The notes beneath the pieces are model-generated. The model had not been told where the DNA came from, did not search any database, and saw only the letters and a program-made list of their open reading frames with translations. From Piscinibacter sp. (lineage in GTDB: Bacteria; Pseudomonadota; Gammaproteobacteria; Burkholderiales; Burkholderiaceae_C), in assembly GCA_017983795.1 (NCBI GenBank), contig JAGOAS010000004.1, forward strand, positions 124,001 through 188,000: DNA of 64,000 nucleotides, in the 5' to 3' direction. Numbering within the stretch: position 1 is the first letter of the stretch; each line of letters begins with the position of its first letter. The translations under genes were made by a program, and so were the position numbers. Positions 1-64,000 of the stretch are shown here, piece by piece.

Positions 1-713
1 AACAGCTCGGGGTTGACCGCGCCGTCCTTCACCGCCATCAGAAAGCCGGCGAGGCCTGCGAGGCTGCCGCCGATCACGAACGCGGCGAGCTTGTAGCCGT
101 AGGTGCGAAAGCCCGCCGCGCGCATGCGCTGCTCGTTGACGCGGATGCCGGCCAGCGCATGGCCGAGGCGCGAGCGCGCGATCAGCGCCAGCAGGCCGTA
201 GGTGAAGGCGAGCGCCGCCAGCACGAGGTAGTAGAAGTGCGCCTTGTCGTCGAGGTCGAGCAGGGTGCGGCTGCCGATGGCGAGCACCGGCTTGCTGTAG
301 AGAAAGATGCCGTCGCTGCCGCCGCCGAGCTTGGTGTCGTGGAAGACGAAGTAAGCCATCTGCGCGAAGGCCAGCGTCACCATGATGAAGTAGACGCCGC
401 TGGTGCGCAGGCTGAGCGCGCCGACGAAGAGCGCGTAGAGCGCTGCGGCACCCATCGCCGCCGGCAGCAGCCACAGCAGCGAGGCCGGCCCGGCATCGCC
501 CGTGGCCAGCACGGTGACGTAGGCCCCGATGCCGAAGAAGGCCGCATGGCCCAGGCTCACCAGGCCGGTGCTGCCCACCAGCAGTTCGAGGCTGAGCGCG
601 AAGATCGCGAACACGGCGATCTTGAGCACCAGGTCCTGCGTATAGGGCGTCAGCACGGTTGGCAGTGCGGCGACTGCAATGAGTGCGATGACAGGGGCGA
701 TCCAGGTTCGCAT
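1..713 (-). CDS. livM: LivM-type ABC permease, partial (left edge)
   Basis: Inner-membrane permease subunit of a HAAT-family (branched-chain amino acid or aromatic acid) ABC importer; it would pair with the LivH-like protein encoded just upstream to form the translocation channel. The first 237 codons are present (starts MRTWIAPVIA) and the C-terminus lies beyond the left edge. The frame is strongly hydrophobic and carries the LivM-type stretch TGLVSLGHAAFFGIGAY near residue 50. It is the third gene of a minus-strand livK-livH-livM operon, and livG/livF probably follow outside the window. It is separated from livH by 267 bases holding two large hairpins, which is unusual because liv permease genes normally abut. 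Confidence 0.9.
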   Translation of the reverse strand, partial: MRTWIAPVIALIAVAALPTVLTPYTQDLVLKIAVFAIFALSLELLVGSTGLVSLGHAAFFGIGAYVTVLATGDAGPASLLWLLPAAMGAAALYALFVGALSLRTSGVYFIMVTLAFAQMAYFVFHDTKLGGGSDGIFLYSKPVLAIGSRTLLDLDDKAHFYYLVLAALAFTYGLLALIARSRLGHALAGIRVNEQRMRAAGFRTYGYKLAAFVIGGSLAGLAGFLMAVKDGAVNPEL

Positions 714-742
714 CTCAGTCGCCCCACTGCCACCACCGAGCG

Positions 743-937
743 CGGCGAGGCCGGGGCCTGCCGGTCTGTGCGCGGCCCGATATCCGTGCTCGACCGGCAG
801 GCCCCGGCCTCGCCGTGCCACCACCGGGCGCGCCCAAAGAATGCGCAGTGCACCGCTGCTGCCACAGCGCTGGCCTGGGGGGCTGGGCGAGCACGGATAT
901 CGGGCCGCGCACAGCCCAGCCCCCCAGGCCAGCGCTG
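743..937. repeat. Paired 24-bp hairpins with mutually complementary 25-nt loops
   Basis: Two perfect hairpins lie between livH and livM. Hairpin 1 has arms 743-766 and 792-815 (24 bp) around loop 767-791. Hairpin 2 has arms 865-888 and 914-937 (24 bp, a different sequence) around loop 889-913. The two 25-nt loops are exact reverse complements of each other, so the region can fold as two local stem-loops or as one long L/L' hairpin. The sequence TGCCACCACCG(A/G)GCG is repeated directly at 728-742 and 816-830, flanking hairpin 1. No T-run follows, and the element sits inside an operon, so a plain terminator is unlikely. Confidence 0.9.
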
Positions 938-980
938 CGCTCCGGCGATTGCATGAAGGGCGAGGGCGCGCGCAACAAGC

Positions 981-1853
981 TCAATGCCCTCGCTTCATCA
1001 AGCCCTCGGGCCGCCACACGAGCACGATCGCCATCAGCAGGTAGACGCCGATGCCGCTGTATTCGGCGAAGAACACCTTGCCGAAGGTGTCGACGAAGCC
1101 GACCAGCAGCGAGGCGATCAGCGCGCCGCTGATCGAGCCGATGCCGCCGATCACCACCACCACGAAGCAGATGATCAGCACGCTGCCGCCCATGCCCGGG
1201 TACACCGACGACAGCGGCGCGGCGATCATGCCGGCCAGCGCCGCCAGCGCCACGCCGCCGGCGAACACGATGCGATAGAGGCGCTGGATGTCGATGCCCA
1301 GGCCGCGCACCATGTCGCGGTTGCTGGCGCCGGCGCGGATCATCATGCCGAGCCGGGTGCGGTTCACCACCCAGTACAGCGCCACCGCGAGCACGATGCA
1401 GGCCACCGAGGCGAACACGCGGTACCAGGGGTAGCTCATCAGCTCGCCGAGCTTGAAGCCGCCGGCCAGCCAGGCCGGCGCCTGCACGCCGTGCACGTCG
1501 TTGCCGACGGTCAGCGAGCGCAGTTCCTCGAACACCAGGATCAGCGCATAGGTCATCAGCACCTGCTGCAGGTGGTCACGCTGGTAGAGGAAGCTGAAGA
1601 AGGCCCATTCCAGCAGGTAGCCGAACAGCGCCGCGAGGATCACGCCGGCCAGCAGCTTGCTCAGGTACCAGTCGCCGAACCAGGGCGCCAGCACGAAGGC
1701 CAGGTAGGCGCCGATCATGTAGAAGCTGCCGTGGGCGAGGTTGATCACGCCCATGATCCCGAAGATCAGCGTCAGGCCACTGGCGACCAGGAACAGCAGC
1801 AGGCCGTACTGGACGGCGTTGAGGCACTGGACGAGGAAGGTGGCGAGATCCAC
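981..1853 (-). CDS. livH: LivH-type ABC permease
   Basis: Inner-membrane permease of the HAAT importer family, 290 residues, the normal LivH length. It is hydrophobic throughout. Near the N-terminus it has the LivH signature IFGIMGVINLAHGSFYMIGA, and near residue 225 it has the conserved VVVVIGGIGSISGA loop that contacts the ATPase. It starts 10 bases after livK ends and is clearly co-transcribed with it. The next gene (livM) is delayed by the paired-hairpin element. The substrate cannot be read from the permease; the neighbouring catabolic genes make an aromatic or acyl carboxylate plausible. Confidence 0.93.
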   Translation of the reverse strand: MDLATFLVQCLNAVQYGLLLFLVASGLTLIFGIMGVINLAHGSFYMIGAYLAFVLAPWFGDWYLSKLLAGVILAALFGYLLEWAFFSFLYQRDHLQQVLMTYALILVFEELRSLTVGNDVHGVQAPAWLAGGFKLGELMSYPWYRVFASVACIVLAVALYWVVNRTRLGMMIRAGASNRDMVRGLGIDIQRLYRIVFAGGVALAALAGMIAAPLSSVYPGMGGSVLIICFVVVVIGGIGSISGALIASLLVGFVDTFGKVFFAEYSGIGVYLLMAIVLVWRPEGLMKRGH

Positions 1854-1863
1854 GCCGAGGCGA

Positions 1864-3042
1864 TCAGAGTTTGCAGCCTCGTGCCGGATCCGCCAGCGCC
1901 TTCACCGCCACCGCGCGGTACTCGTTGTTCTCGCCCTTGGCCTCGCGCAGGTACATGTCCTGCACCGGGTTGCCGGCCGCCGAGAGCGTGAACTTGCCGC
2001 GCGGGCTGTCCACCGTCGCCTTGCGCATCGCCGCCAGCATCGCGTCGCGCTTGGCGAAGTCGCCCTTCACCGCGGCCAGTCCGGCGCCGAGGATCTGCGC
2101 CGCGTCGTAGCCCTGCACCGCGTAGACGTCGGCGTTCTGCTTGTAGGCCAGCGCGAAGCTCTTGCGGAAGGCGTTGTTCTTCGGGATGTCCAGGCTGTCG
2201 GCATAGTGCAGCGTGGTGAAGAGGCCTTGCGCCGAGGGCCCTTGCGCCTGCAGCGTGCCGTCGGTGAGGAAGCCCGAGCCGAAGAGGGGGATGCTCTTCT
2301 TCAGCCCGGCCGCGTCGTAGTCCTTGACGAACTTCACCGCGCCGCCGCCGGCGAAGAAGGCGAACACCACGTCGGGCTTCTGCGCCGCGATCTCGGTCAG
2401 CAGCGCCTGGAACTCGACGTTGGGGAAGGGCAGGGTGAGATCCTTGACGACCTTGCCGCCGCCCTTCTCGAAGGCCTCGGCGAAGCCCTTCACTGTCTCC
2501 TGCCCGGCGGCGTAGTTCCAGGTGATGGTCATCGCGCGCTTGTAGCCCTTCTGCGCCGCCACCACGCCGGTGGAGTAGCCCGGCTGCCAGTTGCTGAAGC
2601 TCGAGCGCAGGATGTTCGCGCCGCACATCGGCCCGGTGATCGCGTCGGCGCCGGCGTTGGGCACGATCAGCAGCGTGTTGCTCTCCTTGGCCGCCTTGGC
2701 CATGGCGAGCGCCACGCCCGAGTGCACCGTGCCGACCAGCACGTCGACGTTGTCGCGCTTGATCAGCTTGTTGACGTTGTCGGTGGCCTTCGACGGGTCG
2801 CTCTCGTCGTCGACCTTGAAATACTGGATCTCGCGGCCGGCCAGCTTGCCGCCCTGCTCCTGCACGTAGAGCTTGAAGCCCTTCTCGATCATGTCGCCCA
2901 GCGCCGCGTAGGTGCCGGTGGCCGGCAGCATCAGGCCGACCTTGAGCGGCGCCTGGCCCTGCGCCTGCGCGCCGGTGGCGAAGGCGGCCACGCAGGCGGC
3001 GGCAAACACGGGGGCGAGGGCGAGGCGGGGAAGGTTCTTCAT
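1864..3042 (-). CDS. livK: Periplasmic substrate-binding protein, LivK type
   Basis: Solute-binding protein (type I periplasmic fold, Peripla_BP_6) that delivers the ligand to the LivH/LivM channel. It is 392 residues from the ATG at 3042, chosen because a signal peptide follows directly (MKNLPRLALAPVF, ending near AQAQ) and GGAG precedes it; a longer in-frame extension to 3153 lacks secretion features. Mature-protein landmarks are LKVGLMLPATGTYAALGD and, further on, FAFFAGGGAVKFVKDY. It is the first gene of the leftmost minus-strand liv operon and diverges from a universal stress protein gene across a 160-base gap. It is one of four such binding proteins in the window. Confidence 0.92.
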   Translation of the reverse strand: MKNLPRLALAPVFAAACVAAFATGAQAQGQAPLKVGLMLPATGTYAALGDMIEKGFKLYVQEQGGKLAGREIQYFKVDDESDPSKATDNVNKLIKRDNVDVLVGTVHSGVALAMAKAAKESNTLLIVPNAGADAITGPMCGANILRSSFSNWQPGYSTGVVAAQKGYKRAMTITWNYAAGQETVKGFAEAFEKGGGKVVKDLTLPFPNVEFQALLTEIAAQKPDVVFAFFAGGGAVKFVKDYDAAGLKKSIPLFGSGFLTDGTLQAQGPSAQGLFTTLHYADSLDIPKNNAFRKSFALAYKQNADVYAVQGYDAAQILGAGLAAVKGDFAKRDAMLAAMRKATVDSPRGKFTLSAAGNPVQDMYLREAKGENNEYRAVAVKALADPARGCKL

Positions 3043-3202
3043 CGCAGGCTCCGGGGGTCGACAGCGTGCGGCGATGCTATCGGCGCGACGCCCCCGGGCC
3101 ATCGGGGTTTGACAGAAGTCAGATTGGCGTGAGGCCTTGGCGTTCTCCCGCATCGGCGTGGGGGATACTGGCCCGCAACGAACGCTGCCGGAGAGTCACG
3201 CC

Positions 3203-3634
3203 ATGAAGATCCTCGTTCCCGTCGACGGCTCGGCCGAATCGCTGGCCGCCGTGCGCCATGCGCTCGCGCTGGTGCGCGAGGGCCTGCGCGCCAGCCTGCT
3301 GCTGGTCAACGTGCAGGAGCCGGCCGGGCTCTACGAGCTGCTGCGCGTGCACGATGCCGATGCCATCGAGACCATCGCGCGCGAGGCCGGCGAGCACCTG
3401 CTCGCCGAAGGCGTGGCGCTGTGCCAGGCGGCCGGCGTGGACCACGAGATCGAGGTCGCGCGCGGCGAGCCGACGCATGCGCTGCTGGACATCGCCGAGG
3501 ACGAAGGCTGCGCGCTGATCGTCGCCGGCGCGCACGGCAAGGGCGAGAGCGAAGGGCGCCGGCTCGGCTCGGTGGCGCACGCGCTGCTGCACGACGCCAG
3601 CCTGCCGGTGACGGTGGTGCGCAGCGCCCTTTGA
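3203..3634 (+). CDS. Universal stress protein, single domain
   Basis: UspA-family nucleotide-binding stress protein of 143 residues. It begins MKILVPVDGS, the canonical first strand with the ATP-contacting Asp, and ends with the G-2x-G-9x-G-S phosphate/ribose-binding motif (GAHG, nine residues, GS). It is therefore probably an ATP-binding Usp rather than the non-binding UspA type. The ATG at 3203 is preceded by CCGGAGAG. The gene converges on a two-domain Usp gene with only four bases between the stop codons. Confidence 0.9.
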   Translation: MKILVPVDGSAESLAAVRHALALVREGLRASLLLVNVQEPAGLYELLRVHDADAIETIAREAGEHLLAEGVALCQAAGVDHEIEVARGEPTHALLDIAEDEGCALIVAGAHGKGESEGRRLGSVAHALLHDASLPVTVVRSAL

Positions 3635-3638
3635 AGCG

Positions 3639-4460
3639 TCAGTGACTCATCAGCACCGGGATCGTCATCGAGGCGATCACGGTGCGCGAGGCGCCGCCCA
3701 GCACCCACTCGCGCGCGCGGCCGTGGCCGTAGCAGCCCATCACCAGCAGGTCGGCCTGCTCGTCGGCGGCGAGCGAGAGCAGCTGCTCGCCGACCTCGGC
3801 CTTGGACGCCACCGCGCGCTTGAAGCTGGCCTGCACGCCATGCTGGCGCAGGTAGCCGAGGATGCCGGCCTCGGCGGCCGCTTCCTCGCCCTCGTCGAAG
3901 CTCGCCACCGTCACCTTGCGGGCCTGCTGCAGGATCGGCAGCGCCGCCGTCACGGCGCGTGCCGATTCGCGCGTCGGCTTCCAGGCGATCAGCACACGCT
4001 CCAGCTTCGCGGGCGCCGTCGCGATGTGCGGCAGCACGATGGCCGGCCGGCCGCTGGCGATCAGCACCGAGGAGACGAAGTCGGCCGGCACGTCGACGTC
4101 GCGGTTCTCGTCGACGCCGCGCTGGCCCAGCACCAGCAGGTCGGCATAGAAGGCCTGCTGCGCCACGTCGGCGATCGGCTGGCCGCTGCATTCCAGCCAG
4201 GCGACGTGCGCGGGCTTCACCGTGGCGGCGTAGCGCTTGCGCGCCGCTTCGACGCGCTGCTGGTCGACCTCGGCCAGCATCGGCGCCATGTCGCCGCCGG
4301 CGGCCATGGCCATGGGGTAGCGCAGCAGCGCCGAGACGACGGCGTAGATCGCCGTGGCCTGCGCGCCGTGGGCGAGCGCGAGCTGCTCGGCGAGCTGCAG
4401 GCGCACCGCAGCCTGCGGCGAGGCGTCGACATGGACGAGGAGGGACTTCAGCGTGCTCAT
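3639..4460 (-). CDS. Universal stress protein, tandem domains
   Basis: Two Usp domains in one 273-residue chain. The N-terminal domain begins LKSLLVHVDASP and keeps a degenerate nucleotide motif (GQRG without the downstream GS). The C-terminal domain begins RVLIAWKPTRES and ends with GCYG, nine residues, then GGAS, close to the ATP-binding consensus. Such tandem proteins act as cytoplasmic stress-tolerance factors; their exact function is not readable here. It converges on the single-domain Usp gene with a four-base gap, so each transcript probably runs into the other gene. Confidence 0.88.
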   Translation of the reverse strand: MSTLKSLLVHVDASPQAAVRLQLAEQLALAHGAQATAIYAVVSALLRYPMAMAAGGDMAPMLAEVDQQRVEAARKRYAATVKPAHVAWLECSGQPIADVAQQAFYADLLVLGQRGVDENRDVDVPADFVSSVLIASGRPAIVLPHIATAPAKLERVLIAWKPTRESARAVTAALPILQQARKVTVASFDEGEEAAAEAGILGYLRQHGVQASFKRAVASKAEVGEQLLSLAADEQADLLVMGCYGHGRAREWVLGGASRTVIASMTIPVLMSH

Positions 4461-4525
4461 CGGCGCTCTCCGGACGGGGAAAGCTCCACGCTACGGCGCG
4501 CCGCGCCGCGCGCCGTTGACGGCTG

Positions 4526-5104
4526 TCAAGCCAAGGGCGTGGTCACGAGGCGCTGCAGCAAGGCGGCGCGCTCCTTCTTCTGCGCCGCCGTGCCCTGCTG
4601 CGAGAGGATGGATTCGGCCACCTCGTAGGCATAGAGGATGAAGGCGCGCGCACGCGCCTCGGCGATGGGAAAGCCCAGCGCGGAGAAGCACTGCGCGATG
4701 TAGGACAGGCGCCGCGCGTCGACCTCGTCGACCGCCTGGCGCGCCAGCGCATCGCGCCGCGCCCAGGCGCGGATCGCGAGTTCCACGCGCGCGGCGCGCT
4801 GCGCGGCGCGGCCGCGGAAGGGCAGCGAGATCAGCTCGCCGATCAAGGCCTGCGGGTCGGCCTGCTGGCCCTCGAAGCGCTCGATCACCTGCTCGGTGGC
4901 GGCGTCGCGCCAGGCGTTGAGCACCGCCACCAGCAGCGCCTCGCGGTCCTTGAAGTGCCAGTAGAAGCTGCCGCGCGTCACGTCCAGCGCCTTGGCCAGC
5001 ACGTCGACGCGCAACGCGTCGATGCCGCGGTCGATCAGCACGTCGGTGGCGGCGGCGATCCAGCCCTCGGGGGTCAGCGTGCTGCGCGCGGCCTTGTTGC
5101 TCAT
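4526..5104 (-). CDS. TetR/AcrR-family transcriptional regulator
   Basis: DNA-binding repressor of 192 residues. The N-terminal helix-turn-helix includes LDVTRGSFYWHFKDREALL, the hallmark third helix and following YWHF of TetR proteins; the remaining helices form the ligand-binding and dimer domain. The ATG at 5104 (MSNKAARST) is preferred because the upstream in-frame codons run into the operator-like palindromes. It diverges from the acyl-CoA ligase at 5223, and the 118 bases between hold two perfect inverted repeats, so it most likely controls itself and the ligase-thiolase pair. The likely inducer is a substrate or CoA-thioester of that pathway (inference). Confidence 0.9.
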   Translation of the reverse strand: MSNKAARSTLTPEGWIAAATDVLIDRGIDALRVDVLAKALDVTRGSFYWHFKDREALLVAVLNAWRDAATEQVIERFEGQQADPQALIGELISLPFRGRAAQRAARVELAIRAWARRDALARQAVDEVDARRLSYIAQCFSALGFPIAEARARAFILYAYEVAESILSQQGTAAQKKERAALLQRLVTTPLA

Positions 5105-5134
5105 GTGGTGATGATGCCATGCAGTGCTGTATGG

Positions 5135-5150
5135 ATATTGCCTGCAATAT
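5135..5150. promoter_or_regulatory. Inverted repeat in TetR/ligase divergent promoter (site 1)
   Basis: A perfect dyad ATATTGC-CT-GCAATAT sits 31 bases upstream of the TetR start. Directly left of it is TGTATGGA (5128-5135), which recurs as the right arm of the second palindrome. It may be part of the TetR operator or of the tetR promoter; no clean -35/-10 pair could be assigned. Confidence 0.5.
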
Positions 5151-5195
5151 AGGGCATTCCCCATGCGCAGTATCGTGCAAGCTGCCTAACATCGC

Positions 5196-5215
5196 TCCAT
5201 ACAGAAGTGTATGGA
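5196..5215. promoter_or_regulatory. Candidate TetR operator overlapping the ligase RBS (site 2)
   Basis: Perfect palindrome TCCATACA-GAAG-TGTATGGA. Its right arm runs into the Shine-Dalgarno GGAGAGG of the ligase gene at 5223, and the same TGTATGGA half-site occurs again at 5128-5135. Size and symmetry suit a TetR-family dimer, and its position would block expression of the ligase operon. Confidence 0.6.
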
Positions 5216-5222
5216 GAGGGGC

Positions 5223-7022
5223 ATGGCGCTGAGCTTCTTCGACGATCCGGCGATGCTGGCACCGCCGCGCGCGGTGCGCCTGCACTTCGACGACGGCGCC
5301 TACGTGCTGCGCTCGCCCGAGCCGCTCAAGCCCTATGCGCGCTGCATCGGCGAGTGGCTGGAGCAGTGGGCGAAGCAGACGCCGGATGCGCTCTTTCTCG
5401 CCGAACGTGAAGCCTCGGGCGAGTGGCGCAAGCTCAGCTATGCGCAGGTGCGCAGGACGGTCGGCGCCATCGCGCAGAGCCTGCTCGGCCTGCACCTGCC
5501 GCCGGGCCGGCCGGTGGTGGTGCTGTCGGACAACGGCATCGATCACGCGCTGCTGATGCTCGCGGCCATGCACGTGGGCCGGCCGGTGTGCACGGTGTCG
5601 AGCGCCTACTGCCGGCTCACCAAGGACTACACCAAGATCCAGGGCATCCTCAACACGCTGGGGCCGGCGCTGGTCTACGCGTCCGACCAGAGCGTCTACG
5701 GCGCGGCCATCGCCAGCGCGGCGCTGGGCGTGGTCACCGTCTTCAGCCGCGGCGCCGACGACCACCCCGGCGCGCTGAGCTTCGAGAGCCTCACGCGCAC
5801 CGCCGAGAGCCCGGCGGTGATGGCGGCCTTCGAGGCCATCCAGCCCGACGACCACGCCAAATACCTGCTTACCTCGGGCTCGACCGGCCACCCGAAAGTC
5901 GTCATCAACACGCACCGCATGCTGTGCGCCAACCAGCAGATGATGCGCCAGGTGTGGCGCTTCCTCGAGCACGAGAAGCCAGTGGTGCTCGACTGGCTGC
6001 CCTGGAGCCACACCTTCGGCGGCAACCACAACTTCAACCTCGTGCTGCGCAACGGCGGCGCGCTGTGGATCGACGAGGGCCGGCCGGCGCCGGGGCTGGT
6101 GGAGAAGTCGGTGAAGAACCTGCTCGAGGTGAAGCCGACGCTCTACTTCAACGTGCCGCGCGGCTTCGACATGCTGCTGCCCTTCCTCGAGAAGGACGAA
6201 TCCCTGGCGCGCGAATTCTTCGCCCGCCTGCGCATGGTGTTCTACGCCGGCGCGGCGCTGGCGCAGTCGAGCTGGGAGCGGCTGGAGGCGGTGGCGCGCA
6301 AGGTGCGCGAGGAGCCGGTGTGGTTCACCACCTCCTGGGGCTCGACCGAAACCTCGCCGGCCATCACCAGCGCGCACTGGAAGCTCGCGCGCGCCGGCTG
6401 CATCGGCGCGCCGCTGCCGGGCATGGAGCTCAAGTTCATCCCCAACGGCGAGAAGCTGGAGATGCGCGTGCGCGGCGTCTCGGTCTTCCCCGGCTACCGC
6501 AACGCGCCGGCGCTCACGACGCAGGCCTTCGACGAGGAGGGCTACTACCGCATCGGCGACGCCGGTTTCCTGGTCGACGACGACCGGCCCGAGCGCGGCG
6601 TCGTCTTCAACGGCCGCGTGGCGGAAGACTTCAAGCTCTCCTCGGGCACCTGGGTGTCGGTGGGCACGCTGCGGCTCAAGGTGGTGTCGGCGCTCGCGCC
6701 GCTGGTGCAGGACGCGGTGGTCACCGGCCACGACCGCGGCGAGGTCGGCGTGCTGCTCTTCGCCAGCCCCGCGGCGGCCAGCCTGGGCTCAGCCGAACTC
6801 GCCGAGCGCACGCGCGCCGCGCTGCTGGCGCTGCGCAGCGAAGGCGGCGGCTCCTCGCAGACGCCGGCGCGCGCCTTGTGGCTGGCCGAGCCGCCGAATG
6901 CCGATGCCGGCGAGATCACCGACAAGGGCTACATCAACCAGGGCGCGGTGCTGCGTCGCCGTGCGGCCGAGGTCGAGGCGCTCTACGCCGCCACGCCTGA
7001 TTCGCGCGTCATCCGCGCCTGA
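5223..7022 (+). CDS. Feruloyl-CoA-synthase-like acyl-CoA ligase (copy 1)
   Basis: ATP-dependent acyl-CoA ligase of the ANL superfamily, 599 residues. It would activate a hydroxycinnamate or related aryl acid via an acyl-AMP to the CoA thioester. The AMP-binding loop is LLTSGSTGHPKVVINTHRML, close to the feruloyl-CoA synthase subgroup; further motifs are WLPWSHTFGGNHN, the SWGSTETSP adenine-binding loop, and the C-terminal catalytic-lysine loop ITDKGYINQ. The ATG at 5223 is chosen over 5211 because GGAGAGG precedes it with good spacing. It diverges from the TetR gene and is followed after 17 bases by a thiolase. A paralogue lies at 10102-11955. Substrate assignment is inference. Confidence 0.88.
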   Translation: MALSFFDDPAMLAPPRAVRLHFDDGAYVLRSPEPLKPYARCIGEWLEQWAKQTPDALFLAEREASGEWRKLSYAQVRRTVGAIAQSLLGLHLPPGRPVVVLSDNGIDHALLMLAAMHVGRPVCTVSSAYCRLTKDYTKIQGILNTLGPALVYASDQSVYGAAIASAALGVVTVFSRGADDHPGALSFESLTRTAESPAVMAAFEAIQPDDHAKYLLTSGSTGHPKVVINTHRMLCANQQMMRQVWRFLEHEKPVVLDWLPWSHTFGGNHNFNLVLRNGGALWIDEGRPAPGLVEKSVKNLLEVKPTLYFNVPRGFDMLLPFLEKDESLAREFFARLRMVFYAGAALAQSSWERLEAVARKVREEPVWFTTSWGSTETSPAITSAHWKLARAGCIGAPLPGMELKFIPNGEKLEMRVRGVSVFPGYRNAPALTTQAFDEEGYYRIGDAGFLVDDDRPERGVVFNGRVAEDFKLSSGTWVSVGTLRLKVVSALAPLVQDAVVTGHDRGEVGVLLFASPAAASLGSAELAERTRAALLALRSEGGGSSQTPARALWLAEPPNADAGEITDKGYINQGAVLRRRAAEVEALYAATPDSRVIRA

Positions 7023-7039
7023 ACCGGAGTTCCGACACC

Positions 7040-8299
7040 ATGGCCCGCGGTCTCTTCCAATCCTTCTCCGACACCTGGATCCTCGCCGGCGTGCGCACGC
7101 CCATGGTCGACTACTGCGGCGCCTTCGCCGACGTCAACCCGATCGATCTGGGCATCAAGGTCGCGCGCGAGGTGTGCCAGCGCAGCGGCATCGCCGCCGG
7201 CGCGATCGACACGGTGCTGGCCGGCAACATGGCGCCCGGCGGCTTCGACCAGTTCTACCTGCCGCGCCACATCGGCCTCTATGCCGGCGTGCCCTGCGCG
7301 GTCGGCGCGATCATGGTGCAGCGCATCTGCGGCACCGGCTTCGAGCTGTTCCGCCAGGCCGGCGAGCAGATCGCCGGCGGCGCGGCCAGCCTCGCGCTGG
7401 TCGTCGGCACCGAGTCGATGACGCGCAACCCCATCGCCGCCTTCGAGCACCGCCAGGGCTTCAAGCTGGGCATGGTGCCGCAATTCAAGGACTACATGTG
7501 GGAGGCGCTCACCGATCCCGCGCCGGCGCTCTCGATGATCCACACCGCCGAGAACCTGGCGAAGAAATACGGCATCACGCGCGAGGCGGTGGATGCCTTC
7601 GCCTCGCAGTCTTTCGCGCGCGCGGTGGCGGCGCAGGAGGCGGGCTTCTTCGCCGGCGAGATCGTGCCGGTGGGCCATGAAGTCTTCGAGCTCGATGGCT
7701 ACCAGCCGCGCGGCATCCGCCTCGCCGGCAAGGCGCCGCTGGCCGAGCGCGACACGCATCCGCGCCTCTCGCCGCCCGAGGTGCTGGCCAAGCTGCGCCC
7801 GGTATTCAAGGACGGCGTGCAGACCGGCGGCAACAGCTCGGCGCTGACCGATGCGGCGGTGGCGGCGCTGGTGGCCTCGGGCCCGGCCACGCGCGAGTGG
7901 GGCGCGCAGACCGGCGGCAAGCCACTGGCGCGTCTCGCGGCGGCCGCCGCCGTGGGCGTGCCGCCCGAGATCATGGGCATCGGCCCTGCGCCGGCGATCC
8001 GCCTGCTGCTCGAACGCGCCGGTTTGACGATGGCCGACATCGCGCGCTTCGAGGTCAACGAAGCGCAGGGCGCGCAGACGCTCGCCGTGCAGCGCGAGCT
8101 GGGCCTGGATGCCGACAAGCTCAACGTGAAAGGCGGCGCCATTGCGCTTGGCCACCCGCTCGCTGCCACCGGCGTGCGCCTGACGATCACCGTGGCGCGC
8201 CAGTTGAAGGAGATCGGCGCGCGCTGGGGCGTGGCCTCGGCCTGCGTCGGTGGCGGCCAAGGCATGGCTCTGCTGGTCGAGAACCCCGACGCTAGCTGA
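7040..8299 (+). CDS. Thiolase-family acyl-CoA acetyltransferase
   Basis: Thiolase of 419 residues. The nucleophilic cysteine lies in QRICGTGFE, the catalytic histidine in ALGHPLAATG, and the second active-site cysteine in SACVGGGQG, so all three catalytic elements are present. It would cleave a 3-oxoacyl-CoA with CoA, here perhaps an aryl-3-oxopropanoyl-CoA, releasing acetyl-CoA and an aroyl-CoA (inferred from context). It is co-oriented with the ligase 17 bases upstream and probably under the same TetR control. Its 3' end overlaps the convergent amidohydrolase gene by eight bases. Confidence 0.9.
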   Translation: MARGLFQSFSDTWILAGVRTPMVDYCGAFADVNPIDLGIKVAREVCQRSGIAAGAIDTVLAGNMAPGGFDQFYLPRHIGLYAGVPCAVGAIMVQRICGTGFELFRQAGEQIAGGAASLALVVGTESMTRNPIAAFEHRQGFKLGMVPQFKDYMWEALTDPAPALSMIHTAENLAKKYGITREAVDAFASQSFARAVAAQEAGFFAGEIVPVGHEVFELDGYQPRGIRLAGKAPLAERDTHPRLSPPEVLAKLRPVFKDGVQTGGNSSALTDAAVAALVASGPATREWGAQTGGKPLARLAAAAAVGVPPEIMGIGPAPAIRLLLERAGLTMADIARFEVNEAQGAQTLAVQRELGLDADKLNVKGGAIALGHPLAATGVRLTITVARQLKEIGARWGVASACVGGGQGMALLVENPDAS

Positions 8300-9155
8300 G
8301 CCCCAGCAGGCGCATCGCGTTCGTCTTCAGGATCTTCTCGTGCACCGCCGGCTTGAACCCCGCCTCGCCGAAGTCCTTCATCCAGCGCTCCGGCGTGATG
8401 AGCGGGTAGTCGCTGCCGAACAGCATGCGGTCTTTCAGCAGCGTATTGGCGTACTGCACCAGCTGGGGCGGAAAGTATTTCGGGCTCCAGCCCGAGAGGT
8501 CGATCCACACGTTCGGCTTGTGCAGCGCCAGCGAAAGCGCCTCGTCCTGCCACGGCCAGCTCGGGTGCGCCACGACGATCTGGATGTCGGGGAAGTCGAT
8601 CGCCACGTCTTCCAGCAGCATGGGGTTGCTGTTCTGCAGCCGCAGGCCACCGCCGCAGCGCATGCCGGATCCGATGCCCGAGTGCCCGCTGTGGAAGATC
8701 GCCGGCAGCTTGTGCTCGGCGATCACCTCGTAGATCGGCCAGGCCATCTTGTCGTAGGGAAGAAAGCCCTGCACCGTCGGGTGGAACTTGAAGCCCTTGA
8801 CGCCGTGCTCCTCGATCAGGCGGCGCGCCTCGCGCGCACCCATCTTGCCCTTGTGCGGGTCGATCGAGGCGAAGGCGACCATCATGTCGCTGTTCTTCTT
8901 CGCCGCCTCGCAGATCTCCTCGTTGGGGATGCGGCGCCGGCCCAGCTGCGCCTCGCTGTCGACCGTGAACATCACCAGGCCGATCTTCTTCTCGCGGTAG
9001 TAGGCCACCGTCTCGTCGATGGTCGGCCGGCGGTCGCTGCCGAAATACTTGTCGGCGGCGCGGTCGTACTCCTCGCCGTAGTTGTCGAAGGGGTTCCAGC
9101 ACGACACCTCGGCGTGCGTGTGCACGTCGATGGCGATCAGCTCGGCGGTATTCAT
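8292..9155 (-). CDS. Amidohydrolase-family metal-dependent hydrolase
   Basis: Member of the amidohydrolase-2 family (PF04909), 287 residues. The N-terminal metal motif is IDVHTH; later His/Asp positions lie in FKFHPTVQGF, FHSGHSG, VVAHPSWPW and FGSDYPL, the expected TIM-barrel metal and catalytic set. The start at 9155 follows a GGAG site. Relatives include decarboxylases, lactonases and CouO, which splits a 4-hydroxyphenyl-3-oxopropanoyl-CoA by a retro-Claisen reaction in hydroxycinnamate degradation. Lying between two feruloyl-CoA-synthase-like genes and divergent from a crotonase, a CouO-like role is plausible but not proven. Confidence 0.8.
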   Translation of the reverse strand: MNTAELIAIDVHTHAEVSCWNPFDNYGEEYDRAADKYFGSDRRPTIDETVAYYREKKIGLVMFTVDSEAQLGRRRIPNEEICEAAKKNSDMMVAFASIDPHKGKMGAREARRLIEEHGVKGFKFHPTVQGFLPYDKMAWPIYEVIAEHKLPAIFHSGHSGIGSGMRCGGGLRLQNSNPMLLEDVAIDFPDIQIVVAHPSWPWQDEALSLALHKPNVWIDLSGWSPKYFPPQLVQYANTLLKDRMLFGSDYPLITPERWMKDFGEAGFKPAVHEKILKTNAMRLLGLS

Positions 9156-9193
9156 GGCGTCTCCGGACGGTCGCGATATTGCTTCCGAAAGAT

Positions 9194-9277
9194 AACTAAA
9201 AGCGTGCGCCGGCACAAGATGCGCGCAGGGTTTACCCCATGGGCAGGTGCGGCGAACTAGTTAAGACTGCAAACTAA
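9194..9277. promoter_or_regulatory. AACTA-box region between amidohydrolase and crotonase operons
   Basis: The 137-base divergent region holds AACTAA at 9194-9199, the perfect palindrome AACTAGTT at 9255-9262 and AACTAA at 9272-9277, in an otherwise GC-rich setting. These are candidate operator half-sites for the cluster's regulator, perhaps the MarR protein encoded at 19673. No confident -10/-35 pair is visible. Confidence 0.35.
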
Positions 9278-9292
9278 ATCGCGAGACCCACC

Positions 9293-10105
9293 ATGAGCCT
9301 GAACTTCGCCCCCGCCACCGGCGCGCTCGCCGCGTTCGACCTGCTGTACATCGAGACGGCCGGCGCCGTCGCGCACATCCGGCTGAACCGGCCGGCCAAG
9401 CGCAACGCCATCAACGACACGCTGATCGCGCAGCTGCACAGCGCGTTCATCGCGCTGCCGGCGGAGGTCAAGGCGGTGGTGCTGAGCGGCGCCGGCGAGC
9501 ACTTCTGCGCCGGGCTCGATCTCTCCGAGCTCACCGAGCGCAGCGTGGCCGAAGGCATCGTGCACTCGCGCAGCTGGCACGCCGCGATGGACGCCATCCA
9601 GTTCGGCCGCGTGCCGGTGGTGGCGGTGCTGCACGGCGCGGTGGTCGGCGGCGGGCTGGAGCTGGCGAGCAGCTGCCACATCCGCGTCGCCGAAGAGAGC
9701 ACCTACTACGGCCTGCCGGAAGGGCAGCGCGGCATCTTCGTCGGCGGCGGCGGCTCGGCGCGCGTGCCGCGCCTGGCCGGCGTGGCCACCATGACCGACA
9801 TGATGCTCACCGGCCGCGTGCTCGATGCGCAGGAGGGCGAGCGCCGCGGCCTGTCGCAGTACGTGGTGGCCGACGGCACGGGCTTCGCCAAGGGCTGCGA
9901 GCTGGCCGCCAGGATCGCCGGCAACGCGCCGCTGTCCAACTTCTCGGTGGTGCAGGCGCTGCCGCGCATCGCCGACCTGTCGCAGAGCGACGGCCTGTTC
10001 GTCGAGTCGCTGATGTCCTCGATCGCGCAGGGCGACGAGGCGGCCAAGGAGCGCGTGCGCGCCTTCCTCGAGAAGCGCGCCGGCAAGGTGGAGAAGAAGG
10101 CGTGA
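9293..10105 (+). CDS. Enoyl-CoA hydratase/isomerase (crotonase family)
   Basis: Crotonase-fold enzyme of 270 residues. The oxyanion-hole segments are seen at HFCAGLDLSEL and GAVVGGGLELASSCHIRVA, and the catalytic-Glu region at YYGLPEGQRGIFVGGGG. In this cluster it is the expected hydratase acting on the aryl-acryloyl-CoA made by the ligases; whether it stops at hydration or also cleaves, as the hydratase-lyase Ech does, cannot be read. It is the first gene of the long plus-strand operon. Its TGA overlaps the GTG of the next gene (GTGA), so the second ligase is translationally coupled to it. Confidence 0.88.
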   Translation: MSLNFAPATGALAAFDLLYIETAGAVAHIRLNRPAKRNAINDTLIAQLHSAFIALPAEVKAVVLSGAGEHFCAGLDLSELTERSVAEGIVHSRSWHAAMDAIQFGRVPVVAVLHGAVVGGGLELASSCHIRVAEESTYYGLPEGQRGIFVGGGGSARVPRLAGVATMTDMMLTGRVLDAQEGERRGLSQYVVADGTGFAKGCELAARIAGNAPLSNFSVVQALPRIADLSQSDGLFVESLMSSIAQGDEAAKERVRAFLEKRAGKVEKKA

Positions 10106-11955
10106 GTGCCGCCGCCGCGCCGAAGTACCGGGCGCTGCCGCTGGGCGGCTCGCTGTCGGCGCACTTCGACAAGCGCCCCGACGGCAGCACCCTCGTCACC
10201 TCGACCGAGCCGCTCGGCGCGTATCCCGCACGCCTCACCGACCGCCTGCTGCACTGGGCGCAGGTGTCGCCTGACCATACGCTGGCCGCCAAGCGCGTGC
10301 ACGGCGGTGACTGGCGGCGCATCAGCTACGCCGAGGCGGTCGAGAGCGCGAAACGCATCGCGCAGTGGCTGCTCGACCTGGGCCTGTCGGCCCAGCACCC
10401 GCTGGCGATCCTGTCCGACAACGACCTCGAGCACCTGCTGCTGGGCCTGGGCGCGATGTTCGCCGGCGTGCCCTTCGCGCCGATCTCGCCGGCCTATTCC
10501 ACCGTCTCGCAGGACTACGGCAAGCTGCGCCACATCCTCGGCGTGCTGACGCCGGGGCTGGTATTCGCTTCCTCGGCGAGCGGCTACGGCCGCGCCATCC
10601 AGGCCGTGGTGCCGGCCAGCACGCCGGTGGTGCTGGCGCAGGGCGAGATCGAGGGCCGCCACACGCTCGCCTTCGACGAACTGCTGGCCCGCCCGGCCAC
10701 CGCCGCGGTGGAGGCGGCGCACGCCAGGGTCGGCCCCGACACGATCGCCAAGTTCCTCTTCACCTCGGGCTCGACCAAGCTGCCCAAGGGCGTGATCAAT
10801 ACGCAGCGCATGCTGTGCGCCAACCAGCAGCAGATCCTGCAGTGCTTCCCCGGCCTCGGCCAGGTGCGGCCGGTGCTGGTCGACTGGCTGCCCTGGAACC
10901 ACACCTTCGGCGGCAACCACAACGTCGGCCTGACGATCTACAACGGCGGCACGCTCTACATCGACGAGGGCAAGCCGACGCCGGCGCTGATCCACGAGAC
11001 GCTGCGCAACCTGCGCGAGATCTCGCCCACGGTGTATTTCAACGTGCCCAAGGGCTTCGAGGAGATCGCCAACGCGATGGAGAGCGACGCCAAGCTGCGC
11101 GACTCGCTGTTCGCGCGCGTCAACATGTTCTTCTTCGCCGGCGCCGGGCTCTCGCAGCCGGTGTGGGACAAGCTCGACCGCCTCGCCGAAGCCACCTGCG
11201 GCGAGCGCATCCGCATGCTCACCGGCCTGGGCATGACCGAGACCGCGCCCTTCGCGGTGTGCGCCAATGCCGGCGAGGTGAAGTCGGGCCACATCGGCCT
11301 GCCGGCGCCGGGCATGGAGCTCAAGCTGGTGCCCAGCGGCGACAAGACCGAGGTGCGCTACCGCGGGCCGAACGTCACGCCGGGCTTCTGGCGCGCGCCC
11401 GAGCAGACGCACGAGTCCTTCGACGAGGAAGGCTTCTACTGCAGCGGCGACGCCGTCAAGCCGATCGACCCGGCGAACCCGGGCCGCGGCTTCGCCTTCG
11501 ACGGCCGCACCGCCGAGGACTTCAAGCTCTCCACCGGCACCTTCGTCTCGGTGGGCCCGCTGCGCGCACGCATCATCGCCGCCGGCGACCCCTGCGTGCA
11601 GGACGTGGTGGTGGCCGGCCTGAACCGCGACGAGATCGGCATCCTCATCGTGCCGCGCCTGGACGCCTGCCGCGCCTTCGCCGGCCTGCCGCACGAAGCA
11701 CCGGCCGCCGATGCCCTGGCCGCGGCCGAGGTGCACGAGTTCTTCCAGCGCCTGGTCGACAGCCAGTGGGCCGTGGGCACCGGCAGCGCGACGCGCGTGG
11801 CGCGTGCGCTGGTGATGGTCGACCCGCCCAGCATCGACCGCGGCGAACTCACCGACAAGGGCTCGATCAACCAGCGCGCCGTGCTGACGCAGCGCGAGGC
11901 GCTGGTCGAGCACCTCTACGCCGGCGGCGACGGCGTCTACCGGCCGCAGCGCTGA
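10102..11955 (+). CDS. Feruloyl-CoA-synthase-like acyl-CoA ligase (copy 2)
   Basis: Second ANL-superfamily ligase, 617 residues from a GTG start that overlaps the upstream stop codon (GTGA). It shares with copy 1 the landmarks FTSGSTKLPKGVINTQRML, WLPWNHTFGGNHN, GLGMTETAP and LTDKGSINQ, so both are intact enzymes of the feruloyl-CoA-synthase subgroup. Visible divergence in the acyl-pocket region suggests a different preferred acid. It is in an operon with crotonase, SDR, thioesterase and a Liv importer, whereas copy 1 is under TetR control with a thiolase. Confidence 0.88.
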   Translation: MSAAAAPKYRALPLGGSLSAHFDKRPDGSTLVTSTEPLGAYPARLTDRLLHWAQVSPDHTLAAKRVHGGDWRRISYAEAVESAKRIAQWLLDLGLSAQHPLAILSDNDLEHLLLGLGAMFAGVPFAPISPAYSTVSQDYGKLRHILGVLTPGLVFASSASGYGRAIQAVVPASTPVVLAQGEIEGRHTLAFDELLARPATAAVEAAHARVGPDTIAKFLFTSGSTKLPKGVINTQRMLCANQQQILQCFPGLGQVRPVLVDWLPWNHTFGGNHNVGLTIYNGGTLYIDEGKPTPALIHETLRNLREISPTVYFNVPKGFEEIANAMESDAKLRDSLFARVNMFFFAGAGLSQPVWDKLDRLAEATCGERIRMLTGLGMTETAPFAVCANAGEVKSGHIGLPAPGMELKLVPSGDKTEVRYRGPNVTPGFWRAPEQTHESFDEEGFYCSGDAVKPIDPANPGRGFAFDGRTAEDFKLSTGTFVSVGPLRARIIAAGDPCVQDVVVAGLNRDEIGILIVPRLDACRAFAGLPHEAPAADALAAAEVHEFFQRLVDSQWAVGTGSATRVARALVMVDPPSIDRGELTDKGSINQRAVLTQREALVEHLYAGGDGVYRPQR

Positions 11956-11976
11956 ACCCACATCGAGGACAGGTAC

Positions 11977-12753
11977 ATGGACATCGCCGGACACGCCGCA
12001 CTCGTCACCGGAGGGGCCTCGGGCCTCGGGGCCGCCACCGCGCGCGAACTCGCGCGCCTGGGCGCCAGGGTGGCGGTGCTGGACCGCAACGCCGAGGGTG
12101 CGAAAGCCGTCGCCGCCGAGATCGGCGCTAATGGACAAGCCGTGGGCATCGGCTGCGACATCTGCGACACCGCGAGCGTGATCGCCGCGCTGGCCGCCGC
12201 AAGTGCCGCGCACGGCCCGGCGCGCCTGCTGATGAACGTGGCCGGCATCGGCAGCGCCAGGCGCATCGTCGGCAAGGACGGCTCACCCGCGCCGCTGGAA
12301 GACTTCGAGCGCGTGGTGCGCGTCAACCTGATCGGCACCTACAACATCACGCGCCTCGCGGTGGCCGAAATGATCAAGCTCGAGCCGCTGGAGGATGGCG
12401 AGCGCGGCGTGATCGTCAACACCGCCTCGGTGGCGGCCTTCGACGGCCAGGTCGGCCAGGAAGCGTATTCGGCCAGCAAGGGCGGCATCGTCGGCATGAC
12501 GCTGCCGCTGGCGCGCGATCTCGCGCAGCACGGCGTGCGCGTGTGCACCATCGCGCCGGGGCTGTTCCTCACGCCGCTGATGGCCGAGCTGCCGCAGGCG
12601 GTGCAGGACTCGCTCGCCGCCAGCATCCCCTTCCCCCGGCGTCTGGGCAAACCCGAAGAGTTCGCCGAGCTGGCAGCGGGCATCATCCGCAACCGCTCGC
12701 TCAACGGCGAGGTGATCCGGCTCGACGGCGCGCTGCGCATGGCGCCGCGCTGA
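11977..12753 (+). CDS. SDR-family 3-hydroxyacyl-CoA dehydrogenase-like oxidoreductase
   Basis: Classical short-chain dehydrogenase of 258 residues. The cofactor-binding glycine motif is [10 protein letters not shown], the Asp after the second strand (VLDRNAEG) points to NAD(H), the serine lies in [11 protein letters not shown], and the catalytic pair lies in AYSASKGG (Y-x3-K). It resembles the type II 3-hydroxyacyl-CoA dehydrogenase (HSD17B10-like) subgroup. It would oxidise the 3-hydroxy-3-aryl-propanoyl-CoA made by the crotonase to the 3-oxo thioester, the substrate for thiolase or CouO-like cleavage. It lies 21 bases after the ligase. Confidence 0.88.
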
Positions 12754-12763
12754 CGCTTCTCCC

Positions 12764-13195
12764 ATGCCCAAGACCACCCATCACACCGTCGAGGTTCACT
12801 TCGGAGACTGCGATCCCGCGGGCATCGTGTTCTTCCCGAATTTCTCGCGCTGGATGGATGCGGCCTCGCTCAAGTTCTTCATGGACTGCGGCCTGCCGCC
12901 CTGGCGCGAGCTGGTGAAGATCCGCGGCATCGTCGGCGCGCCGCTGCTCGAGATCAACACGAAGTTCATCAAGTCCGTGACCTACGGCGAGACCCTCGAT
13001 GTCGCCACCTGGATCGAGGAATGGCGCGCCAGGGTATTCGTGCAGATGCACCGCGTGACGCGCGCGGGCCCGCACGGCGACGACCTGATCTGCGAAGGCC
13101 GCGAGGTGCGCGCCTTCGTCAAGCGCGACGCCGCCGACCCCGACCGGCTGCGCGCCATTGCGATTCCCGAAGACATCAGGGCGATGTGTTCCTGA
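12764..13195 (+). CDS. 4-hydroxybenzoyl-CoA-thioesterase-family hotdog protein
   Basis: Acyl-CoA thioesterase of 143 residues with the 4HBT hotdog fold. The diagnostic motif [20 protein letters not shown] near the N-terminus carries the catalytic Asp of this subfamily. It could release the free aromatic acid (for example 4-hydroxybenzoate) from the aroyl-CoA produced by thiolysis. It starts 10 bases after the SDR gene and precedes the livK of the same operon by 35 bases. The name reflects the family; the substrate is inferred from neighbours. Confidence 0.87.
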
Positions 13196-13230
13196 TTCCC
13201 CCATCCGAACCCAACCCCGGAGACAAGACG

Positions 13231-14364
13231 ATGAAAGCAGTCCAGACCCTCGTCGCCGCCGCCGCCGCACTGCTGGCCGGTGCCGCGCACGCCGACATCA
13301 CCATCGGCATCAGCCTGCCGCTGACCGGCCCGGCCTCGGGCCTCGGCATCCCGATGGCCAACTACATCAAGCTGTGGCCGCAGAGCATTGCCGGCGAGAA
13401 GCTCAACGTGATCGTGCTCGACGACGCCACCGACCCGACCAAGGGCGTGACCAACGCCAAGAAGTTCATCACCGAAGACAAGGCCGACATCATCATGGGC
13501 TCGGCCGCCACGCCGGTGGCCATCGCGATGGCCGGCCCGGTTGCCGAATCGGAGACGCCGCAGTTCGCCTTCTCGCCGGCCGTGCTGCCGGCCGGCAAGG
13601 ACAACTGGATGTTCCGCCTGCCGCAGGGCAACGCCGTGATGGCCTACGCCATGATCGAGCACATGAAGAAGCACGGCGTGAAGACCGTCGGCTTCCTCGG
13701 CTACACCGATGCCTATGGCGAGAGCTGGCTGAACGATTTCAAGGCGCAGTCGCAGCAGCTCGGCGGCCCGCAGGTGATCGCCGTCGAGCGCTTCGCGCGC
13801 GCCGACACCAGCGTCACCGCGCAGGCGCTCAAGCTGGTCGCGGCCAACCCCGATGCGATGCTGGTCGTCGCCTCCGGCTCGGGCGCCGCGATGCCGCACA
13901 AGGGCATCGTCGAGCGCGGCTACAAGGGCAAGATCTACCAGACCCACGCCGCGGCCTCGCGCGACCTGGTGCGCGTGGGCGGCAAGGACGTCGAAGGCGC
14001 CTTCGTGTCCTCCGGCCCGGCGGTGATCCCCGAGCAGCTGCCGGCCAACCACCCCTCCAAGGCGCTGGCGGCCGACTTCGTCGCCAAGTACGAGAAGGCC
14101 TACGGCCCGGGCAGCCGCAACCAGTTCGGCGGCCATGCCTACGACGCCATCGTCGTGCTCGAGAAGACCGTGCCGGTGGCGCTGAAGAAGGCCAAGCCGG
14201 GCACCAAGGAGTTCCGCGCCGCGCTGCGCGACGCGGTGGAGAACATGGGCCGCACGGTGGTCTCGCACGGCGTGCTGCACTACACCAAGGACAACCACTG
14301 GGGCTTCACCACGGAAACCGGCGTGATCCTCAAGGTGGTGAACGGCGACTGGAAGGTCGAGTAA
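13231..14364 (+). CDS. livK: Periplasmic substrate-binding protein, LivK type
   Basis: Solute receptor of the second HAAT importer, 377 residues. The signal peptide MKAVQTLVAAAAALLAGAAHA is followed by the mature start DITIGISLPLTGPASGLG. The ATG at 13231 follows CCCCGGAGACAAG; the upstream in-frame extension lies inside the thioesterase gene and is not coding. Embedded in the phenylpropanoid operon, it probably binds an aromatic carboxylate rather than leucine (context inference). Three bases separate it from livH. Confidence 0.92.
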   Translation: MKAVQTLVAAAAALLAGAAHADITIGISLPLTGPASGLGIPMANYIKLWPQSIAGEKLNVIVLDDATDPTKGVTNAKKFITEDKADIIMGSAATPVAIAMAGPVAESETPQFAFSPAVLPAGKDNWMFRLPQGNAVMAYAMIEHMKKHGVKTVGFLGYTDAYGESWLNDFKAQSQQLGGPQVIAVERFARADTSVTAQALKLVAANPDAMLVVASGSGAAMPHKGIVERGYKGKIYQTHAAASRDLVRVGGKDVEGAFVSSGPAVIPEQLPANHPSKALAADFVAKYEKAYGPGSRNQFGGHAYDAIVVLEKTVPVALKKAKPGTKEFRAALRDAVENMGRTVVSHGVLHYTKDNHWGFTTETGVILKVVNGDWKVE

Positions 14365-14367
14365 GCA

Positions 14368-15408
14368 ATGGACTGGTCGATCGCCAGCATCCTGACGCTG
14401 GACGGCATCACCAACGGCGCGGTCTACGCGCTGCTGGCCCTGGCCCTGGTGCTGGTGTTCGCCGTCACGCGGGTGATCTTCATCCCGCAGGGCGAGTTCG
14501 TCGCCTACGGCGCGTTGACGCTCGCGCTGCTGCAGCTCGGCCAGGTGCCGGGCACGGTGTGGCTGCTGCTGGTGATGGCGCTGGCCGCGGCCGTGCTCGA
14601 CGCCGTGGCCGGCTTGCGCCGCGGGCTGGGCGCGGGCGCGGTGGCCACGGCGGCGGCCAAGGCGCTCGCCTTCCCGCTCGCCGTGGTGGCCTTCGCCTGG
14701 TGGGCCGCGCCGCGCCAGCTGCCGCTGCTGGTGCAGAGCCTGCTGACGCTGGCGATCGTCACGCCGCTGGGCCCGCTGCTGTATCGCCTCGCCTACGAGA
14801 AGCTCGCCGACGCCACCGTGCTGGTGCTGCTGATCGTCTCGGTCGGCGCGCACTTCGCGCTCACCGGCCTGGCGCTGGTGTTCTTCGGCGCCGAGGGCTT
14901 CCGCAATCCGAGCTTCTGGGATGCGCGCTTCGCCGCCGGGCCGCTGATGCTGTCGGGCCAGACGCTGATCATCTTCATGGTCTCGATCGCGCTGATCGTC
15001 GCGCTGTTCCTGTTCTTCGAGCGCACGCTGCGCGGCAAAGCCTTGCGCGCAACTGCAGTCAACCGGCTCGGCGCGCGGCTGATGGGCATCTCCACCTCGG
15101 GCGCCGGCAAGATGAGCTTCGGCCTCGCGGCCTTCATGGGCGCGCTGTCGGGCCTGCTGATCGGCCCGACCACCACCATGTTCTACGACTCGGGCTTCCT
15201 GATCGGCCTGAAGGGCTTCGTCGCGGCCATCGTCGGCGCGCTGGCGAGCTACCCCTCGGCGGCGCTGGGCGCGCTTTTCGTCGGTCTGATCGAGAGCTTC
15301 GGCTCCTTCTACGCCAGCGCGCTCAAGGAGGTCATCGTCTTCACGCTGATCATCCCCGTGCTGCTGTGGCGTTCGTTCCAGCACGGCCACCACGACGAAG
15401 AAGAATGA
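14368..15408 (+). CDS. livH: LivH-type ABC permease, extended
   Basis: Permease of the second HAAT importer, 346 residues, about 55 longer than the other LivH proteins here. The extra length is an insertion after the first helices, around residues 60-120 ([18 protein letters not shown] and a further hydrophobic stretch), before the conserved part resumes at [19 protein letters not shown]. Conserved features include the early [15 protein letters not shown] helix and the late [17 protein letters not shown] region. It ends DEEE. Its TGA overlaps the next start (ATGA). Confidence 0.9.
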
Positions 15409-17174
15409 TGAAAGCTCGTCGCTACGTTCTCGTCGCCTTCGTGCTGCTCGCGGCGGCCCTGCCGCTGCTGCCGGTGCCGGAGTTCTGGATCACGCAGGCC
15501 AACTACATCGGCCTGTATTCGCTGGTGGCCATCGGCCTGGTGCTGCTCACCGGCGTGGCCGGCCTCACCAGCTTCGGCCAGGCGGCCTTCGTCGGCATGG
15601 GTGCCTACACGGCCGCCTACCTCACGCTGACGCACGGCGTCTCGCCCTGGCTGACGGTGTGGGTGGGCCTGGCCTTCACCTACATCGCCGCGCTGGTGCT
15701 GGGCTGGATCACGCTGCGCATGTCGGGCCACTACCTGCCGCTGGCCACCATCGCCTGGGGCCTGAGCCTGTACTACCTGCTGGGCAACATCGACGCGCTG
15801 GGCAAGTACGACGGCCTGCTCGGCATTCCGGCGCTGGAGTTCTTCGGCCTCACGCTCAACACCGGGCGCAGCTTCTACGTGCTGCTGTGGCTGATCGTGC
15901 TGCTGGCCGCCTTCGGCGCGATCCGCCTGCTCGATTCGCGCACCGGCCGCGCTTTACGTGCCGTCAAGGGCGGCACGACCATGGCCGAGGCGATGGGCGT
16001 CGACACCTTCCGCCTCAAGGTCACGGCCTTCGTGCTCGCGGCGCTGCTGGCCAGCGTGTCGGGCTGGCTGTTCGCGCATTTCCAGCGCACGGTGAACCCC
16101 TCGCCCTTCGGCCTGAACAAGGGCATCGAATACCTCTTCATGGCGGTGATCGGCGGCGTCGGCCATGTGTGGGGCGCGATCGTCGGCTCCACCGTCGTCA
16201 AGGTGCTGGAGGAGCAGCTGCAGGACTGGCTGCCGCGGCTGATGGGCACCAGCGGCAACTACGAGATCATCGTCTTCGGCATCCTGCTGATCGTCGTGCT
16301 GCAGTACGCGCGCGACGGCATCTGGGCCTTCGTCGAGGCGCGTTTCCCCAAGCCGCCGCGCGCGGTGGACTGGGCCGACGCCGAGCCGCTGCCGCACCGC
16401 GAGCAGCCGCCGCGCGGCGAGGTGGTGCTCGACGTGCAGGGCGTGAGCAAGCAGTTCGGCGGGCTGGTGGCCGTCAACGACGTGGGCTTCCAGGTGCGCG
16501 CCGGCCAGATCCTCGGCCTGATCGGGCCGAACGGCGCCGGCAAGTCGACCACCTTCAACCTGATCACCGGGGTGCTCGCGGTCACGCGCGGCAAGGTGAT
16601 GCTGCGCGGCCAGGAAGTGCAGAGCCTGCCCTCGCGCCAGATCGCCGCGCGCGGCGTGGCGCGCACCTTCCAGCACGTCAAGATGATCCCGAGCATGACG
16701 GTGCTGGAGAACGTCGCCCTCGGCGCGCACCTGCGCGGCAAGGCCGGCGTGGCCTCGGCGGTGCTGCGCCTGGACCGCAGCGAAGAGCAGCGCCTGATGC
16801 GCGAGGCGCAGCAGCAGCTGCAGCGCATCGGCATGGGCGAGCGCATGCACGAGCTGGCCGGCAACCTGGCGCTCGGCCCGCAGCGCCTGATGGAGATCGC
16901 CCGCGCGCTGTGCGCCGACCCGATGCTGCTGCTGCTCGACGAGCCGGCCGCCGGCCTGCGTCTGAAGGAGAAACAGGCGCTCGCCGCCGTGCTGCGCCAG
17001 CTGCGCGACGAAGGCATGGCCATCCTGCTGGTCGAGCACGACATGGATCTGGTGATGGGCCTGGTCGACCGCGTGGTGGTGATGGAGTTCGGCACCAAGC
17101 TGATCGAGGGCACGCCGGAGGAGGTGCAGGCCAGCCCGGCGGTGCGCGCCGCCTATCTCGGGACGGAACACTGA
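15405..17174 (+). CDS. LivM-LivG fusion: ABC permease plus ATPase in one chain
   Basis: A single 589-residue protein joining a LivM permease (about 1-325) to a LivG ATPase (about 338-589) through the short polar linker [13 protein letters not shown]. The permease part has [20 protein letters not shown]. The ATPase part has Walker A GPNGAGKS (374-381) and Walker B LLLLDEP (508-514), then the switch His in LVEHDMD. The ABC signature is LALGP (488-492) instead of LSGGQ or LSYGQ, so it is degenerate though its central Gly is kept. The ATG at 15405 overlaps the livH stop. No internal stop interrupts the fusion. Confidence 0.92.
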
Positions 17175-17176
17175 CC

Positions 17177-17917
17177 ATGAGCGACCTCATCCTCGACGTG
17201 AAAGACCTGCGCGCCGGCTACGGCCGCGCCGAGGTGCTGCATGGCCTGAACCTGCAGGCGAAGAAGGGCAGCGTGGTCAGCGTGATCGGCCCCAACGGCG
17301 CCGGCAAGTCGACCCTGCTCAACGCGCTGATGGGCGTGCTGCCCTCGCGCGGCGCCATCGCCTACCAGGGCCAGGCCATGGGCCTGAAGACGCTGGAAGA
17401 GCGCGTGATGCAGGGCATCGCGCTGGTGCCCGAGACGCGCGCGCTCTTCAGCACCATGCCGGTGGAAGACAACCTGCTGCTCGGCGGCTACCGCCAGGTG
17501 CTGCTCGGCCACAAGAGCAACGCCGAGATGCTGGAGCAGGTCTACGCGCTGTTCCCGCGCCTGAAGGAGCGCCGCATGCAGCTGGCCGGCACGCTCTCCG
17601 GCGGCGAGCGCCAGATGCTCGCGGTCGGCCGCGCGCTGATGAGCAAGCCCGCGCTGCTGATGCTCGACGAGCCCAGCCTCGGCCTCGCGCCGCTGGTGGT
17701 CAAGGAGATCTTCCGCACCATCGAGAAGCTGCGCGCCACCGGCGTCACCATCCTGCTCGTCGAGCAGAACGCGCATGCCGCGCTCAAGGTGTCCGACCAT
17801 GGCTACGTGCTCGAGATGGGCGAGATCGCGCTCGAGGGCCCGGCCGAGCAACTGGCCAATGATTCGCGCGTGATCGACACCTACCTCGGCGCGGCTCGCC
17901 AGAAGACGTCTGCCTGA
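17177..17917 (+). CDS. livF: LivF-type ABC ATPase
   Basis: Second ATPase of the importer, 246 residues. Walker A is GPNGAGKST, the signature TLSGGERQMLAVGRAL is fully canonical, Walker B is LLMLDEPSLGLAP and the switch residue lies in LLVEQN. It would form the nucleotide-binding heterodimer with the LivG half of the fusion; because LivF has an intact signature and LivG does not, the two composite ATP sites are probably unequal. It starts two bases after the fusion gene and ends 10 bases before the acyl-CoA dehydrogenase. Confidence 0.93.
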   Translation: MSDLILDVKDLRAGYGRAEVLHGLNLQAKKGSVVSVIGPNGAGKSTLLNALMGVLPSRGAIAYQGQAMGLKTLEERVMQGIALVPETRALFSTMPVEDNLLLGGYRQVLLGHKSNAEMLEQVYALFPRLKERRMQLAGTLSGGERQMLAVGRALMSKPALLMLDEPSLGLAPLVVKEIFRTIEKLRATGVTILLVEQNAHAALKVSDHGYVLEMGEIALEGPAEQLANDSRVIDTYLGAARQKTSA

Positions 17918-17927
17918 AAGCGCCGCG

Positions 17928-19676
17928 ATGTGGCAATACGAAGCGCCGCTGCGCGACATGCGCTACGTGATCGAGGAGGTGCTGGGCCTGCCCGCGCAGT
18001 GGGCCGCGTTGCCCGCCTTCGCCGAACTCGATGTCGACACCGCGCGAGCGGTGCTGGCCGAAGCCGCGCGCTTCGCCACCGAGGTGCTGGCGCCGACCAA
18101 TGCCAACGGTGACCTGGAGGGCTGCACGCTCGCCGAGGGCGAGGTGCGCACGCCGCGCGGCTACAAGGAGGCCTACCGCGCCTTCGTCGAGGCTGGCTGG
18201 CCGGCGCTGGCCTGCGACCCCGCGGTGGGCGGCCAGGGCCTGCCGCAGGTGCTCAATGCCGCGCTCTACGAGATGCTGGCCGCGGCCAACCACGCCTGGA
18301 CCATGTACCCCGGCCTGCTGCACGGCGCCTACGAGTGCCTGCACCTGCATGCCAGCGAGGAACTGAAGCAGCGCTACCTCGGCAAGGTGGTCAGCGGCGA
18401 GTGGCTCTCGACCATGTGCCTGACCGAAGCGCATGCCGGCTCCGACCTCGGCCTGCTCGCCACGCGCGCCACGCCGGCGGCCGATGGCTCGTACCGCCTC
18501 AAGGGCACGAAGATCTTCATCTCCGGCGGCGAGCAGGACTTGACCGACAACATCGTGCACCTGGTGCTGGCGCGGCTGCCCGACGCACCGCCCGGCACCA
18601 AGGGCATCTCGCTGTTCCTCGCGCCGAAGTTTCTTCCCGACGGTTCGCGCAATCCGCTGCGCTGCGATGGCATCGAGAAGAAGATGGGCATCAAGGGCAG
18701 CGCCACCTGCGTGATGGCCTTCGACGGCGCCACCGGCTGGCTGGTGGGCGAGCCGAACCGCGGCCTGCAGGCGATGTTCGCGATGATGAACGCGGCGCGC
18801 CTGCACGTGGCGCTGCAGGGCCTGGCGCATGCGCAAAACGCGCACCGCAACGCCGTGGTGTATGCGCATGAGCGCCTGCAATCGCGCGCGCCGCTGCGCG
18901 AAGGCAAGGCAGCGGCCGACCCCATCGTGCTGCACCCGGCGATGCGCCGCACGCTGCTGCGCCAGCGCGTGCTGGTGGAGGGCGCGCGCCTGATCGCCTA
19001 CGAGGCCGCGCACCTGATCGACCTCGCCGAGCATGCCGGCGATGCCGCGCAGCGCGAGCGCGCCCAGGAGCAGGCGGCGCTGCTGACGCCGGTGCTCAAG
19101 TCCTTCCTCACCGACAACGGCTTCGCGCTCGCCAGCGACGCGCTGCAGGTCTTCGGCGGCCATGGCTACACGCACGACTGGGGCATCGAGCAATGCCTGC
19201 GCGACGCGCGCATCGCGATGATCTACGAGGGCACCAACCAGATCCAGGCCATCGACCTGGTGGTGCGCAAGCTGGTCGCCGACGGCGGGCGTGCCTTCGC
19301 GGCCTGGCTGGAGGCGCTGGCCGCGTCGCTGCCGCGCGAGGCACGCTACGCGGCGGCGGCGGCCGGGCAGCTGCAAGCCCTCGGCGCGCTCGCGCGCGAG
19401 GTGGTGGCGGCGTCGCGCGAGGATGCCGAGCTGCCCTTCCGCGTTGCCGACGATCTGCTGCGCGCCACCGCGCTGGCGCTGATCGCGCATGCCTGGGCGC
19501 GTGCCGAGGCGGTGTCGGCGCGACCCGCACACGCCGGCGATGCCTTCCACGCCGCCAAGCGCGAGAGCGCGGCGCACTGCTTCACCCACCTGCGGCCGGA
19601 GTTCGAGCACGCGCTCGCGCAGGCGCGTGCCGGCTGGTCGCCCTTCGCCCAGGTGGCGCTAGGCGAGATGGCATGA
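17928..19676 (+). CDS. Acyl-CoA dehydrogenase, DmdC-like long form
   Basis: FAD-dependent acyl-CoA dehydrogenase of 582 residues, the length of the large DmdC-like subgroup with an extra C-terminal helical domain. The FAD-binding segment CLTEAHAGSDLG is present and the catalytic-base region is MIYEGTNQIQAIDL. It would introduce the 2,3-double bond into a saturated acyl-CoA; in this operon that could be a dihydro-hydroxycinnamoyl-CoA (phenylpropanoate), feeding the crotonase. It lies directly after livF, and its TGA overlaps the ATG of the MarR gene. Confidence 0.88.
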   Translation: MWQYEAPLRDMRYVIEEVLGLPAQWAALPAFAELDVDTARAVLAEAARFATEVLAPTNANGDLEGCTLAEGEVRTPRGYKEAYRAFVEAGWPALACDPAVGGQGLPQVLNAALYEMLAAANHAWTMYPGLLHGAYECLHLHASEELKQRYLGKVVSGEWLSTMCLTEAHAGSDLGLLATRATPAADGSYRLKGTKIFISGGEQDLTDNIVHLVLARLPDAPPGTKGISLFLAPKFLPDGSRNPLRCDGIEKKMGIKGSATCVMAFDGATGWLVGEPNRGLQAMFAMMNAARLHVALQGLAHAQNAHRNAVVYAHERLQSRAPLREGKAAADPIVLHPAMRRTLLRQRVLVEGARLIAYEAAHLIDLAEHAGDAAQRERAQEQAALLTPVLKSFLTDNGFALASDALQVFGGHGYTHDWGIEQCLRDARIAMIYEGTNQIQAIDLVVRKLVADGGRAFAAWLEALAASLPREARYAAAAAGQLQALGALAREVVAASREDAELPFRVADDLLRATALALIAHAWARAEAVSARPAHAGDAFHAAKRESAAHCFTHLRPEFEHALAQARAGWSPFAQVALGEMA

Positions 19677-20119
19677 GCGCGGCGCCGCTCGATCACTCGA
19701 AGCTCACGCCGCTGGTCGGCTATGTCGCCAGCCGCGCGGCGCTGGTGCTGCGCAAGGATTTCGAGCGTTCGCTCGGGCCGCTCGGGCTGAAGGTGCTCGA
19801 CTATTCGCTGCTGGTGCTGGTGGCCTCGAATGCGGAGGTCAACCAGAAGCAGCTCGGCGAGGCGCTGGACATCTCGGCGCCCAACATGGCGATCACCATC
19901 GACCGCCTGGTCGAGCGTGGCTGGGTCGAGCGCGTGCGCAGCACGCAGGATCGCCGCGCGATGATCATCCACCTCACCGCGGCCGGGCGCGAACTCGTCA
20001 AGCGCGCGCAGAAGATCGCCGCGACCATGGAGGAGCAGTCGCTGGCGAGGCTCTCGCCGGCCGAGCGCGCGCTGCTCGTCGAGCTGTTGGTCAAGGTCGG
20101 CCTGCGCGCGGCCGCATAG
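19673..20119 (+). CDS. MarR-family transcriptional regulator
   Basis: Winged-helix regulator of 148 residues. The HTH and wing are visible in QKQLGEALDISAPNMAITID and ERGWVERVRSTQDRRAM, the latter a typical MarR wing. MarR proteins such as CouR, FerC/FerR and HcaR repress hydroxycinnamate genes and are released by the CoA thioesters, so this is the natural candidate regulator of the 9293-20119 operon (inference). It is translationally coupled to the acyl-CoA dehydrogenase through an ATGA overlap and is the last gene before a REP-like repeat. Confidence 0.88.
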   Translation: MSAAPLDHSKLTPLVGYVASRAALVLRKDFERSLGPLGLKVLDYSLLVLVASNAEVNQKQLGEALDISAPNMAITIDRLVERGWVERVRSTQDRRAMIIHLTAAGRELVKRAQKIAATMEEQSLARLSPAERALLVELLVKVGLRAAA

Positions 20120-20121
20120 AT

Positions 20122-20196
20122 CCCGTTCGGGCTGAGCCTGTCGAAGCCCGGCCGAGGTGCAGCGCGGGGCCCTTCGACAAGCTCAGGGCGACCGGA
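20122..20196. repeat. REP-like inverted repeat between convergent genes
   Basis: The segment holds GGCTGAGCCTGTCGAAG near 20129-20145 and its imperfect inverse CTTCGACAAGCTCAGGG at 20171-20187. Together they form a large imperfect hairpin in the gap between the MarR gene and the convergent MetE-like gene. The CTGAGCTTGTCGAAGG-type core is a widespread intergenic palindrome in proteobacteria. It may act as a bidirectional transcript end. Confidence 0.75.
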
Positions 20197-20200
20197 TTTG

Positions 20201-21319
20201 TCAGCCCCAGACTTCCCGCGCCGTCTCCACCACCAGCGCCAGCTTCCTGCGCTGGTCTTCCACCGCGATGTTGTTGCCGTGCACGGTGCTGGAGAAGCCG
20301 CATTGCGGCGACAGGCAGAGCTGCTCGAGCGGAGCGTGTTTCGAAGCTTCGTCGATGCGGCGCTTGAGGTCGTCCTTCTTCTCGAGCTGGCCGAACTTGG
20401 TGGTGACGAGGCCGAGCACGACGATCTTGCCCTTGGGCAGGAAGCGCAGCGGGCGGAAGTCGCCCGAGCGGTCGTCGTCGTACTCCATGAAATAGGCGTC
20501 GAGGTCCATCTCCTCGAGCAGCGCCTCGGCCACCGGCTCGTAGTTGCCCTGGGCGGCGAAGGTGCTCTTGAAGTTGCCGCGGCACAGGTGCATGGCCAGC
20601 GTCATGCCCTTGGGCTTGCGGGCCACCACCTTGTTGATGAACTTCGCATAACGGTGCGGCAGCTCGTTGGGGTCGTCGCCGCGCGCTCGCGCCGCTTCGC
20701 GCATCTTCTCGTCGCACAGGTAGGCGAGGTTGGTGTCGTCCATCTGCACGTAGCGGCAGCCGGCGTCGAAGAGCGACTGCAGCTCCTGCCCGTAGGCCTT
20801 GGCGACGTCGTCGTAGAAGTCGGGCTCGAGCTCCGGGTAGGCCTCGCGGCTGATGCCGGCGCGGCCGCCGCGGAAGTGCAGCATGGTCGGGCTGGGGATG
20901 GTCACCTTGGGCGTCATGCCGGCGGCGACCTGGCTCTTCAGGTATTCGAAGTCGGCCTTCTGGATGTCCTTCGCATGCCTGACCTTGTCGATCACGCGGA
21001 TCACCGGCGGCGCCAGTTCTTCCGTGCCGTCGGGCTTCTTCACCGTGACGGGAATGTCGGTCTTCACGCCGCCCAGCTGCTCGAGGAAATCGATGTGGAA
21101 ATAGGTGCGGCGGAACTCGCCGTCGGTGATGGACTGCAGGCCCACGTCCTGCTGGAACTTCACGATCTCGGTGATCGCCTTGTCTTCCACGGCGCGCAGC
21201 TGCGCGGCGCCGATGCTCTTCTTCACGAAGAACTGTTCGCGCGCCTCCAGCAGATAGCTCGGGCGCAGGAAGCTGCCGACATGGTCGGCGCGGAAGGGCG
21301 GGGTGGTGCGTGCGGTCAT
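20201..21319 (-). CDS. MetE-like cobalamin-independent methyltransferase (core domain only)
   Basis: TIM-barrel protein of 372 residues matching the C-terminal catalytic domain of MetE, without the N-terminal half. Zinc ligands appear as His and Cys in LAMHLCRGN, an acidic ligand near YFMEYDDD, and Cys in SPQCGFSS, so the metal site looks complete. It begins TPPFRADHVGSFLRP, typical of stand-alone relatives (YxjG/YxjH type). These transfer methyl groups to homocysteine or related thiols, and the methyl donor is uncertain. It diverges from the third livK across a 257-base region in which I see no clear promoter or fold. Confidence 0.85.
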   Translation of the reverse strand: MTARTTPPFRADHVGSFLRPSYLLEAREQFFVKKSIGAAQLRAVEDKAITEIVKFQQDVGLQSITDGEFRRTYFHIDFLEQLGGVKTDIPVTVKKPDGTEELAPPVIRVIDKVRHAKDIQKADFEYLKSQVAAGMTPKVTIPSPTMLHFRGGRAGISREAYPELEPDFYDDVAKAYGQELQSLFDAGCRYVQMDDTNLAYLCDEKMREAARARGDDPNELPHRYAKFINKVVARKPKGMTLAMHLCRGNFKSTFAAQGNYEPVAEALLEEMDLDAYFMEYDDDRSGDFRPLRFLPKGKIVVLGLVTTKFGQLEKKDDLKRRIDEASKHAPLEQLCLSPQCGFSSTVHGNNIAVEDQRRKLALVVETAREVWG

Positions 21320-21576
21320 GAGCGTCTCCGTTGCGGGGGCTGCTCATCGAATGATAGGCAGCCCACGGCGTGCTGGCGCGAATGCCCATGCCCGATTGCG
21401 ATAGCTGCTAGTGGGCGCCGCCGGTTGTCCTTGCGAGGGCGGCAACGGAGCATCCCGCCCCGTCGATTCCGCCTCGCGGCAGAGCGTCTCTCAGGGTTCA
21501 CCCGCAGTGAGTGAATCCCACGATGAGCCGCTGCCGCGCCGGCGCGAGAATCGGGCCCCCTCCCTGGAGACCGCAC

Positions 21577-22755
21577 ATGCACAAGCGCACCGCCCTGCAC
21601 GGCTTGGCCGCCGCCACTCTGACCCTGGGCCTGGGCCTCGTCGGCCCGCAGGCCTTCGCCGCCGACCCGATCAAGATCGGCCTGATCCTGCCCATGACGG
21701 GCCAGCAGGCAACCACCGGTCGGCAGGTCGAGGCGGCCGTCAAGCTGTACATGGCGCAGAACAACCCGGTCATCAACGGGCGCAAGGTCGAGGTGATCGT
21801 CAAGGACGACGCCACCGTGCCCGACACCACGCGCCGCCTCGCGCAGGAGCTGGTGGTGCAGGACAAGGTCGTCGCGCTGGCCGGCTTCGGCATCACGCCG
21901 GCGGCCATGGCCACCGCGCCGATCGCCACGCAGAGCAAGACGCCGATGGTCGTGATGGCCGCGGCCACCTCGGCCATCACCGAGGCCTCGCCCTACGTCG
22001 TGCGCACCAGCTTCACGCTGCCGCAGGCCTCGGTGGCGATCGCCGAGTGGGCCAACAAGAACGGCATCAAGAAGGTCGTGACCCTGGTGTCCGACTACGC
22101 GCCCGGCATCGACGCCGAGAAATATTTCGCCGACCGCATCGTGCTCAACAGCGGCACGGTGCTCGAGAAGCTGCGCACGCCGCTGCGCAGCCCCGACTTC
22201 GCGCCGGTGCTGCAGAAGGTGCGCGACGCCAAGCCCGACGCGCTGTTCGTCTTCCTGCCCTCGGGCCAGGGCGCGGCCTTCATGAAGCAGTTCGCCGAGC
22301 GCGGCCTGGACAAGGCCGGCATCCGCCTGATCGGCACCGGCGACATCACCGACGACGACCAGCTCAACGACATGGGCGACGTGGCGCTCGGCGTGGTCAC
22401 CGCGCACCACTACGCGGCCTCGCACAAGTCGGCGGTGAACCAGAAGTTCGTCGAGGCCTTCAAGAAGGCCAACAACGGCATGCGCCCGAACTTCATGGCG
22501 GTGGGCGGCTACGACGGCATCCGCGTGATCGTCGAAGGCCTCAAGGCCAGCAAGGGCGAGGGCGGCGAGAAGCTGCTGGCCGCGATGAAGGGCCAGATCT
22601 TCGAGAGCCCGCGCGGCCAGGTGCTGATCGACGGCCAGACGCGCGACATCGTGCAGGACATCTATATCCGCAAGGTCGAGCGCGTCGGCGGCGAACTCCA
22701 AAATGTGGAGTTCGATGCGATCAAAGCCATGAAGGACCCCGGCAAGTCCAAGTAA
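21577..22755 (+). CDS. livK: Periplasmic substrate-binding protein, LivK type
   Basis: Solute receptor of the third HAAT importer, 392 residues. The signal peptide starts MHKRTALHGLAAATLTLG and ends near FAADP; the mature chain opens IKIGLILPMTGQQATTGRQ. The ATG at 21577 follows CTGGAGA; an upstream in-frame ATG at 21511 would give a non-secretory extension. It heads a compact livK-livH-livM-livG-livF operon. A 10-bp hairpin lies between it and livH, a common way to leave extra binding-protein transcript. Confidence 0.92.
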   Translation: MHKRTALHGLAAATLTLGLGLVGPQAFAADPIKIGLILPMTGQQATTGRQVEAAVKLYMAQNNPVINGRKVEVIVKDDATVPDTTRRLAQELVVQDKVVALAGFGITPAAMATAPIATQSKTPMVVMAAATSAITEASPYVVRTSFTLPQASVAIAEWANKNGIKKVVTLVSDYAPGIDAEKYFADRIVLNSGTVLEKLRTPLRSPDFAPVLQKVRDAKPDALFVFLPSGQGAAFMKQFAERGLDKAGIRLIGTGDITDDDQLNDMGDVALGVVTAHHYAASHKSAVNQKFVEAFKKANNGMRPNFMAVGGYDGIRVIVEGLKASKGEGGEKLLAAMKGQIFESPRGQVLIDGQTRDIVQDIYIRKVERVGGELQNVEFDAIKAMKDPGKSK

Positions 22756-22761
22756 GAACGA

Positions 22762-22786
22762 CGCCTGCGGCCTGACGCCGCAGGCG
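22762..22786 (+). terminator. Intercistronic hairpin after livK
   Basis: Perfect 10-bp stem, 22762-22771 with 22777-22786, around the loop CTGAC (22772-22776). It starts six bases after the livK stop and ends seven bases before the livH ATG. No T-run follows, so it is more likely a processing or attenuation hairpin protecting the livK message than a full terminator. It also sits close to the livH ribosome site. Confidence 0.55.
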
Positions 22787-22793
22787 CCTCCCG

Positions 22794-23654
22794 ATGCTCA
22801 CTCTCCTCTTCGACGGCATCGCCTACGGCATGCTGCTGTTCGTGCTCGCGGTCGGGCTGGCCGTGACGCTCGGGTTGATGAATTTCGTCAACCTCGCGCA
22901 CGGCGCCTTCGCGATGGCCGGCGGCTACGTCACCGTGCTGCTGATGGAGCGCGCCGGCGTGCCCTTCCTGGCCACGCTGCCGCTGGCCTTCATGCTGCCG
23001 GCCGTCGTCGGCGCGGTGGCCGAGCGCACGCTGTACCGGCCGATGTACAAGCGGCCGCACCTCGACCACGTGCTGTTCTCCATCGGCCTGGTGTTCATGG
23101 CGGTGTCGGCGGTCGACTACCTGGTCGGCTCGCAGCAGCAGATCATCAAGCTGCCGGAATTCCTGCAGGGCCGCTTCGAGATCGCCGGCGTGGGCATCGG
23201 CCGCTACCGGCTCTTCATCGTCATCGTCTGCCTGGTGCTGACCGCGATCCTGCAGCTCGTCCTCGCGCGCACGCGCTTCGGCAGCCGGCTGCGCGCGGCG
23301 GTGGACGATCCGCGCGTCGCCGCCGGCCTGGGCATCAACGTCAACCAGGTCTTCAGCGTCACCTTCGCGGTGGGCTCGGGCCTGGCCGGCCTGGGCGGCG
23401 CGCTGGGCGCCGAGGTGCTGGGGCTGGATCCGAGCTTCCCGCTCAAGTTCATGATCTATTTCCTCATCGTCGTGTCGGTGGGCGGCACGACGACCATCAC
23501 CGGTCCGCTGCTGGCGGCGCTGCTGCTGGGCATCGCCGACGTGTTCGGCAAGTACTACGTGCCCAAGCTGGGCGCCTTCGTGGTCTACACGCTGATGGTG
23601 GTGATCCTGTTCTGGCGCCCGCAGGGCCTGTTCGGAAGGGCGGCGAGCAAATGA
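22794..23654 (+). CDS. livH: LivH-type ABC permease
   Basis: Permease of the third importer, 286 residues. It has the LivH landmark LGLMNFVNLAHGAFAMAGGY near the N-terminus and the late loop FLIVVSVGGTTTITGPLLAA where other LivH proteins have VVIGGxGS. Its hydrophobicity and length are normal. Its TGA overlaps the livM ATG (ATGA), so the two permease halves are translationally coupled. Confidence 0.92.
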   Translation: MLTLLFDGIAYGMLLFVLAVGLAVTLGLMNFVNLAHGAFAMAGGYVTVLLMERAGVPFLATLPLAFMLPAVVGAVAERTLYRPMYKRPHLDHVLFSIGLVFMAVSAVDYLVGSQQQIIKLPEFLQGRFEIAGVGIGRYRLFIVIVCLVLTAILQLVLARTRFGSRLRAAVDDPRVAAGLGINVNQVFSVTFAVGSGLAGLGGALGAEVLGLDPSFPLKFMIYFLIVVSVGGTTTITGPLLAALLLGIADVFGKYYVPKLGAFVVYTLMVVILFWRPQGLFGRAASK

Positions 23655-24619
23655 GCGGCGCAGCGCAATCGCTCGCGGCGGCGCGCCGCTGGAAGCCCTG
23701 GGAGATCGCCTTCCTGGTGCTGCTGCCGCTGTCCTGGTTCGCGGCCGGCGAGCAGCACTCGCTGCTGGCCAACGAGATCGCGATCTTCGCGCTGTTCGCG
23801 CTCTCGCTCGATCTCATCCTCGGTTATGCCGGCATCGTCTCGCTCGGCCACGCCGCCTTCTTCGGCACCGGCGCCTACGCGGCGGCGCTGTTCGCCAAGT
23901 TCGTGATGCCCGACCCGCTGGTCGGCCTGGTGGTGGCGACGGCGCTGACCGCCGTGCTCGGCGCGGCCAGCAGCGTGCTGGTGATGCGCGGCTCCGACCT
24001 GGCGCGGCTGATGATCACGCTGGGCGTCGCGGCCATCCTGTACGAACTGGCCAACAAGCTCGAGTTCACCGGCGGCGCCGACGGCCTGCAGGGCGTGACC
24101 ATCGCGCCGCTGCTGGGGCGCTTCGAATTCGACCTCTACGGCCGCGTCGCCTTCGCCTACGCGCTGGTGGTGCTCATCGTCGCCCTGCTGATCGCGCGGC
24201 GCATCGTGCATTCGCCCTTCGGCTGGTCGCTGCAGGCGATCCGCGACAACCGCCTGCGCGCCGGTGCCATCGGCCTGAACGTCGACGCACGCCTGGGTGT
24301 GATCTACACCATCTCCGCCGCCATGGCCGGCGCCGCCGGCGGCGTGCTGGCGCAGACCACCGGCTTCGCCTCGCTCGACGGGCTGGATTTCCACCGCAGC
24401 GCCGACACCATGCTGATGGTGGTGATCGGCGGCGCGGGCTGGCTGTGGGGCGGCGTCTTCGGCGCCATCGCCTTCAAGCTGCTGCACGACCTGCTCTCGG
24501 CCTGGACGCCGCAATACTGGACCTTCTGGCTGGGCTTGTTCCTGGTGGTGCTGGTGATGGTCGGCCGTGACCGCTTCTTCAAGCCCTGGCTGTGGTTCCG
24601 CAAGGGGAGCGGCGCATGA
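23651..24619 (+). CDS. livM: LivM-type ABC permease
   Basis: Permease of the third importer, 322 residues. It contains the LivM signature YAGIVSLGHAAFFGTGAYAA and the ATPase-contact region VVIGGAGWLWGGVFGA. It is coupled to livH upstream and livG downstream by ATGA overlaps, giving a tightly stoichiometric unit. Nothing unusual is visible. Confidence 0.92.
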   Translation: MSGAAQSLAAARRWKPWEIAFLVLLPLSWFAAGEQHSLLANEIAIFALFALSLDLILGYAGIVSLGHAAFFGTGAYAAALFAKFVMPDPLVGLVVATALTAVLGAASSVLVMRGSDLARLMITLGVAAILYELANKLEFTGGADGLQGVTIAPLLGRFEFDLYGRVAFAYALVVLIVALLIARRIVHSPFGWSLQAIRDNRLRAGAIGLNVDARLGVIYTISAAMAGAAGGVLAQTTGFASLDGLDFHRSADTMLMVVIGGAGWLWGGVFGAIAFKLLHDLLSAWTPQYWTFWLGLFLVVLVMVGRDRFFKPWLWFRKGSGA

Positions 24620-25371
24620 GCGTGGTTCTCGAAACGCGCGACCTGGTCAAGCGCTTCGGCGCCTTCGCCGCCACCAACAAGGTCTCGCTGGTGGTGGAGC
24701 GCGGCGCGCGCCAGGCGCTGATCGGCCCGAACGGCGCCGGCAAGACCACGCTGATCAACCTGCTGACCGGCGTGCTCGAGCCGAGCTCGGGCAGCGTGAT
24801 CCTCGACGGCGAGGACATCACCCGGCTGCCCTCGCACCAGCGCGTGCGCCGCGGCATCGTGCGCACCTTCCAGATCAACCAGCTGTTCAACGAGCTGACG
24901 CCGCTGCAGTCGCTCGCGCTCACCGTCTCCAACCAGCTCGGCATCAGCGGGCGCATCTGGCAGGCGCTGGGCCGCGACGAGCGCGTCGCGCAGCGTTGCG
25001 ACGAACTGCTCAGGCAGTTCCACCTCGACGACGTGCAGGACCAGAAGGTCTCGCTGCTCGCCTACGGCAAGCGCCGCCAGCTGGAGATCGCCACCGCGCT
25101 GGCCTGCAACCCGCGCGTGCTGCTGCTCGACGAGCCGGTGGCCGGCGTGCCCGAGGGCGAGCGCCAGGAGATCTTCGACATCGTCAACGCGCTGCCTGCC
25201 GAGGTGACGGTGCTGCTGATCGAACACGACATGGACCTGGTCTTCAACTTCGCGCGCACGGTGTCGGTGCTGGTCAACGGCGCGCTGTTCGCCGAGGGCG
25301 ATGTGCAAAGCATCTCCAACGACCCGCGCGTGAAGGCGGTCTACCTCGGGGAGGGCACGCCGCATGGCTGA
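24616..25371 (+). CDS. livG: LivG-type ABC ATPase
   Basis: ATPase of the third importer, 251 residues from the ATG at 24616 that overlaps the livM stop; a slightly earlier in-frame ATG at 24592 lies inside livM. Walker A is GPNGAGKTT, the Q-loop region is RTFQINQLF, the signature is LLAYGKRRQLEIATAL (LivG-type, LAYGK in place of LSYGQ), Walker B is LLLLDEPVAGV, and the switch His is in LLIEHDMDLV. It overlaps livF by eight bases. Confidence 0.92.
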   Translation: MSVVLETRDLVKRFGAFAATNKVSLVVERGARQALIGPNGAGKTTLINLLTGVLEPSSGSVILDGEDITRLPSHQRVRRGIVRTFQINQLFNELTPLQSLALTVSNQLGISGRIWQALGRDERVAQRCDELLRQFHLDDVQDQKVSLLAYGKRRQLEIATALACNPRVLLLDEPVAGVPEGERQEIFDIVNALPAEVTVLLIEHDMDLVFNFARTVSVLVNGALFAEGDVQSISNDPRVKAVYLGEGTPHG

Positions 25372-26074
25372 GGAGCTGCTGCGCGTCGAGGCCCTGAAGT
25401 CCGGCTACGGCCAGGCCGTGGTGGTGCAGGGCGTGAGCCTGGTGCTCGAGAAGGGCGCCTCGCTGGCGCTGCTGGGCCGCAACGGCACCGGCAAGACCAC
25501 GCTGCTCAATACGCTGGTGGGCGCGACAAGGCGCCACGCCGGCCGCATCGTGCTCGACGGGCAGGACATCAGCACGCTGCCCTCGTTCAAGCGCGCCATC
25601 GCCGGCATCGGCTGGGTGCCGCAGGAGCGCAACATCTTCAAGTCGCTGACGGTGGAGGAGAACCTGACCGCCGTGGCACGGCCGGGGCCGTGGACGCTGG
25701 CGCGCGCCTACGAGATGTTCCCGCGCCTCGCGGAGCGGCGCCGCAACCTCGGCAACCAGCTCTCCGGCGGCGAGCAGCAGATGCTCGCGGTGGCGCGCGC
25801 GCTGGTGCTCAACCCCAAGCTGCTGCTGCTCGACGAGCCGCTCGAAGGCCTGGCGCCCATCATCGTCGAGGAGCTGCTGCGCTCGATCGGCCGCGTGGTG
25901 CGCGACGAGGGCATGTCGGCCATCATCGTCGAGCAGAACCCCAAGCTGATCCTGCCGATCACGCAGCGCGCCGTGGTGCTCGATCGCGGCGCGGTGGTGC
26001 ACGAAGGCGACAGCGAGGCGCTGCTCGCCGACCCGGATACGCTGGACAAGTGGCTGGCGGTGGCGGGGCACTGA
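25364..26074 (+). CDS. livF: LivF-type ABC ATPase
   Basis: Second ATPase of the third importer, 236 residues. Walker A is GRNGTGKTT, the signature is QLSGGEQQMLAVARAL, Walker B is LLLLDEPLEGLAP and the switch region is IIVEQN. All catalytic elements are present. It overlaps livG by eight bases and is the last gene of the operon; the next gene, an antitoxin, has its own promoter-like region 26-73 bases downstream. Confidence 0.92.
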   Translation: MAEELLRVEALKSGYGQAVVVQGVSLVLEKGASLALLGRNGTGKTTLLNTLVGATRRHAGRIVLDGQDISTLPSFKRAIAGIGWVPQERNIFKSLTVEENLTAVARPGPWTLARAYEMFPRLAERRRNLGNQLSGGEQQMLAVARALVLNPKLLLLDEPLEGLAPIIVEELLRSIGRVVRDEGMSAIIVEQNPKLILPITQRAVVLDRGAVVHEGDSEALLADPDTLDKWLAVAGH

Positions 26075-26099
26075 CACCCGGCTGCGCCGAGGTGCGCGC

Positions 26100-26138
26100 T
26101 GCGATTGGGTAGAATGCATCGCAACTGCAACGCATCGC
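26100..26138 (+). promoter_or_regulatory. Promoter/operator of the toxin-antitoxin pair
   Basis: A -10-like TAGAAT (26110-26115) is enclosed by the inverted repeat TGCGAT (26100-26105) and ATCGCA (26118-26123). The heptamer GCATCGC is also repeated directly at 26116-26122 and 26132-26138. Repeated half-sites over the promoter are what an autoregulating antitoxin needs. Confidence 0.5.
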
Positions 26139-26147
26139 GTGCCTGCC

Positions 26148-26432
26148 ATGAAAACTGCCACCTTGCCTTCGCTGCGCGTCGATCCTGAGCTTCGCGAAGC
26201 CGCCGAGAGCGTGCTCCAGGAGGGCGAGAGCCTGTCGGGCTTCATCGAGGCATCGGTGCGCGAGACCATCCTGCGGCGCCGCGTCCGTGCCGAGTTCCTC
26301 GCGCGTGGCCTGGCCTCGCGCGAGGAAGCCAAACGCACCGGCGTATACGTCGATGCCGAGGTGGTGCACGCGGAACTGGCCAAGAAGCTGGCCCGGGCCC
26401 GGACGAAGCTGCAGAAGAAGGCCCGCGCGTGA
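26148..26432 (+). CDS. Antitoxin, YlcI/YnfO-like ribbon-helix-helix protein
   Basis: Small basic protein of 94 residues. The N-terminus (TLPSLRVDPELREAAESVL, then SLSGFIEASVRETI) matches the ribbon-helix-helix pattern of YlcI/YnfO and ParD-like antitoxins, which bind their own promoter. The C-terminal half is charged and lysine-rich and would wrap the toxin. The ATG at 26148 is preferred to a GTG nine bases upstream. Its stop overlaps the GTG start of the toxin (GTGA), the usual coupling for such pairs. Confidence 0.72.
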   Translation: MKTATLPSLRVDPELREAAESVLQEGESLSGFIEASVRETILRRRVRAEFLARGLASREEAKRTGVYVDAEVVHAELAKKLARARTKLQKKARA

Positions 26433-26740
26433 GCTTTGTCGTCCGCTACAGCGTCACTGCAAAGGATGACCTGGCGCGGCTGTACGACCACCTGCTCGAT
26501 CGCGCCACCACGCTCGAGGATCTGGACCTTGCCGAGCGGGCGCTGGCTGCGATCGCGGCCGCGGTGGAGAGCCTGCGCCGCTCGCCGTTCATCTACCGCA
26601 AGGCTGACGACGATCCGTTTCTGCGCGAGCTGCTCATCCCCTTCGGACACAGCGGCTACGTGGCGCTGTTCGAGATCGAAGACGCGGCGACGGTGACGAT
26701 CCTCGCCGTTCGCCAGCAGCTCGAGGACGACTACCACTGA
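26429..26740 (+). CDS. RelE/ParE-family toxin
   Basis: Toxin of 103 residues with the ParE/RelE pattern: an N-terminal strand and helices (VRYSVTAKDDLARLYDHLL), a central arginine-containing strand (RRSPFIYRKADDDPFLRELL) and a C-terminal strand VTILAVRQQLEDDYH that is typical of ParE. ParE-type toxins poison DNA gyrase whereas RelE-type toxins cut mRNA; the C-terminal pattern favours ParE. It starts with GTG overlapping the antitoxin stop and ends 40 bases before the convergent TIR gene. Confidence 0.8.
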   Translation: MSFVVRYSVTAKDDLARLYDHLLDRATTLEDLDLAERALAAIAAAVESLRRSPFIYRKADDDPFLRELLIPFGHSGYVALFEIEDAATVTILAVRQQLEDDYH

Positions 26741-26780
26741 GGCTGTGACCGGCGCGACGACTCGCCCGCGCCGCCGCGCC

Positions 26781-28046
26781 TCACCCCTGCCGCAGCGCCC
26801 GCGCCACCGCGGGCACCGACTCGCCCGCCAGCTGGCTGGCCAGCAGGCCGCCGATGAGCAGCACGCTGCCCAGCAGCAGCAACCAGACGGCGGTGGCGGC
26901 CGCGGCGCGGCCGCGCGTCACGCCGAAGGCCTGGCGGAATGCACCCCAGGCGACGATGCACCACAGCGCGCTGAGCAGCCAGGTGAGGGCGCCCGTGCCC
27001 AGGCCGGCGACGGCGGGAATCGCCTGCAGGCCGAGCCGGCGTTCGAGCACCGGCCCCAGCGCTCCCGGCGCATCGAGGCCGAAGCCGATGGCGCGCGCGA
27101 AGGCGCCGAACCAGCCGGGGTCGTAGAAGCTGGCGCCGAAGCCGAAGACCAGCGCGCCGGCGGCCAGCCCGAGCCAGGCGCCGCTGACGAGGTAGGCCAT
27201 CACCAGCGTGATCTGCTGCAGCTCGACGCGCCGCCCGGCCGCGCGCCAGGCGAGCAGCAGCGCGATCGACATCAGCATCGTGATCACCAGCCCGGCCAGC
27301 ACCAGCCCCAGCGAGCCGCCGACGAAGCGCCGCGCCAGCTCGGCGGCGCTGCTGCCCGGGTCCTGCAGCTGGAAGCCCAGCAGCACCAGCAGGCTGCCGA
27401 CCGCCAGGCTGCCGAGCAGGAAGACGAAGGCGCGCACATGGTCGATGGCCTGGCCGGTCTGCTGCTTGGCGATCATGCGCGTGGGGTGGGTGGCGAGCTC
27501 CAGCAGGCTGAGCGCGAAGCGCGCGCCCGAGCCGAACAGCGGCGTGCTGCCGGGCAGCTCGCCCATCGCCGGGCGGTCGGACTCGATCACGTAGCGCGAC
27601 TGCAGCGTGCGCATCAGCTGATCGGTGTCGAATGGCCAGCGCGACTCGGAGAGCTCGATGGCGTTGATGCGCCACAGCTCGGCGATGGACTTGGGCAGCT
27701 CGTTGCGCGCCGGCATCTTGGCGCCTTCCACCAGCACCGGCACCACCGGCACGCCGGCCTGCAGCGCGGTCTCGATCTCCTGGCGCACGAAGTCGCCGCT
27801 CTGTTCGAGGCGGCGCCGGCCCTGCTCGTCGTGCGCGGTGAGCCAGTCGGGGCCGATGATCGCGAGCATCACCGTCGAGGTGGCGATGGCGCGCCGGATC
27901 GCCTCGGTGAAATCGTCGCCGGGGCTGATCGATTCATGGTCGCGGAAGACGCGGCCGGGGCCGAAGTGTTCCTCCAGCCGATCGGCCAGGCGTCCGGTGG
28001 CGCTGCTGCTGTCCTGCCGCCGGTAGGACAGGAAGATGTCGGGCAT
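26781..28046 (-). CDS. TIR-domain protein with C-terminal multi-helix membrane domain
   Basis: A 421-residue protein. The N-terminal ~140 residues are a bacterial TIR domain: PDIFLSYRRQDSS at the start, VFRDHESISPGDDF (BB-loop region), STVMLAIIGPDWL, and FVRQEIETAL, which holds a candidate catalytic Glu for NAD hydrolysis. After a linker, about five hydrophobic segments run from residue ~195 to the C-terminus, resembling a Yip1-like domain. The ATG at 28046 is chosen because the TIR fold starts immediately. Many TIR proteins are NAD-consuming defence or signalling effectors; the membrane part suggests an envelope-anchored effector or receptor. It lies beside a toxin-antitoxin pair. Confidence 0.85.
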   Translation of the reverse strand: MPDIFLSYRRQDSSSATGRLADRLEEHFGPGRVFRDHESISPGDDFTEAIRRAIATSTVMLAIIGPDWLTAHDEQGRRRLEQSGDFVRQEIETALQAGVPVVPVLVEGAKMPARNELPKSIAELWRINAIELSESRWPFDTDQLMRTLQSRYVIESDRPAMGELPGSTPLFGSGARFALSLLELATHPTRMIAKQQTGQAIDHVRAFVFLLGSLAVGSLLVLLGFQLQDPGSSAAELARRFVGGSLGLVLAGLVITMLMSIALLLAWRAAGRRVELQQITLVMAYLVSGAWLGLAAGALVFGFGASFYDPGWFGAFARAIGFGLDAPGALGPVLERRLGLQAIPAVAGLGTGALTWLLSALWCIVAWGAFRQAFGVTRGRAAAATAVWLLLLGSVLLIGGLLASQLAGESVPAVARALRQG

Positions 28047-28069
28047 GGCCGACCTCGCCGTGTGAGGGT

Positions 28070-29001
28070 TCAGATCAGTGAGGCCGGATCCACGTTCGCG
28101 CCGCACAGCACGAGGCAGATGCGCTGCCCCGCCTGTGCCTGCCATGCGCCGCTGCGCAGGGCCGCCAGAGGCAGGGCCGCCGCCGGCTCCACCGCGAGCT
28201 TCAAAGACTGCCACAGCCAGCGCTGGGCGTCGACGATGTCTTCATCCCGAAGAACGAGCGAACTCATGGGATGGCGCTGCGCGACCTCCCAGGCCAGCGC
28301 GCCGATGCGGCGTGCACCCAGCGCGTCGGCGGCGATGCCCGACACCTCGACGTCGACCGGGCCGCCGGCCGCGAGCGCGGCATGCAGCGTCGGTGCGCGC
28401 TCGGGCTCGAGCGCGACCATGCGCGTGCGGCCGGCGAACCAGGCCGCGATGCCGCCGGCCAGCCCGCCGCCGCCCACGCTGACCAGCAGCGCGTCGGGCA
28501 CGCCGGCCTGGCTCTCGATCTCGCGCGCCAGCGTACCGGCGCCGGCCAGCACCTCGGCCTGGTCGTAGGCATGCGTCATCAGCGCACCGCTCTCGCGCTG
28601 GCGCTGCTGGCAGGCGGCGAAGGCTTCGGCGTAGACCGCGCCGGTGACCACCACGCGCGCGCCGAGCTGCTCGAGCCTGTCGCGTTTGGCCGGCGAGATC
28701 ACCGCGGGCACGAAGATCTCCGCCGGAACGCCGAGCGCCTGCGCGGCCGTCGCGGTGGCGATGCCGGCGTTGCCGCCGGAGGCGGCAATCACGCCCGCGG
28801 CGGGAATGGGGTTGGCGAGCAGGCGGTTGAACATGCCGCGTGCCTTGAAGCTGCCCGAGCGCTGCAGTTGCTCCAGCTTCAGCCAGACCTCGAAGCCCGG
28901 CCCGGGCAGGCCGAGCTCGTCGCTGCGCAGCACCCACAGCGGCGTGCGCCGCACGTGCGGTGCGATGCGCTGCGCCGCGGCTTCGATGTCGTCGCGGCTG
29001 A

Positions 29002-29005
<4 letters not shown>
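28070..29005 (-). CDS. Threonine/serine dehydratase-like PLP enzyme
   Basis: Fold-type II PLP enzyme of 311 residues. The PLP lysine is in SGSFKARGMFN, the substrate loop in ASGGNAGIATA, and the phosphate-binding glycine loop in SVGGGGLAGG. These fit threonine/serine dehydratases or serine racemases; the exact amino acid is not determined. The start is a GTG at 29005 overlapping the upstream thiolase stop (GTGA), so it is translationally coupled to a 3-oxoadipyl-CoA-type thiolase, an odd pairing. A longer ATG-initiated frame to 29059 lies within the thiolase gene. Confidence 0.85.
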
Positions 29006-30204
<1,199 letters not shown>

Positions 30205-30213
30205 CGTGTCTCC

Positions 30214-30244
30214 TGTTCGTATATAGAACACTGGTTCAATTATA
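30214..30244 (-). promoter_or_regulatory. Promoter -10 and IclR-type operator of the PcaF-like gene
   Basis: On the minus strand a consensus TATAAT occupies 30244-30239. Immediately downstream lies the 17-bp palindrome TGTTC-TATATAC-GAACA (30230-30214), and the gene starts at 30204. A repressor or activator bound there would cover the transcription start. The half-site TGTTC recurs in the palindrome in front of the IclR gene at 39024-39041. Confidence 0.55.
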
Positions 30245-30353
30245 GAAATTCAGCGGCATAAAGCCTGGGTGCGCAGCGCCCTTCCTCAAGTGCGCCGTGC
30301 CATCTGCCGAAACAGCCGGCAATCCCTCTCGGGGTGATCCACCCCTTGCCGCC

Positions 30354-31625
30354 ATGTCTTCCGCCACCGCTCACGAAACCATCGACGTCGCCGCCTTGCG
30401 CGTGGGCATGTTCGTGCAGCTCGACCTCGGCTGGCTGTCGCACCCCTTCCCGCTGAGCAGCTTCCGCATCAGTTCGGAAGACCAGATTGCCACGATACGC
30501 GCGCTCGGGCTCAAACGTGTGCGCTGGAGCAGCGAGCAGAGCGACTCCGGCAAGCCCGCCGCAGCGAGCGCCGCCGCGGCGCCATCGGCCGAGGCAGCAC
30601 CGGCCGAGAGCCCCGAGGCGCGCGCGCGCCGCGAGCATCGCGAGCGCCTGCGCGCCGAACGGGCCGCGCTGACGCAGTGCGAGCGCCAGTTCGCCGAGGC
30701 CACGCGCGAGCTCAAGCGCGCCTTCGATCTCGTCGGCTCGCAGCCCGTCGAGGCCGGCACCCACGCCGCCGCGCTGGCCAAGGGCCTGGCCGACAAGATG
30801 CTCGGCGCCGACGACCTGTGCATCCGGCTGCTCTCCGAGGGCGCCGGCGACAAGGCCTCGACGCATGCGCTGAACGTCGCGCTCGTCTCGATGCTGATGG
30901 GCCGCAGCTTCGGGCTGGCCGAGGCCGACATGCTCGACCTCGGCGCCGGCGCGCTGATGCACGACGTGGGCAAGCTCGAGCTGCCCGACCGCGTGCGCCA
31001 CCGCGAGGATCACTTCAGCGCCGCCGAGCTGCGGCTCTACGAGGAGCACGTCGCCTTCGGCATCGCGCAGGCGCGCAAGATGGGCCTGACCCAGGGCGCC
31101 GCGCTGGTGGTCGCGCAGCACCACGAGCATGCCGACGGCACCGGCTTCCCGCTCAAGCTCAACACCGATCGCATGTCGCCGCTGGCGCGCATCGTCGCGC
31201 TGGTCAACCGCTACGACAACCTCTGCAACCCGCACGTCATCGCCCATGCGCTGACGCCGCACGAGGCGCTGTCGATGCTGTTCGCGCAGAGCAAGACCAA
31301 GTTCGACACCGCCATCCTCGGCGCCTTCATCAAGATGATGGGCGTGTACCCGCCGGGCTCGGCGGTGCAGCTCACCGACGACCGCTACGCGCTGGTGGTC
31401 TCCGTCAACTCGAGCCGGCCGCTCAAGCCGCGCGTGCTGGTGCACGAGGCCCGGGTGCCGCGCGACGAGGCGCTGACGCTCGACCTCGAGCACGCCGACG
31501 GCCTGGGCATCCGCCGCAGCCTGCGCCTGCAGCAGCTGCCGCCCAACACGCTCGCCTACCTGGCGCCGCGCCCGCGCGTGGCCTACTTCTTCGAGCCGGC
31601 CCGGGACGGCGACGCGCCGGCATGA
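30354..31625 (+). CDS. HD-GYP-domain c-di-GMP phosphodiesterase-like protein
   Basis: Protein of 423 residues. An N-terminal DUF3391-like segment (IDVAALRVGMFVQLDLGW) and an Ala/Glu-rich coiled stretch precede an HD-GYP domain with the metal motif MHDVGKLELPD and the signature HHEHADGTGFP, where GYP reads GFP. HD-GYP enzymes hydrolyse c-di-GMP; the Tyr-to-Phe change is known in some members and does not rule out activity. The ATG at 30354 begins the conserved part; a GTG at 30297 is possible. Its TGA overlaps the ATG of the GGDEF/EAL gene. Confidence 0.87.
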   Translation: MSSATAHETIDVAALRVGMFVQLDLGWLSHPFPLSSFRISSEDQIATIRALGLKRVRWSSEQSDSGKPAAASAAAAPSAEAAPAESPEARARREHRERLRAERAALTQCERQFAEATRELKRAFDLVGSQPVEAGTHAAALAKGLADKMLGADDLCIRLLSEGAGDKASTHALNVALVSMLMGRSFGLAEADMLDLGAGALMHDVGKLELPDRVRHREDHFSAAELRLYEEHVAFGIAQARKMGLTQGAALVVAQHHEHADGTGFPLKLNTDRMSPLARIVALVNRYDNLCNPHVIAHALTPHEALSMLFAQSKTKFDTAILGAFIKMMGVYPPGSAVQLTDDRYALVVSVNSSRPLKPRVLVHEARVPRDEALTLDLEHADGLGIRRSLRLQQLPPNTLAYLAPRPRVAYFFEPARDGDAPA

Positions 31626-33736
31626 CCGGCGCCACGCGCGCGCTGATCGACGCACTGCCGCAGGCGGTGTGGCTGGTCGATGCCGCGACGCTGCGTGTCA
31701 TCGCCGCCAACCCCGCGGCCGCTACGCTGCTCGGCTGCGAGCGCGAGGCGCTGCTCGGCAATGCCGCGCTGACGCTGGCCGCCACGCCGGAAGACCTGTG
31801 CTTCTGGCACGACGCCGCCGAGGGCCGCCGCGAGCGCCTGGCGAGCAACAGCTTCGTGCGCCGCTTCGACGGGCAGACCGTGCCGGTGCTGCGCTCCATC
31901 GAGCCGCTGCAGATCGACGGCAGCGCCGCCTTCCTCGTTGCCATGCACGACCGCAGCGCGCAGCTGCGCGCCGAGCACGAGCTCGAGCTGGCCGCCGCGG
32001 AACTCGCCGCCACGCTGGAATCCACCGCCGACGGCCTGCTGGTGACCGACCTGTCGGGCCGCATCCGCCACTGCAACCGCCGCTTCGCCGACCTCTGGGC
32101 ACTGCCCGACGACCTGCTCGCGCTGCACGACGATGCGCGGGTGTTCGACTGGATGCGCCGCAGCGTGGTCGATCCCGGCGGCTACGCGCAGCGCCTGGGC
32201 GCCATCGCCGAGGCGACCCTGCTGCAGGCCAGCGACGTGCTCGAGCTGCACTCGGGCCGCGTGCTCGAGCGCATCGTGCAGCCGCAGTGCAGCCGCGGCC
32301 GGCCGGTGGGGCGCGTCTGGTCGTTCCGCGACATCACCGAGCGCATCCTCGCCAGCCGGCGCATCGAGCAGCTCGCGCACACCGACGCGCTCACCGGCCT
32401 GCCCAACCGCGTGCTGCTGGCCGAGCGCGTCGAGCGCGCGCTCGCGCTCGCGGCGCGCGAGGGCGAGCCCTTCACGCTGCTGCAGCTCGACCTCGACCAC
32501 TTCAAGCACATCAACGACACCCTCGGCCAGGCCTTCGGCGACCGCGTGCTGGTGGAGATCGGCGAGCGGCTCGCGGCCGGGCTGCGCCAGATCGACAGCG
32601 TCGCGCGCCTGGGTGGCGACGAGTTCGTGCTGCTGGTGCAGCGCTCCGACGCCGCCGGCGCCGAGGCCGCCGCCCGCCGCGTGATGGAGGCGCTGCAGCG
32701 CCCCTTCACGCTCGACGGCCTGAACTTCACCGTGACGGCCAGCGTGGGCATCGCGCTGCATCCTTCCGACGGCGCCAACCTCGACGAGCTGCTGCGCCAC
32801 GCCGACGCGGCGATGCGCGAGGTCAAGGCCTCGGGCCGCGCCGCCTGGCGCTTCCACACCCAGCGGCACGACGCCGGCGAGGCCGAGCTGCGCGCGCGCA
32901 TGAAGCTCGACCACGCCATGCGCCAGGCGCTGGCGCGCGAGCGCTTCCGGCTGCACTACCAGCCGCAGGTGGCGGCCGGCAGCGGCGAGATCGTCGGCGC
33001 CGAGGCGCTGATCCGCTGGAGCGATCCCGAGCTGGGCGAGGTGCCGCCGGGGCGCTTCATCCCGGTGGCCGAGGAGAGCGGTTTCATCGTCGCGATCGGC
33101 GACTGGGTGCTGCGCCAGGCGCTGGCGCAGGGCGTGCGCTGGCACGCCGAGGGCCGGCCGCTGCGCCTGTCGGTCAACGTCTCGGCGCTGCAGTTCCGCC
33201 AGCCCGGCTTCGTCGACGGCGTGGCGCGGGCGCTGCGCGACAGCGGCCTGCCCGGCCACCTGCTCGAGCTGGAGCTGACCGAGTCGATCCTGATCCAGGA
33301 TGCCGAGGATTCGCTGGCCCGCGTGCACGCACTCGCGGCGCTGGGCGTGCAGCTCGCCATCGACGACTTCGGCACCGGCTACTCCAGCCTCGGCTACCTC
33401 AAGCGGCTGCCGATCACGCGGCTGAAGATCGATCGCAGCTTCGTCACCGACCTGCCGGGCGATGCCAGCGGCGCGAGCATCGTCGACGCCATCGTCAAGC
33501 TTGGCCGGGCGCTGGGCATGCACGTGATCGCCGAGGGCGTCGAGACCGAGGCGCAGCGGCGCTTCCTGCTGAACTGCGGTTGCGACGAGTACCAGGGCTG
33601 GCTGTTCGCGCCGGCCCTGCCGCTGGACGAGTTCGAGGCGCGCCTCGCGCCGCAGGCGCCGCCGCGCGTGGTGCCGCTGCAGCGCCGCCGCACCAGAGTG
33701 GCGCGGCCGGTGCCCGCTGCAGCGTCCGGGGATTGA
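31622..33736 (+). CDS. PAS-PAS-GGDEF-EAL bifunctional c-di-GMP protein
   Basis: A 704-residue protein with two PAS-like sensor segments (about 1-240), a GGDEF domain with intact [11 protein letters not shown], and an EAL domain with intact [17 protein letters not shown] and AEGVETE. The product-inhibition I-site RQID lies five residues before GGDEF. Both cyclase and phosphodiesterase sites therefore look competent. No transmembrane segment is evident, so sensing is cytoplasmic. It is translationally coupled to the HD-GYP gene, placing three c-di-GMP active sites in one transcript. Confidence 0.92.
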
Positions 33737-33778
33737 GCCGGCGCACTGCCCGGAAGCCGCCGCTCTCGCTAGAGTTCG

Positions 33779-33800
33779 ATGCGCAAGGAGGCTTGCGCAT
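33779..33800 (+). promoter_or_regulatory. Hairpin presenting the cfa Shine-Dalgarno in its loop
   Basis: A perfect 8-bp stem pairs 33779-33786 with 33793-33800 around the hexaloop GGAGGC (33787-33792). The loop is the Shine-Dalgarno core of the cfa-like gene, and the last two stem bases are the A and T of its ATG. The initiation region is therefore folded into a small hairpin that could gate translation. Confidence 0.7.
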
Positions 33801-35064
33801 GGGTGCTCTCGATGCCGTCCTGGAACGCCGGCTTGCCGGCCTGTCGCTGCCGCTGGCCGTGCAGCTGCCGGGCGGCCAGCGCCTCGGGCCCGAGCGCGCC
33901 GCGGTGACGCTGCGCCTGCAGGGCCTGGGCACGCTGGCCCACCTCGCCACCGGGCAGATCGGCCGCGTCGGCGAAGACTACGTCGAGGGCCGCCTCGATT
34001 TCGACGGTTCGCTGCGCGACCTCATCGCCATCGCCGGCCAGCTCGTCGGCGACCCGCTCCCCGCGGCCGAGCCGGCGGCGCCGCTGGCCTGGTGGCGCGC
34101 GCTGTGGCGCCAGGTGCGCTCGCGCCAGAACCACCACCCCGAGGCCGACGCGCGCCAGGTGCAGTTCCACTACGACGTCTCGGACGACTTCTACGCCCTG
34201 TGGCTGGATCCGCGCCGCGTCTACTCCTGCGCCTACTACCGCGAGCGCACCATGACGCTGGCACAGGCGCAGGAGGCCAAGCTCGACCACGTCTGCCGCA
34301 AGCTGATGCTGCGCGAGGGCGAGCGCTTCCTCGACATCGGTGCCGGCTGGGGCGGCCTGCTGCTGTGGGCGGCCGAGCACTACGGCGTGCGCGCCCAGGG
34401 CATCACGCTCTCGCGCCACCAGCATGCCTACGTCAACCAGCTGATCGAGGAACGCGGCCTGGCCGGGCGCGTGAGCATGCAGCTGCTCGACTACCGCGAG
34501 CTGCCCGAGGGCGAGACCTTCGACAAGATCGCCTCGGTGGGCATGTTCGAGCACGTCGGCCTGGCGCAGCTGCCGGCCTACTTCGCCACCATCCGCCGCC
34601 TGCTGCGCCCGGGCGGGCTGCTGCTCAACCACGGCATCACCGCCGCCGCGCCGCGCCACGACCAGCTCGGCGCCGGCCTGGGCGACTTCATCGAGCGCTA
34701 CATCTTTCCCGGCGGCGAGCTGCTGCATGCTTCCAAGGTGCTGGAGGTGATGGCCGACCAGGGGCTGGAAGCGCTCGACGTCGAGAACCTGCGGCCGCAC
34801 TACGCGCGCACGCTGTGGGCCTGGAGCGACGGCCTGGAGGCGAATCTCGACGCGGCGCGGCGCATCGCCGGCGAGCGCGTGCTGCGCGCCTTCCGCCTCT
34901 ACCTCGGCGGCAGCGCGCTGAGCTTCGAGCGCGGCTGGATCTCGCTGCACCAGATGCTCGCCGCGCGGCCCGACGGCGACGCGGCCGGCGGCGCACTGCG
35001 GGGGGCACAATCGGCCTATCCGTTCAACCGCGGCTACATGTACCCCGCCGCCCGCGACGCATGA
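33799..35064 (+). CDS. cfa: Cyclopropane-fatty-acyl-phospholipid synthase
   Basis: SAM-dependent synthase of 421 residues that converts unsaturated membrane acyl chains to cyclopropane chains, usually on entry to stationary phase or under acid stress. Landmarks are FHYDVSDDFYALWLD, the SAM loop FLDIGAGWGG, the Cfa-type GITLSRHQHAYV, and SVGMFEHVG with the bicarbonate/catalytic Glu region. The ATG at 33799 follows AAGGAGG with ideal spacing, but that site lies in a hairpin. It follows the GGDEF/EAL gene by 62 bases and overlaps the DUF1840 gene start (ATGA). Confidence 0.9.
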   Translation: MGALDAVLERRLAGLSLPLAVQLPGGQRLGPERAAVTLRLQGLGTLAHLATGQIGRVGEDYVEGRLDFDGSLRDLIAIAGQLVGDPLPAAEPAAPLAWWRALWRQVRSRQNHHPEADARQVQFHYDVSDDFYALWLDPRRVYSCAYYRERTMTLAQAQEAKLDHVCRKLMLREGERFLDIGAGWGGLLLWAAEHYGVRAQGITLSRHQHAYVNQLIEERGLAGRVSMQLLDYRELPEGETFDKIASVGMFEHVGLAQLPAYFATIRRLLRPGGLLLNHGITAAAPRHDQLGAGLGDFIERYIFPGGELLHASKVLEVMADQGLEALDVENLRPHYARTLWAWSDGLEANLDAARRIAGERVLRAFRLYLGGSALSFERGWISLHQMLAARPDGDAAGGALRGAQSAYPFNRGYMYPAARDA

Positions 35065-35384
35065 TCTACAAGTTCAAGTCCAAGGCCGCCGGCGACCTGA
35101 TCATGATGGGCCCCTCGGGCGATCAGGTGCTGCGCATCATCGGCAAGGAGCCCGCGGCCAAGGGCATCATCGAGCCGGCCGCGATGGCGGCGGCGATCGC
35201 CGCGCTGGAGCGCGCCGTCGCCGAGGAGGAAGCGGCACGCGTAGAGGCCGAGCGCGAGGCGCAGGCCGAGGGCCGCACGCCGGCGCCGCGCGAAGGCGTC
35301 TCGCTGCGCCAGCGCGCCTGGCCGATGGTGGAGATGCTCAGGCGCGCGCAGGCCGAGGGCAAGGAAATCGTCTGGGGCGTCTGA
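35061..35384 (+). CDS. DUF1840-domain protein
   Basis: Small protein of 107 residues beginning MIYKFKSKAAGDLIMMGPSG, the characteristic N-terminus of the betaproteobacterial DUF1840 family (PF08895). A conserved KGIIEP segment follows, then an alanine- and glutamate-rich helix with many charged residues, probably coiled coil. Its function is unknown. It overlaps the cfa stop by four bases (ATGA), so it is coupled to cfa translation. It supports the assignment of the window to Betaproteobacteria. Confidence 0.88.
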   Translation: MIYKFKSKAAGDLIMMGPSGDQVLRIIGKEPAAKGIIEPAAMAAAIAALERAVAEEEAARVEAEREAQAEGRTPAPREGVSLRQRAWPMVEMLRRAQAEGKEIVWGV

Positions 35385-35403
35385 AGCGCCCGGGGAGGAA
35401 ACG

Positions 35404-36030
35404 ATGAGACTGGTCAGCAACAGCTGGGTCGATGGCGACCGCATTCCGGCGCGCTATGCCGCCGGCCGGCGCGACGGGCAGGGCGTGGGCTTCTCCGACA
35501 ACCTGAGCCCGCACCTGGCCTGGAGCGAGATCCCGCAGGGCACGCAGTCCTTCGCGCTGATCTGCCACGACTTCGACGTGCCCAGCCGCGGCGACGACGT
35601 CAACCAGGCCGACCGCGAGGTGTCCGAGGATCTGCCGCGCGTGGACTTCTTCCACTGGGTGATGGTCGACCTGCCGGCCACGCTGCGCAGCATCGCCGAA
35701 GGCGAGTTCAGCCGCGGCTTCACGGCGCGCGGCAAGAGCGGCCCGGCCACGCTGCACGGCGCGCGCCACGGCCTGAACGACTACACCGGCTGGTTCGCCG
35801 GCGACAAGGACATGGGCGGCCAGTATTTCGGCTACGACGGCCCCTTCCCGCCCTTCAACGATTCGCTGGTGCACCACTACGTCTTCACGCTCTACGCGCT
35901 GAACGTGGCGCGCGCGCCGATCGAGGGCGCCTTCACCGGGCCGCAGGTGCGCCAGGCGATCTACCCGCATGTGCTGGCCGAGGCCACGTACTCGGGCACC
36001 TACACGCTCAACCCGCGCCTGATCGGCTGA
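35404..36030 (+). CDS. PEBP / YbhB-YbcL family protein
   Basis: Phosphatidylethanolamine-binding-protein fold (Raf-kinase-inhibitor-like), 208 residues. It has SDNLSPHLAWSEIPQGTQSF, then CHDFDVP with the ligand-site Asp and FFHWVMVDLPA with the conserved His, and GYDGPFPPFNDSLVHHYVF near the anion-binding pocket. Bacterial members are soluble and of uncertain role. It is preceded by the strong GGGGAGGAAACG ribosome site and starts 20 bases after DUF1840. Confidence 0.9.
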   Translation: MRLVSNSWVDGDRIPARYAAGRRDGQGVGFSDNLSPHLAWSEIPQGTQSFALICHDFDVPSRGDDVNQADREVSEDLPRVDFFHWVMVDLPATLRSIAEGEFSRGFTARGKSGPATLHGARHGLNDYTGWFAGDKDMGGQYFGYDGPFPPFNDSLVHHYVFTLYALNVARAPIEGAFTGPQVRQAIYPHVLAEATYSGTYTLNPRLIG

Positions 36031-36050
36031 CGATCGGACGAGGCTCGAGC

Positions 36051-36734
36051 ATGTCGCAAGGCGCCGTCACCCGCATCCTCGCCATCCGCCACGGCGAGAC
36101 GGCCTGGAACGTCGATACGCGCATCCAGGGCCAGCTCGACGTGCCGCTCAACGACAAGGGCCGCTGGCAGGCGACGCGCGTCGCCGCGGCGCTGGCCGAC
36201 GAGGGCATCACGGCGCTCTATTCGAGCGACCTGCAGCGCGCCTGGCAGACCGCGCAGCCGCTGGCCGAGGCCACCGGCCTGGCGCCGCGGCCCGAGCGCG
36301 GCCTGCGCGAGCGCGCCTTCGGCGTTTTCGAAGGCCTGACCTGGGCCGAGATCGAGCGCGACCATCCCGAGGCCAGCGAACGCTGGCGAAAGCGCGACGC
36401 CACGTTCGGCCCCGAGGGCGGCGAGCGCCTGGCCGAGTTCTACGCGCGCTGCGTGGCCTGCGTGACGGCACTGGCGCAGCGCCACGCCGGCGAATTGCTG
36501 GCCCTGGTGGCGCATGGCGGCGTGCTCGATTGCCTGTACCGCGCCGCGGCGCGCGTCGAGCTCAACGCGCCGCGCACCTGGCAACTCGGCAACGGCAGCA
36601 TCAACCGGCTGCTCTACACCCCGCAGGGCCTGAGCCTGGTGGGCTGGGCCGACACCGGCCATCTCGACGGCGCCGTGCACGACGAGTTCAGCGACGCGCT
36701 GGCCCGCCGTGTGCCGCCGGGGAGCGCCTCGTGA
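36051..36734 (+). CDS. Histidine phosphatase / phosphoglycerate-mutase-like protein
   Basis: Histidine phosphatase superfamily member of 227 residues. The phosphohistidine motif RHGETAWN lies near the N-terminus, the acid catalyst region is RERAFGVFEG, and the second catalytic His is in VAHGG. The pattern fits the GpmB/CobC-like branch; whether the substrate is a phosphosugar, nucleotide or alpha-ribazole phosphate is not clear. Its TGA overlaps the GTG start of the PLP enzyme downstream. Confidence 0.87.
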   Translation: MSQGAVTRILAIRHGETAWNVDTRIQGQLDVPLNDKGRWQATRVAAALADEGITALYSSDLQRAWQTAQPLAEATGLAPRPERGLRERAFGVFEGLTWAEIERDHPEASERWRKRDATFGPEGGERLAEFYARCVACVTALAQRHAGELLALVAHGGVLDCLYRAAARVELNAPRTWQLGNGSINRLLYTPQGLSLVGWADTGHLDGAVHDEFSDALARRVPPGSAS

Positions 36735-37849
36735 GCCTCGCCGCCGCTGCGCGTGTGGGCGATCCGGTCGCCGCCATCGCCACGCCGGCACTGGTGATCG
36801 ACCTCGACGCGCTGGAGCGCAACATCGCGCGCATGGCCGCCTATGCGCGCGAACACGGCATGCGCCTGCGGCCGCACGCCAAGACGCACAAGTGCGCCGA
36901 GATCGCCAAGCGGCAGATCGCCGCCGGCGCGGTGGGCGTGTGCGTGCAGAAGCTCTCCGAGGCGCAGGCGCTGGCCGAGGCCGGCGTGGCCGATCTCTAC
37001 ATCAGCAACGAGGTCGTCGATGCCGGCAAGCTCGCCGAACTGGCGGCGCTGGCCGCTCGCGCCAGGCTCGCCATCGCGGTCGACTCGGGTCTGGGCGTCG
37101 ACCGTCTCGCGGCGGCGTTGAAGGCGGCGGGCACCTCGGTCGACGTCTTCGTCGAGGTCGACGTGGGCCATGGCCGCTGCGGCGTCGCGCCGGCGGCTGC
37201 GGCCTCGCTGGCGCACCAGGTCGTCTCGCACGGCCTGCGTTTCGCCGGGCTGCAGGCCTACCACGGCCGCGCCCAGCACCTGCGCACACCGGCCGAGCGC
37301 GAGAGCGCGATCCGCCATGCCGTCAGCCTGGCGCGCGCGGCGCAGGCGAGCGTCACCTCGGCGGGCATCGCCTGCCCGCTGGTCACCGGCGCCGGCACCG
37401 GCACCTTCGTGCTGGAGGCGGCCAGCGGCCTGTACGGCGAGCTGCAGGCCGGCAGCTACGTCTTCATGGACCGCGACTACGCCGACAACCACGCTGCGCC
37501 GCACGCGCCGGCGTTCGAGCACGCGCTCTTCGTCAAGAGCCAGGTGATGAGCGCGGGCACCTCGCACGTGGTCGTCGATGCCGGCCACAAGTCGCATGCG
37601 ATCGACTCGGGCCTGCCGCGCGTGCACGGCCGCGAGCTCGAGTTCGTCAACGGCGGCGACGAGCACGGCATCCTGCGCAAGCATGGCGCGGCGCCGCTGC
37701 CGGCGCTGGGCGAGACGGTGTGGCTGATCCCCGGCCATTGCGACCCGACCGTCAACCTGCACGAGCACTACGTCGTCGTGCGCGGCGGGCTGGAGGCCGG
37801 CCGGGTCGAAGCCGTCTGGCCGATCGACGCACGCGGCTGCATCCGCTGA
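36731..37849 (+). CDS. D-threonine aldolase / DSD1-like PLP enzyme
   Basis: Fold-type III PLP enzyme of 372 residues, with an alanine-racemase-like N-terminal barrel and a C-terminal metal-binding domain of the D-serine-dehydratase-like type. The PLP lysine is expected in LRPHAKTHKCAEIAK. The C-terminal metal motif is PGHCDPTVNLHEHY. Members cleave D-threonine or 3-hydroxy-D-aspartate to glycine or an alpha-amino acid plus an aldehyde. The start is a GTG at 36731 overlapping the upstream stop (GTGA). Confidence 0.85.
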   Translation: MSLAAAARVGDPVAAIATPALVIDLDALERNIARMAAYAREHGMRLRPHAKTHKCAEIAKRQIAAGAVGVCVQKLSEAQALAEAGVADLYISNEVVDAGKLAELAALAARARLAIAVDSGLGVDRLAAALKAAGTSVDVFVEVDVGHGRCGVAPAAAASLAHQVVSHGLRFAGLQAYHGRAQHLRTPAERESAIRHAVSLARAAQASVTSAGIACPLVTGAGTGTFVLEAASGLYGELQAGSYVFMDRDYADNHAAPHAPAFEHALFVKSQVMSAGTSHVVVDAGHKSHAIDSGLPRVHGRELEFVNGGDEHGILRKHGAAPLPALGETVWLIPGHCDPTVNLHEHYVVVRGGLEAGRVEAVWPIDARGCIR

Positions 37850-37860
37850 AAGGCATCGGT

Positions 37861-38958
37861 TTGGCGCTCACCGGCCCGCAGGTCATCGTGCTGGCCACGC
37901 CGGTATTCCTGGCGCTGATCGCGCTCGAGTTCGCCGTCGGCCGCTGGCGCGGGCGCAACACCTACCGCCTCGCCGATGCGCTCGCCAGCATCGGGCTGGG
38001 CATCATGAGCCAGATCACCGGGCTGTTCGTCACGCTCTTCACGCTGGGCATCTACACCTTCGTATACGACCAGTGGGCGCTGTGGCGGCTGCCGGCCGAC
38101 TCGGCGGGGGTCTGGCTGGGCGCGCTGCTCGCCTACGACTTCTGCTACTACTGGCACCACCGCGCCGGGCACCGCGTGGCGCTGTTCTGGGCCTCGCACG
38201 CGGTGCACCACCAGAGCGAGGACTACAACCTCTCCACCGCGCTGCGCCAGACCAGCGGCGGCTGGCCGGCCGGCTGGATCTTCTACCTGCCGATGGCGCT
38301 GGCTGGCGTGCCGCCGCTGGTGTTCGCCGTGGTCGCGCTGATCGACCTGCTCTACCAGTACTGGGTGCACACGCAGCAGATCGGCCGCCTGGGCTGGTTC
38401 GACCGCTGGTTCTGCGCGCCCAGCAACCACCGCGTGCACCATGCGGTGAACGATCGCTATCTCGATCGCAACTACGGCGGCATCCTGATCGTCTGGGATC
38501 GCCTGTTCGGCAGCTACGCCGCGGAGGACGAGACCGAGCCCTGCGTCTACGGCACGCGAACGCCGCTGCGCAGCTGGAACCCGCTGTGGGCCAACCTGCA
38601 GGTCTACGCCGAGCTGGCGAAGGATTCGTGGCGCGCTGCAGCCTGGGCCGACAAGCTGCGCGTCTGGCTGAAGCCGCCCGGCTGGCGGCCGGCGGACGTG
38701 GCGGCACGCTGGCCCAAGCCCGCCTTCGACATCGCGGCCGTGACGCGCTACGACCCGCCGCTGTCGCGCGGCGCCGCACTCGCCGCCACACTGCTCTTCG
38801 TGCTGCTGCTCGCCGCCACCGCTGCACTGCTGTGGCAGGCGCACTTGCTCGGGGCCGGCGTGCTCGCCGCTGGTGCGCTGTCCATCGTCGCCGGGCTCTG
38901 CGCCGTCGCCACGATCTGCGCGCCGCGCAGCGCTGCGGGCAATCCCTCAGAGCAATAA
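37861..38958 (+). CDS. Sterol-desaturase / fatty-acid-hydroxylase family membrane protein
   Basis: Integral membrane di-iron enzyme family (PF04116), about 365 residues. The histidine clusters are visible as YWHHRAGH, SHAVHHQSEDYN and NHRVHHAVND, arranged between hydrophobic helices. It probably hydroxylates or desaturates a lipid; the substrate is unknown. No ATG fits; the TTG at 37861, 12 bases after the upstream stop and preceded by AAAGG, is the best start, and a CTG at 37846 is possible. A final hydrophobic pair of helices near residues 300-350 is extra to the core. Confidence 0.82.
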   Translation: MALTGPQVIVLATPVFLALIALEFAVGRWRGRNTYRLADALASIGLGIMSQITGLFVTLFTLGIYTFVYDQWALWRLPADSAGVWLGALLAYDFCYYWHHRAGHRVALFWASHAVHHQSEDYNLSTALRQTSGGWPAGWIFYLPMALAGVPPLVFAVVALIDLLYQYWVHTQQIGRLGWFDRWFCAPSNHRVHHAVNDRYLDRNYGGILIVWDRLFGSYAAEDETEPCVYGTRTPLRSWNPLWANLQVYAELAKDSWRAAAWADKLRVWLKPPGWRPADVAARWPKPAFDIAAVTRYDPPLSRGAALAATLLFVLLLAATAALLWQAHLLGAGVLAAGALSIVAGLCAVATICAPRSAAGNPSEQ

Positions 38959-39023
38959 CCCGCGGGGGCTGCAACAGGCGCGCGGTGCCTGCCTACACTG
39001 CGCGCGTTCGATGGGCTGAAGCC

Positions 39024-39041
39024 TGTTCGACCTATCGAACA
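39024..39041. promoter_or_regulatory. Candidate IclR operator upstream of its own gene
   Basis: Perfect palindrome TGTTCGA-CCTA-TCGAACA, 14 bases before the IclR start, with an extra GTTCGAT half-site at 39006. IclR-family regulators commonly bind such dyads and control themselves. The arms match those of the palindrome in front of the PcaF-like gene (30214-30230). A weak -10 TACACT lies at 38994. Confidence 0.6.
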
Positions 39042-39055
39042 AATGACACGCCGCC

Positions 39056-39868
39056 ATGCAAGCCCGTCACTCCCCGCACGCCCCGCGCACCAGTGCCTCG
39101 CCCGCGCTGGTGCCGGCGCTGTCGCGCGCGCTGACGCTGCTCGAACGCCTGGCGCAGCGCCGCGAGCCGATGAGCCTGGCGCGCCTGGCCAGCGAGCTCG
39201 AACTGCCCAAGAGCAGTGTGCACGGCCTGTGCAGCACCCTGCTGCGCTACGGGTATCTGGCGCGCCAGGACGACGGCGCCTTCCGCATCGGCCCGGGCGT
39301 GATGCCGCTGGCCGAGGCCTTCGTCTCGGGCACCGGGCTGACGCAGGAGTTCAACGCGCTGTGGGCCGAGCGCGCGCCCGACGAGACCGTGATCCTCTCG
39401 GTGCTCAACGGCCGCGACGTGGTCTATATCGGCGCGCGCAACGGCCAGCGGCCGCTCGGCCTGGCCTTCAACGTCGGCATGCGCCTGCCCGCGCACCTGG
39501 CCGCCACCGGCAAGGCGATGCTCGCCTTCCACGCCGGCGCGGCGGTGCGCGAGCTGTTCGCCGGCGCCGAGCTGACGCGCATGAACGGGCGCGGCCCGCG
39601 CGGCATCGACGAGCTGCTGGTCGAGCTGGGCCGCACCCGCGAGCGCGGCTACAGCGTCGACGACGAGGCGGTGCGCGCCGGCGTCTACTGCTTCGGCGCG
39701 CCGGTGTTCGATGCCGCCGGCGAGCCGGTGGCCGGCATCGGCGTGTGCCTGAACAAGACCACGCTCGGCGCCGACGCCGGCGCCGAGCACCGCGACACCG
39801 TGCTGCGCGTGGCGCGCACGCTGACGCAGCGGCTCGGCGGCCGCGCGCCCGCGGCGACGCAGGACTGA
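39056..39868 (+). CDS. IclR-family transcriptional regulator
   Basis: Regulator of 270 residues. The N-terminal winged helix is seen in LARLASELELPKSSVHGL and LLRYGYLARQDDGAFRIG, and the C-terminal effector domain includes LNGRDVVYIGARNG and the conserved GVYCFGAPVFDAAGEPVAGI. IclR proteins of the PcaR/PobR group answer to aromatic metabolites. It is three bases upstream of livG and co-oriented, so it probably governs the fourth importer; a palindrome precedes it. Confidence 0.9.
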   Translation: MQARHSPHAPRTSASPALVPALSRALTLLERLAQRREPMSLARLASELELPKSSVHGLCSTLLRYGYLARQDDGAFRIGPGVMPLAEAFVSGTGLTQEFNALWAERAPDETVILSVLNGRDVVYIGARNGQRPLGLAFNVGMRLPAHLAATGKAMLAFHAGAAVRELFAGAELTRMNGRGPRGIDELLVELGRTRERGYSVDDEAVRAGVYCFGAPVFDAAGEPVAGIGVCLNKTTLGADAGAEHRDTVLRVARTLTQRLGGRAPAATQD

Positions 39869-39871
39869 ACC

Positions 39872-40645
39872 ATGGCCGACGACACCATCCTCGAGACGCA
39901 CGACCTGACCAAGGAGTTCAAGGGCTTCGTGGCGGTCAACCAGGTCAACCTGAAGGTGCGGCGCGGCAGCATCCATGCGCTGATCGGGCCGAACGGCGCG
40001 GGCAAGACGACCTGCTTCAACCTGCTGACCAAGTTCCTGATCCCGACCACCGGCCGCATCGTCTTCGACGGCGTCGACATCACGCGCGAGAGCTCGGCGC
40101 ACATTGCGCGGCGCGGCGTGATCCGCTCGTTCCAGATCTCGGCGGTCTTCCCGCACCTCACGGTGCTGGAGAACGTGCGCGTGGCGCTGCAGCGCCAGCT
40201 CGGCACCTCGTTCCACTTCTGGCGCCCCGAGCGCACGCTCGATACGCTCAACGGCCGCGCGATGGAGCTGCTGGCCGCGGTGGATCTCGACAAGTACGCC
40301 GGCCTCACCGCCGTCGAGCTCAGCTACGGCCGCAAGCGCGCGCTCGAGATCGCCACCACGCTGGCGATGGAGCCGCGCCTGATGCTGCTCGACGAGCCGA
40401 CCCAGGGCATGGGCCTGGAAGACGTCGACCGCATCAAGCAGCTCATCAAGAAGGTGGCCGCCGACCGCACCGTGCTGATGGTCGAGCACAACATGAGCGT
40501 GGTGGCCAGCCTGGCCGACACCATCACCGTGCTGGCGCGCGGCGCGACGCTGGCCGAAGGGCCGTATGCCGAGGTGTCGAAGAACCCGGCGGTGATCGAG
40601 GCCTACATGGGCAGCGCCGATGCCGAGTTGAAGGGAGCGCATTGA
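39872..40645 (+). CDS. livG: LivG-type ABC ATPase
   Basis: ATPase of the fourth HAAT importer, 257 residues. Walker A is GPNGAGKTT, the Q-loop segment is RSFQISAVF, the signature ELSYGRKRALEIATTL is LivG-type, Walker B is LMLLDEPTQGMG and the switch His is in LMVEHNMSVV. Unlike the other operons in the window, the ATPases precede the binding protein and permeases (G-F-K-H-M). It directly follows the IclR gene. Confidence 0.92.
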   Translation: MADDTILETHDLTKEFKGFVAVNQVNLKVRRGSIHALIGPNGAGKTTCFNLLTKFLIPTTGRIVFDGVDITRESSAHIARRGVIRSFQISAVFPHLTVLENVRVALQRQLGTSFHFWRPERTLDTLNGRAMELLAAVDLDKYAGLTAVELSYGRKRALEIATTLAMEPRLMLLDEPTQGMGLEDVDRIKQLIKKVAADRTVLMVEHNMSVVASLADTITVLARGATLAEGPYAEVSKNPAVIEAYMGSADAELKGAH

Positions 40646-40646
40646 G

Positions 40647-41351
40647 ATGAGCAAGCGCTTCCTCGAGGTGATGGATCTGCACGCCTGGTACGGCGAATCG
40701 CACGTGCTGCACGGCGTGAACTTCCACGTCGACGAGGGCGAGGTCGTCACGCTGCTGGGCCGCAACGGCGCCGGCCGCACCAGCACGCTGCGCGCCATCA
40801 TGGGCCTGACCGGCTCGCGCAAGGGCTCGGTGAAGGTGCACGGCACCGAGTCGATCGGCCTGCCCACGCACCGCATCGCGCGGCTGGGCATCGGCTACTG
40901 CCCCGAGGAGCGCGGCATCTTCGCCAGCCTGTCGGCGCAGGAGAACCTGCTGCTGCCGCCCAGGCTGGCAGAAGGCGGCATGGCGGTCGAGCAGATCTAC
41001 GCGATGTTCCCCAACCTGAAGGAGCGCGCCGGCAGCCAGGGCACGCGCCTGTCCGGCGGCGAGCAGCAGATGCTGGCGGTGGCGCGCATCCTGCGCACCG
41101 GCGCCAAGCTGCTGCTGCTCGACGAGATCTCGGAAGGCCTCGCGCCGGTGATCGTGCACAAGCTCGCCGAGATGGTGGTGGCCTTGCGCAAGCAGGGCTA
41201 CACCATCGTGATGGTGGAGCAGAACTTCCGCTTCGCCGCCCCGCTGGCCGACCGCTTCCTGGTGATGGAGCACGGCCAGGTCATCCAGGAATTCACCCAG
41301 TCCGAACTGCCGGCGCGCATGGAGCGCCTGCACGAGTACCTCGGCGTCTGA
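40647..41351 (+). CDS. livF: LivF-type ABC ATPase with Arg in Walker A
   Basis: ATPase partner of the fourth importer, 234 residues. Walker A reads GRNGAGRTS, with Arg44 in place of the invariant lysine that holds the ATP phosphates. The signature RLSGGEQQMLAVARIL, Walker B LLLLDEISEGLAP and switch region MVEQN are intact. Some LivF relatives are known to carry GRT here, so it may be a tolerated variant, but it implies an altered ATP site. It starts two bases after livG. Confidence 0.9.
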   Translation: MSKRFLEVMDLHAWYGESHVLHGVNFHVDEGEVVTLLGRNGAGRTSTLRAIMGLTGSRKGSVKVHGTESIGLPTHRIARLGIGYCPEERGIFASLSAQENLLLPPRLAEGGMAVEQIYAMFPNLKERAGSQGTRLSGGEQQMLAVARILRTGAKLLLLDEISEGLAPVIVHKLAEMVVALRKQGYTIVMVEQNFRFAAPLADRFLVMEHGQVIQEFTQSELPARMERLHEYLGV

Positions 41352-41399
41352 ACGTCCGAAGACGCCACTTTCTCGCTCTCAACCCACGGAGAACAGACC

Positions 41400-42602
41400 A
41401 TGAAGCTCAAGAAGATCGCCGCCGCCAGCGCCCTGACGCTCGCGGCCGCCACCGGCGCGAACGCCCAGGTCTCGGGCGACGTCATCAAGATCGGCATCAT
41501 CACCGACATGTCGGGCCTGTACTCCGACATCGACGGCGCCGGCGGCGTCGAGGCCATCAAGATGGCGGTGGCCGACATGGGCGGCGCGGTGGGCGGCAAG
41601 AAGGTCGAGGTGGTGTTCGCCGACCACCAGAACAAGGCCGACGTCGCCGCCGCCAAGGCGCGCGAATGGTTCGACACCGCCGGCGTCGACATGCTGATCG
41701 GCGGCACCAACTCCGGCACCAACCTGGCGATGGCCAAGGTGGCGGTGGAGAAGAAGAAGCTCTTCATCGCCATCGGCGCGGCCACCTCGGCGCTGACCAA
41801 CGAGCAGTGCAACCCGTACACCGTGCACTGGGCCTACGACACCGTCGCGCTGGCCAAGGGCACCGGCAACGCGGTGGTCAAGCAGGGCGGCAAGACCTGG
41901 TACTTCCTGACCGCCGACTACGCCTTCGGCGCGCAGCTGCAGAACGACACCACCGCGGTGGTCAACGCCGCCGGCGGCAAGGTGGTCGGCTCGGTCAAGC
42001 ACCCGCTGTCGGCCACCGACTTCTCCTCCTTCCTGCTGCAGGCGCAGGCCAGCAAGGCCGAGATCCTCGGCCTGGCCAATGCCGGTGGCGACACCATCAA
42101 CTCGATCAAGGCCGCCAACGAGTTCGGCATCACCAAGACGATGAAGCTGGCCGGCCTGCTGGTCTTCATCAACGACATCCACTCGCTGGGCCTGAAGACC
42201 ACGCAGGGCATGTACCTGACGGACAGCTGGTACTGGAACCGCGACGCCGACACGCGCGCCTGGAGCCGCAAGTTCTTCGAGAAGGTCAAGCGCATGCCTT
42301 CGTCGATCCAGGCCGGCGACTACTCGGCCACGCTGCAGTACCTGAACGCGGTGAAGGCCACCGGCAGCGACGACAGCGACAAGGTGCTGGCGCAGATGAA
42401 GAAGACGCCGGTCAACGACATCTTCGCCAAGGGCGGCTTCATCCGCGGAGACGGCCGCATGGTGCACGACATGTACCTGATGCAGGTGAAGTCGCCCGAC
42501 AAGTCGGTCGAGCCCTGGGACTACTACAACGTCGTGCAGACCTTCAAGGGCGAGCAGGCCTGGACCACCAAGGCCGAATCGAAGTGCGCCCTGTGGAAGT
42601 AA
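41400..42602 (+). CDS. livK: Periplasmic substrate-binding protein, LivK type
   Basis: Solute receptor of the fourth importer, 400 residues. The signal peptide is MKLKKIAAASALTLAAATGA, with cleavage near NAQVS; the mature chain opens VIKIGIITDMSGLYSDIDG. The ATG at 41400 follows ACGGAGAACAG. It resembles receptors found beside aromatic-degradation genes more than classical LivK (family impression, not tested). A paired-cysteine possibility exists (Cys in NEQCNPY and the C-terminal KCALWK). It is followed by livH after 33 bases. Confidence 0.9.
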   Translation: MKLKKIAAASALTLAAATGANAQVSGDVIKIGIITDMSGLYSDIDGAGGVEAIKMAVADMGGAVGGKKVEVVFADHQNKADVAAAKAREWFDTAGVDMLIGGTNSGTNLAMAKVAVEKKKLFIAIGAATSALTNEQCNPYTVHWAYDTVALAKGTGNAVVKQGGKTWYFLTADYAFGAQLQNDTTAVVNAAGGKVVGSVKHPLSATDFSSFLLQAQASKAEILGLANAGGDTINSIKAANEFGITKTMKLAGLLVFINDIHSLGLKTTQGMYLTDSWYWNRDADTRAWSRKFFEKVKRMPSSIQAGDYSATLQYLNAVKATGSDDSDKVLAQMKKTPVNDIFAKGGFIRGDGRMVHDMYLMQVKSPDKSVEPWDYYNVVQTFKGEQAWTTKAESKCALWK

Positions 42603-42635
42603 GCGCCTGAAGCGACGACGACGCCCACGCACGCC

Positions 42636-43520
42636 ATGGAGATCTTCGGCATCCCGTTGCAGGCCTTCCTCGGGCAGCTGCTGCTCGGGCTGGTCAACGG
42701 CTCGTTCTACGCCATGCTCAGCCTCGGGCTGGCGGTGATCTTCGGGCTGCTGGGCATCGTCAACTTCGCGCACGGCGCGCTCTACATGATCGGCGCCTAC
42801 GTGGCCTGGCTGGGCCTGGAGACCTTCGGCCTGAACTACTGGGCGGCGCTGATCGTCTCGCCGCTGGTCGTCGGTGCGCTCGGCCTGGTGGTCGAGCGCA
42901 CGCTGCTCAAGCAGCTCTACAAGATCGACCCGATCTACGGCCTCTTGCTCACCTTCGGTTTGTCGCTGATCGCCGAAGGCATCTTCCGCGACCAGTTCGG
43001 CGTCTCGGGCCAGCAATACCCGGTGCCCGAACTGCTGCAGGGCGCCACCAATCTCGGCTTCATGATCCTGCCCAACTACCGCGGCTGGGTCGTCTTCGCC
43101 TCGCTGATCGTCTGCTTCGGCACCTGGTTCCTGATCGAGCGCACGCGGCTGGGCTCCTACCTGCGCGCCGGCACCGAGAACCCGGCGCTGGTGCAGGCCT
43201 TCGGCGTCAACGTGCCGCTGATGGTGATGCTCACCTACGCCTTCGGCGCCGGCCTCGCGGCCATCGCCGGCGTGCTCGCCGCGCCGGTCATCCAGATCAC
43301 GCCGCTGATGGGCAGCAACCTGATCATCGTCGTCTTCGCGGTGGTGGTGATCGGCGGCATGGGCTCCATCCTCGGCTCCATCCTCACCGGCCTGGTGCTC
43401 GGCCTGATCGAGGGGCTGACCAAGGTCTTCTACCCCGAGGCTTCGAACATCGTGGTGTTCGTGATCATGGCGATCGTGCTGATCATCCGGCCCGCCGGGC
43501 TGTTCGGGAAGGAACGCTGA
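42636..43520 (+). CDS. livH: LivH-type ABC permease
   Basis: Permease of the fourth importer, 294 residues. The N-terminal landmark is IFGLLGIVNFAHGALYMIGA and the ATPase-contact loop is VVVIGGMGSILGSILTG. Its length and hydrophobicity are standard. Its TGA shares its last base with the livM ATG (TGATG), so reinitiation is likely. Confidence 0.92.
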   Translation: MEIFGIPLQAFLGQLLLGLVNGSFYAMLSLGLAVIFGLLGIVNFAHGALYMIGAYVAWLGLETFGLNYWAALIVSPLVVGALGLVVERTLLKQLYKIDPIYGLLLTFGLSLIAEGIFRDQFGVSGQQYPVPELLQGATNLGFMILPNYRGWVVFASLIVCFGTWFLIERTRLGSYLRAGTENPALVQAFGVNVPLMVMLTYAFGAGLAAIAGVLAAPVIQITPLMGSNLIIVVFAVVVIGGMGSILGSILTGLVLGLIEGLTKVFYPEASNIVVFVIMAIVLIIRPAGLFGKER

Positions 43521-44470
43521 TGGGCACCGATCGCGCAAGCCGCATCGCCTGGCTCGCCGGCCTGGCCCTGCTGATCGTCGCGCCCTTCATCGGGCTGTAT
43601 CCGATCTTCATGATGAAGGCGCTGTGCTTCGCGATCTTCGCCTGCGCCTTCAACCTGCTGCTCGGCTATACCGGGCTGCTCTCCTTCGGCCACGCCGCTT
43701 ACCTCGGCGCGGCGGCCTACGGCACCGGCTGGCTGATCAAGAGCGCCGGCTGGTCGCCCGAACTGGGCGTGCTGGCGGGCACGCTGTTCGCCGCGGCCAT
43801 CGGCCTGCTGGTGGGGCTGATCGCGATCCGCCGCCAGGGCATCTACTTCGCCATGATCACGCTGGCGATGGCGCAGATGGTCTATTTCGTCTGGCTGCAG
43901 GCGCCCTTCACCGGCGGCGAGGACGGGCTGCAGGGCGTGCCGCGCGGCAAGCTGCTCGGCCTCGTCGACCTGGAAAGCGACACGGCGCTGTACTTCGTGG
44001 TGCTGGCGGTCTTCGTCGCGGTATTCCTGTTCATCGTGCGCGTGGTGCACTCGCCCTTCGGCCAGGTGCTCAAGGCGATCCGCGAGAACGAGCCGCGCGC
44101 CGTCTCGCTGGGCTACGACGTCGACAAGTACAAGCTGCTCGCCTTCGTGCTCTCCACCGGCCTGGCGGGCCTGGCCGGCTCGCTGAAGACGCTGGTGCTG
44201 GGTTTCGCCACGCTGTCGGACGCGCACTGGTCGCTCTCCGGCGAGGTGGTGCTGATGACGCTGCTCGGCGGCATGGGCACCTTCGCCGGGCCGGTGCTCG
44301 GCGCCTTCACCATCATCGGCCTGCAGAACTTCCTGGCCGACCGAGTCGGCTCCTGGGTGACGGTGATCATCGGCGCGATCTTCGTCATCTGCGTGGTGGC
44401 CTTCCGCCGCGGCTTCGTCGGCGAGCTGCTGGCCTGGCGCAACAAGCGCCGCGCGGCGGGCAAGGGTTAG
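43520..44470 (+). CDS. livM: LivM-type ABC permease
   Basis: Permease of the fourth importer, 316 residues. The LivM signature is YTGLLSFGHAAYLGAAAYG and the late loop is LMTLLGGMGTFAGPVLGA. It ends NKRRAAGKG. It is the last gene of the IclR-liv operon and converges on hsdM with only 12 bases between the stops and no visible terminator. Confidence 0.92.
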   Translation: MGTDRASRIAWLAGLALLIVAPFIGLYPIFMMKALCFAIFACAFNLLLGYTGLLSFGHAAYLGAAAYGTGWLIKSAGWSPELGVLAGTLFAAAIGLLVGLIAIRRQGIYFAMITLAMAQMVYFVWLQAPFTGGEDGLQGVPRGKLLGLVDLESDTALYFVVLAVFVAVFLFIVRVVHSPFGQVLKAIRENEPRAVSLGYDVDKYKLLAFVLSTGLAGLAGSLKTLVLGFATLSDAHWSLSGEVVLMTLLGGMGTFAGPVLGAFTIIGLQNFLADRVGSWVTVIIGAIFVICVVAFRRGFVGELLAWRNKRRAAGKG

Positions 44471-44482
44471 GCGCGCGCGGCC

Positions 44483-45967
44483 TCAGGCTGCGTGAGGCGT
44501 GGCCACCAGTTCGTCGGCCACGGTCTGGAAGGCCTCCAGCGCCGCCTGCAGGTTCTCCACGATCTCCGCCGCGATCACGTCGGGCGCCGGTAGACTGTCG
44601 ACGTCGTCGAGGCTGTCGTCCTTGAGCCAGAAGATGTCGAGGTTGAGCTTGTCGCGCGCGAGCAGATCATCGACCTCGAAACGCCTGAAGCGCTCGGTCT
44701 CCTTTCGCTGGCCCATCTGCCCCACGCGGTAGCAGGCCACGAAATCCTGCAGGTCCCTGGCGTCGAGCGGGTTCTTCTTCAGCGTGAAGTGCACGTTGGT
44801 GCGCAGGTCGTAGATCCACAGCGCCTTGGTGTTCGGCTTGCCGTCGGCGCGCGGTGCGCGCTTGTCGAAGAACAGCACGTTGGCCTTCACGCCGGGCTTG
44901 TAGAAGATGCCGGTGGGCAGGCGCAGCAGGGTGTGGAAGTCGAACTGCTCCAGCAGCCGGCGCCGGATGCCCTCGCCGGCGCTGCCGGCCTCGAACAGCA
45001 CGTTGTCGGGCAGCACCACGCCGGCGCGGCCGCTGCTGCCCATCACCGTCATGATGTGCTGCATGAAGTTGAGCTGCTTGTTGCCGGTGGTGAACTTGAA
45101 ATCCTCGCGCTCGTAGTCTTCGCGCTCGGTGTCGACCTCGCCGTCCTCGCCGATCACCTTGTAGCTGCTCTTCTTGCCGAAGGGCGGGTTGGTCAGGATC
45201 ACGTCGTAGGTGGTGCTCGGCACGACGGCAAGTGCATCGCCGCTGCGGATCGGGCTGTCGCCGTTGCCGATGCCGATGCCGTGTAGATACAGATTCATCG
45301 CGCACAGCCGCACCACCTCGTCGACGATGTCCACGCCGCTGAAGGTCTGCTCGCGCAGGCGGCGCTGCTGTGCCCGATCCTGCGCGCCGTCCTGCCGCTT
45401 CATGTAGTCGTAGGCCGAGAGCAGGAAGCCGCCCGTGCCGCAGGCCGGGTCGTGCACGGTCTGGCCGATGCGCGGATCGAGCACCGTCACCATCGCCTGG
45501 ATCAGCGGGCGCGGCGTGAAGTACTGGCCGGCGCCGCTCTTCACCTCGGCGGCGTTGCGCTCGAGCAGGCCTTCGTAGATGGCGCCCTTCACGTCCACGC
45601 CGATGCCGATCCAGGTTTCGGCGTCGATCAGCGAGACCACGCGCTTGAGCTTGGCCGGATCGGTGAGCTTGTTCTGCGCGCCGCGGAAGATGGTGCCGAT
45701 CAGGCCTTTCTCACGGGCCAGCGCCTCCAGCGCATGGCGGTACTGGATCTCCAGCGCGTCGCCGGCCAGCGGCGCCAGCGTGTCCCAGCGCCAGGCGGCC
45801 GGGATGGTGCTGGGCTCGCCGAGCAGCTCGGCGCGCTCCTGGTCCATCTTCAGGAACAGCAGGAAGGTGATCTGCTCGACGTAATCGCCGTAGCCGATGC
45901 CCTGGTCACGCAGGACGTGCGCGTAGTTCCAGACTTTGCCGACGAGGGCGGTGTGGTCGGTGCTCAT
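44483..45967 (-). CDS. hsdM: Type I restriction-modification DNA methyltransferase subunit
   Basis: N6-adenine methyltransferase of 494 residues. The N-terminal HsdM helical domain (VGKVWNYAHVLRDQGIGYGD) is followed by the SAM motif DPACGTGGFLLSAYDYM and catalytic motif IV TNPPFGKK. The ATG at 45967 starts the conserved part; no strong ribosome site is seen. In a type I system it acts with HsdS to methylate the target and with HsdR to restrict. It lies at the distal end of the operon, separated from hsdS by hicAB and a 401-base gap, which is unusual. Confidence 0.92.
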   Translation of the reverse strand: MSTDHTALVGKVWNYAHVLRDQGIGYGDYVEQITFLLFLKMDQERAELLGEPSTIPAAWRWDTLAPLAGDALEIQYRHALEALAREKGLIGTIFRGAQNKLTDPAKLKRVVSLIDAETWIGIGVDVKGAIYEGLLERNAAEVKSGAGQYFTPRPLIQAMVTVLDPRIGQTVHDPACGTGGFLLSAYDYMKRQDGAQDRAQQRRLREQTFSGVDIVDEVVRLCAMNLYLHGIGIGNGDSPIRSGDALAVVPSTTYDVILTNPPFGKKSSYKVIGEDGEVDTEREDYEREDFKFTTGNKQLNFMQHIMTVMGSSGRAGVVLPDNVLFEAGSAGEGIRRRLLEQFDFHTLLRLPTGIFYKPGVKANVLFFDKRAPRADGKPNTKALWIYDLRTNVHFTLKKNPLDARDLQDFVACYRVGQMGQRKETERFRRFEVDDLLARDKLNLDIFWLKDDSLDDVDSLPAPDVIAAEIVENLQAALEAFQTVADELVATPHAA

Positions 45968-46368
45968 GGGGTTGGCCGGCGCCGGATAACAACCGGCATT
46001 CCAAGTCGTTGATTTGAAAGAGATAAGTCCCACAGCCTCGGTTGTTTTCCGGAGCGGCGGAAAACAAGTGGTCAGCCCGAATGCGGCGCAGGTGCGCGCG
46101 CCGTGTAGCACTGCTCGGGCAGGCTCTGCGCGAGTTCGGCAGGCATCGGCGCATCTGCCTTGGGGGTTTGGGCTCCAGGCTGGGAGGTTTGTCGGCCTGC
46201 CTGGGGGGGTTGTTGCTCCGGCTGGGGGGTCTCGGACACAGCCGGCGCCGACCGGAAGCCGGGGCCGGGCCCGTAGCAGGTGCGGATGCCGCTCCCTTGG
46301 TCTCGGCCACGTTCACCTCGTGCAGCACCGCCGCACGTCCAGCCGGTTGGCGTAACGGATGATCGGTC
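45968..46368. other. 401-base gap between hicB and hsdM
   Basis: No convincing gene. Read through the hicB stop in frame on the minus strand there is a proline/glutamine-rich stretch (for example ETPQPEQQPPQAGRQ) that ends at a stop near 46078. Another minus-strand frame gives a different low-complexity peptide. Neither has a good start or known domain, so this may be gene debris. The region also holds a strong A/T-rich inverted repeat at 46042-46067 and is the only place for an independent hsdM promoter. Confidence 0.5.
46042..46067. repeat. A/T-rich perfect inverted repeat upstream of hsdM
   Basis: Arms TTGTTTTCCG (46042-46051) and CGGAAAACAA (46058-46067) form a perfect 10-bp stem around a six-base loop, 75 bases upstream of the hsdM start. 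Its AT content contrasts with the surroundings. It could be a regulator binding site for hsdM expression or the end of the hicAB transcript; there is no T-run beyond the stem itself. Confidence 0.55.
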
Positions 46369-46698
46369 TCACGCGGCGAGCTTTGCGCTCACCAAGCGGT
46401 TGAGGCTCACCCCCTGCTCGCTGGCCTCGATGGCCAGTCGGCGATGCTGCTGCGGCGGGATGCGAACCTTGAACTCGCCGCTGTACCGGCGATCAGCGAG
46501 TGGTTCGGGCACCTGCTCGGCGTTTGCCGCCATGTCGCGCACGCACTCGGCGACGACCTTGCGAATGCCGGCCAGCGCCTTCTCTGGCGTCTTGGCGAGC
46601 CAGGATAGCGACGGGAACTCGGCACACAAGCCGACGTGCTCGCTGTCCTCGGCGGACCAGGTGACGCGGTAGGTGTAGTGGTCAAGATTCACCGCCAT
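46369..46698 (-). CDS. hicB: HicB-family antitoxin
   Basis: Antitoxin of 109 residues. The N-terminal partial RNase-H-like fold is seen in YTYRVTWSAEDSEHVGLCAE and FPSLSWLAKTPEKALAGI. The C-terminal FKVRIPPQQHRRLAIEA and GVSLNRLVSAKLAA form a ribbon-helix-helix DNA-binding domain, so it can repress its own promoter. It overlaps hicA by 17 bases. It lies inside the type I restriction operon, between hsdS and hsdM. Confidence 0.88.
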   Translation of the reverse strand: MAVNLDHYTYRVTWSAEDSEHVGLCAEFPSLSWLAKTPEKALAGIRKVVAECVRDMAANAEQVPEPLADRRYSGEFKVRIPPQQHRRLAIEASEQGVSLNRLVSAKLAA

Positions 46699-46939
46699 GT
46701 CCTTTCAACTTCTGGATCGCCGCCAGTACCTGGCGCACCTGATACACCTTGGCCTTGCCCTTGTCGTTCTGAATATTGACCCGCGGATCGCCTGGCCACG
46801 GCGTCCTGAAGACCGCGTGGCTCGTGCCCGACTGCCGGGCCGAACCGAAGTAGTGCTCACAGACCTTCTTGAGGTCGATGAAGCGCAGCCCTGCGGGCGA
46901 CGCTTTCATCTTTTCCAAGACCTTTTCGATGTCCGTCAT
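46682..46939 (-). CDS. hicA: HicA-family mRNA-interferase toxin
   Basis: Toxin of 85 residues with a double-stranded-RNA-binding-like fold. The catalytic His is in SGTSHAVFRTPWPGD, followed by KAKVYQVRQVLAAIQKL, a typical HicA C-terminus. The N-terminus MTDIEKVLEKMKASPAGLRF is longer than in the smallest HicA proteins. Its ATG overlaps the TGA that ends the second frame of the upstream broken AlbA_2-like start (ATGA), and a candidate HicB operator lies 10 bases upstream. Confidence 0.87.
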   Translation of the reverse strand: MTDIEKVLEKMKASPAGLRFIDLKKVCEHYFGSARQSGTSHAVFRTPWPGDPRVNIQNDKGKAKVYQVRQVLAAIQKLKGHGGES

Positions 46940-46948
46940 ACCCCAGAA

Positions 46949-46970
46949 ATGGTGTCACTATTGGAACCAT
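46949..46970 (-). promoter_or_regulatory. Candidate HicB operator
   Basis: A 22-base imperfect dyad with perfect outer arms ATGGT...ACCAT lies 10 bases upstream of the hicA ATG in the most AT-rich part of the hsdS-hicA gap. Its placement and symmetry suit autoregulation by the HicB ribbon-helix-helix domain. Confidence 0.35.
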
Positions 46971-46991
46971 TCGTCAAGCTGGGAGGCGCCA

Positions 46992-47099
46992 TCACGGGCG
47001 GGCGACCGATCTGCGAGGCGCGCTTGGCCTCGATGCGATGCGATGCGACTCGTCGACGGCGGCGAGTTCCTGCAACAGGTCTTCGGCGCTGCGGGTCAT
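46992..47099 (-). pseudogene. Broken AlbA_2-like gene start between hsdS and hicA
   Basis: The ATG at 47099 overlaps the hsdS stop (ATGA) and opens MTRSAEDLLQELAAVDESHRI, which resembles the N-terminus of the AlbA_2/Schlafen-like proteins often encoded in type I restriction operons (family recollection). At 47031-47048 (plus strand) the pentamer CGATG is repeated three times plus CGA. Removing one unit restores the expected continuation EAKRASQIGR. With three units the frame shifts and stops at 46992. Even in the restored frame homology is lost after QIGR, and the 52-residue ORF ends overlapping the hicA ATG, so the gene is both frameshifted and truncated. Confidence 0.65.
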
Positions 47100-48478
47100 G
47101 GTGCGGCGGTGCGGACGCGGCGACCTTTGCGCTGCGTTGCGTTCTGCGCTTCGCCCGCCTGCTTGGCAAGGCGGGCGAGCAGCGCGGAGGCGGGTTCGTC
47201 GGCGGGGTCTTGGGGGACGAGTTGGCCGGAGAAGGCGGCTTTGAGGATGGATTGGCGCAGGGCAGTTGAACCGGCCATGCCCGCACCGCACTCTTTCAAG
47301 GTCGACTCCATCCGGGACGCTGCGAGTCGCCATGCGTCGAGCAGGGCCGCACGCTCGCTTTCAGGTGGAATCGGGAGCCGGATCGAGCGGAGCTTCGATT
47401 GCGATACGTTGTACTGCCCGGCGCTCGTCGCCTTGTGCTTGTGCACAAAACGCCGAACGACGTCCGATTGCCAGACAAGATTGATCCATTCGGCGAGCAA
47501 TGGCTCGGGGTGCAGCCGAAAGCGGATGAGGTAGGACGCGAAATAGCTCGGTGTGGGCAGTGCGCTCAGCACCACGGCACCAACCCCTATTAGGCTTTCA
47601 CTGCCGTTTGTCCGAACCACCAGCAAATCCCCAGGAGCAAGCGCGTCGTCGGTAGTCATGGCGAAGTCTGCGGGGGCCCATTTGAGGTCACGCAGCGCGA
47701 TCCGCCCCTCGCGAACGTTCGGGATTCTTAGAACAGGAGTCGCCCCCTTGGTGGATGAGCACTTCGCCGATGTTCCGTAGGAGGTGGACCAGGAGAGTTC
47801 GTCAAGACTGCGCCAAGACCATCCCGGCGGCAGCGAGCACTCGTCGCCATCGCGATCTACTGGCCTCGACGATTCAGTGTCACGCCACTCGCGCGTCAGC
47901 TCACCCGTGACGGCAGCCTTGAGCACGGACTGGCGGTAGCGCTCCACCAGCTTCTGCACACGTTCCAGCGCGCGTTCGCCTTCGTCGATTTCGCTGAAGA
48001 GTTCTTCGATGCGGGAGACGATGCGTTGCTGCTCGGATTTTGGAGGCAAGCCAAACGCGAAGAACGAGAGACTCCCGAAGTCAACGCGAGGCCGATCGCC
48101 CGAACTCTGGTTGCTTGCGAAATTCACGAAGCTGCGCTGGTGCAGCAAATAGGCAAGAAAGTCACCGTGCAGCAACTCGCCCGGCGGCATCACGATGAAC
48201 TCCGCCGAGCAGGCGCCGCGCTGTCGAGCGCGATGCACCTTGTTGAGATAGGGGCGCATGCGGCCGTACAGCACATCGCCCGGCTCAAAGAGACCGCCAG
48301 CGCTCTTCATGTCGCCGAAGCGCCCGACGCTGAGCAGGCTCATACCGCCGGGCGCGATGCTGTCCATGCCGACGAAGGGCAACTCCGAGTGATCGCCGGG
48401 TGCGGCTTTGGGCCGCGGCGGATCGACCACTTGCCCGAGCGTGACCTCTGCCCAGCCCCGCGGCGGTTCACCCCTCAT
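47096..48478 (-). CDS. hsdS: Type I restriction-modification specificity subunit
   Basis: DNA-recognition subunit of 460 residues with two target-recognition domains (about 1-150 and 215-385), each followed by a helical spacer. The spacers are recognisable by PPKSEQQRIVSRIEELFSEI with RYRQSVLKAAVTGELT, and by PPESERAALLDAWRLAASRM with ALRQSILKAAFSGQLV. Each domain would read half of a bipartite target. The ATG overlaps the hsdR stop (ATGA), as expected for a co-translated complex. TRD2 is poorer in GC, suggesting exchange of that half. Confidence 0.92.
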   Translation of the reverse strand: MRGEPPRGWAEVTLGQVVDPPRPKAAPGDHSELPFVGMDSIAPGGMSLLSVGRFGDMKSAGGLFEPGDVLYGRMRPYLNKVHRARQRGACSAEFIVMPPGELLHGDFLAYLLHQRSFVNFASNQSSGDRPRVDFGSLSFFAFGLPPKSEQQRIVSRIEELFSEIDEGERALERVQKLVERYRQSVLKAAVTGELTREWRDTESSRPVDRDGDECSLPPGWSWRSLDELSWSTSYGTSAKCSSTKGATPVLRIPNVREGRIALRDLKWAPADFAMTTDDALAPGDLLVVRTNGSESLIGVGAVVLSALPTPSYFASYLIRFRLHPEPLLAEWINLVWQSDVVRRFVHKHKATSAGQYNVSQSKLRSIRLPIPPESERAALLDAWRLAASRMESTLKECGAGMAGSTALRQSILKAAFSGQLVPQDPADEPASALLARLAKQAGEAQNATQRKGRRVRTAAP

Positions 48479-51246
48479 GCCACCAACCCCTCACTCAACT
48501 CCTCCAGCATCCCGTTCAACTCCGTTCCGAACACCCTTCGCGCCGCCACCACGCCGCCCCAGTCGCTGAACGGCTGGTCGCGCATCAAATCGGCCGGCGC
48601 GATCTCCACGTTCGCGGCCAGATAGTCCTTGATCGCCTTCAGCCACGCCATCTGCTCGTCGCTGAAGCTCCTGCCCGCCTTGATCTGCCGCCCGATCCAC
48701 AGGTTGAAGCGCTGCTCCACACGCGCCGCATGCGGCTCCAGCACCTCCGCCTGCCCGGTGGCAAAACGCACCAGGCTGATCAGGTCGGTCAGCACCTTGT
48801 CGCTGGGCGCACCGCGCACCAGCGCGGCGTTGAGCCGCTTGTAGGCCTGCCACACGTCGGCGGTGGTCAGGTGCTGCGGCGGGTCGGCCAGCTTGGTCGC
48901 CAGTTCGCGGATGCTGGCATAGGTGAGGCGGCGTTTCGGGTAGGGCTGGCCGTAGAGGATCTGCAGCGCCAGCAGCTCGTTCTTGTGCGTCTCGATGAAG
49001 GCCTTGAACGAGGTGGTGCGGCGCTCGGCCTGGCCCTTGTCGTACTCGGCCACCTGCAGCACGTCGAGCGTGCCTTCGTCGATCACGATGTCGGTCTTCT
49101 TCTTGATCGCCTTGATCAGCTGGCGCAGCGCGGCATCGTCCAGCGGCGCGCAGGCCTGGTCGCGCAGGTCGGCTTCGATGGCCTTCACCTGCGCGAGCGT
49201 GGCCGTCTCCACGCTGCCGTGGCGCTGGATGACGGCCGCGTCGATGATCTCGGGCGTGATCGCATCCAGCAGTCCGCGGGCCAGCGCCTTCAGGCTCTGG
49301 CCCTGGGCGGCCTGTTCGATGCGTTGGCGATCCTCGCCGTCGATCTGCCGGTTCAGCGCCGCCAGGCGCGCGGCCAGCGACGAGAGCGCGTTCTCGTCTC
49401 GCCGGCCCTGCGCGATCTGGTCGATCAGCTTGTCGAAGGGCACGGTGCGCTTGCGCTCCATCGGCTGAGACAACGTCTTGCGGCCCTCGGTCACGCCCAC
49501 CGCGTCGATCAGCACGAAGCGGGTCTTGGTCTGCGCGTCGGGCGTCACCTGCTGCAGGCTGGCGTCGTGCAGGGTGCGCACGCCGCGGCCCTTCATCTGC
49601 TCGAAGTAGCTCTCGCTCTTCACGTCGCGCATGAAGATCAGGCACTCCACCGGCTTGATGTCGGTGCCCGTGGCGATCATGTCCACCGTGACGGCGATGC
49701 GCGGAAACGGGTCGACGCGGAAGGCGGCGATCAGCTCCCTGGGTTTCTCGCTGGTCTGGTAGGTGATCTTCTTGGCGAAGTCGTTGCCCTGGCCGAAGAC
49801 TTCCCAGCAGGCCTTGACGATCTCCTCGGCGTGGTTGTCGTCCTTGGCGAAGATCAGCGTCTTGGGCACCCATTGGCCGCTGCGGCCGGGGAAGAGTTCG
49901 GTGAACAGCTTTTCGCGGAAGGTGCGCAGCACCAGGCGGATCTGGTCGGGCACGGTCACCGAGCTGTCGAGATCCTGCTTCGCGTAGGGCAGATCGGCGT
50001 CGAGCTGCTTGTAGCGCAGCGCACGGGTGCGGCGGTCGCGCACCGGCACGTGGTAGCTCGCGTCCACCGTGCCGCCTTGTTCGCCGACTCGCGTGCGGAT
50101 GCGGTAGACCTCGAAGCCGACGTTGACGCCGTCGACCACCGACTGCTCGTAGGGGTACTCCGCCACCAGGTTGCGCTGGAAGAAGCCCAGCGTGTGCGCC
50201 GAGGGCGTGGCCGTCAGGCCGATGAGGTGCGCGTCGAAATACTCCAGCACCTGGCGCCACAGGCCGTAAATGGAGCGGTGGCACTCGTCGGTGACGATGA
50301 CATCGAAGTGTTCGATCGGGACGGCCGGGTTGTAGACCACCGGGCGCAGCTCGCCTTCGTCGTCGACCTCTCCGCCGCTCCACGTCTCGAAGGCGGAGGC
50401 TTCCTCGGCCGACTCGTCGAGCTCCTCGCCGCGCAGCATCGCGTACAGACGCTGGATGGTGGTGATCACGACCTTGGCGTCGGGGTCGATGCGGTTGCCG
50501 TGCAGGTGCTGGACGATGTAGGTCTTGTCGAACTTGTGCGCCGCGCCGGGCGGGTCGAAGTTCTGGTACTCCTTCAACGTCTGGTCGCCCAGGTTGTTGC
50601 GGTCGACCAGGAACAGGATGCGGCGCGCGCCGGCATGCTTGAGCAGCCGCCAGCTGAAGTTGCAGGCGGTGAAGGTCTTGCCGGCGCCGGTGGCCATCTG
50701 GATCAGCGCCCTCGGGCGGTCGTCGGCCAGCGAGGTTTCGAGGCCGGTGATGGCGTCGATCTGGCAGTCGCGCAGGCCGGCCGTCTCCAGCGGCGGCATG
50801 CGGCGCAGGCGCTGGCGCAGGGTGTCGGCTTCCTTCAGCCAGGCGTGCAGCGTGCGCGGCTGGTGGAAGGCGAATACGCGGCGCGAGCGCGGTTTCGGGT
50901 CGCGCGTATCGCGGAAGTAGGTTTCCGCGCCGGTGGATTCGTAGTCGAACACCAGCCGGTCGGCCCAACGCGCCACGTGCTCGGGCAGCGCCGCCATGTA
51001 GCGCGCTGCCTGTTCGGCCACGCCGCTGAGCGTGACGCCGGCCTTCTTGGCCTCGATCACGCCGCAGGCCTTGCCGCCGACGAACAGCAGGTAGTCGCAC
51101 GCGCCGCCGGGCAGCGGGAACTCGCGCACCGCAACGCCTTCGGCGGCGTTGCGGTTGAACTCGGCCATGTCCTGCAGCACCCAGCCCGCGGCGACGAGCA
51201 GGCCGTCGATGGCCACGCGCGCCTGGTCTTCGGGTGTCACGCCCAT
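48475..51246 (-). CDS. hsdR: Type I restriction endonuclease subunit R
   Basis: Restriction/translocase subunit of 923 residues. The N-terminal nuclease site is CDYLLFVGGKACGVIEAKK (PD-ExK pattern, about residues 50-68). The helicase motor has Walker A MATGAGKT, motif II TDECHRSIYG, motif III LIGLTATP, and ATGTDIKPVECLIF further on, then a C-terminal HsdM/S-docking region. All catalytic motifs look intact. It starts 10 bases downstream of ruvB, so the restriction operon is appended to a housekeeping gene and may share its transcript. Confidence 0.92.
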   Translation of the reverse strand: MGVTPEDQARVAIDGLLVAAGWVLQDMAEFNRNAAEGVAVREFPLPGGACDYLLFVGGKACGVIEAKKAGVTLSGVAEQAARYMAALPEHVARWADRLVFDYESTGAETYFRDTRDPKPRSRRVFAFHQPRTLHAWLKEADTLRQRLRRMPPLETAGLRDCQIDAITGLETSLADDRPRALIQMATGAGKTFTACNFSWRLLKHAGARRILFLVDRNNLGDQTLKEYQNFDPPGAAHKFDKTYIVQHLHGNRIDPDAKVVITTIQRLYAMLRGEELDESAEEASAFETWSGGEVDDEGELRPVVYNPAVPIEHFDVIVTDECHRSIYGLWRQVLEYFDAHLIGLTATPSAHTLGFFQRNLVAEYPYEQSVVDGVNVGFEVYRIRTRVGEQGGTVDASYHVPVRDRRTRALRYKQLDADLPYAKQDLDSSVTVPDQIRLVLRTFREKLFTELFPGRSGQWVPKTLIFAKDDNHAEEIVKACWEVFGQGNDFAKKITYQTSEKPRELIAAFRVDPFPRIAVTVDMIATGTDIKPVECLIFMRDVKSESYFEQMKGRGVRTLHDASLQQVTPDAQTKTRFVLIDAVGVTEGRKTLSQPMERKRTVPFDKLIDQIAQGRRDENALSSLAARLAALNRQIDGEDRQRIEQAAQGQSLKALARGLLDAITPEIIDAAVIQRHGSVETATLAQVKAIEADLRDQACAPLDDAALRQLIKAIKKKTDIVIDEGTLDVLQVAEYDKGQAERRTTSFKAFIETHKNELLALQILYGQPYPKRRLTYASIRELATKLADPPQHLTTADVWQAYKRLNAALVRGAPSDKVLTDLISLVRFATGQAEVLEPHAARVEQRFNLWIGRQIKAGRSFSDEQMAWLKAIKDYLAANVEIAPADLMRDQPFSDWGGVVAARRVFGTELNGMLEELSEGLVA

Positions 51247-51256
51247 CGATGCGCGG

Positions 51257-52318
<1,062 letters not shown>

Positions 52319-52385
52319 GCGCGATTATGGGCATGGCCCCGTCGCCTTGCGGGCGCGCAAGCCGGCCCGCGCCGTCGTTGTTAAG

Positions 52386-52784
52386 ATGCACGCCGTGTAC
52401 GCCATTCGCCGCCTGTTCCGCCCCGCCACCTGGCTCGCGCTCGTCGCGATGCTCGGGCTGGCGCTCGCGCCGACGGTGTCGCACGCGCTGGCGGCCTCCG
52501 GCCCCGGCAACCCCTGGGCCGAGATCTGCTCGGTGACGGGCGGCACGATGGTGGTGGCCGACGCGAGTACCAGCACCGATGCCCAGGCCGATGCGGGTGT
52601 CCACCTCGGCCACTGTCCGCTGTGCGGCCAGGTCGGCACCGCGCCGGCCCTGCCGAGCGCCGAATACGCGCCGGTGCGCATCGCCGGCGGCGCCGAGCAT
52701 CGTCCCGCGCTCTTCCTGCACGCGCCGCGCACGCTGTTCGCGTGGGCTGCGGCGCAGCCGCGCGCACCACCGCTTTCCTGCTGA
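52386..52784 (+). CDS. DUF2946-family small membrane protein
   Basis: Protein of 132 residues. An N-terminal hydrophobic segment (PATWLALVAMLGLALAPTV) acts as signal anchor, and the HLGHCPLCGQ motif with a CxxC pair is the DUF2946 hallmark. Family members often stand next to copper- or other metal-responsive TonB receptors, as here; metal binding by the His/Cys motif is plausible but unproven. No clear ribosome site precedes the ATG. It is the first gene of the plus-strand copper cluster. Confidence 0.82.
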   Translation: MHAVYAIRRLFRPATWLALVAMLGLALAPTVSHALAASGPGNPWAEICSVTGGTMVVADASTSTDAQADAGVHLGHCPLCGQVGTAPALPSAEYAPVRIAGGAEHRPALFLHAPRTLFAWAAAQPRAPPLSC

Positions 52785-52895
52785 ACGCTCGCGGCCGGCG
52801 CCTCGATGGCGCCGTCGCGCGCCATGCCGATGGCCCGTGCCAACGCCGGGCACCGACACGCACCTCGATGGGTGCGGCCTCATTGCAGCAGGACC

Positions 52896-55274
52896 ATGAC
52901 AAGCTCTACCTTCCCCGCCAGGCCGTGGCGCCTGGGCGCCGCGGCGCTCGCCGCGGCCGCCTTCGTGCACCCCGCGCACGCCCAGGGCGTCGCCACCGAG
53001 CAGCAGCTCGCGCCCGTGCTCGTCAGCGGCAACGGCGTGCGCAGCGGCCTGGCCGCCGACGTGCCCAGCAACAGCGCCAGCAAGACCGCCGAGGATCTGC
53101 GCGAGCAGAACCTCGTCAATCCGGAGGACGCGCTCAAGTACGTGCCCAACACCAGCATCCGCAAGCGCTACATCGGCGATCGCAACTCGATGATCGGCGG
53201 GCGCAGCTTCGGCACGCTGCAGCCCTCGCGCGGCCTGGCCTACGTCGACGGCTACCTGATCTCCAACTTCCTCGGCCGCTTCGACGGCCCGCGCTGGAAC
53301 ATGATCACGCCCGAGGCGATCGCGCGGGTCGACGTGCTGTACGGCCCGTTCTCGGCGATCTACCCCGGCAACTCGATCGGCACCACGGTGGTCACCACCG
53401 AGCGCGAGCCGCGCGGCTTCGAGGCCTCGGCGCGCATCACCGGCTACCGGCAGCGCTTCGAGCTGTACGACGACGCGGCCGACTACGACGGCCATCAGCT
53501 CTCGGCCTTCGTCGGCAGCAGGCTCGACTCGGGGCTGTGGTACTCGCTGAGCGCGAACCGGCAGAACTCCACCTCGCAGCCGATGAACTACTACACCGTG
53601 AGCGCCGATGCGGCCGGCGTCTTCCCGGCGGTCACCGGCACGGCCGTGCCGGTGACGGGAATCCGCTACGACGAAGACCCGAAGGGCCGCCGGCGCGCCG
53701 TCTTCGGCGCCAGCGGCGGTGCGATCGACCACACCGTGCAGGACACGCTCAAGCTCAAGCTCGGCTACGAGTTCACGCCCGAGCTCGTGGCCAGCGCGAT
53801 GCTCGGCGGCTGGACCAACGACACGCGCAATTCGAACCGCTCGTTCCTGCGCGACGCGAGCGGCGCGACGCTGTGGTCGGGCCGCGTCACCGACGGCGTC
53901 AACACCTTCAACATCCCGCTCAGCGCCTTCGCGCCGTCGAACCGCGACGAGATGCACCGCCACGGCGGCATCACGCTGAAGACGAAGTACGCGACGGGCT
54001 GGAACGGCTCGATCGTCTACTCGAACTACCGCATCGTCAGCGACATCGCGCGCCAGGCCAACCTGCCGGAAGACCAGGCGGCCAGCGGCGGCGCCGGCAG
54101 CTGGACGCGGCGCGACGGCACCGGGTGGAACACCTTCGAGGTGCAGGCGGCGTACCGGCCGAGCGAAGGCGACTTCACCGACGGCCGCCATGCACTGACG
54201 CTCGGCGCGCACCGCAATGCCTATCTGCTGGACAGCCCGACCAGCAACGCCAGCGACTGGCGCAGCACCGAGACGACGCTGGCGCAGCGCTACCGCGGCC
54301 GCACCGAGGTGACGGCGCTGTATGCGCAGGACGCCTGGCGGCTGCGCGAAGACCTGGTGCTCACGCTCGGGCTGCGCCACGAGCGCTTCGTCACGCGCGA
54401 CGGCGAGCAGCTGCTGCGCGTCGCCAGCTGCACGGCGGCTGCCGGCGTCGACTGCGTGGACAACGGCGACGGCAGCTTCAACCGCGTGCTCGCTTATCCG
54501 CAGCGGCGCCTGTCGGGCAGCTCGCCGAAGGCCTCGATCAGCTGGCACGCCGAGGAGGATCTGCTGCTCAAGGCCAGCTTCGGCCGCGGCGTGCGCTTCC
54601 CCAACGTCGAGGAGCTGTACAACGGCACCTTCACCGCCAGCGCGCAGACGCAGAGCGATCCGAACCTGAAGGCGGAGCGCTCCGATGCGCTCGAACTGAG
54701 CGCCGAGAAGGACTGGGAGCAGCACCGGCTGCGCGTGTCGGTGTTCCACGATGCCGTGCGCGACGCCATCCTGCGCCAGAGCGACACCACCGTGACGCCG
54801 AGCGTGACGCGCGTCTCCAACGTCGACCGCGTGAAGACCAGCGGGCTGGAGATCGTCTGGCAGACGCAGGACTGGCTGCTGCGCGGGCTGAGCCTGGACG
54901 CCAATGCCGCGTTCGCGCACTCGAAGGTGACGGCCAACGCCGCCGACCCGGCCTCGGTGGGCAAATACTGGCTGCGCGTGCCCAAGCTGCGCGCCAACCT
55001 GCTGGCCACCTACCGGCCGACGCGTCAGTGGATGGGCAGCCTCGGCATCCGGCACTCGGGGCGTGCCTACAACGACACCTACAACCTGGACGTCCAGCCC
55101 GACGTCTACGGCGGCGTCTCGTCCTTCACCTTCGTCGACCTGCGCGGCAGCTACAAGCTCACGCCCCAGGTCGAACTCGCGCTCGGCGTGGACAACCTGG
55201 CCGACAGCCGCGGGTTCCAGGCGCACCCGTACCCCGGGCGCACCGTGTTCACCGAGCTGCGCGCCAGCTACTGA
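52896..55274 (+). CDS. TonB-dependent outer-membrane receptor (copper type)
   Basis: Outer-membrane beta-barrel receptor of 792 residues with signal peptide (LGAAALAAAAFVHPAHAQ). The plug domain has NPEDALKYVPNTSIRKRYIG and IARVDVLYGPFSAIYPGNSI, and the barrel ends FTELRASY with a terminal aromatic for BamA insertion. Context (DUF2946, Asp-box protein, thioredoxin-like protein, PCu(A)C) suggests copper or copper-chelate uptake in the manner of OprC/NosA. The ATG at 52896 is chosen for its signal peptide and AGGA site. An in-frame extension to 52806 is not secretory. Confidence 0.88.
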   Translation: MTSSTFPARPWRLGAAALAAAAFVHPAHAQGVATEQQLAPVLVSGNGVRSGLAADVPSNSASKTAEDLREQNLVNPEDALKYVPNTSIRKRYIGDRNSMIGGRSFGTLQPSRGLAYVDGYLISNFLGRFDGPRWNMITPEAIARVDVLYGPFSAIYPGNSIGTTVVTTEREPRGFEASARITGYRQRFELYDDAADYDGHQLSAFVGSRLDSGLWYSLSANRQNSTSQPMNYYTVSADAAGVFPAVTGTAVPVTGIRYDEDPKGRRRAVFGASGGAIDHTVQDTLKLKLGYEFTPELVASAMLGGWTNDTRNSNRSFLRDASGATLWSGRVTDGVNTFNIPLSAFAPSNRDEMHRHGGITLKTKYATGWNGSIVYSNYRIVSDIARQANLPEDQAASGGAGSWTRRDGTGWNTFEVQAAYRPSEGDFTDGRHALTLGAHRNAYLLDSPTSNASDWRSTETTLAQRYRGRTEVTALYAQDAWRLREDLVLTLGLRHERFVTRDGEQLLRVASCTAAAGVDCVDNGDGSFNRVLAYPQRRLSGSSPKASISWHAEEDLLLKASFGRGVRFPNVEELYNGTFTASAQTQSDPNLKAERSDALELSAEKDWEQHRLRVSVFHDAVRDAILRQSDTTVTPSVTRVSNVDRVKTSGLEIVWQTQDWLLRGLSLDANAAFAHSKVTANAADPASVGKYWLRVPKLRANLLATYRPTRQWMGSLGIRHSGRAYNDTYNLDVQPDVYGGVSSFTFVDLRGSYKLTPQVELALGVDNLADSRGFQAHPYPGRTVFTELRASY

Positions 55275-55282
55275 GGATGGCC

Positions 55283-56482
55283 ATGAGCAAGCGATTCACG
55301 GCCGCGGGTCGACTGGCGCTGGGGCTGCTCGGCCTGGTGTTCGCGCTGGCCGCCCCGGCGCAGCATGCCGGGCATGGCGCGGCCAAGGCGAAGAAGCGCG
55401 CGCCGGCGCTGGGCATCGGCGCCGCCTTCTCGCCCTCGGGCGAGCTGTGGGTGGTGGCGCTGGACGAACAGCAGCGCCTGACGCTACGGACGAGTGCCGA
55501 CCAGGGCAAGACCTGGGCGCCGCCGCGCGTGCTGGAACGCGGCGACGATGCGATCTCCGCCGACGGCGAGAACCGGCCCAAGATCGCCTTCGGCCCGCAG
55601 GGCCGCGTGGTGATCAGCTATACGCAGCCGCTGGCCAAGCCCTACAGCGGCGCCATCCGCATGCTGCGCTCGAGCGACGGCGGGCGCAGCTTCGCGGCGC
55701 CCTTCACCGTGCACGCGGACCGGCAGATCATCACGCACCGCTTCGAGTCGATCGCCTTCGACGCGCAGGGCACGCTGCACACGCTGTGGATCGACAAGCG
55801 CGACCTCGAGGCCGCCGCGTCGAAGAAGGACTACCGCGGCGCGGCGATCTACCGCAACGAGTCGCGCGACGGCGGCGCCAGCTTCGGGCCGGACATCAAG
55901 CTCGCCGACCACTCCTGCGAGTGCTGCCGCATCGCGCTCGCGCCGTCGCCCGACGGCAGCCTGGCCGCGATGTGGCGCCATGTGTTCGCACCGAACCAGC
56001 GCGACCACGCCTTCGCGCTGCTCGGCGCGCCGGCGAAGGCGGAGCCGGTGCGCGCCAGCCTCGATCGCTGGGCGGTGGACGCCTGCCCGCACCACGGCCC
56101 CGGCCTCACGCCGGCGGCACAGGGTGGCTACCATGCCGTCTGGTTCGGCGAGCGTGCCGGCACCGCGGCCGTGCGCTACGGGCGGCTCACCGCCGACGGC
56201 TCGCCGCAGGGCGAAGCGCGGCCGCTGCCGGACGACGGCGCCGAACACGCCGACCTGATCAGCGCCGGGGCGACGCTGGCCATCGTCTGGCGCAGCTACG
56301 ACGGGCAGGCCACGCGGCTGCGCGCCTGGTTGTCGCGCGACGACGGCCGCAGCTTCGTGCTGCAGGAACTCGACAGCAGCAGCGACGACAACGACCACCC
56401 GCGCCTCGTCCGGCACGGCGAGCGCCTGTTCGCGCTGTGGCACACCACGAAAGGCATCCATGTCCACGCTCTCCTTCCCTAA
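55283..56482 (+). CDS. Exported Asp-box (BNR) beta-propeller protein
   Basis: Protein of about 399 residues with a signal peptide ending near APAQHAGHG. It contains four sialidase-type Asp boxes: SADQGKTW, SSDGGRSF, SRDGGASF and SRDDGRSF, which mark a beta-propeller. True sialidase catalytic residues are not evident. A cysteine cluster HSCECCRIAL and a DACPHHG motif could bind a metal, fitting the copper context. ATG 55283 is chosen for spacing to GAGG (55277 is also possible). Its last 23 bases overlap the next gene. Confidence 0.8.
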   Translation: MSKRFTAAGRLALGLLGLVFALAAPAQHAGHGAAKAKKRAPALGIGAAFSPSGELWVVALDEQQRLTLRTSADQGKTWAPPRVLERGDDAISADGENRPKIAFGPQGRVVISYTQPLAKPYSGAIRMLRSSDGGRSFAAPFTVHADRQIITHRFESIAFDAQGTLHTLWIDKRDLEAAASKKDYRGAAIYRNESRDGGASFGPDIKLADHSCECCRIALAPSPDGSLAAMWRHVFAPNQRDHAFALLGAPAKAEPVRASLDRWAVDACPHHGPGLTPAAQGGYHAVWFGERAGTAAVRYGRLTADGSPQGEARPLPDDGAEHADLISAGATLAIVWRSYDGQATRLRAWLSRDDGRSFVLQELDSSSDDNDHPRLVRHGERLFALWHTTKGIHVHALLP

Positions 56483-56954
56483 GCTGGCCGCTGCAGCGGC
56501 GCTGCTGGCGCTGGCTGCCGGCTGGCAGGCCGCGGCGGCCCCGCGCGGCATCGAGCCGTTCGGCGCCGGCACCTGGCCGGCATTGCAGTCGTCGCTGACG
56601 AAGCCGGCGCTGGTGGTGTTCTCGTCCACCAGCTGCGGCAACTGCCCGGCGGTGATGCAGCAGCTTTCCGCCGAACTGCGCCGCCGCCGCATCGATGCCA
56701 CGCTGATGGCCGTGGTCACCGACATGGCGCCCGGCGAAGACGATGCCCACCTGCTGCGTCAGGCGCACTACCGCGTCGCCGAGCGCCTGTTCGCCTTCGA
56801 TGGCCAGGCCGCGGCGCTGCGCCATGCCGTCAACCCCGGCTGGCGCGGCGCCACGCCCTATGTCGGACTGCTGGTACCCGGCCAGAGCGTGCGCTGGGTG
56901 ACCGGCGCACCGTCGAGCGCCGAGCTCGATGCCTGGGCCGCGGCCCGACACTGA
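56460..56954 (+). CDS. Exported thioredoxin-like protein
   Basis: Protein of 164 residues with a signal peptide (LAAAAALLALAAGWQAAAA) and a thioredoxin-type active site STSCGNCPAV (CGNC). It probably works in the periplasm as a thiol reductase, perhaps keeping the copper-binding cysteines of neighbours reduced (inference). It overlaps the Asp-box gene by 23 bases, so the two are translationally linked, and precedes the PCu(A)C gene by 34 bases. Confidence 0.83.
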   Translation: MSTLSFPKLAAAAALLALAAGWQAAAAPRGIEPFGAGTWPALQSSLTKPALVVFSSTSCGNCPAVMQQLSAELRRRRIDATLMAVVTDMAPGEDDAHLLRQAHYRVAERLFAFDGQAAALRHAVNPGWRGATPYVGLLVPGQSVRWVTGAPSSAELDAWAAARH

Positions 56955-56988
56955 TTCCCGTTCCGTTCCAACCCCTGGAGAAACCGCG

Positions 56989-57456
56989 ATGAAGACCGTT
57001 CAGTTCACCGTCCTGGCCGCCCTGGCGTTCACCGCCGCCGCCGTATCGGCACAGACCAGCGTCAAGGACGGCTGGGTGCGCAGCACCGTCGAGCCGCAGA
57101 AGGCCACCGGCGCCTTCATGCAGATCACCTCGCCGCAGGGCGGCAAGCTGGTCGGCGCGCAGTCGCCGGTGGCCGGCGTCACCGAGGTGCACGAGATGGC
57201 GATGGAGGGCAACGTGATGAAGATGCGCGCGGTGTCCGCGCTGGAGCTGCCCGCCGGCAAGGCCGTCGAGCTCAAACCCGGCGGCTACCACGTGATGCTG
57301 ATGGACCTGAAGCAGGCGCTGAAGGCGGGCGAGACCGTGCCGCTGACGCTCACCGTCGAGGGCAAGGACGGCAAGCGCGAGACCGTCGAGCTCAAGCTGC
57401 CGGTCAAGGCCGCCGCTGCCGCGCCCGCGGCGCAGCACGAGCACGCCAAGCACTGA
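56989..57456 (+). CDS. Periplasmic copper chaperone PCu(A)C
   Basis: Cu(I) chaperone of 155 residues with a signal peptide (MKTVQFTVLAALAFTAAAV, cut near SAQ). The metal motif typical of PCu(A)C proteins is present: VHEMAMEGNVMKM, then GGYHVMLM, giving His/Met ligands. A His-rich C-terminus (AQHEHAKH) may add a second site. These proteins deliver copper to cytochrome oxidase. The ATG at 56989 follows CTGGAG. It is the last gene of the cluster and converges on ruvA. Confidence 0.9.
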   Translation: MKTVQFTVLAALAFTAAAVSAQTSVKDGWVRSTVEPQKATGAFMQITSPQGGKLVGAQSPVAGVTEVHEMAMEGNVMKMRAVSALELPAGKAVELKPGGYHVMLMDLKQALKAGETVPLTLTVEGKDGKRETVELKLPVKAAAAAPAAQHEHAKH

Positions 57457-57466
57457 CGAAGAACGG

Positions 57467-58039
57467 TCAGCGCGCGAGGGCCTTGAGCGCGAGCTTGATG
57501 CCTTCGCTGACGCCGACCTCGGCCGGCAGCGCCTTCAGCGCCGCGGCCGCTTCGCGGTCGCTGTAGCCCAGCGCCACCAGCGCCTGCAGGATGTCGCCGT
57601 GCGCGTCGCCCTGCACGGCGGCCGGCGCGGCGATGGCGTCGCCGAGCTTGCCTTTGAGCTCGAGCAGCAGGCGCTCGGCGGTCTTCTTGCCGATGCCCGG
57701 CACCTTCACGAGGCGGCCGCTCTCCTGCAGGCTCACCGCCTGCGCGAGTTCGGAAACGCTCAGGCCGGAGAGGATGGCGAGCGCCGTGCGCGGCCCGACG
57801 CCGGAGATCTTCACCAGCTGGCGGAAGGTGCTGCGCTCCTCGTGGCTGAGGAAGCCGTAGAGCACCTGCGCATCCTCGCGCACCACGAAGTGCGTCAGCA
57901 GCACGACGCGCTCGCCCAACGCCGGCAGGTTGTAGAACGTGCTCATCGGCACGTCGACTTCGTAGCCGACGCCGTTGACGTCGACGAGCAGCTGCGGCGG
58001 ATTCTTCTCCGCCAGGGTTCCGCTGAGCCTGCCGATCAA
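57467..58039 (-). CDS. ruvA: Holliday junction DNA-binding protein RuvA
   Basis: Tetrameric junction-binding subunit of the RuvAB branch-migration complex, 190 residues, full length. The N-terminal OB fold opens [20 protein letters not shown]; the two helix-hairpin-helix motifs are [16 protein letters not shown] and [16 protein letters not shown]; domain III ends the chain. The start is a TTG at 58039 that overlaps the response-regulator stop (TTGA). This start is supported because the family begins M-IGRLxGxL. Coupling to a two-component regulator is unusual. Confidence 0.95.
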
Positions 58040-58689
58040 CGGCCGCGCCCGAACAGGCCGAGGCGCTGCGCTTCCAGCGCCGCTTCTGCGCGCGAGCTCA
58101 CGTTGAGCTTGCGGTAGATCTGCTTGACGTAGTCGGCGATGGTGTGGCGCGAGAGGTTGAGCTGCACGCCGATCTCCGGCAGCGTGAAGCCCTTGGCCAC
58201 GCGCAGCAGCACCTCGTTCTCGCGGTCGGTGAGCTGCACGTGCGGGATCATGTCCTTCTGCGGCTTGGCCTGCGCGGCGAAGTACGCGATGACGCGGCGC
58301 GCGATCGACGGCGACAGCGGCGGCTCGCCCTGGCTCATGCGGCTCAGCTGCTCGGCGATCAGCTCGCGCGCCTGCTCCTTGAGCACATAGCCGAAGGCGC
58401 CGGCCTGCAGCGCCGGGAAGAGGTGTTCGTCGTCGTCGTGGATGGTCACCACCACCGACTGGCACTCGGGCTGGTGTTCGCGCAGCGACGCCACCACGTC
58501 CACGCCCGAGCCGTCGGGCAGGCCGAGGTCGACCAGCGCGAGATCGAACTTCAGCGCGCTGACCAGGCCGAGCGCGTCGTGCACGCGCGCCGATTCGGAG
58601 ATCTGGGCGTCCGGGAACACCTGGTTGATCAGCACCTTCAGCCAGGCGCGGATCTCGGGCAGGTCCTCGAGCAGCAGGATGTTCTTCAT
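58036..58689 (-). CDS. LuxR/NarL-type response regulator
   Basis: Response regulator of 217 residues. The receiver domain has the acidic pair LLLEDLPE, the phosphoacceptor Asp in [13 protein letters not shown] and the conserved Lys in YVLKEQA. The C-terminal helix-turn-helix is [18 protein letters not shown] and [17 protein letters not shown]. It lies 46 bases downstream of its presumed sensor kinase and overlaps ruvA by four bases. The target genes are unknown. Confidence 0.92.
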
Positions 58690-58735
58690 GGTGAGTCCTC
58701 ACTCGGAGCGCGCAGGCTCCGCGGCGGAGATCGTA

Positions 58736-60619
58736 TCAGCGCGAGGCGGACGCCGGGGCTTCCGGGCCGAGGGGCAACGTGAGCCTTATCACGGTGCCAT
58801 AGCCGGGGCCGGACTCCACCAGGCACTGGCCCTGCATCTGCTTGGCGCGCTGCTTCATGCTGGTCATGCCGTGGCCGCGGTCGAGCTTGCCGTCGAGCTC
58901 CATCGGGATGCCCTTGCCGTTGTCCTGGATGTTGATGCCGAAGTTGCCTTGGTGGATCGCGCAGCGCACCTTCACGTGCGAGGCGCCGCTGTGCTTGATG
59001 ATGTTGTTGACCGACTCGCGCAGGATGCGCGTGGTCTGCACGTAGACGCGCGCGGCCAGCACCTGATCGCTGTCCTCGGCGGGGCTCTTCCAGTCGATCT
59101 CGACGTTGGCCTGGCCGAGCCGCATCACCGTCTCGGCGCGCCAGTCGGCCAGCGCGTCGGTCAGGCGCACCGGCTTGCCGGTCAGGCCGCGCACCGACAG
59201 GCGCATCTCCTCGAGCGCCTCGCGCGCCAGCGTGGAGATGCGCTCGCTCTCGCTGGTGTGCACGATGGTCAGCAGCTTGGCGCCGAGGTCGTCGTGCAGG
59301 TCGGCGGCGATGCGCTTGCGCTCCTTCTGCGTCACCTCCTCGATGCGCGCCTCGGCCTGTTCGGCATGCGTGCGCTCGAGCTCGGCGCTGACCTCGCGCA
59401 CGCGCGCGTCGATCAGGTAGCGCATGTCGGGCACCGCGGCGGGCGCGGCGGCGCGCTGCAGCAGCAGGCGCACGCCGAAGGCGAGCAGGATCAGCGGCAG
59501 CCACACCTGCAGGCGCGGCGCCTCGGGCAGCGGCAGCCAGCCGCGCTGCACCGCCAGCTCGTGCAGCATCACCGCCGAGGTGGCGGCGAGCGTGATGGCC
59601 ATCGGCACGAAATCGCGGCGCCGGTCGCGCCAGCTGATGCGCAGGTGCAGCAGCATGGCGCCGAAGGTCTCCAGCGCCAGCACCACGTACCACGCGCTGG
59701 TGGTGGCGAACAGCCGCGACGGGCCGGCGACCAGCAGGCTCACCGGCATCACCACGCACTGCGCCAGCAGGGCCGCCTCGATCATGCGCGAGCGCACGCC
59801 GGCATAGCTGAGCAGGAACTGCACGCCCAGCGCCAGCACCGGCGTGAAGGCGAGGCAGACGAGGAACTCGACGGTGGCGTTGTCCAGCGGCACCGCGCGC
59901 CACCAGTGGCGCGCCGAGAGCAGCGCCAGGCCGACGGCCATCAGCCCGTAGTAGCCCAGCGGCGCGTCGCGCCGGTTCACCCAGGCCAGCAGCACCATCA
60001 CCACGCCCAGTGTCGCCAGCGCGAGATTGACGATCTTGACGATGCTGACGTTCCAGAACACCGCGTCGGCATAACGCCCGACCAGCGCGTCGTGGGCGCC
60101 GATGCGCAGCTCCGACAGGCCGCCGGCGCGGTCACGCGAGGCGACGCTCGCCAGCGCATGGCCGCGCACGTGCAGGTCGAGCACGTTGCCCTGCGAGAGC
60201 ACCAGCCCGCCGGGGATGGTCACCAGCTGCGGGTAGTGGCAGTCGCGCGCCATCGTGTCGCCGGGGCGCCCGCCGCTGTGGATGCGGCGGCCGTTGAGGT
60301 AGACGTCCAGCGCGCTGCAGGCGCGGTGCACGTACAGGCCGAGCAGGTCGTTGCGATCGAGCGCGCGGCCGGGGTCGAACTGCACGCGGTACCACACGCC
60401 GCCGTCGTGGCGCGGGTTGCTCTCGGCCCATTCGTCGGGCAGCGACACCGTCGCCGCCGACGGATCGCCCTCGGGGAAGCGCTCGGCGTTGCTGGCCACC
60501 GCCAGCGCCTGCGAGAGCAACTGCATGTCCGGCGGCTGCGCCGAAGCCGCGGCGCCCCCGGCCAGCAGCGCGGCCAGCACGAGGCGCAAGACGGTGCGGA
60601 GCAGGGCAGCGCGGGGCAT
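58736..60619 (-). CDS. Membrane sensor histidine kinase (DISM-like)
   Basis: Kinase of 627 residues. After a signal/anchor (LLRTVLRLVLAALLAGGAAA), a periplasmic domain of about 150 residues has a jelly-roll look (GGVWYRVQFD, LDVYLNGRRIHSGG), reminiscent of carbohydrate-binding folds. About seven hydrophobic helices follow, as in 7TM-DISM sensors. The cytoplasmic part is a HisKA_3 kinase: IAADLHDDLGAKLL (phospho-His), VNNIIKHSGA (N box), QDNGKGIP and GHGMTSM. It is the partner of the LuxR-type regulator. The start at 60619 is set by the signal sequence. Confidence 0.88.
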   Translation of the reverse strand: MPRAALLRTVLRLVLAALLAGGAAASAQPPDMQLLSQALAVASNAERFPEGDPSAATVSLPDEWAESNPRHDGGVWYRVQFDPGRALDRNDLLGLYVHRACSALDVYLNGRRIHSGGRPGDTMARDCHYPQLVTIPGGLVLSQGNVLDLHVRGHALASVASRDRAGGLSELRIGAHDALVGRYADAVFWNVSIVKIVNLALATLGVVMVLLAWVNRRDAPLGYYGLMAVGLALLSARHWWRAVPLDNATVEFLVCLAFTPVLALGVQFLLSYAGVRSRMIEAALLAQCVVMPVSLLVAGPSRLFATTSAWYVVLALETFGAMLLHLRISWRDRRRDFVPMAITLAATSAVMLHELAVQRGWLPLPEAPRLQVWLPLILLAFGVRLLLQRAAAPAAVPDMRYLIDARVREVSAELERTHAEQAEARIEEVTQKERKRIAADLHDDLGAKLLTIVHTSESERISTLAREALEEMRLSVRGLTGKPVRLTDALADWRAETVMRLGQANVEIDWKSPAEDSDQVLAARVYVQTTRILRESVNNIIKHSGASHVKVRCAIHQGNFGINIQDNGKGIPMELDGKLDRGHGMTSMKQRAKQMQGQCLVESGPGYGTVIRLTLPLGPEAPASASR

Positions 60620-60704
60620 GGCCGGCGATTGTGCAGGATGGCCGTGCGCGCGCGGCGGCCGCGGGGCGGTCGGATGCCACGCTAACGCGCGGCTTGGCGC
60701 CACA

Positions 60705-61718
60705 ATGCCGGTCTTTGCTGCAGACCCGCGCGCCGTGATCCTCCGCCACGCCTTCATTCCGCCCGACAACACCCGCCTGGCGCACCTGTGCGGCAGCCTC
60801 GACGAGCACCTGCGCAGCATCGAAGCGGCGCTGGACGTGAGCATCACGCGGCGCAACGAGTCCTTCCGCGTCGAAGGCGGCAAGCGCCAGGCCGAGCGCG
60901 CGGTGGCGCTGCTGCAGTCGCTCTACGATCGTGCGCGGCGCGCGCTGCCGGCCGAGCAGGTGCAACTGGCCATCGTCGAGGCGATGGCCGACCTGAAGGC
61001 GCCGCCGCTGCGCGCCGCGACGCCCGCCGACGCGCTGCCCGCGGAGGACGGCGAAATCGTGCTGCACACGCGGCGCAGCGATCTGTCGGGCCGCACGCCC
61101 AACCAGGTGACCTACCTGCGCAACATCCTCGGCCACGACATCACCTTCGGCATCGGCCCGGCCGGTACCGGCAAGACCTTTCTCGCGGTGGCCTGCGCGG
61201 TCGATGCGCTGGAGCGCAGCCAGGTGCAGCGCATCATCCTCACGCGCCCGGCGGTCGAGGCCGGCGAGCGCCTCGGCTTCCTGCCCGGTGATCTGGCGCA
61301 GAAGGTCGACCCTTACCTGCGCCCGCTGTACGACGCGCTCTACGACCTGATGGGCTTCGACCGCGTCACCAAGGCCTTCGAAAAGGGCACGCTGGAGATC
61401 GCGCCGCTGGCCTTCATGCGCGGACGCACGCTCAACCACGCCTTCGTCATCCTCGACGAGGCGCAGAACACCACGCCCGAGCAGATGAAGATGTTCCTCA
61501 CGCGCATCGGCTTCGGCGCCAAGGCGGTGGTGACCGGCGACGTCAGCCAGATCGACCTGCCCAAGGGCACGCTCAGCGGCCTGATCGACGCCGAGCGCGT
61601 GCTGCGCCGCGTGCGCGGCATCGCGACGACGCGCTTCACCGCCGCCGACGTGGTGCGGCATCCGCTGGTGGCGCGCATCGTCGAGGCCTACGACGATGCG
61701 CGTGCGGACGAGCGCTGA
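60705..61718 (+). CDS. phoH: PhoH-family ATPase
   Basis: Cytoplasmic P-loop ATPase of 337 residues. The N-terminal part ([20 protein letters not shown]) is a KH-like RNA-binding segment, and the ATPase has [15 protein letters not shown] (Walker A) and [13 protein letters not shown] (Walker B). Its pairing with ybeY is the common ybeZ-ybeY arrangement linked to ribosome RNA maturation. The ATG at 60705 is used; a GTG at 60735 (VILRHAF) would give a length nearer to many relatives. It diverges from the histidine kinase. Confidence 0.93.
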
Positions 61719-61722
61719 AGCC

Positions 61723-62175
61723 ATGGCGAGCGCACGCCCCGAGCTTTCGCTCTCGCTGCAGTTCGCCGACGCGAGCCACCGCGCGCAGCTGCCGCGCCAC
61801 AAGGTGGCGCGCTGGATCCGCGCCGCGCTGGAGTCGGATGCCGAGCTGGCGGTGCGCATCGTCGACGCCGAGGAAGGCCGCGCGCTGAACCGCGATTTCC
61901 GCGGCAAGGACTACGCCACCAACGTGCTGACCTTCGACTACGCGAAGGAGCCCGTGGTGCACGCTGACCTGGTGCTGTGCGCGCCGGTGGTCGAGCGCGA
62001 GGCGGCCGAGCAGGGCAAGACGATCGTGGCGCATTACGCCCACCTGCTGGTGCACGGCACGCTGCACGCGCAGGGCTGGGATCACGAGCGCGCGCGTGAC
62101 GCGAAGCGGATGGAAGCGCGCGAGACGGCGATCCTCGCGGCGCTCGGCTTTGCCAATCCCTACGAGGAAGCCTGA
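61723..62175 (+). CDS. ybeY: rRNA maturation endonuclease YbeY
   Basis: Zinc-dependent endoribonuclease of 150 residues involved in 16S rRNA 3' maturation. The metal motif is [16 protein letters not shown], the family H-x3-H-x5-H pattern, and the upstream strand [11 protein letters not shown] is conserved. The ATG at 61723 is four bases after the phoH stop. Its 3' end overlaps the convergent DMT transporter gene by 16 bases. Confidence 0.95.
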
Positions 62176-63068
62176 GCTGCGCGCGCGGCGCGCGAGGGCA
62201 GCAGCACCGAGGCGATCGCCACCAGCATCAGCACGATGGCGGCGAAGTCCTGCCAGTGCAGCTGCTCGTTGAGCCACCAGGCGCCCGACAGCGTGCCCAG
62301 CACCGGGATCAGCATCACCGACAGCGTCGAGGCCACCGGCGGCAGCGCGCGCGCCAGGTAGAGCCACACCGGCTGGGCGAAGCCGAAGATCAGCACCGCG
62401 TTGAACACGATCGCCGCCCACACGCCCGGCGCCGGCGCGTGCCAGCGCTCGTGCTCCAGTGCGGCGGCGAGCACGGTCATCACGAGCGTGGTGAGCGTCG
62501 TCATCCAGAACACGATGGCCAGCGTCGGCGCCTCCATGCGCGTGCGGCGCAGCTGCTGCGTGCCGAGCGCCCAGACGGCCGCGGACAGCAGCATGCCGCC
62601 GGCGGCCCAGGGCTTGCCCGACATGCGGCCGAGCTCGTGCCACAGCAGCAGCGCGACGCCGATCGCCGCCGCCGCCACGCCGGCCAGCTGGCGCGCCGCG
62701 AGGCGCTGGCCGAACAGCGCCATGCCCCACAGCGCCGAGAACACCGGCATGGTGTAGCCGAGGATGGCGGCGCGGCCCGAGGAGAGCGCCTGCACCGACA
62801 GGATCGCCAGCACGTGCCAGACGATCATGTTGGTGATGGTGAGCTTGGCGAGCTCCGGCCAGTCGCGCCGCGCGATGCGCAGCGGCTGGCCGAGCGCGCG
62901 CACCGCCAGCCACAGCACCGGCAGGCCGATCCACATCGAGAGGGCGCGGAAGCTCAGCGGCGGGAACTGCGTCACGCCGAACTTCATGATCGGCCAGTTC
63001 AGGCCCCACACCAGCGTCAGCCCGGCCAGCAGCGCGAGCTGGCGGGCGTTGAAATGCGCTCCGCTCAA
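62160..63068 (-). CDS. EamA/DMT-superfamily transporter
   Basis: Integral membrane protein of 302 residues with about ten helices in two EamA repeats. The first repeat begins [20 protein letters not shown], a family hallmark, and the second begins around [18 protein letters not shown]. Such transporters export amino acids or other metabolites; the substrate is unknown. The start is a TTG at 63068 that overlaps the CorA stop (TTGA). Confidence 0.88.
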
Positions 63069-64000
63069 TGCCGGCTGCCCAGGTAGTTCTTGCGCCAGAA
63101 GAAGACGCTCAGGCCGATGCCCAGCACCAGCATCACGAAGAAGACGATCCAGAAGCCGGTCGGGCTGTGGATGAGCGGCAGGCCTTCGAAGTTCATGCCG
63201 AAGAAGCCGGTGACCAGGTTGAGCGGCAGGAAGATCGCCGTCAGCACGGTCAGCGTGCGCATGATGTTGTTGGTGCGGTGGCTCTGCGCGGCGAAGTGCA
63301 TCTGCACCGCCGTCTCGGCCGAAGATTCGAGCCGGCGCACGTGCGTCAGCACGCGCTCGATGTGCTCGATGATGTCGCGCGAGCGCAGCCGCAGCAGCTC
63401 GCGCTCGCGGCGCGCTGCCGCTTCGGCCTCGTCGGGCCACTCCTCGAGCGCATCGATCCACTCGACCAGCGCGCTGCGCTGGTCCTCGCAGGTGTCCTCG
63501 AGCAGGTGCAGCGCGTTGCGCGACTCCAGCAGCAGCTGCCAGTTGCTGAAGCCGCCGCCGGGGCGGAACAGCTCGTGCTGCAGGTGGGTGAACTGGCGCG
63601 TCAGCAGGCGGCGCAGCTCGAGGTAGCTGTCGACCATGTGGTTGACCATGCGCAGCATCAGGTCGGCCGTGCCGCTGGGCAGGCGCGAGCCGCCGCGCGC
63701 ATCGCCGGGCTGCGCCTGCTGCGCCATGCGCGACGCGAAGTAGTCGCGCACCTGGCAGTCGGTGGGGTGCACGGTGAGCAGCACACGGTCGAACAGCGCG
63801 AAGCCGACCGGGCTGGTGTCGATGGCGTCGATGGCGCGGCGCGCCGACGCGCTCGTGCCGTGCTCCTCGTCGAGAAAGCTGCCGGCCGTGCCCGCGCCGG
63901 CGGCGAGGCGGCGGAATACCAGCAGGTCGTAGCCCGAGGTGGCGTCGAAGTGCGAGGGCAGCTGGTTGTTCAGCAGATCGGAGACGTGCAGGTCGACCAG
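63065..64000 (-). CDS. corA: CorA-family magnesium transporter, partial (right edge)
   Basis: C-terminal 311 codons of a CorA-type divalent-cation channel; the N-terminus lies beyond the right edge. The cytoplasmic domain ends in a long helix (RDIIEHIERVLTHVRRLES), followed by the two C-terminal membrane helices with the selectivity motif in TGFFGMNFEGLP (GMN), then IVFFVMLVLGIGLSVFFW and a basic tail. The loop after GMN lacks the acidic pair common in classical CorA, so it may belong to a ZntB-like or divergent branch. It is coupled to the DMT gene by a TTGA overlap. Confidence 0.9.
   Translation of the reverse strand: MVDLHVSDLLNNQLPSHFDATSGYDLLVFRRLAAGAGTAGSFLDEEHGTSASARRAIDAIDTSPVGFALFDRVLLTVHPTDCQVRDYFASRMAQQAQPGDARGGSRLPSGTADLMLRMVNHMVDSYLELRRLLTRQFTHLQHELFRPGGGFSNWQLLLESRNALHLLEDTCEDQRSALVEWIDALEEWPDEAEAAARRERELLRLRSRDIIEHIERVLTHVRRLESSAETAVQMHFAAQSHRTNNIMRTLTVLTAIFLPLNLVTGFFGMNFEGLPLIHSPTGFWIVFFVMLVLGIGLSVFFWRKNYLGSRH

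Follow-up and report, generated by a model that had tools for sequence, protein, structure and literature searches.

The livH-livM junction and its double hairpin

The window, i.e. the whole stretch of 64,000 nucleotides of Piscinibacter sp. DNA that was analysed, begins with two genes of a liv operon read from the minus strand. The upstream gene livH (981..1853, minus strand) and the downstream gene livM (3..713, minus strand, running off the window) are both branched-chain amino acid permease genes and both matched the Pfam family BPD_transp_2. The ATG start codon of livM is found at 711-713 on the minus strand, in agreement with the LivM start in relatives such as G001 and G007. From the gene order, the gap between the two genes is probably transcribed.

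This gap holds a double-hairpin element (738..942, minus strand, given here as locus L001) which lies on the sense strand of the liv operon and belongs to a repeat family. It is closed by an outer stem of 5 bp (738-742 with 938-942) that is conserved in the alignment of 12 copies, and this stem encloses the A hairpin (743..815, minus strand), a spacer (816..864, minus strand) and the inverted B hairpin (865..937, minus strand). An earlier note on this DNA had described two perfect 24-bp stems with exactly reverse-complementary 25-nt loops between livH and livM, and both were found as described: the stem of A pairs 743-766 with 792-815 around the loop 767-791, the stem of B pairs 865-888 with 914-937 around the loop 889-913, each stem has 0 mismatches and the two loops of L001 are exact reverse complements. 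The 25-nt loop is itself mostly paired internally, in 7 pairs that leave an 8-nt apex, CCCGATAT. For the sense RNA of 714-984 the predicted folding energy is -204.5 kcal/mol, where 200 shuffles average -151.2 (z -10.1), and the predicted fold is a four-way junction of the outer stem, the B arm, a weak central arm given by the spacer (which differs among copies) and the A arm. Moreover, the L001 pair are the only mismatch-free stems of at least 24 bp among the 25 longest of the 51 inverted repeats listed for the window. Taken with the fold score, this places the L001 hairpins far beyond chance.

A reading frame also runs through the whole element. This bridging ORF (715..984, minus strand, 89 codons) begins at a weak TTG start overlapping the livH stop, where TTG is the only start available and no ATG is present, and it ends with a TGA one base before the ATG of livM (TGAGATG). 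It contains an in-frame ATG at 952-954, and its frame can be followed without a stop further upstream to a GTG at 1017. The livM frame in turn stays open beyond the livM start, across the A hairpin, as far as a GTG at 824 that lies within the element and from which an extended LivM may start.

A dispersed repeat with conserved pairing

The search of the genome and its relatives which the earlier note had proposed revealed a dispersed repeat, and both this dispersal and the through-running frame had been overlooked there. Using a 201 bp query, 8 full-length and 3 partial copies were found in the own genome (G000), giving 11 loci (8 full pairs and 3 decayed) of a double-hairpin repeat of ~205 bp. 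The loop core occurs 19 times in G000 at ≤3 mismatches, always within these 11 loci, and in the same genome a covariance model built on the hairpin unit matched 21 times, corresponding to the 19 units and two opposite-strand repeats. With stricter filters the same model found nothing in 199 other sampled genomes of the family. Piscinibacter aquaticus (G005) presumably lies outside these 199, since it carries copies and yet gave no match there. In a BLAST search of 40 relatives, P. aquaticus was found to carry 4 full copies and G002 a single 38-base match; a weak additional place in G005, L042, is without the loop. The exact loop pattern was likewise found at 4 paired places in Piscinibacter aquaticus KACC 15278 (VOPW01000001), and elsewhere among genome contigs at three lone places in unrelated taxa, which are taken as chance. 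At ≤2 mismatches in 399 family genomes, a list from which G005 is absent, the pattern occurred in the own genome and in 5 others, with one lone place each. An origin from plasmids, phages or viral contigs was rejected, as BLAST of the element against plasmids and phages and the exact loop pattern in viral contigs gave no match. Hence the hairpin pair is one copy of a dispersed double-hairpin repeat and no unique riboswitch. The two stems, earlier called unrelated, are so within L001, but across the genome each belongs to a recurring hairpin type (A or B). Rfam gave 0 matches above the gathering score for L001, the one locus searched, in keeping with the view that the element has no name, although its kind, a palindromic repeat like REP, BIME or MITE, is known.

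Several copies have lost parts. L009 is without part of A and L010 without most of B, while their respective orthologues in P. aquaticus, L035 and L034, keep both hairpins, and L011 is a B/A fusion in which the left arm of B is joined to the outer arm of A, a hybrid that reads as a deletion. L009, L010 and L011 each still carry a short bridging ORF.

The hairpin structure proposed for the liv operon was found to be conserved across the copies. In an alignment of 26 hairpin units, which excludes L011B as a deletion fusion, 18 of the 31 analysed pairs have changed both partners and still pair, the proportion of cells that pair is 96.1% (79.5% in shuffles), and the covariation score of 0.377, against 0.090 when shuffled, is reached by 0/500 shuffles. 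Seven of the 31 pairs sit within the 25-nt loop around its 8-nt apex, and loop positions 8-19, for instance, pair as G-C in 16 units and as C-G in 9. The outer stem GAGCG/CGCTC (5 bp) is paired in most of the 12 aligned copies. According to these alignments, each hairpin preserves or repeatedly perfects its own internal pairing, which is not the case between the loops. The A and B loops of the 12 full pairs are identical in 2 (L001 and L003), show 1 difference in 1 (L007) and lie 2-4 positions apart in 9. The kissing-loop or one-long-hairpin switch put forward earlier is therefore unsupported, and riboswitch or kissing loops were rejected, because loop complementarity is not retained while the pairing inside the loop largely is. 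The suggested DNA inversion fared no better: in every one of the 12 full pairs A is followed by an inverted B and the arms match, and with 0/12 inverted an invertible structure was rejected.

The residual stem mismatches, read on the unit strand, comprise 13 C.A and 2 G.T (p 0.007; L010A, L031B and L035B, with misregistered arms, excluded from the tally), and A and B behave alike though they lie on opposite strands. This strand bias is counted as weak, since several mismatches are shared between copies and are not independent. The spacer length is in phase (2 mod 3) in 8/12 full pairs (p 0.056), and no claim is made on it.

Insertion sites and bridging reading frames

The repeat was found between co-directional genes in 14/15 copies, and 13/15 have one orientation, with B beside the upstream stop and A beside the downstream start. 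The two others are L008, reversed between co-directional genes, and L006, between convergent genes. The neighbour pairs identified by Pfam include livH/livM, an acyltransferase with a cytidylyltransferase, two permeases of dppB/dppC type, NnrS/SirB, ferredoxin-oxidoreductase subunits, two ABC permeases and livG/livF. Among the 25 proteins scanned against Pfam, 6 had no match, namely both neighbours of L004, two bridging ORFs, the protein downstream of L010 and, at L005, a 76-aa fragment of gene 2 that is cut short by a masked stretch. Gene 2 of L033 and gene 1 of L034 appear frameshifted as assembled in P. aquaticus.

At livH-livM, the conservation among close relatives on which the earlier note had staked its reading was found to be absent, as the livH and livM matches are adjacent and the element is missing in 7/7 congeners; stem pairing is nevertheless conserved among the dispersed copies. 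The junctions of these congeners are short or overlapping, except in G007, which carries a different hairpin repeat. In P. aquaticus the element is missing at livH-livM and present at livG-livF, a junction of the same operon that is tight in G000, G007, G001 and G004 and that holds a G007-like hairpin repeat in G003. Further, the element is missing from dppB-dppC and plsC-cdsA in G005, G007 and G001. Many of the empty sites are tight (ATGA, TGATG, TGACATG). The clearest is dppBC: GAAATGAGCGCG, with the stop/start overlap ATGA, is the sequence of the empty site in G005, and that of the filled site is GAAATGAGC / element / GACATGAGCGCC. The boundaries of this insertion likely represent a short duplication of the junction. 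A direct-repeat permutation over 13 copies found no excess (p 0.77), and a general target duplication is unsupported. Two insertions are common to both species (L009/L035 and L010/L034), which indicates that some insertions are old; at these two sites deletions have removed parts of the G000 copies.

A frame was scored as bridging when its start codon lies at -1 to +6 relative to the upstream stop, no stop interrupts it across the element and it terminates at -14 to +1 relative to the downstream start. Such an ORF was found in 11/14 co-directional copies, L006 with its convergent genes lying outside the tested set, against 1.75 expected from shuffles of the intergenic stretches that keep the dinucleotides (tail 1e-11). 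When orthologous pairs are merged, about 9/12 independent sites bridge. The start is ATG in 9 of these ORFs, GTG in L011 and TTG in L001, and the upstream stop of L034, where the upstream gene appears frameshifted, was set by likeness to L010. L007, L008 and L033 do not bridge; in L033 alone of the three the frame continues into gene 2. In 12/13 ORFs one and the same frame covers the A hairpin (9 by script, with L009, L011 and L034 added by reading the peptides), with p <=5e-5 when shared descent is disregarded; for the B hairpin a single frame is used in 8/12. The elements have only 0-2 stops per frame on either strand, and hence the junction pair and the frame, rather than openness, form the telling part of this result. 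In the B arms no excess of third-codon-position change was found (variable columns 13/31 at the third position, 9/30 and 13/30 at the others), so selection on the peptide is unsupported.

The hairpin repeat of G007 at livH-livM, TGAAATG...CACTGAGATG, is unrelated to the double-hairpin element. Its core GCTCACTGCGTTCGCTGCCCCCC was found at 14 places in 60 genomes, and we know of no name for this repeat. A bridging ORF is present at 9/10 of its junctions against 1.99 expected from dinucleotide shuffles. These 10 junctions comprise 9 of 12 extracted stretches and the liv junction of G007, and they exclude L119, whose downstream start is unclear, L120, which lacks a downstream gene in the same direction, L126, which holds the 16-mer but no hairpin, and livG-livF of G003, which reads in frame into livF and is hence not bridging. 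The automated set was weaker, with bridging in 6/11; it holds 15 loci, 4 of them without a callable neighbour, and its bridging loci L133 and L136 repeat earlier ones. In several genera the second repeat stands at stop/start junctions with bridging ORFs of 24-30 codons (L117, L118, L121-L125, L127, L128, L130, L131, L137 and L086, the last being livH-livM of G007). The sole exact core of the second repeat in the own genome, L135 (G000:C30:7282-7300), lies at a gene end and has no bridging ORF. In comparison with the double-hairpin element, the second repeat is alike in its position at stop/start junctions and in its bridging ORF, whereas its sequence is unrelated, its gaps at bridging copies are 73-87 nt and it occurs in several genera. 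That a second family bridges too gives the strongest hint that palindromic repeats in these operons bridge as a rule and not through an accident of one family.

Interpretation and relation to known repeats

In our reading, the double-hairpin element is probably a non-autonomous REP/BIME- or MITE-like repeat of one Piscinibacter lineage, which is tolerated in operons as a translated mini-cistron that restores stop/start coupling. The repeat would insert, or survive, mainly at stop/start junctions of co-directional genes, and the insertion would leave a stop-plus-start junction on both sides of the element; with such junctions on both sides and a stop-poor interior, the element would become a mini-cistron. 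Having finished gene 1, a ribosome could reinitiate at the first junction, translate across the two hairpins and terminate where gene 2 starts. The mini-cistron would keep translational coupling and would shield about 270 nt of highly structured RNA from polarity. We infer from these patterns the mobility of the element, the translation of the ORF and a selection for coupling or for downstream protection. A wider statement, that a class of mobile palindromic repeats exists in this bacterial family, in which unrelated hairpin families insert at stop/start overlaps as translated mini-cistrons so that the operon stays coupled, is put forward tentatively and has somewhat less than an even chance of being correct.

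The element could also be an ordinary selfish REP/MITE-like repeat in which a GC-rich, stop-poor sequence and survival bias at operon junctions produce the open frames and tight junctions incidentally, with no role for translation. The scarcity of stops on either strand, the missing codon-position signal and the decay of L009, L010 and L011 by deletion are in line with such a repeat, but shuffles that keep the composition and dinucleotides give 1.75 against the 11/14 seen and, for the second family, 1.99 against 9/10, and we regard this explanation as unlikely. A role in mRNA stability, processing or differential expression has been proposed for some intercistronic REPs, and the hairpins might act in this manner as an intercistronic RNA element on both genes, which would suit the strong conserved structure and the fixed orientation between operon genes. 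However, the copies are spread over many unrelated operons, one has convergent genes as neighbours, the orthologous operons manage without the repeat, and a translated ORF would mean hairpins melted by passing ribosomes; this makes such a role rather improbable. The riboregulatory switch or invertible element using loop-loop pairing draws on the exact loop complementarity in L001 and L003; with the divergent loops of 9/12 full pairs, a covariation that reflects pairing inside the loop, a uniform order of the arms and no Rfam match for L001 against it, hardly any weight can be given to it.

If the mini-cistron is translated, it would show that selfish palindromic DNA can enter tightly coupled operons and act as a cistron with the downstream gene unsilenced. 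Some of the very short intercistronic ORFs in these bacteria would then be repeat-derived, and the copies would offer a natural test of translational coupling and of ribosomes on very stable stems.

REP and BIME sequences are described as extragenic, dispersed and lineage-specific palindromic units that alternate in orientation, are linked to RAYT transposases and usually number >100 REPs per genome (PMC2817692). The double-hairpin element resembles them in being made of palindromic units in inverted pairs (12 full pairs, A then inverted B) and in being extragenic, dispersed and lineage-specific. It differs in having 19 hairpin units in G000 instead of the usual >100, in units of ~73 nt and in the reading frame through the element. 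The Y1 transposase domain PF01797 was absent from both carriers, G000 and G005 (the latter listed as 77% complete), and positive in 1/8 genus genomes (G004), and a RAYT-mobilised REP was rejected on this negative search in both carriers. In G004, which is without the element, the Y1-type domain is found in a 331-codon open frame (L063, G004:C1:347916-348239). The foot of REP hairpins carries a tetranucleotide such as GTAG, and GTAG was not apparent in the aligned hairpin units. In the open-licence literature, no account of this double-hairpin repeat or of translated intercistronic palindromes was recognised, which is a weak negative result.

Among MITEs, Chunjie is reportedly found inserted in an operon without disturbing it. 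The double-hairpin element is MITE-like in its size, non-coding origin, operon position and short outer inverted repeat of 5 bp (PMC10969869), whereas a general target duplication is unsupported and no autonomous partner was identified by searching the loop core and PF01797. The Rickettsia palindromic elements (RPEs) are described as palindromic repeats of ~150 bp that are readable as protein in a largely constant frame and form in-frame fusions inside genes (PMC10969869). Our element shares with the RPEs a palindromic repeat readable as protein in a largely constant frame, but its ORF is a separate cistron between genes, and L033 alone reads in frame into its neighbour.
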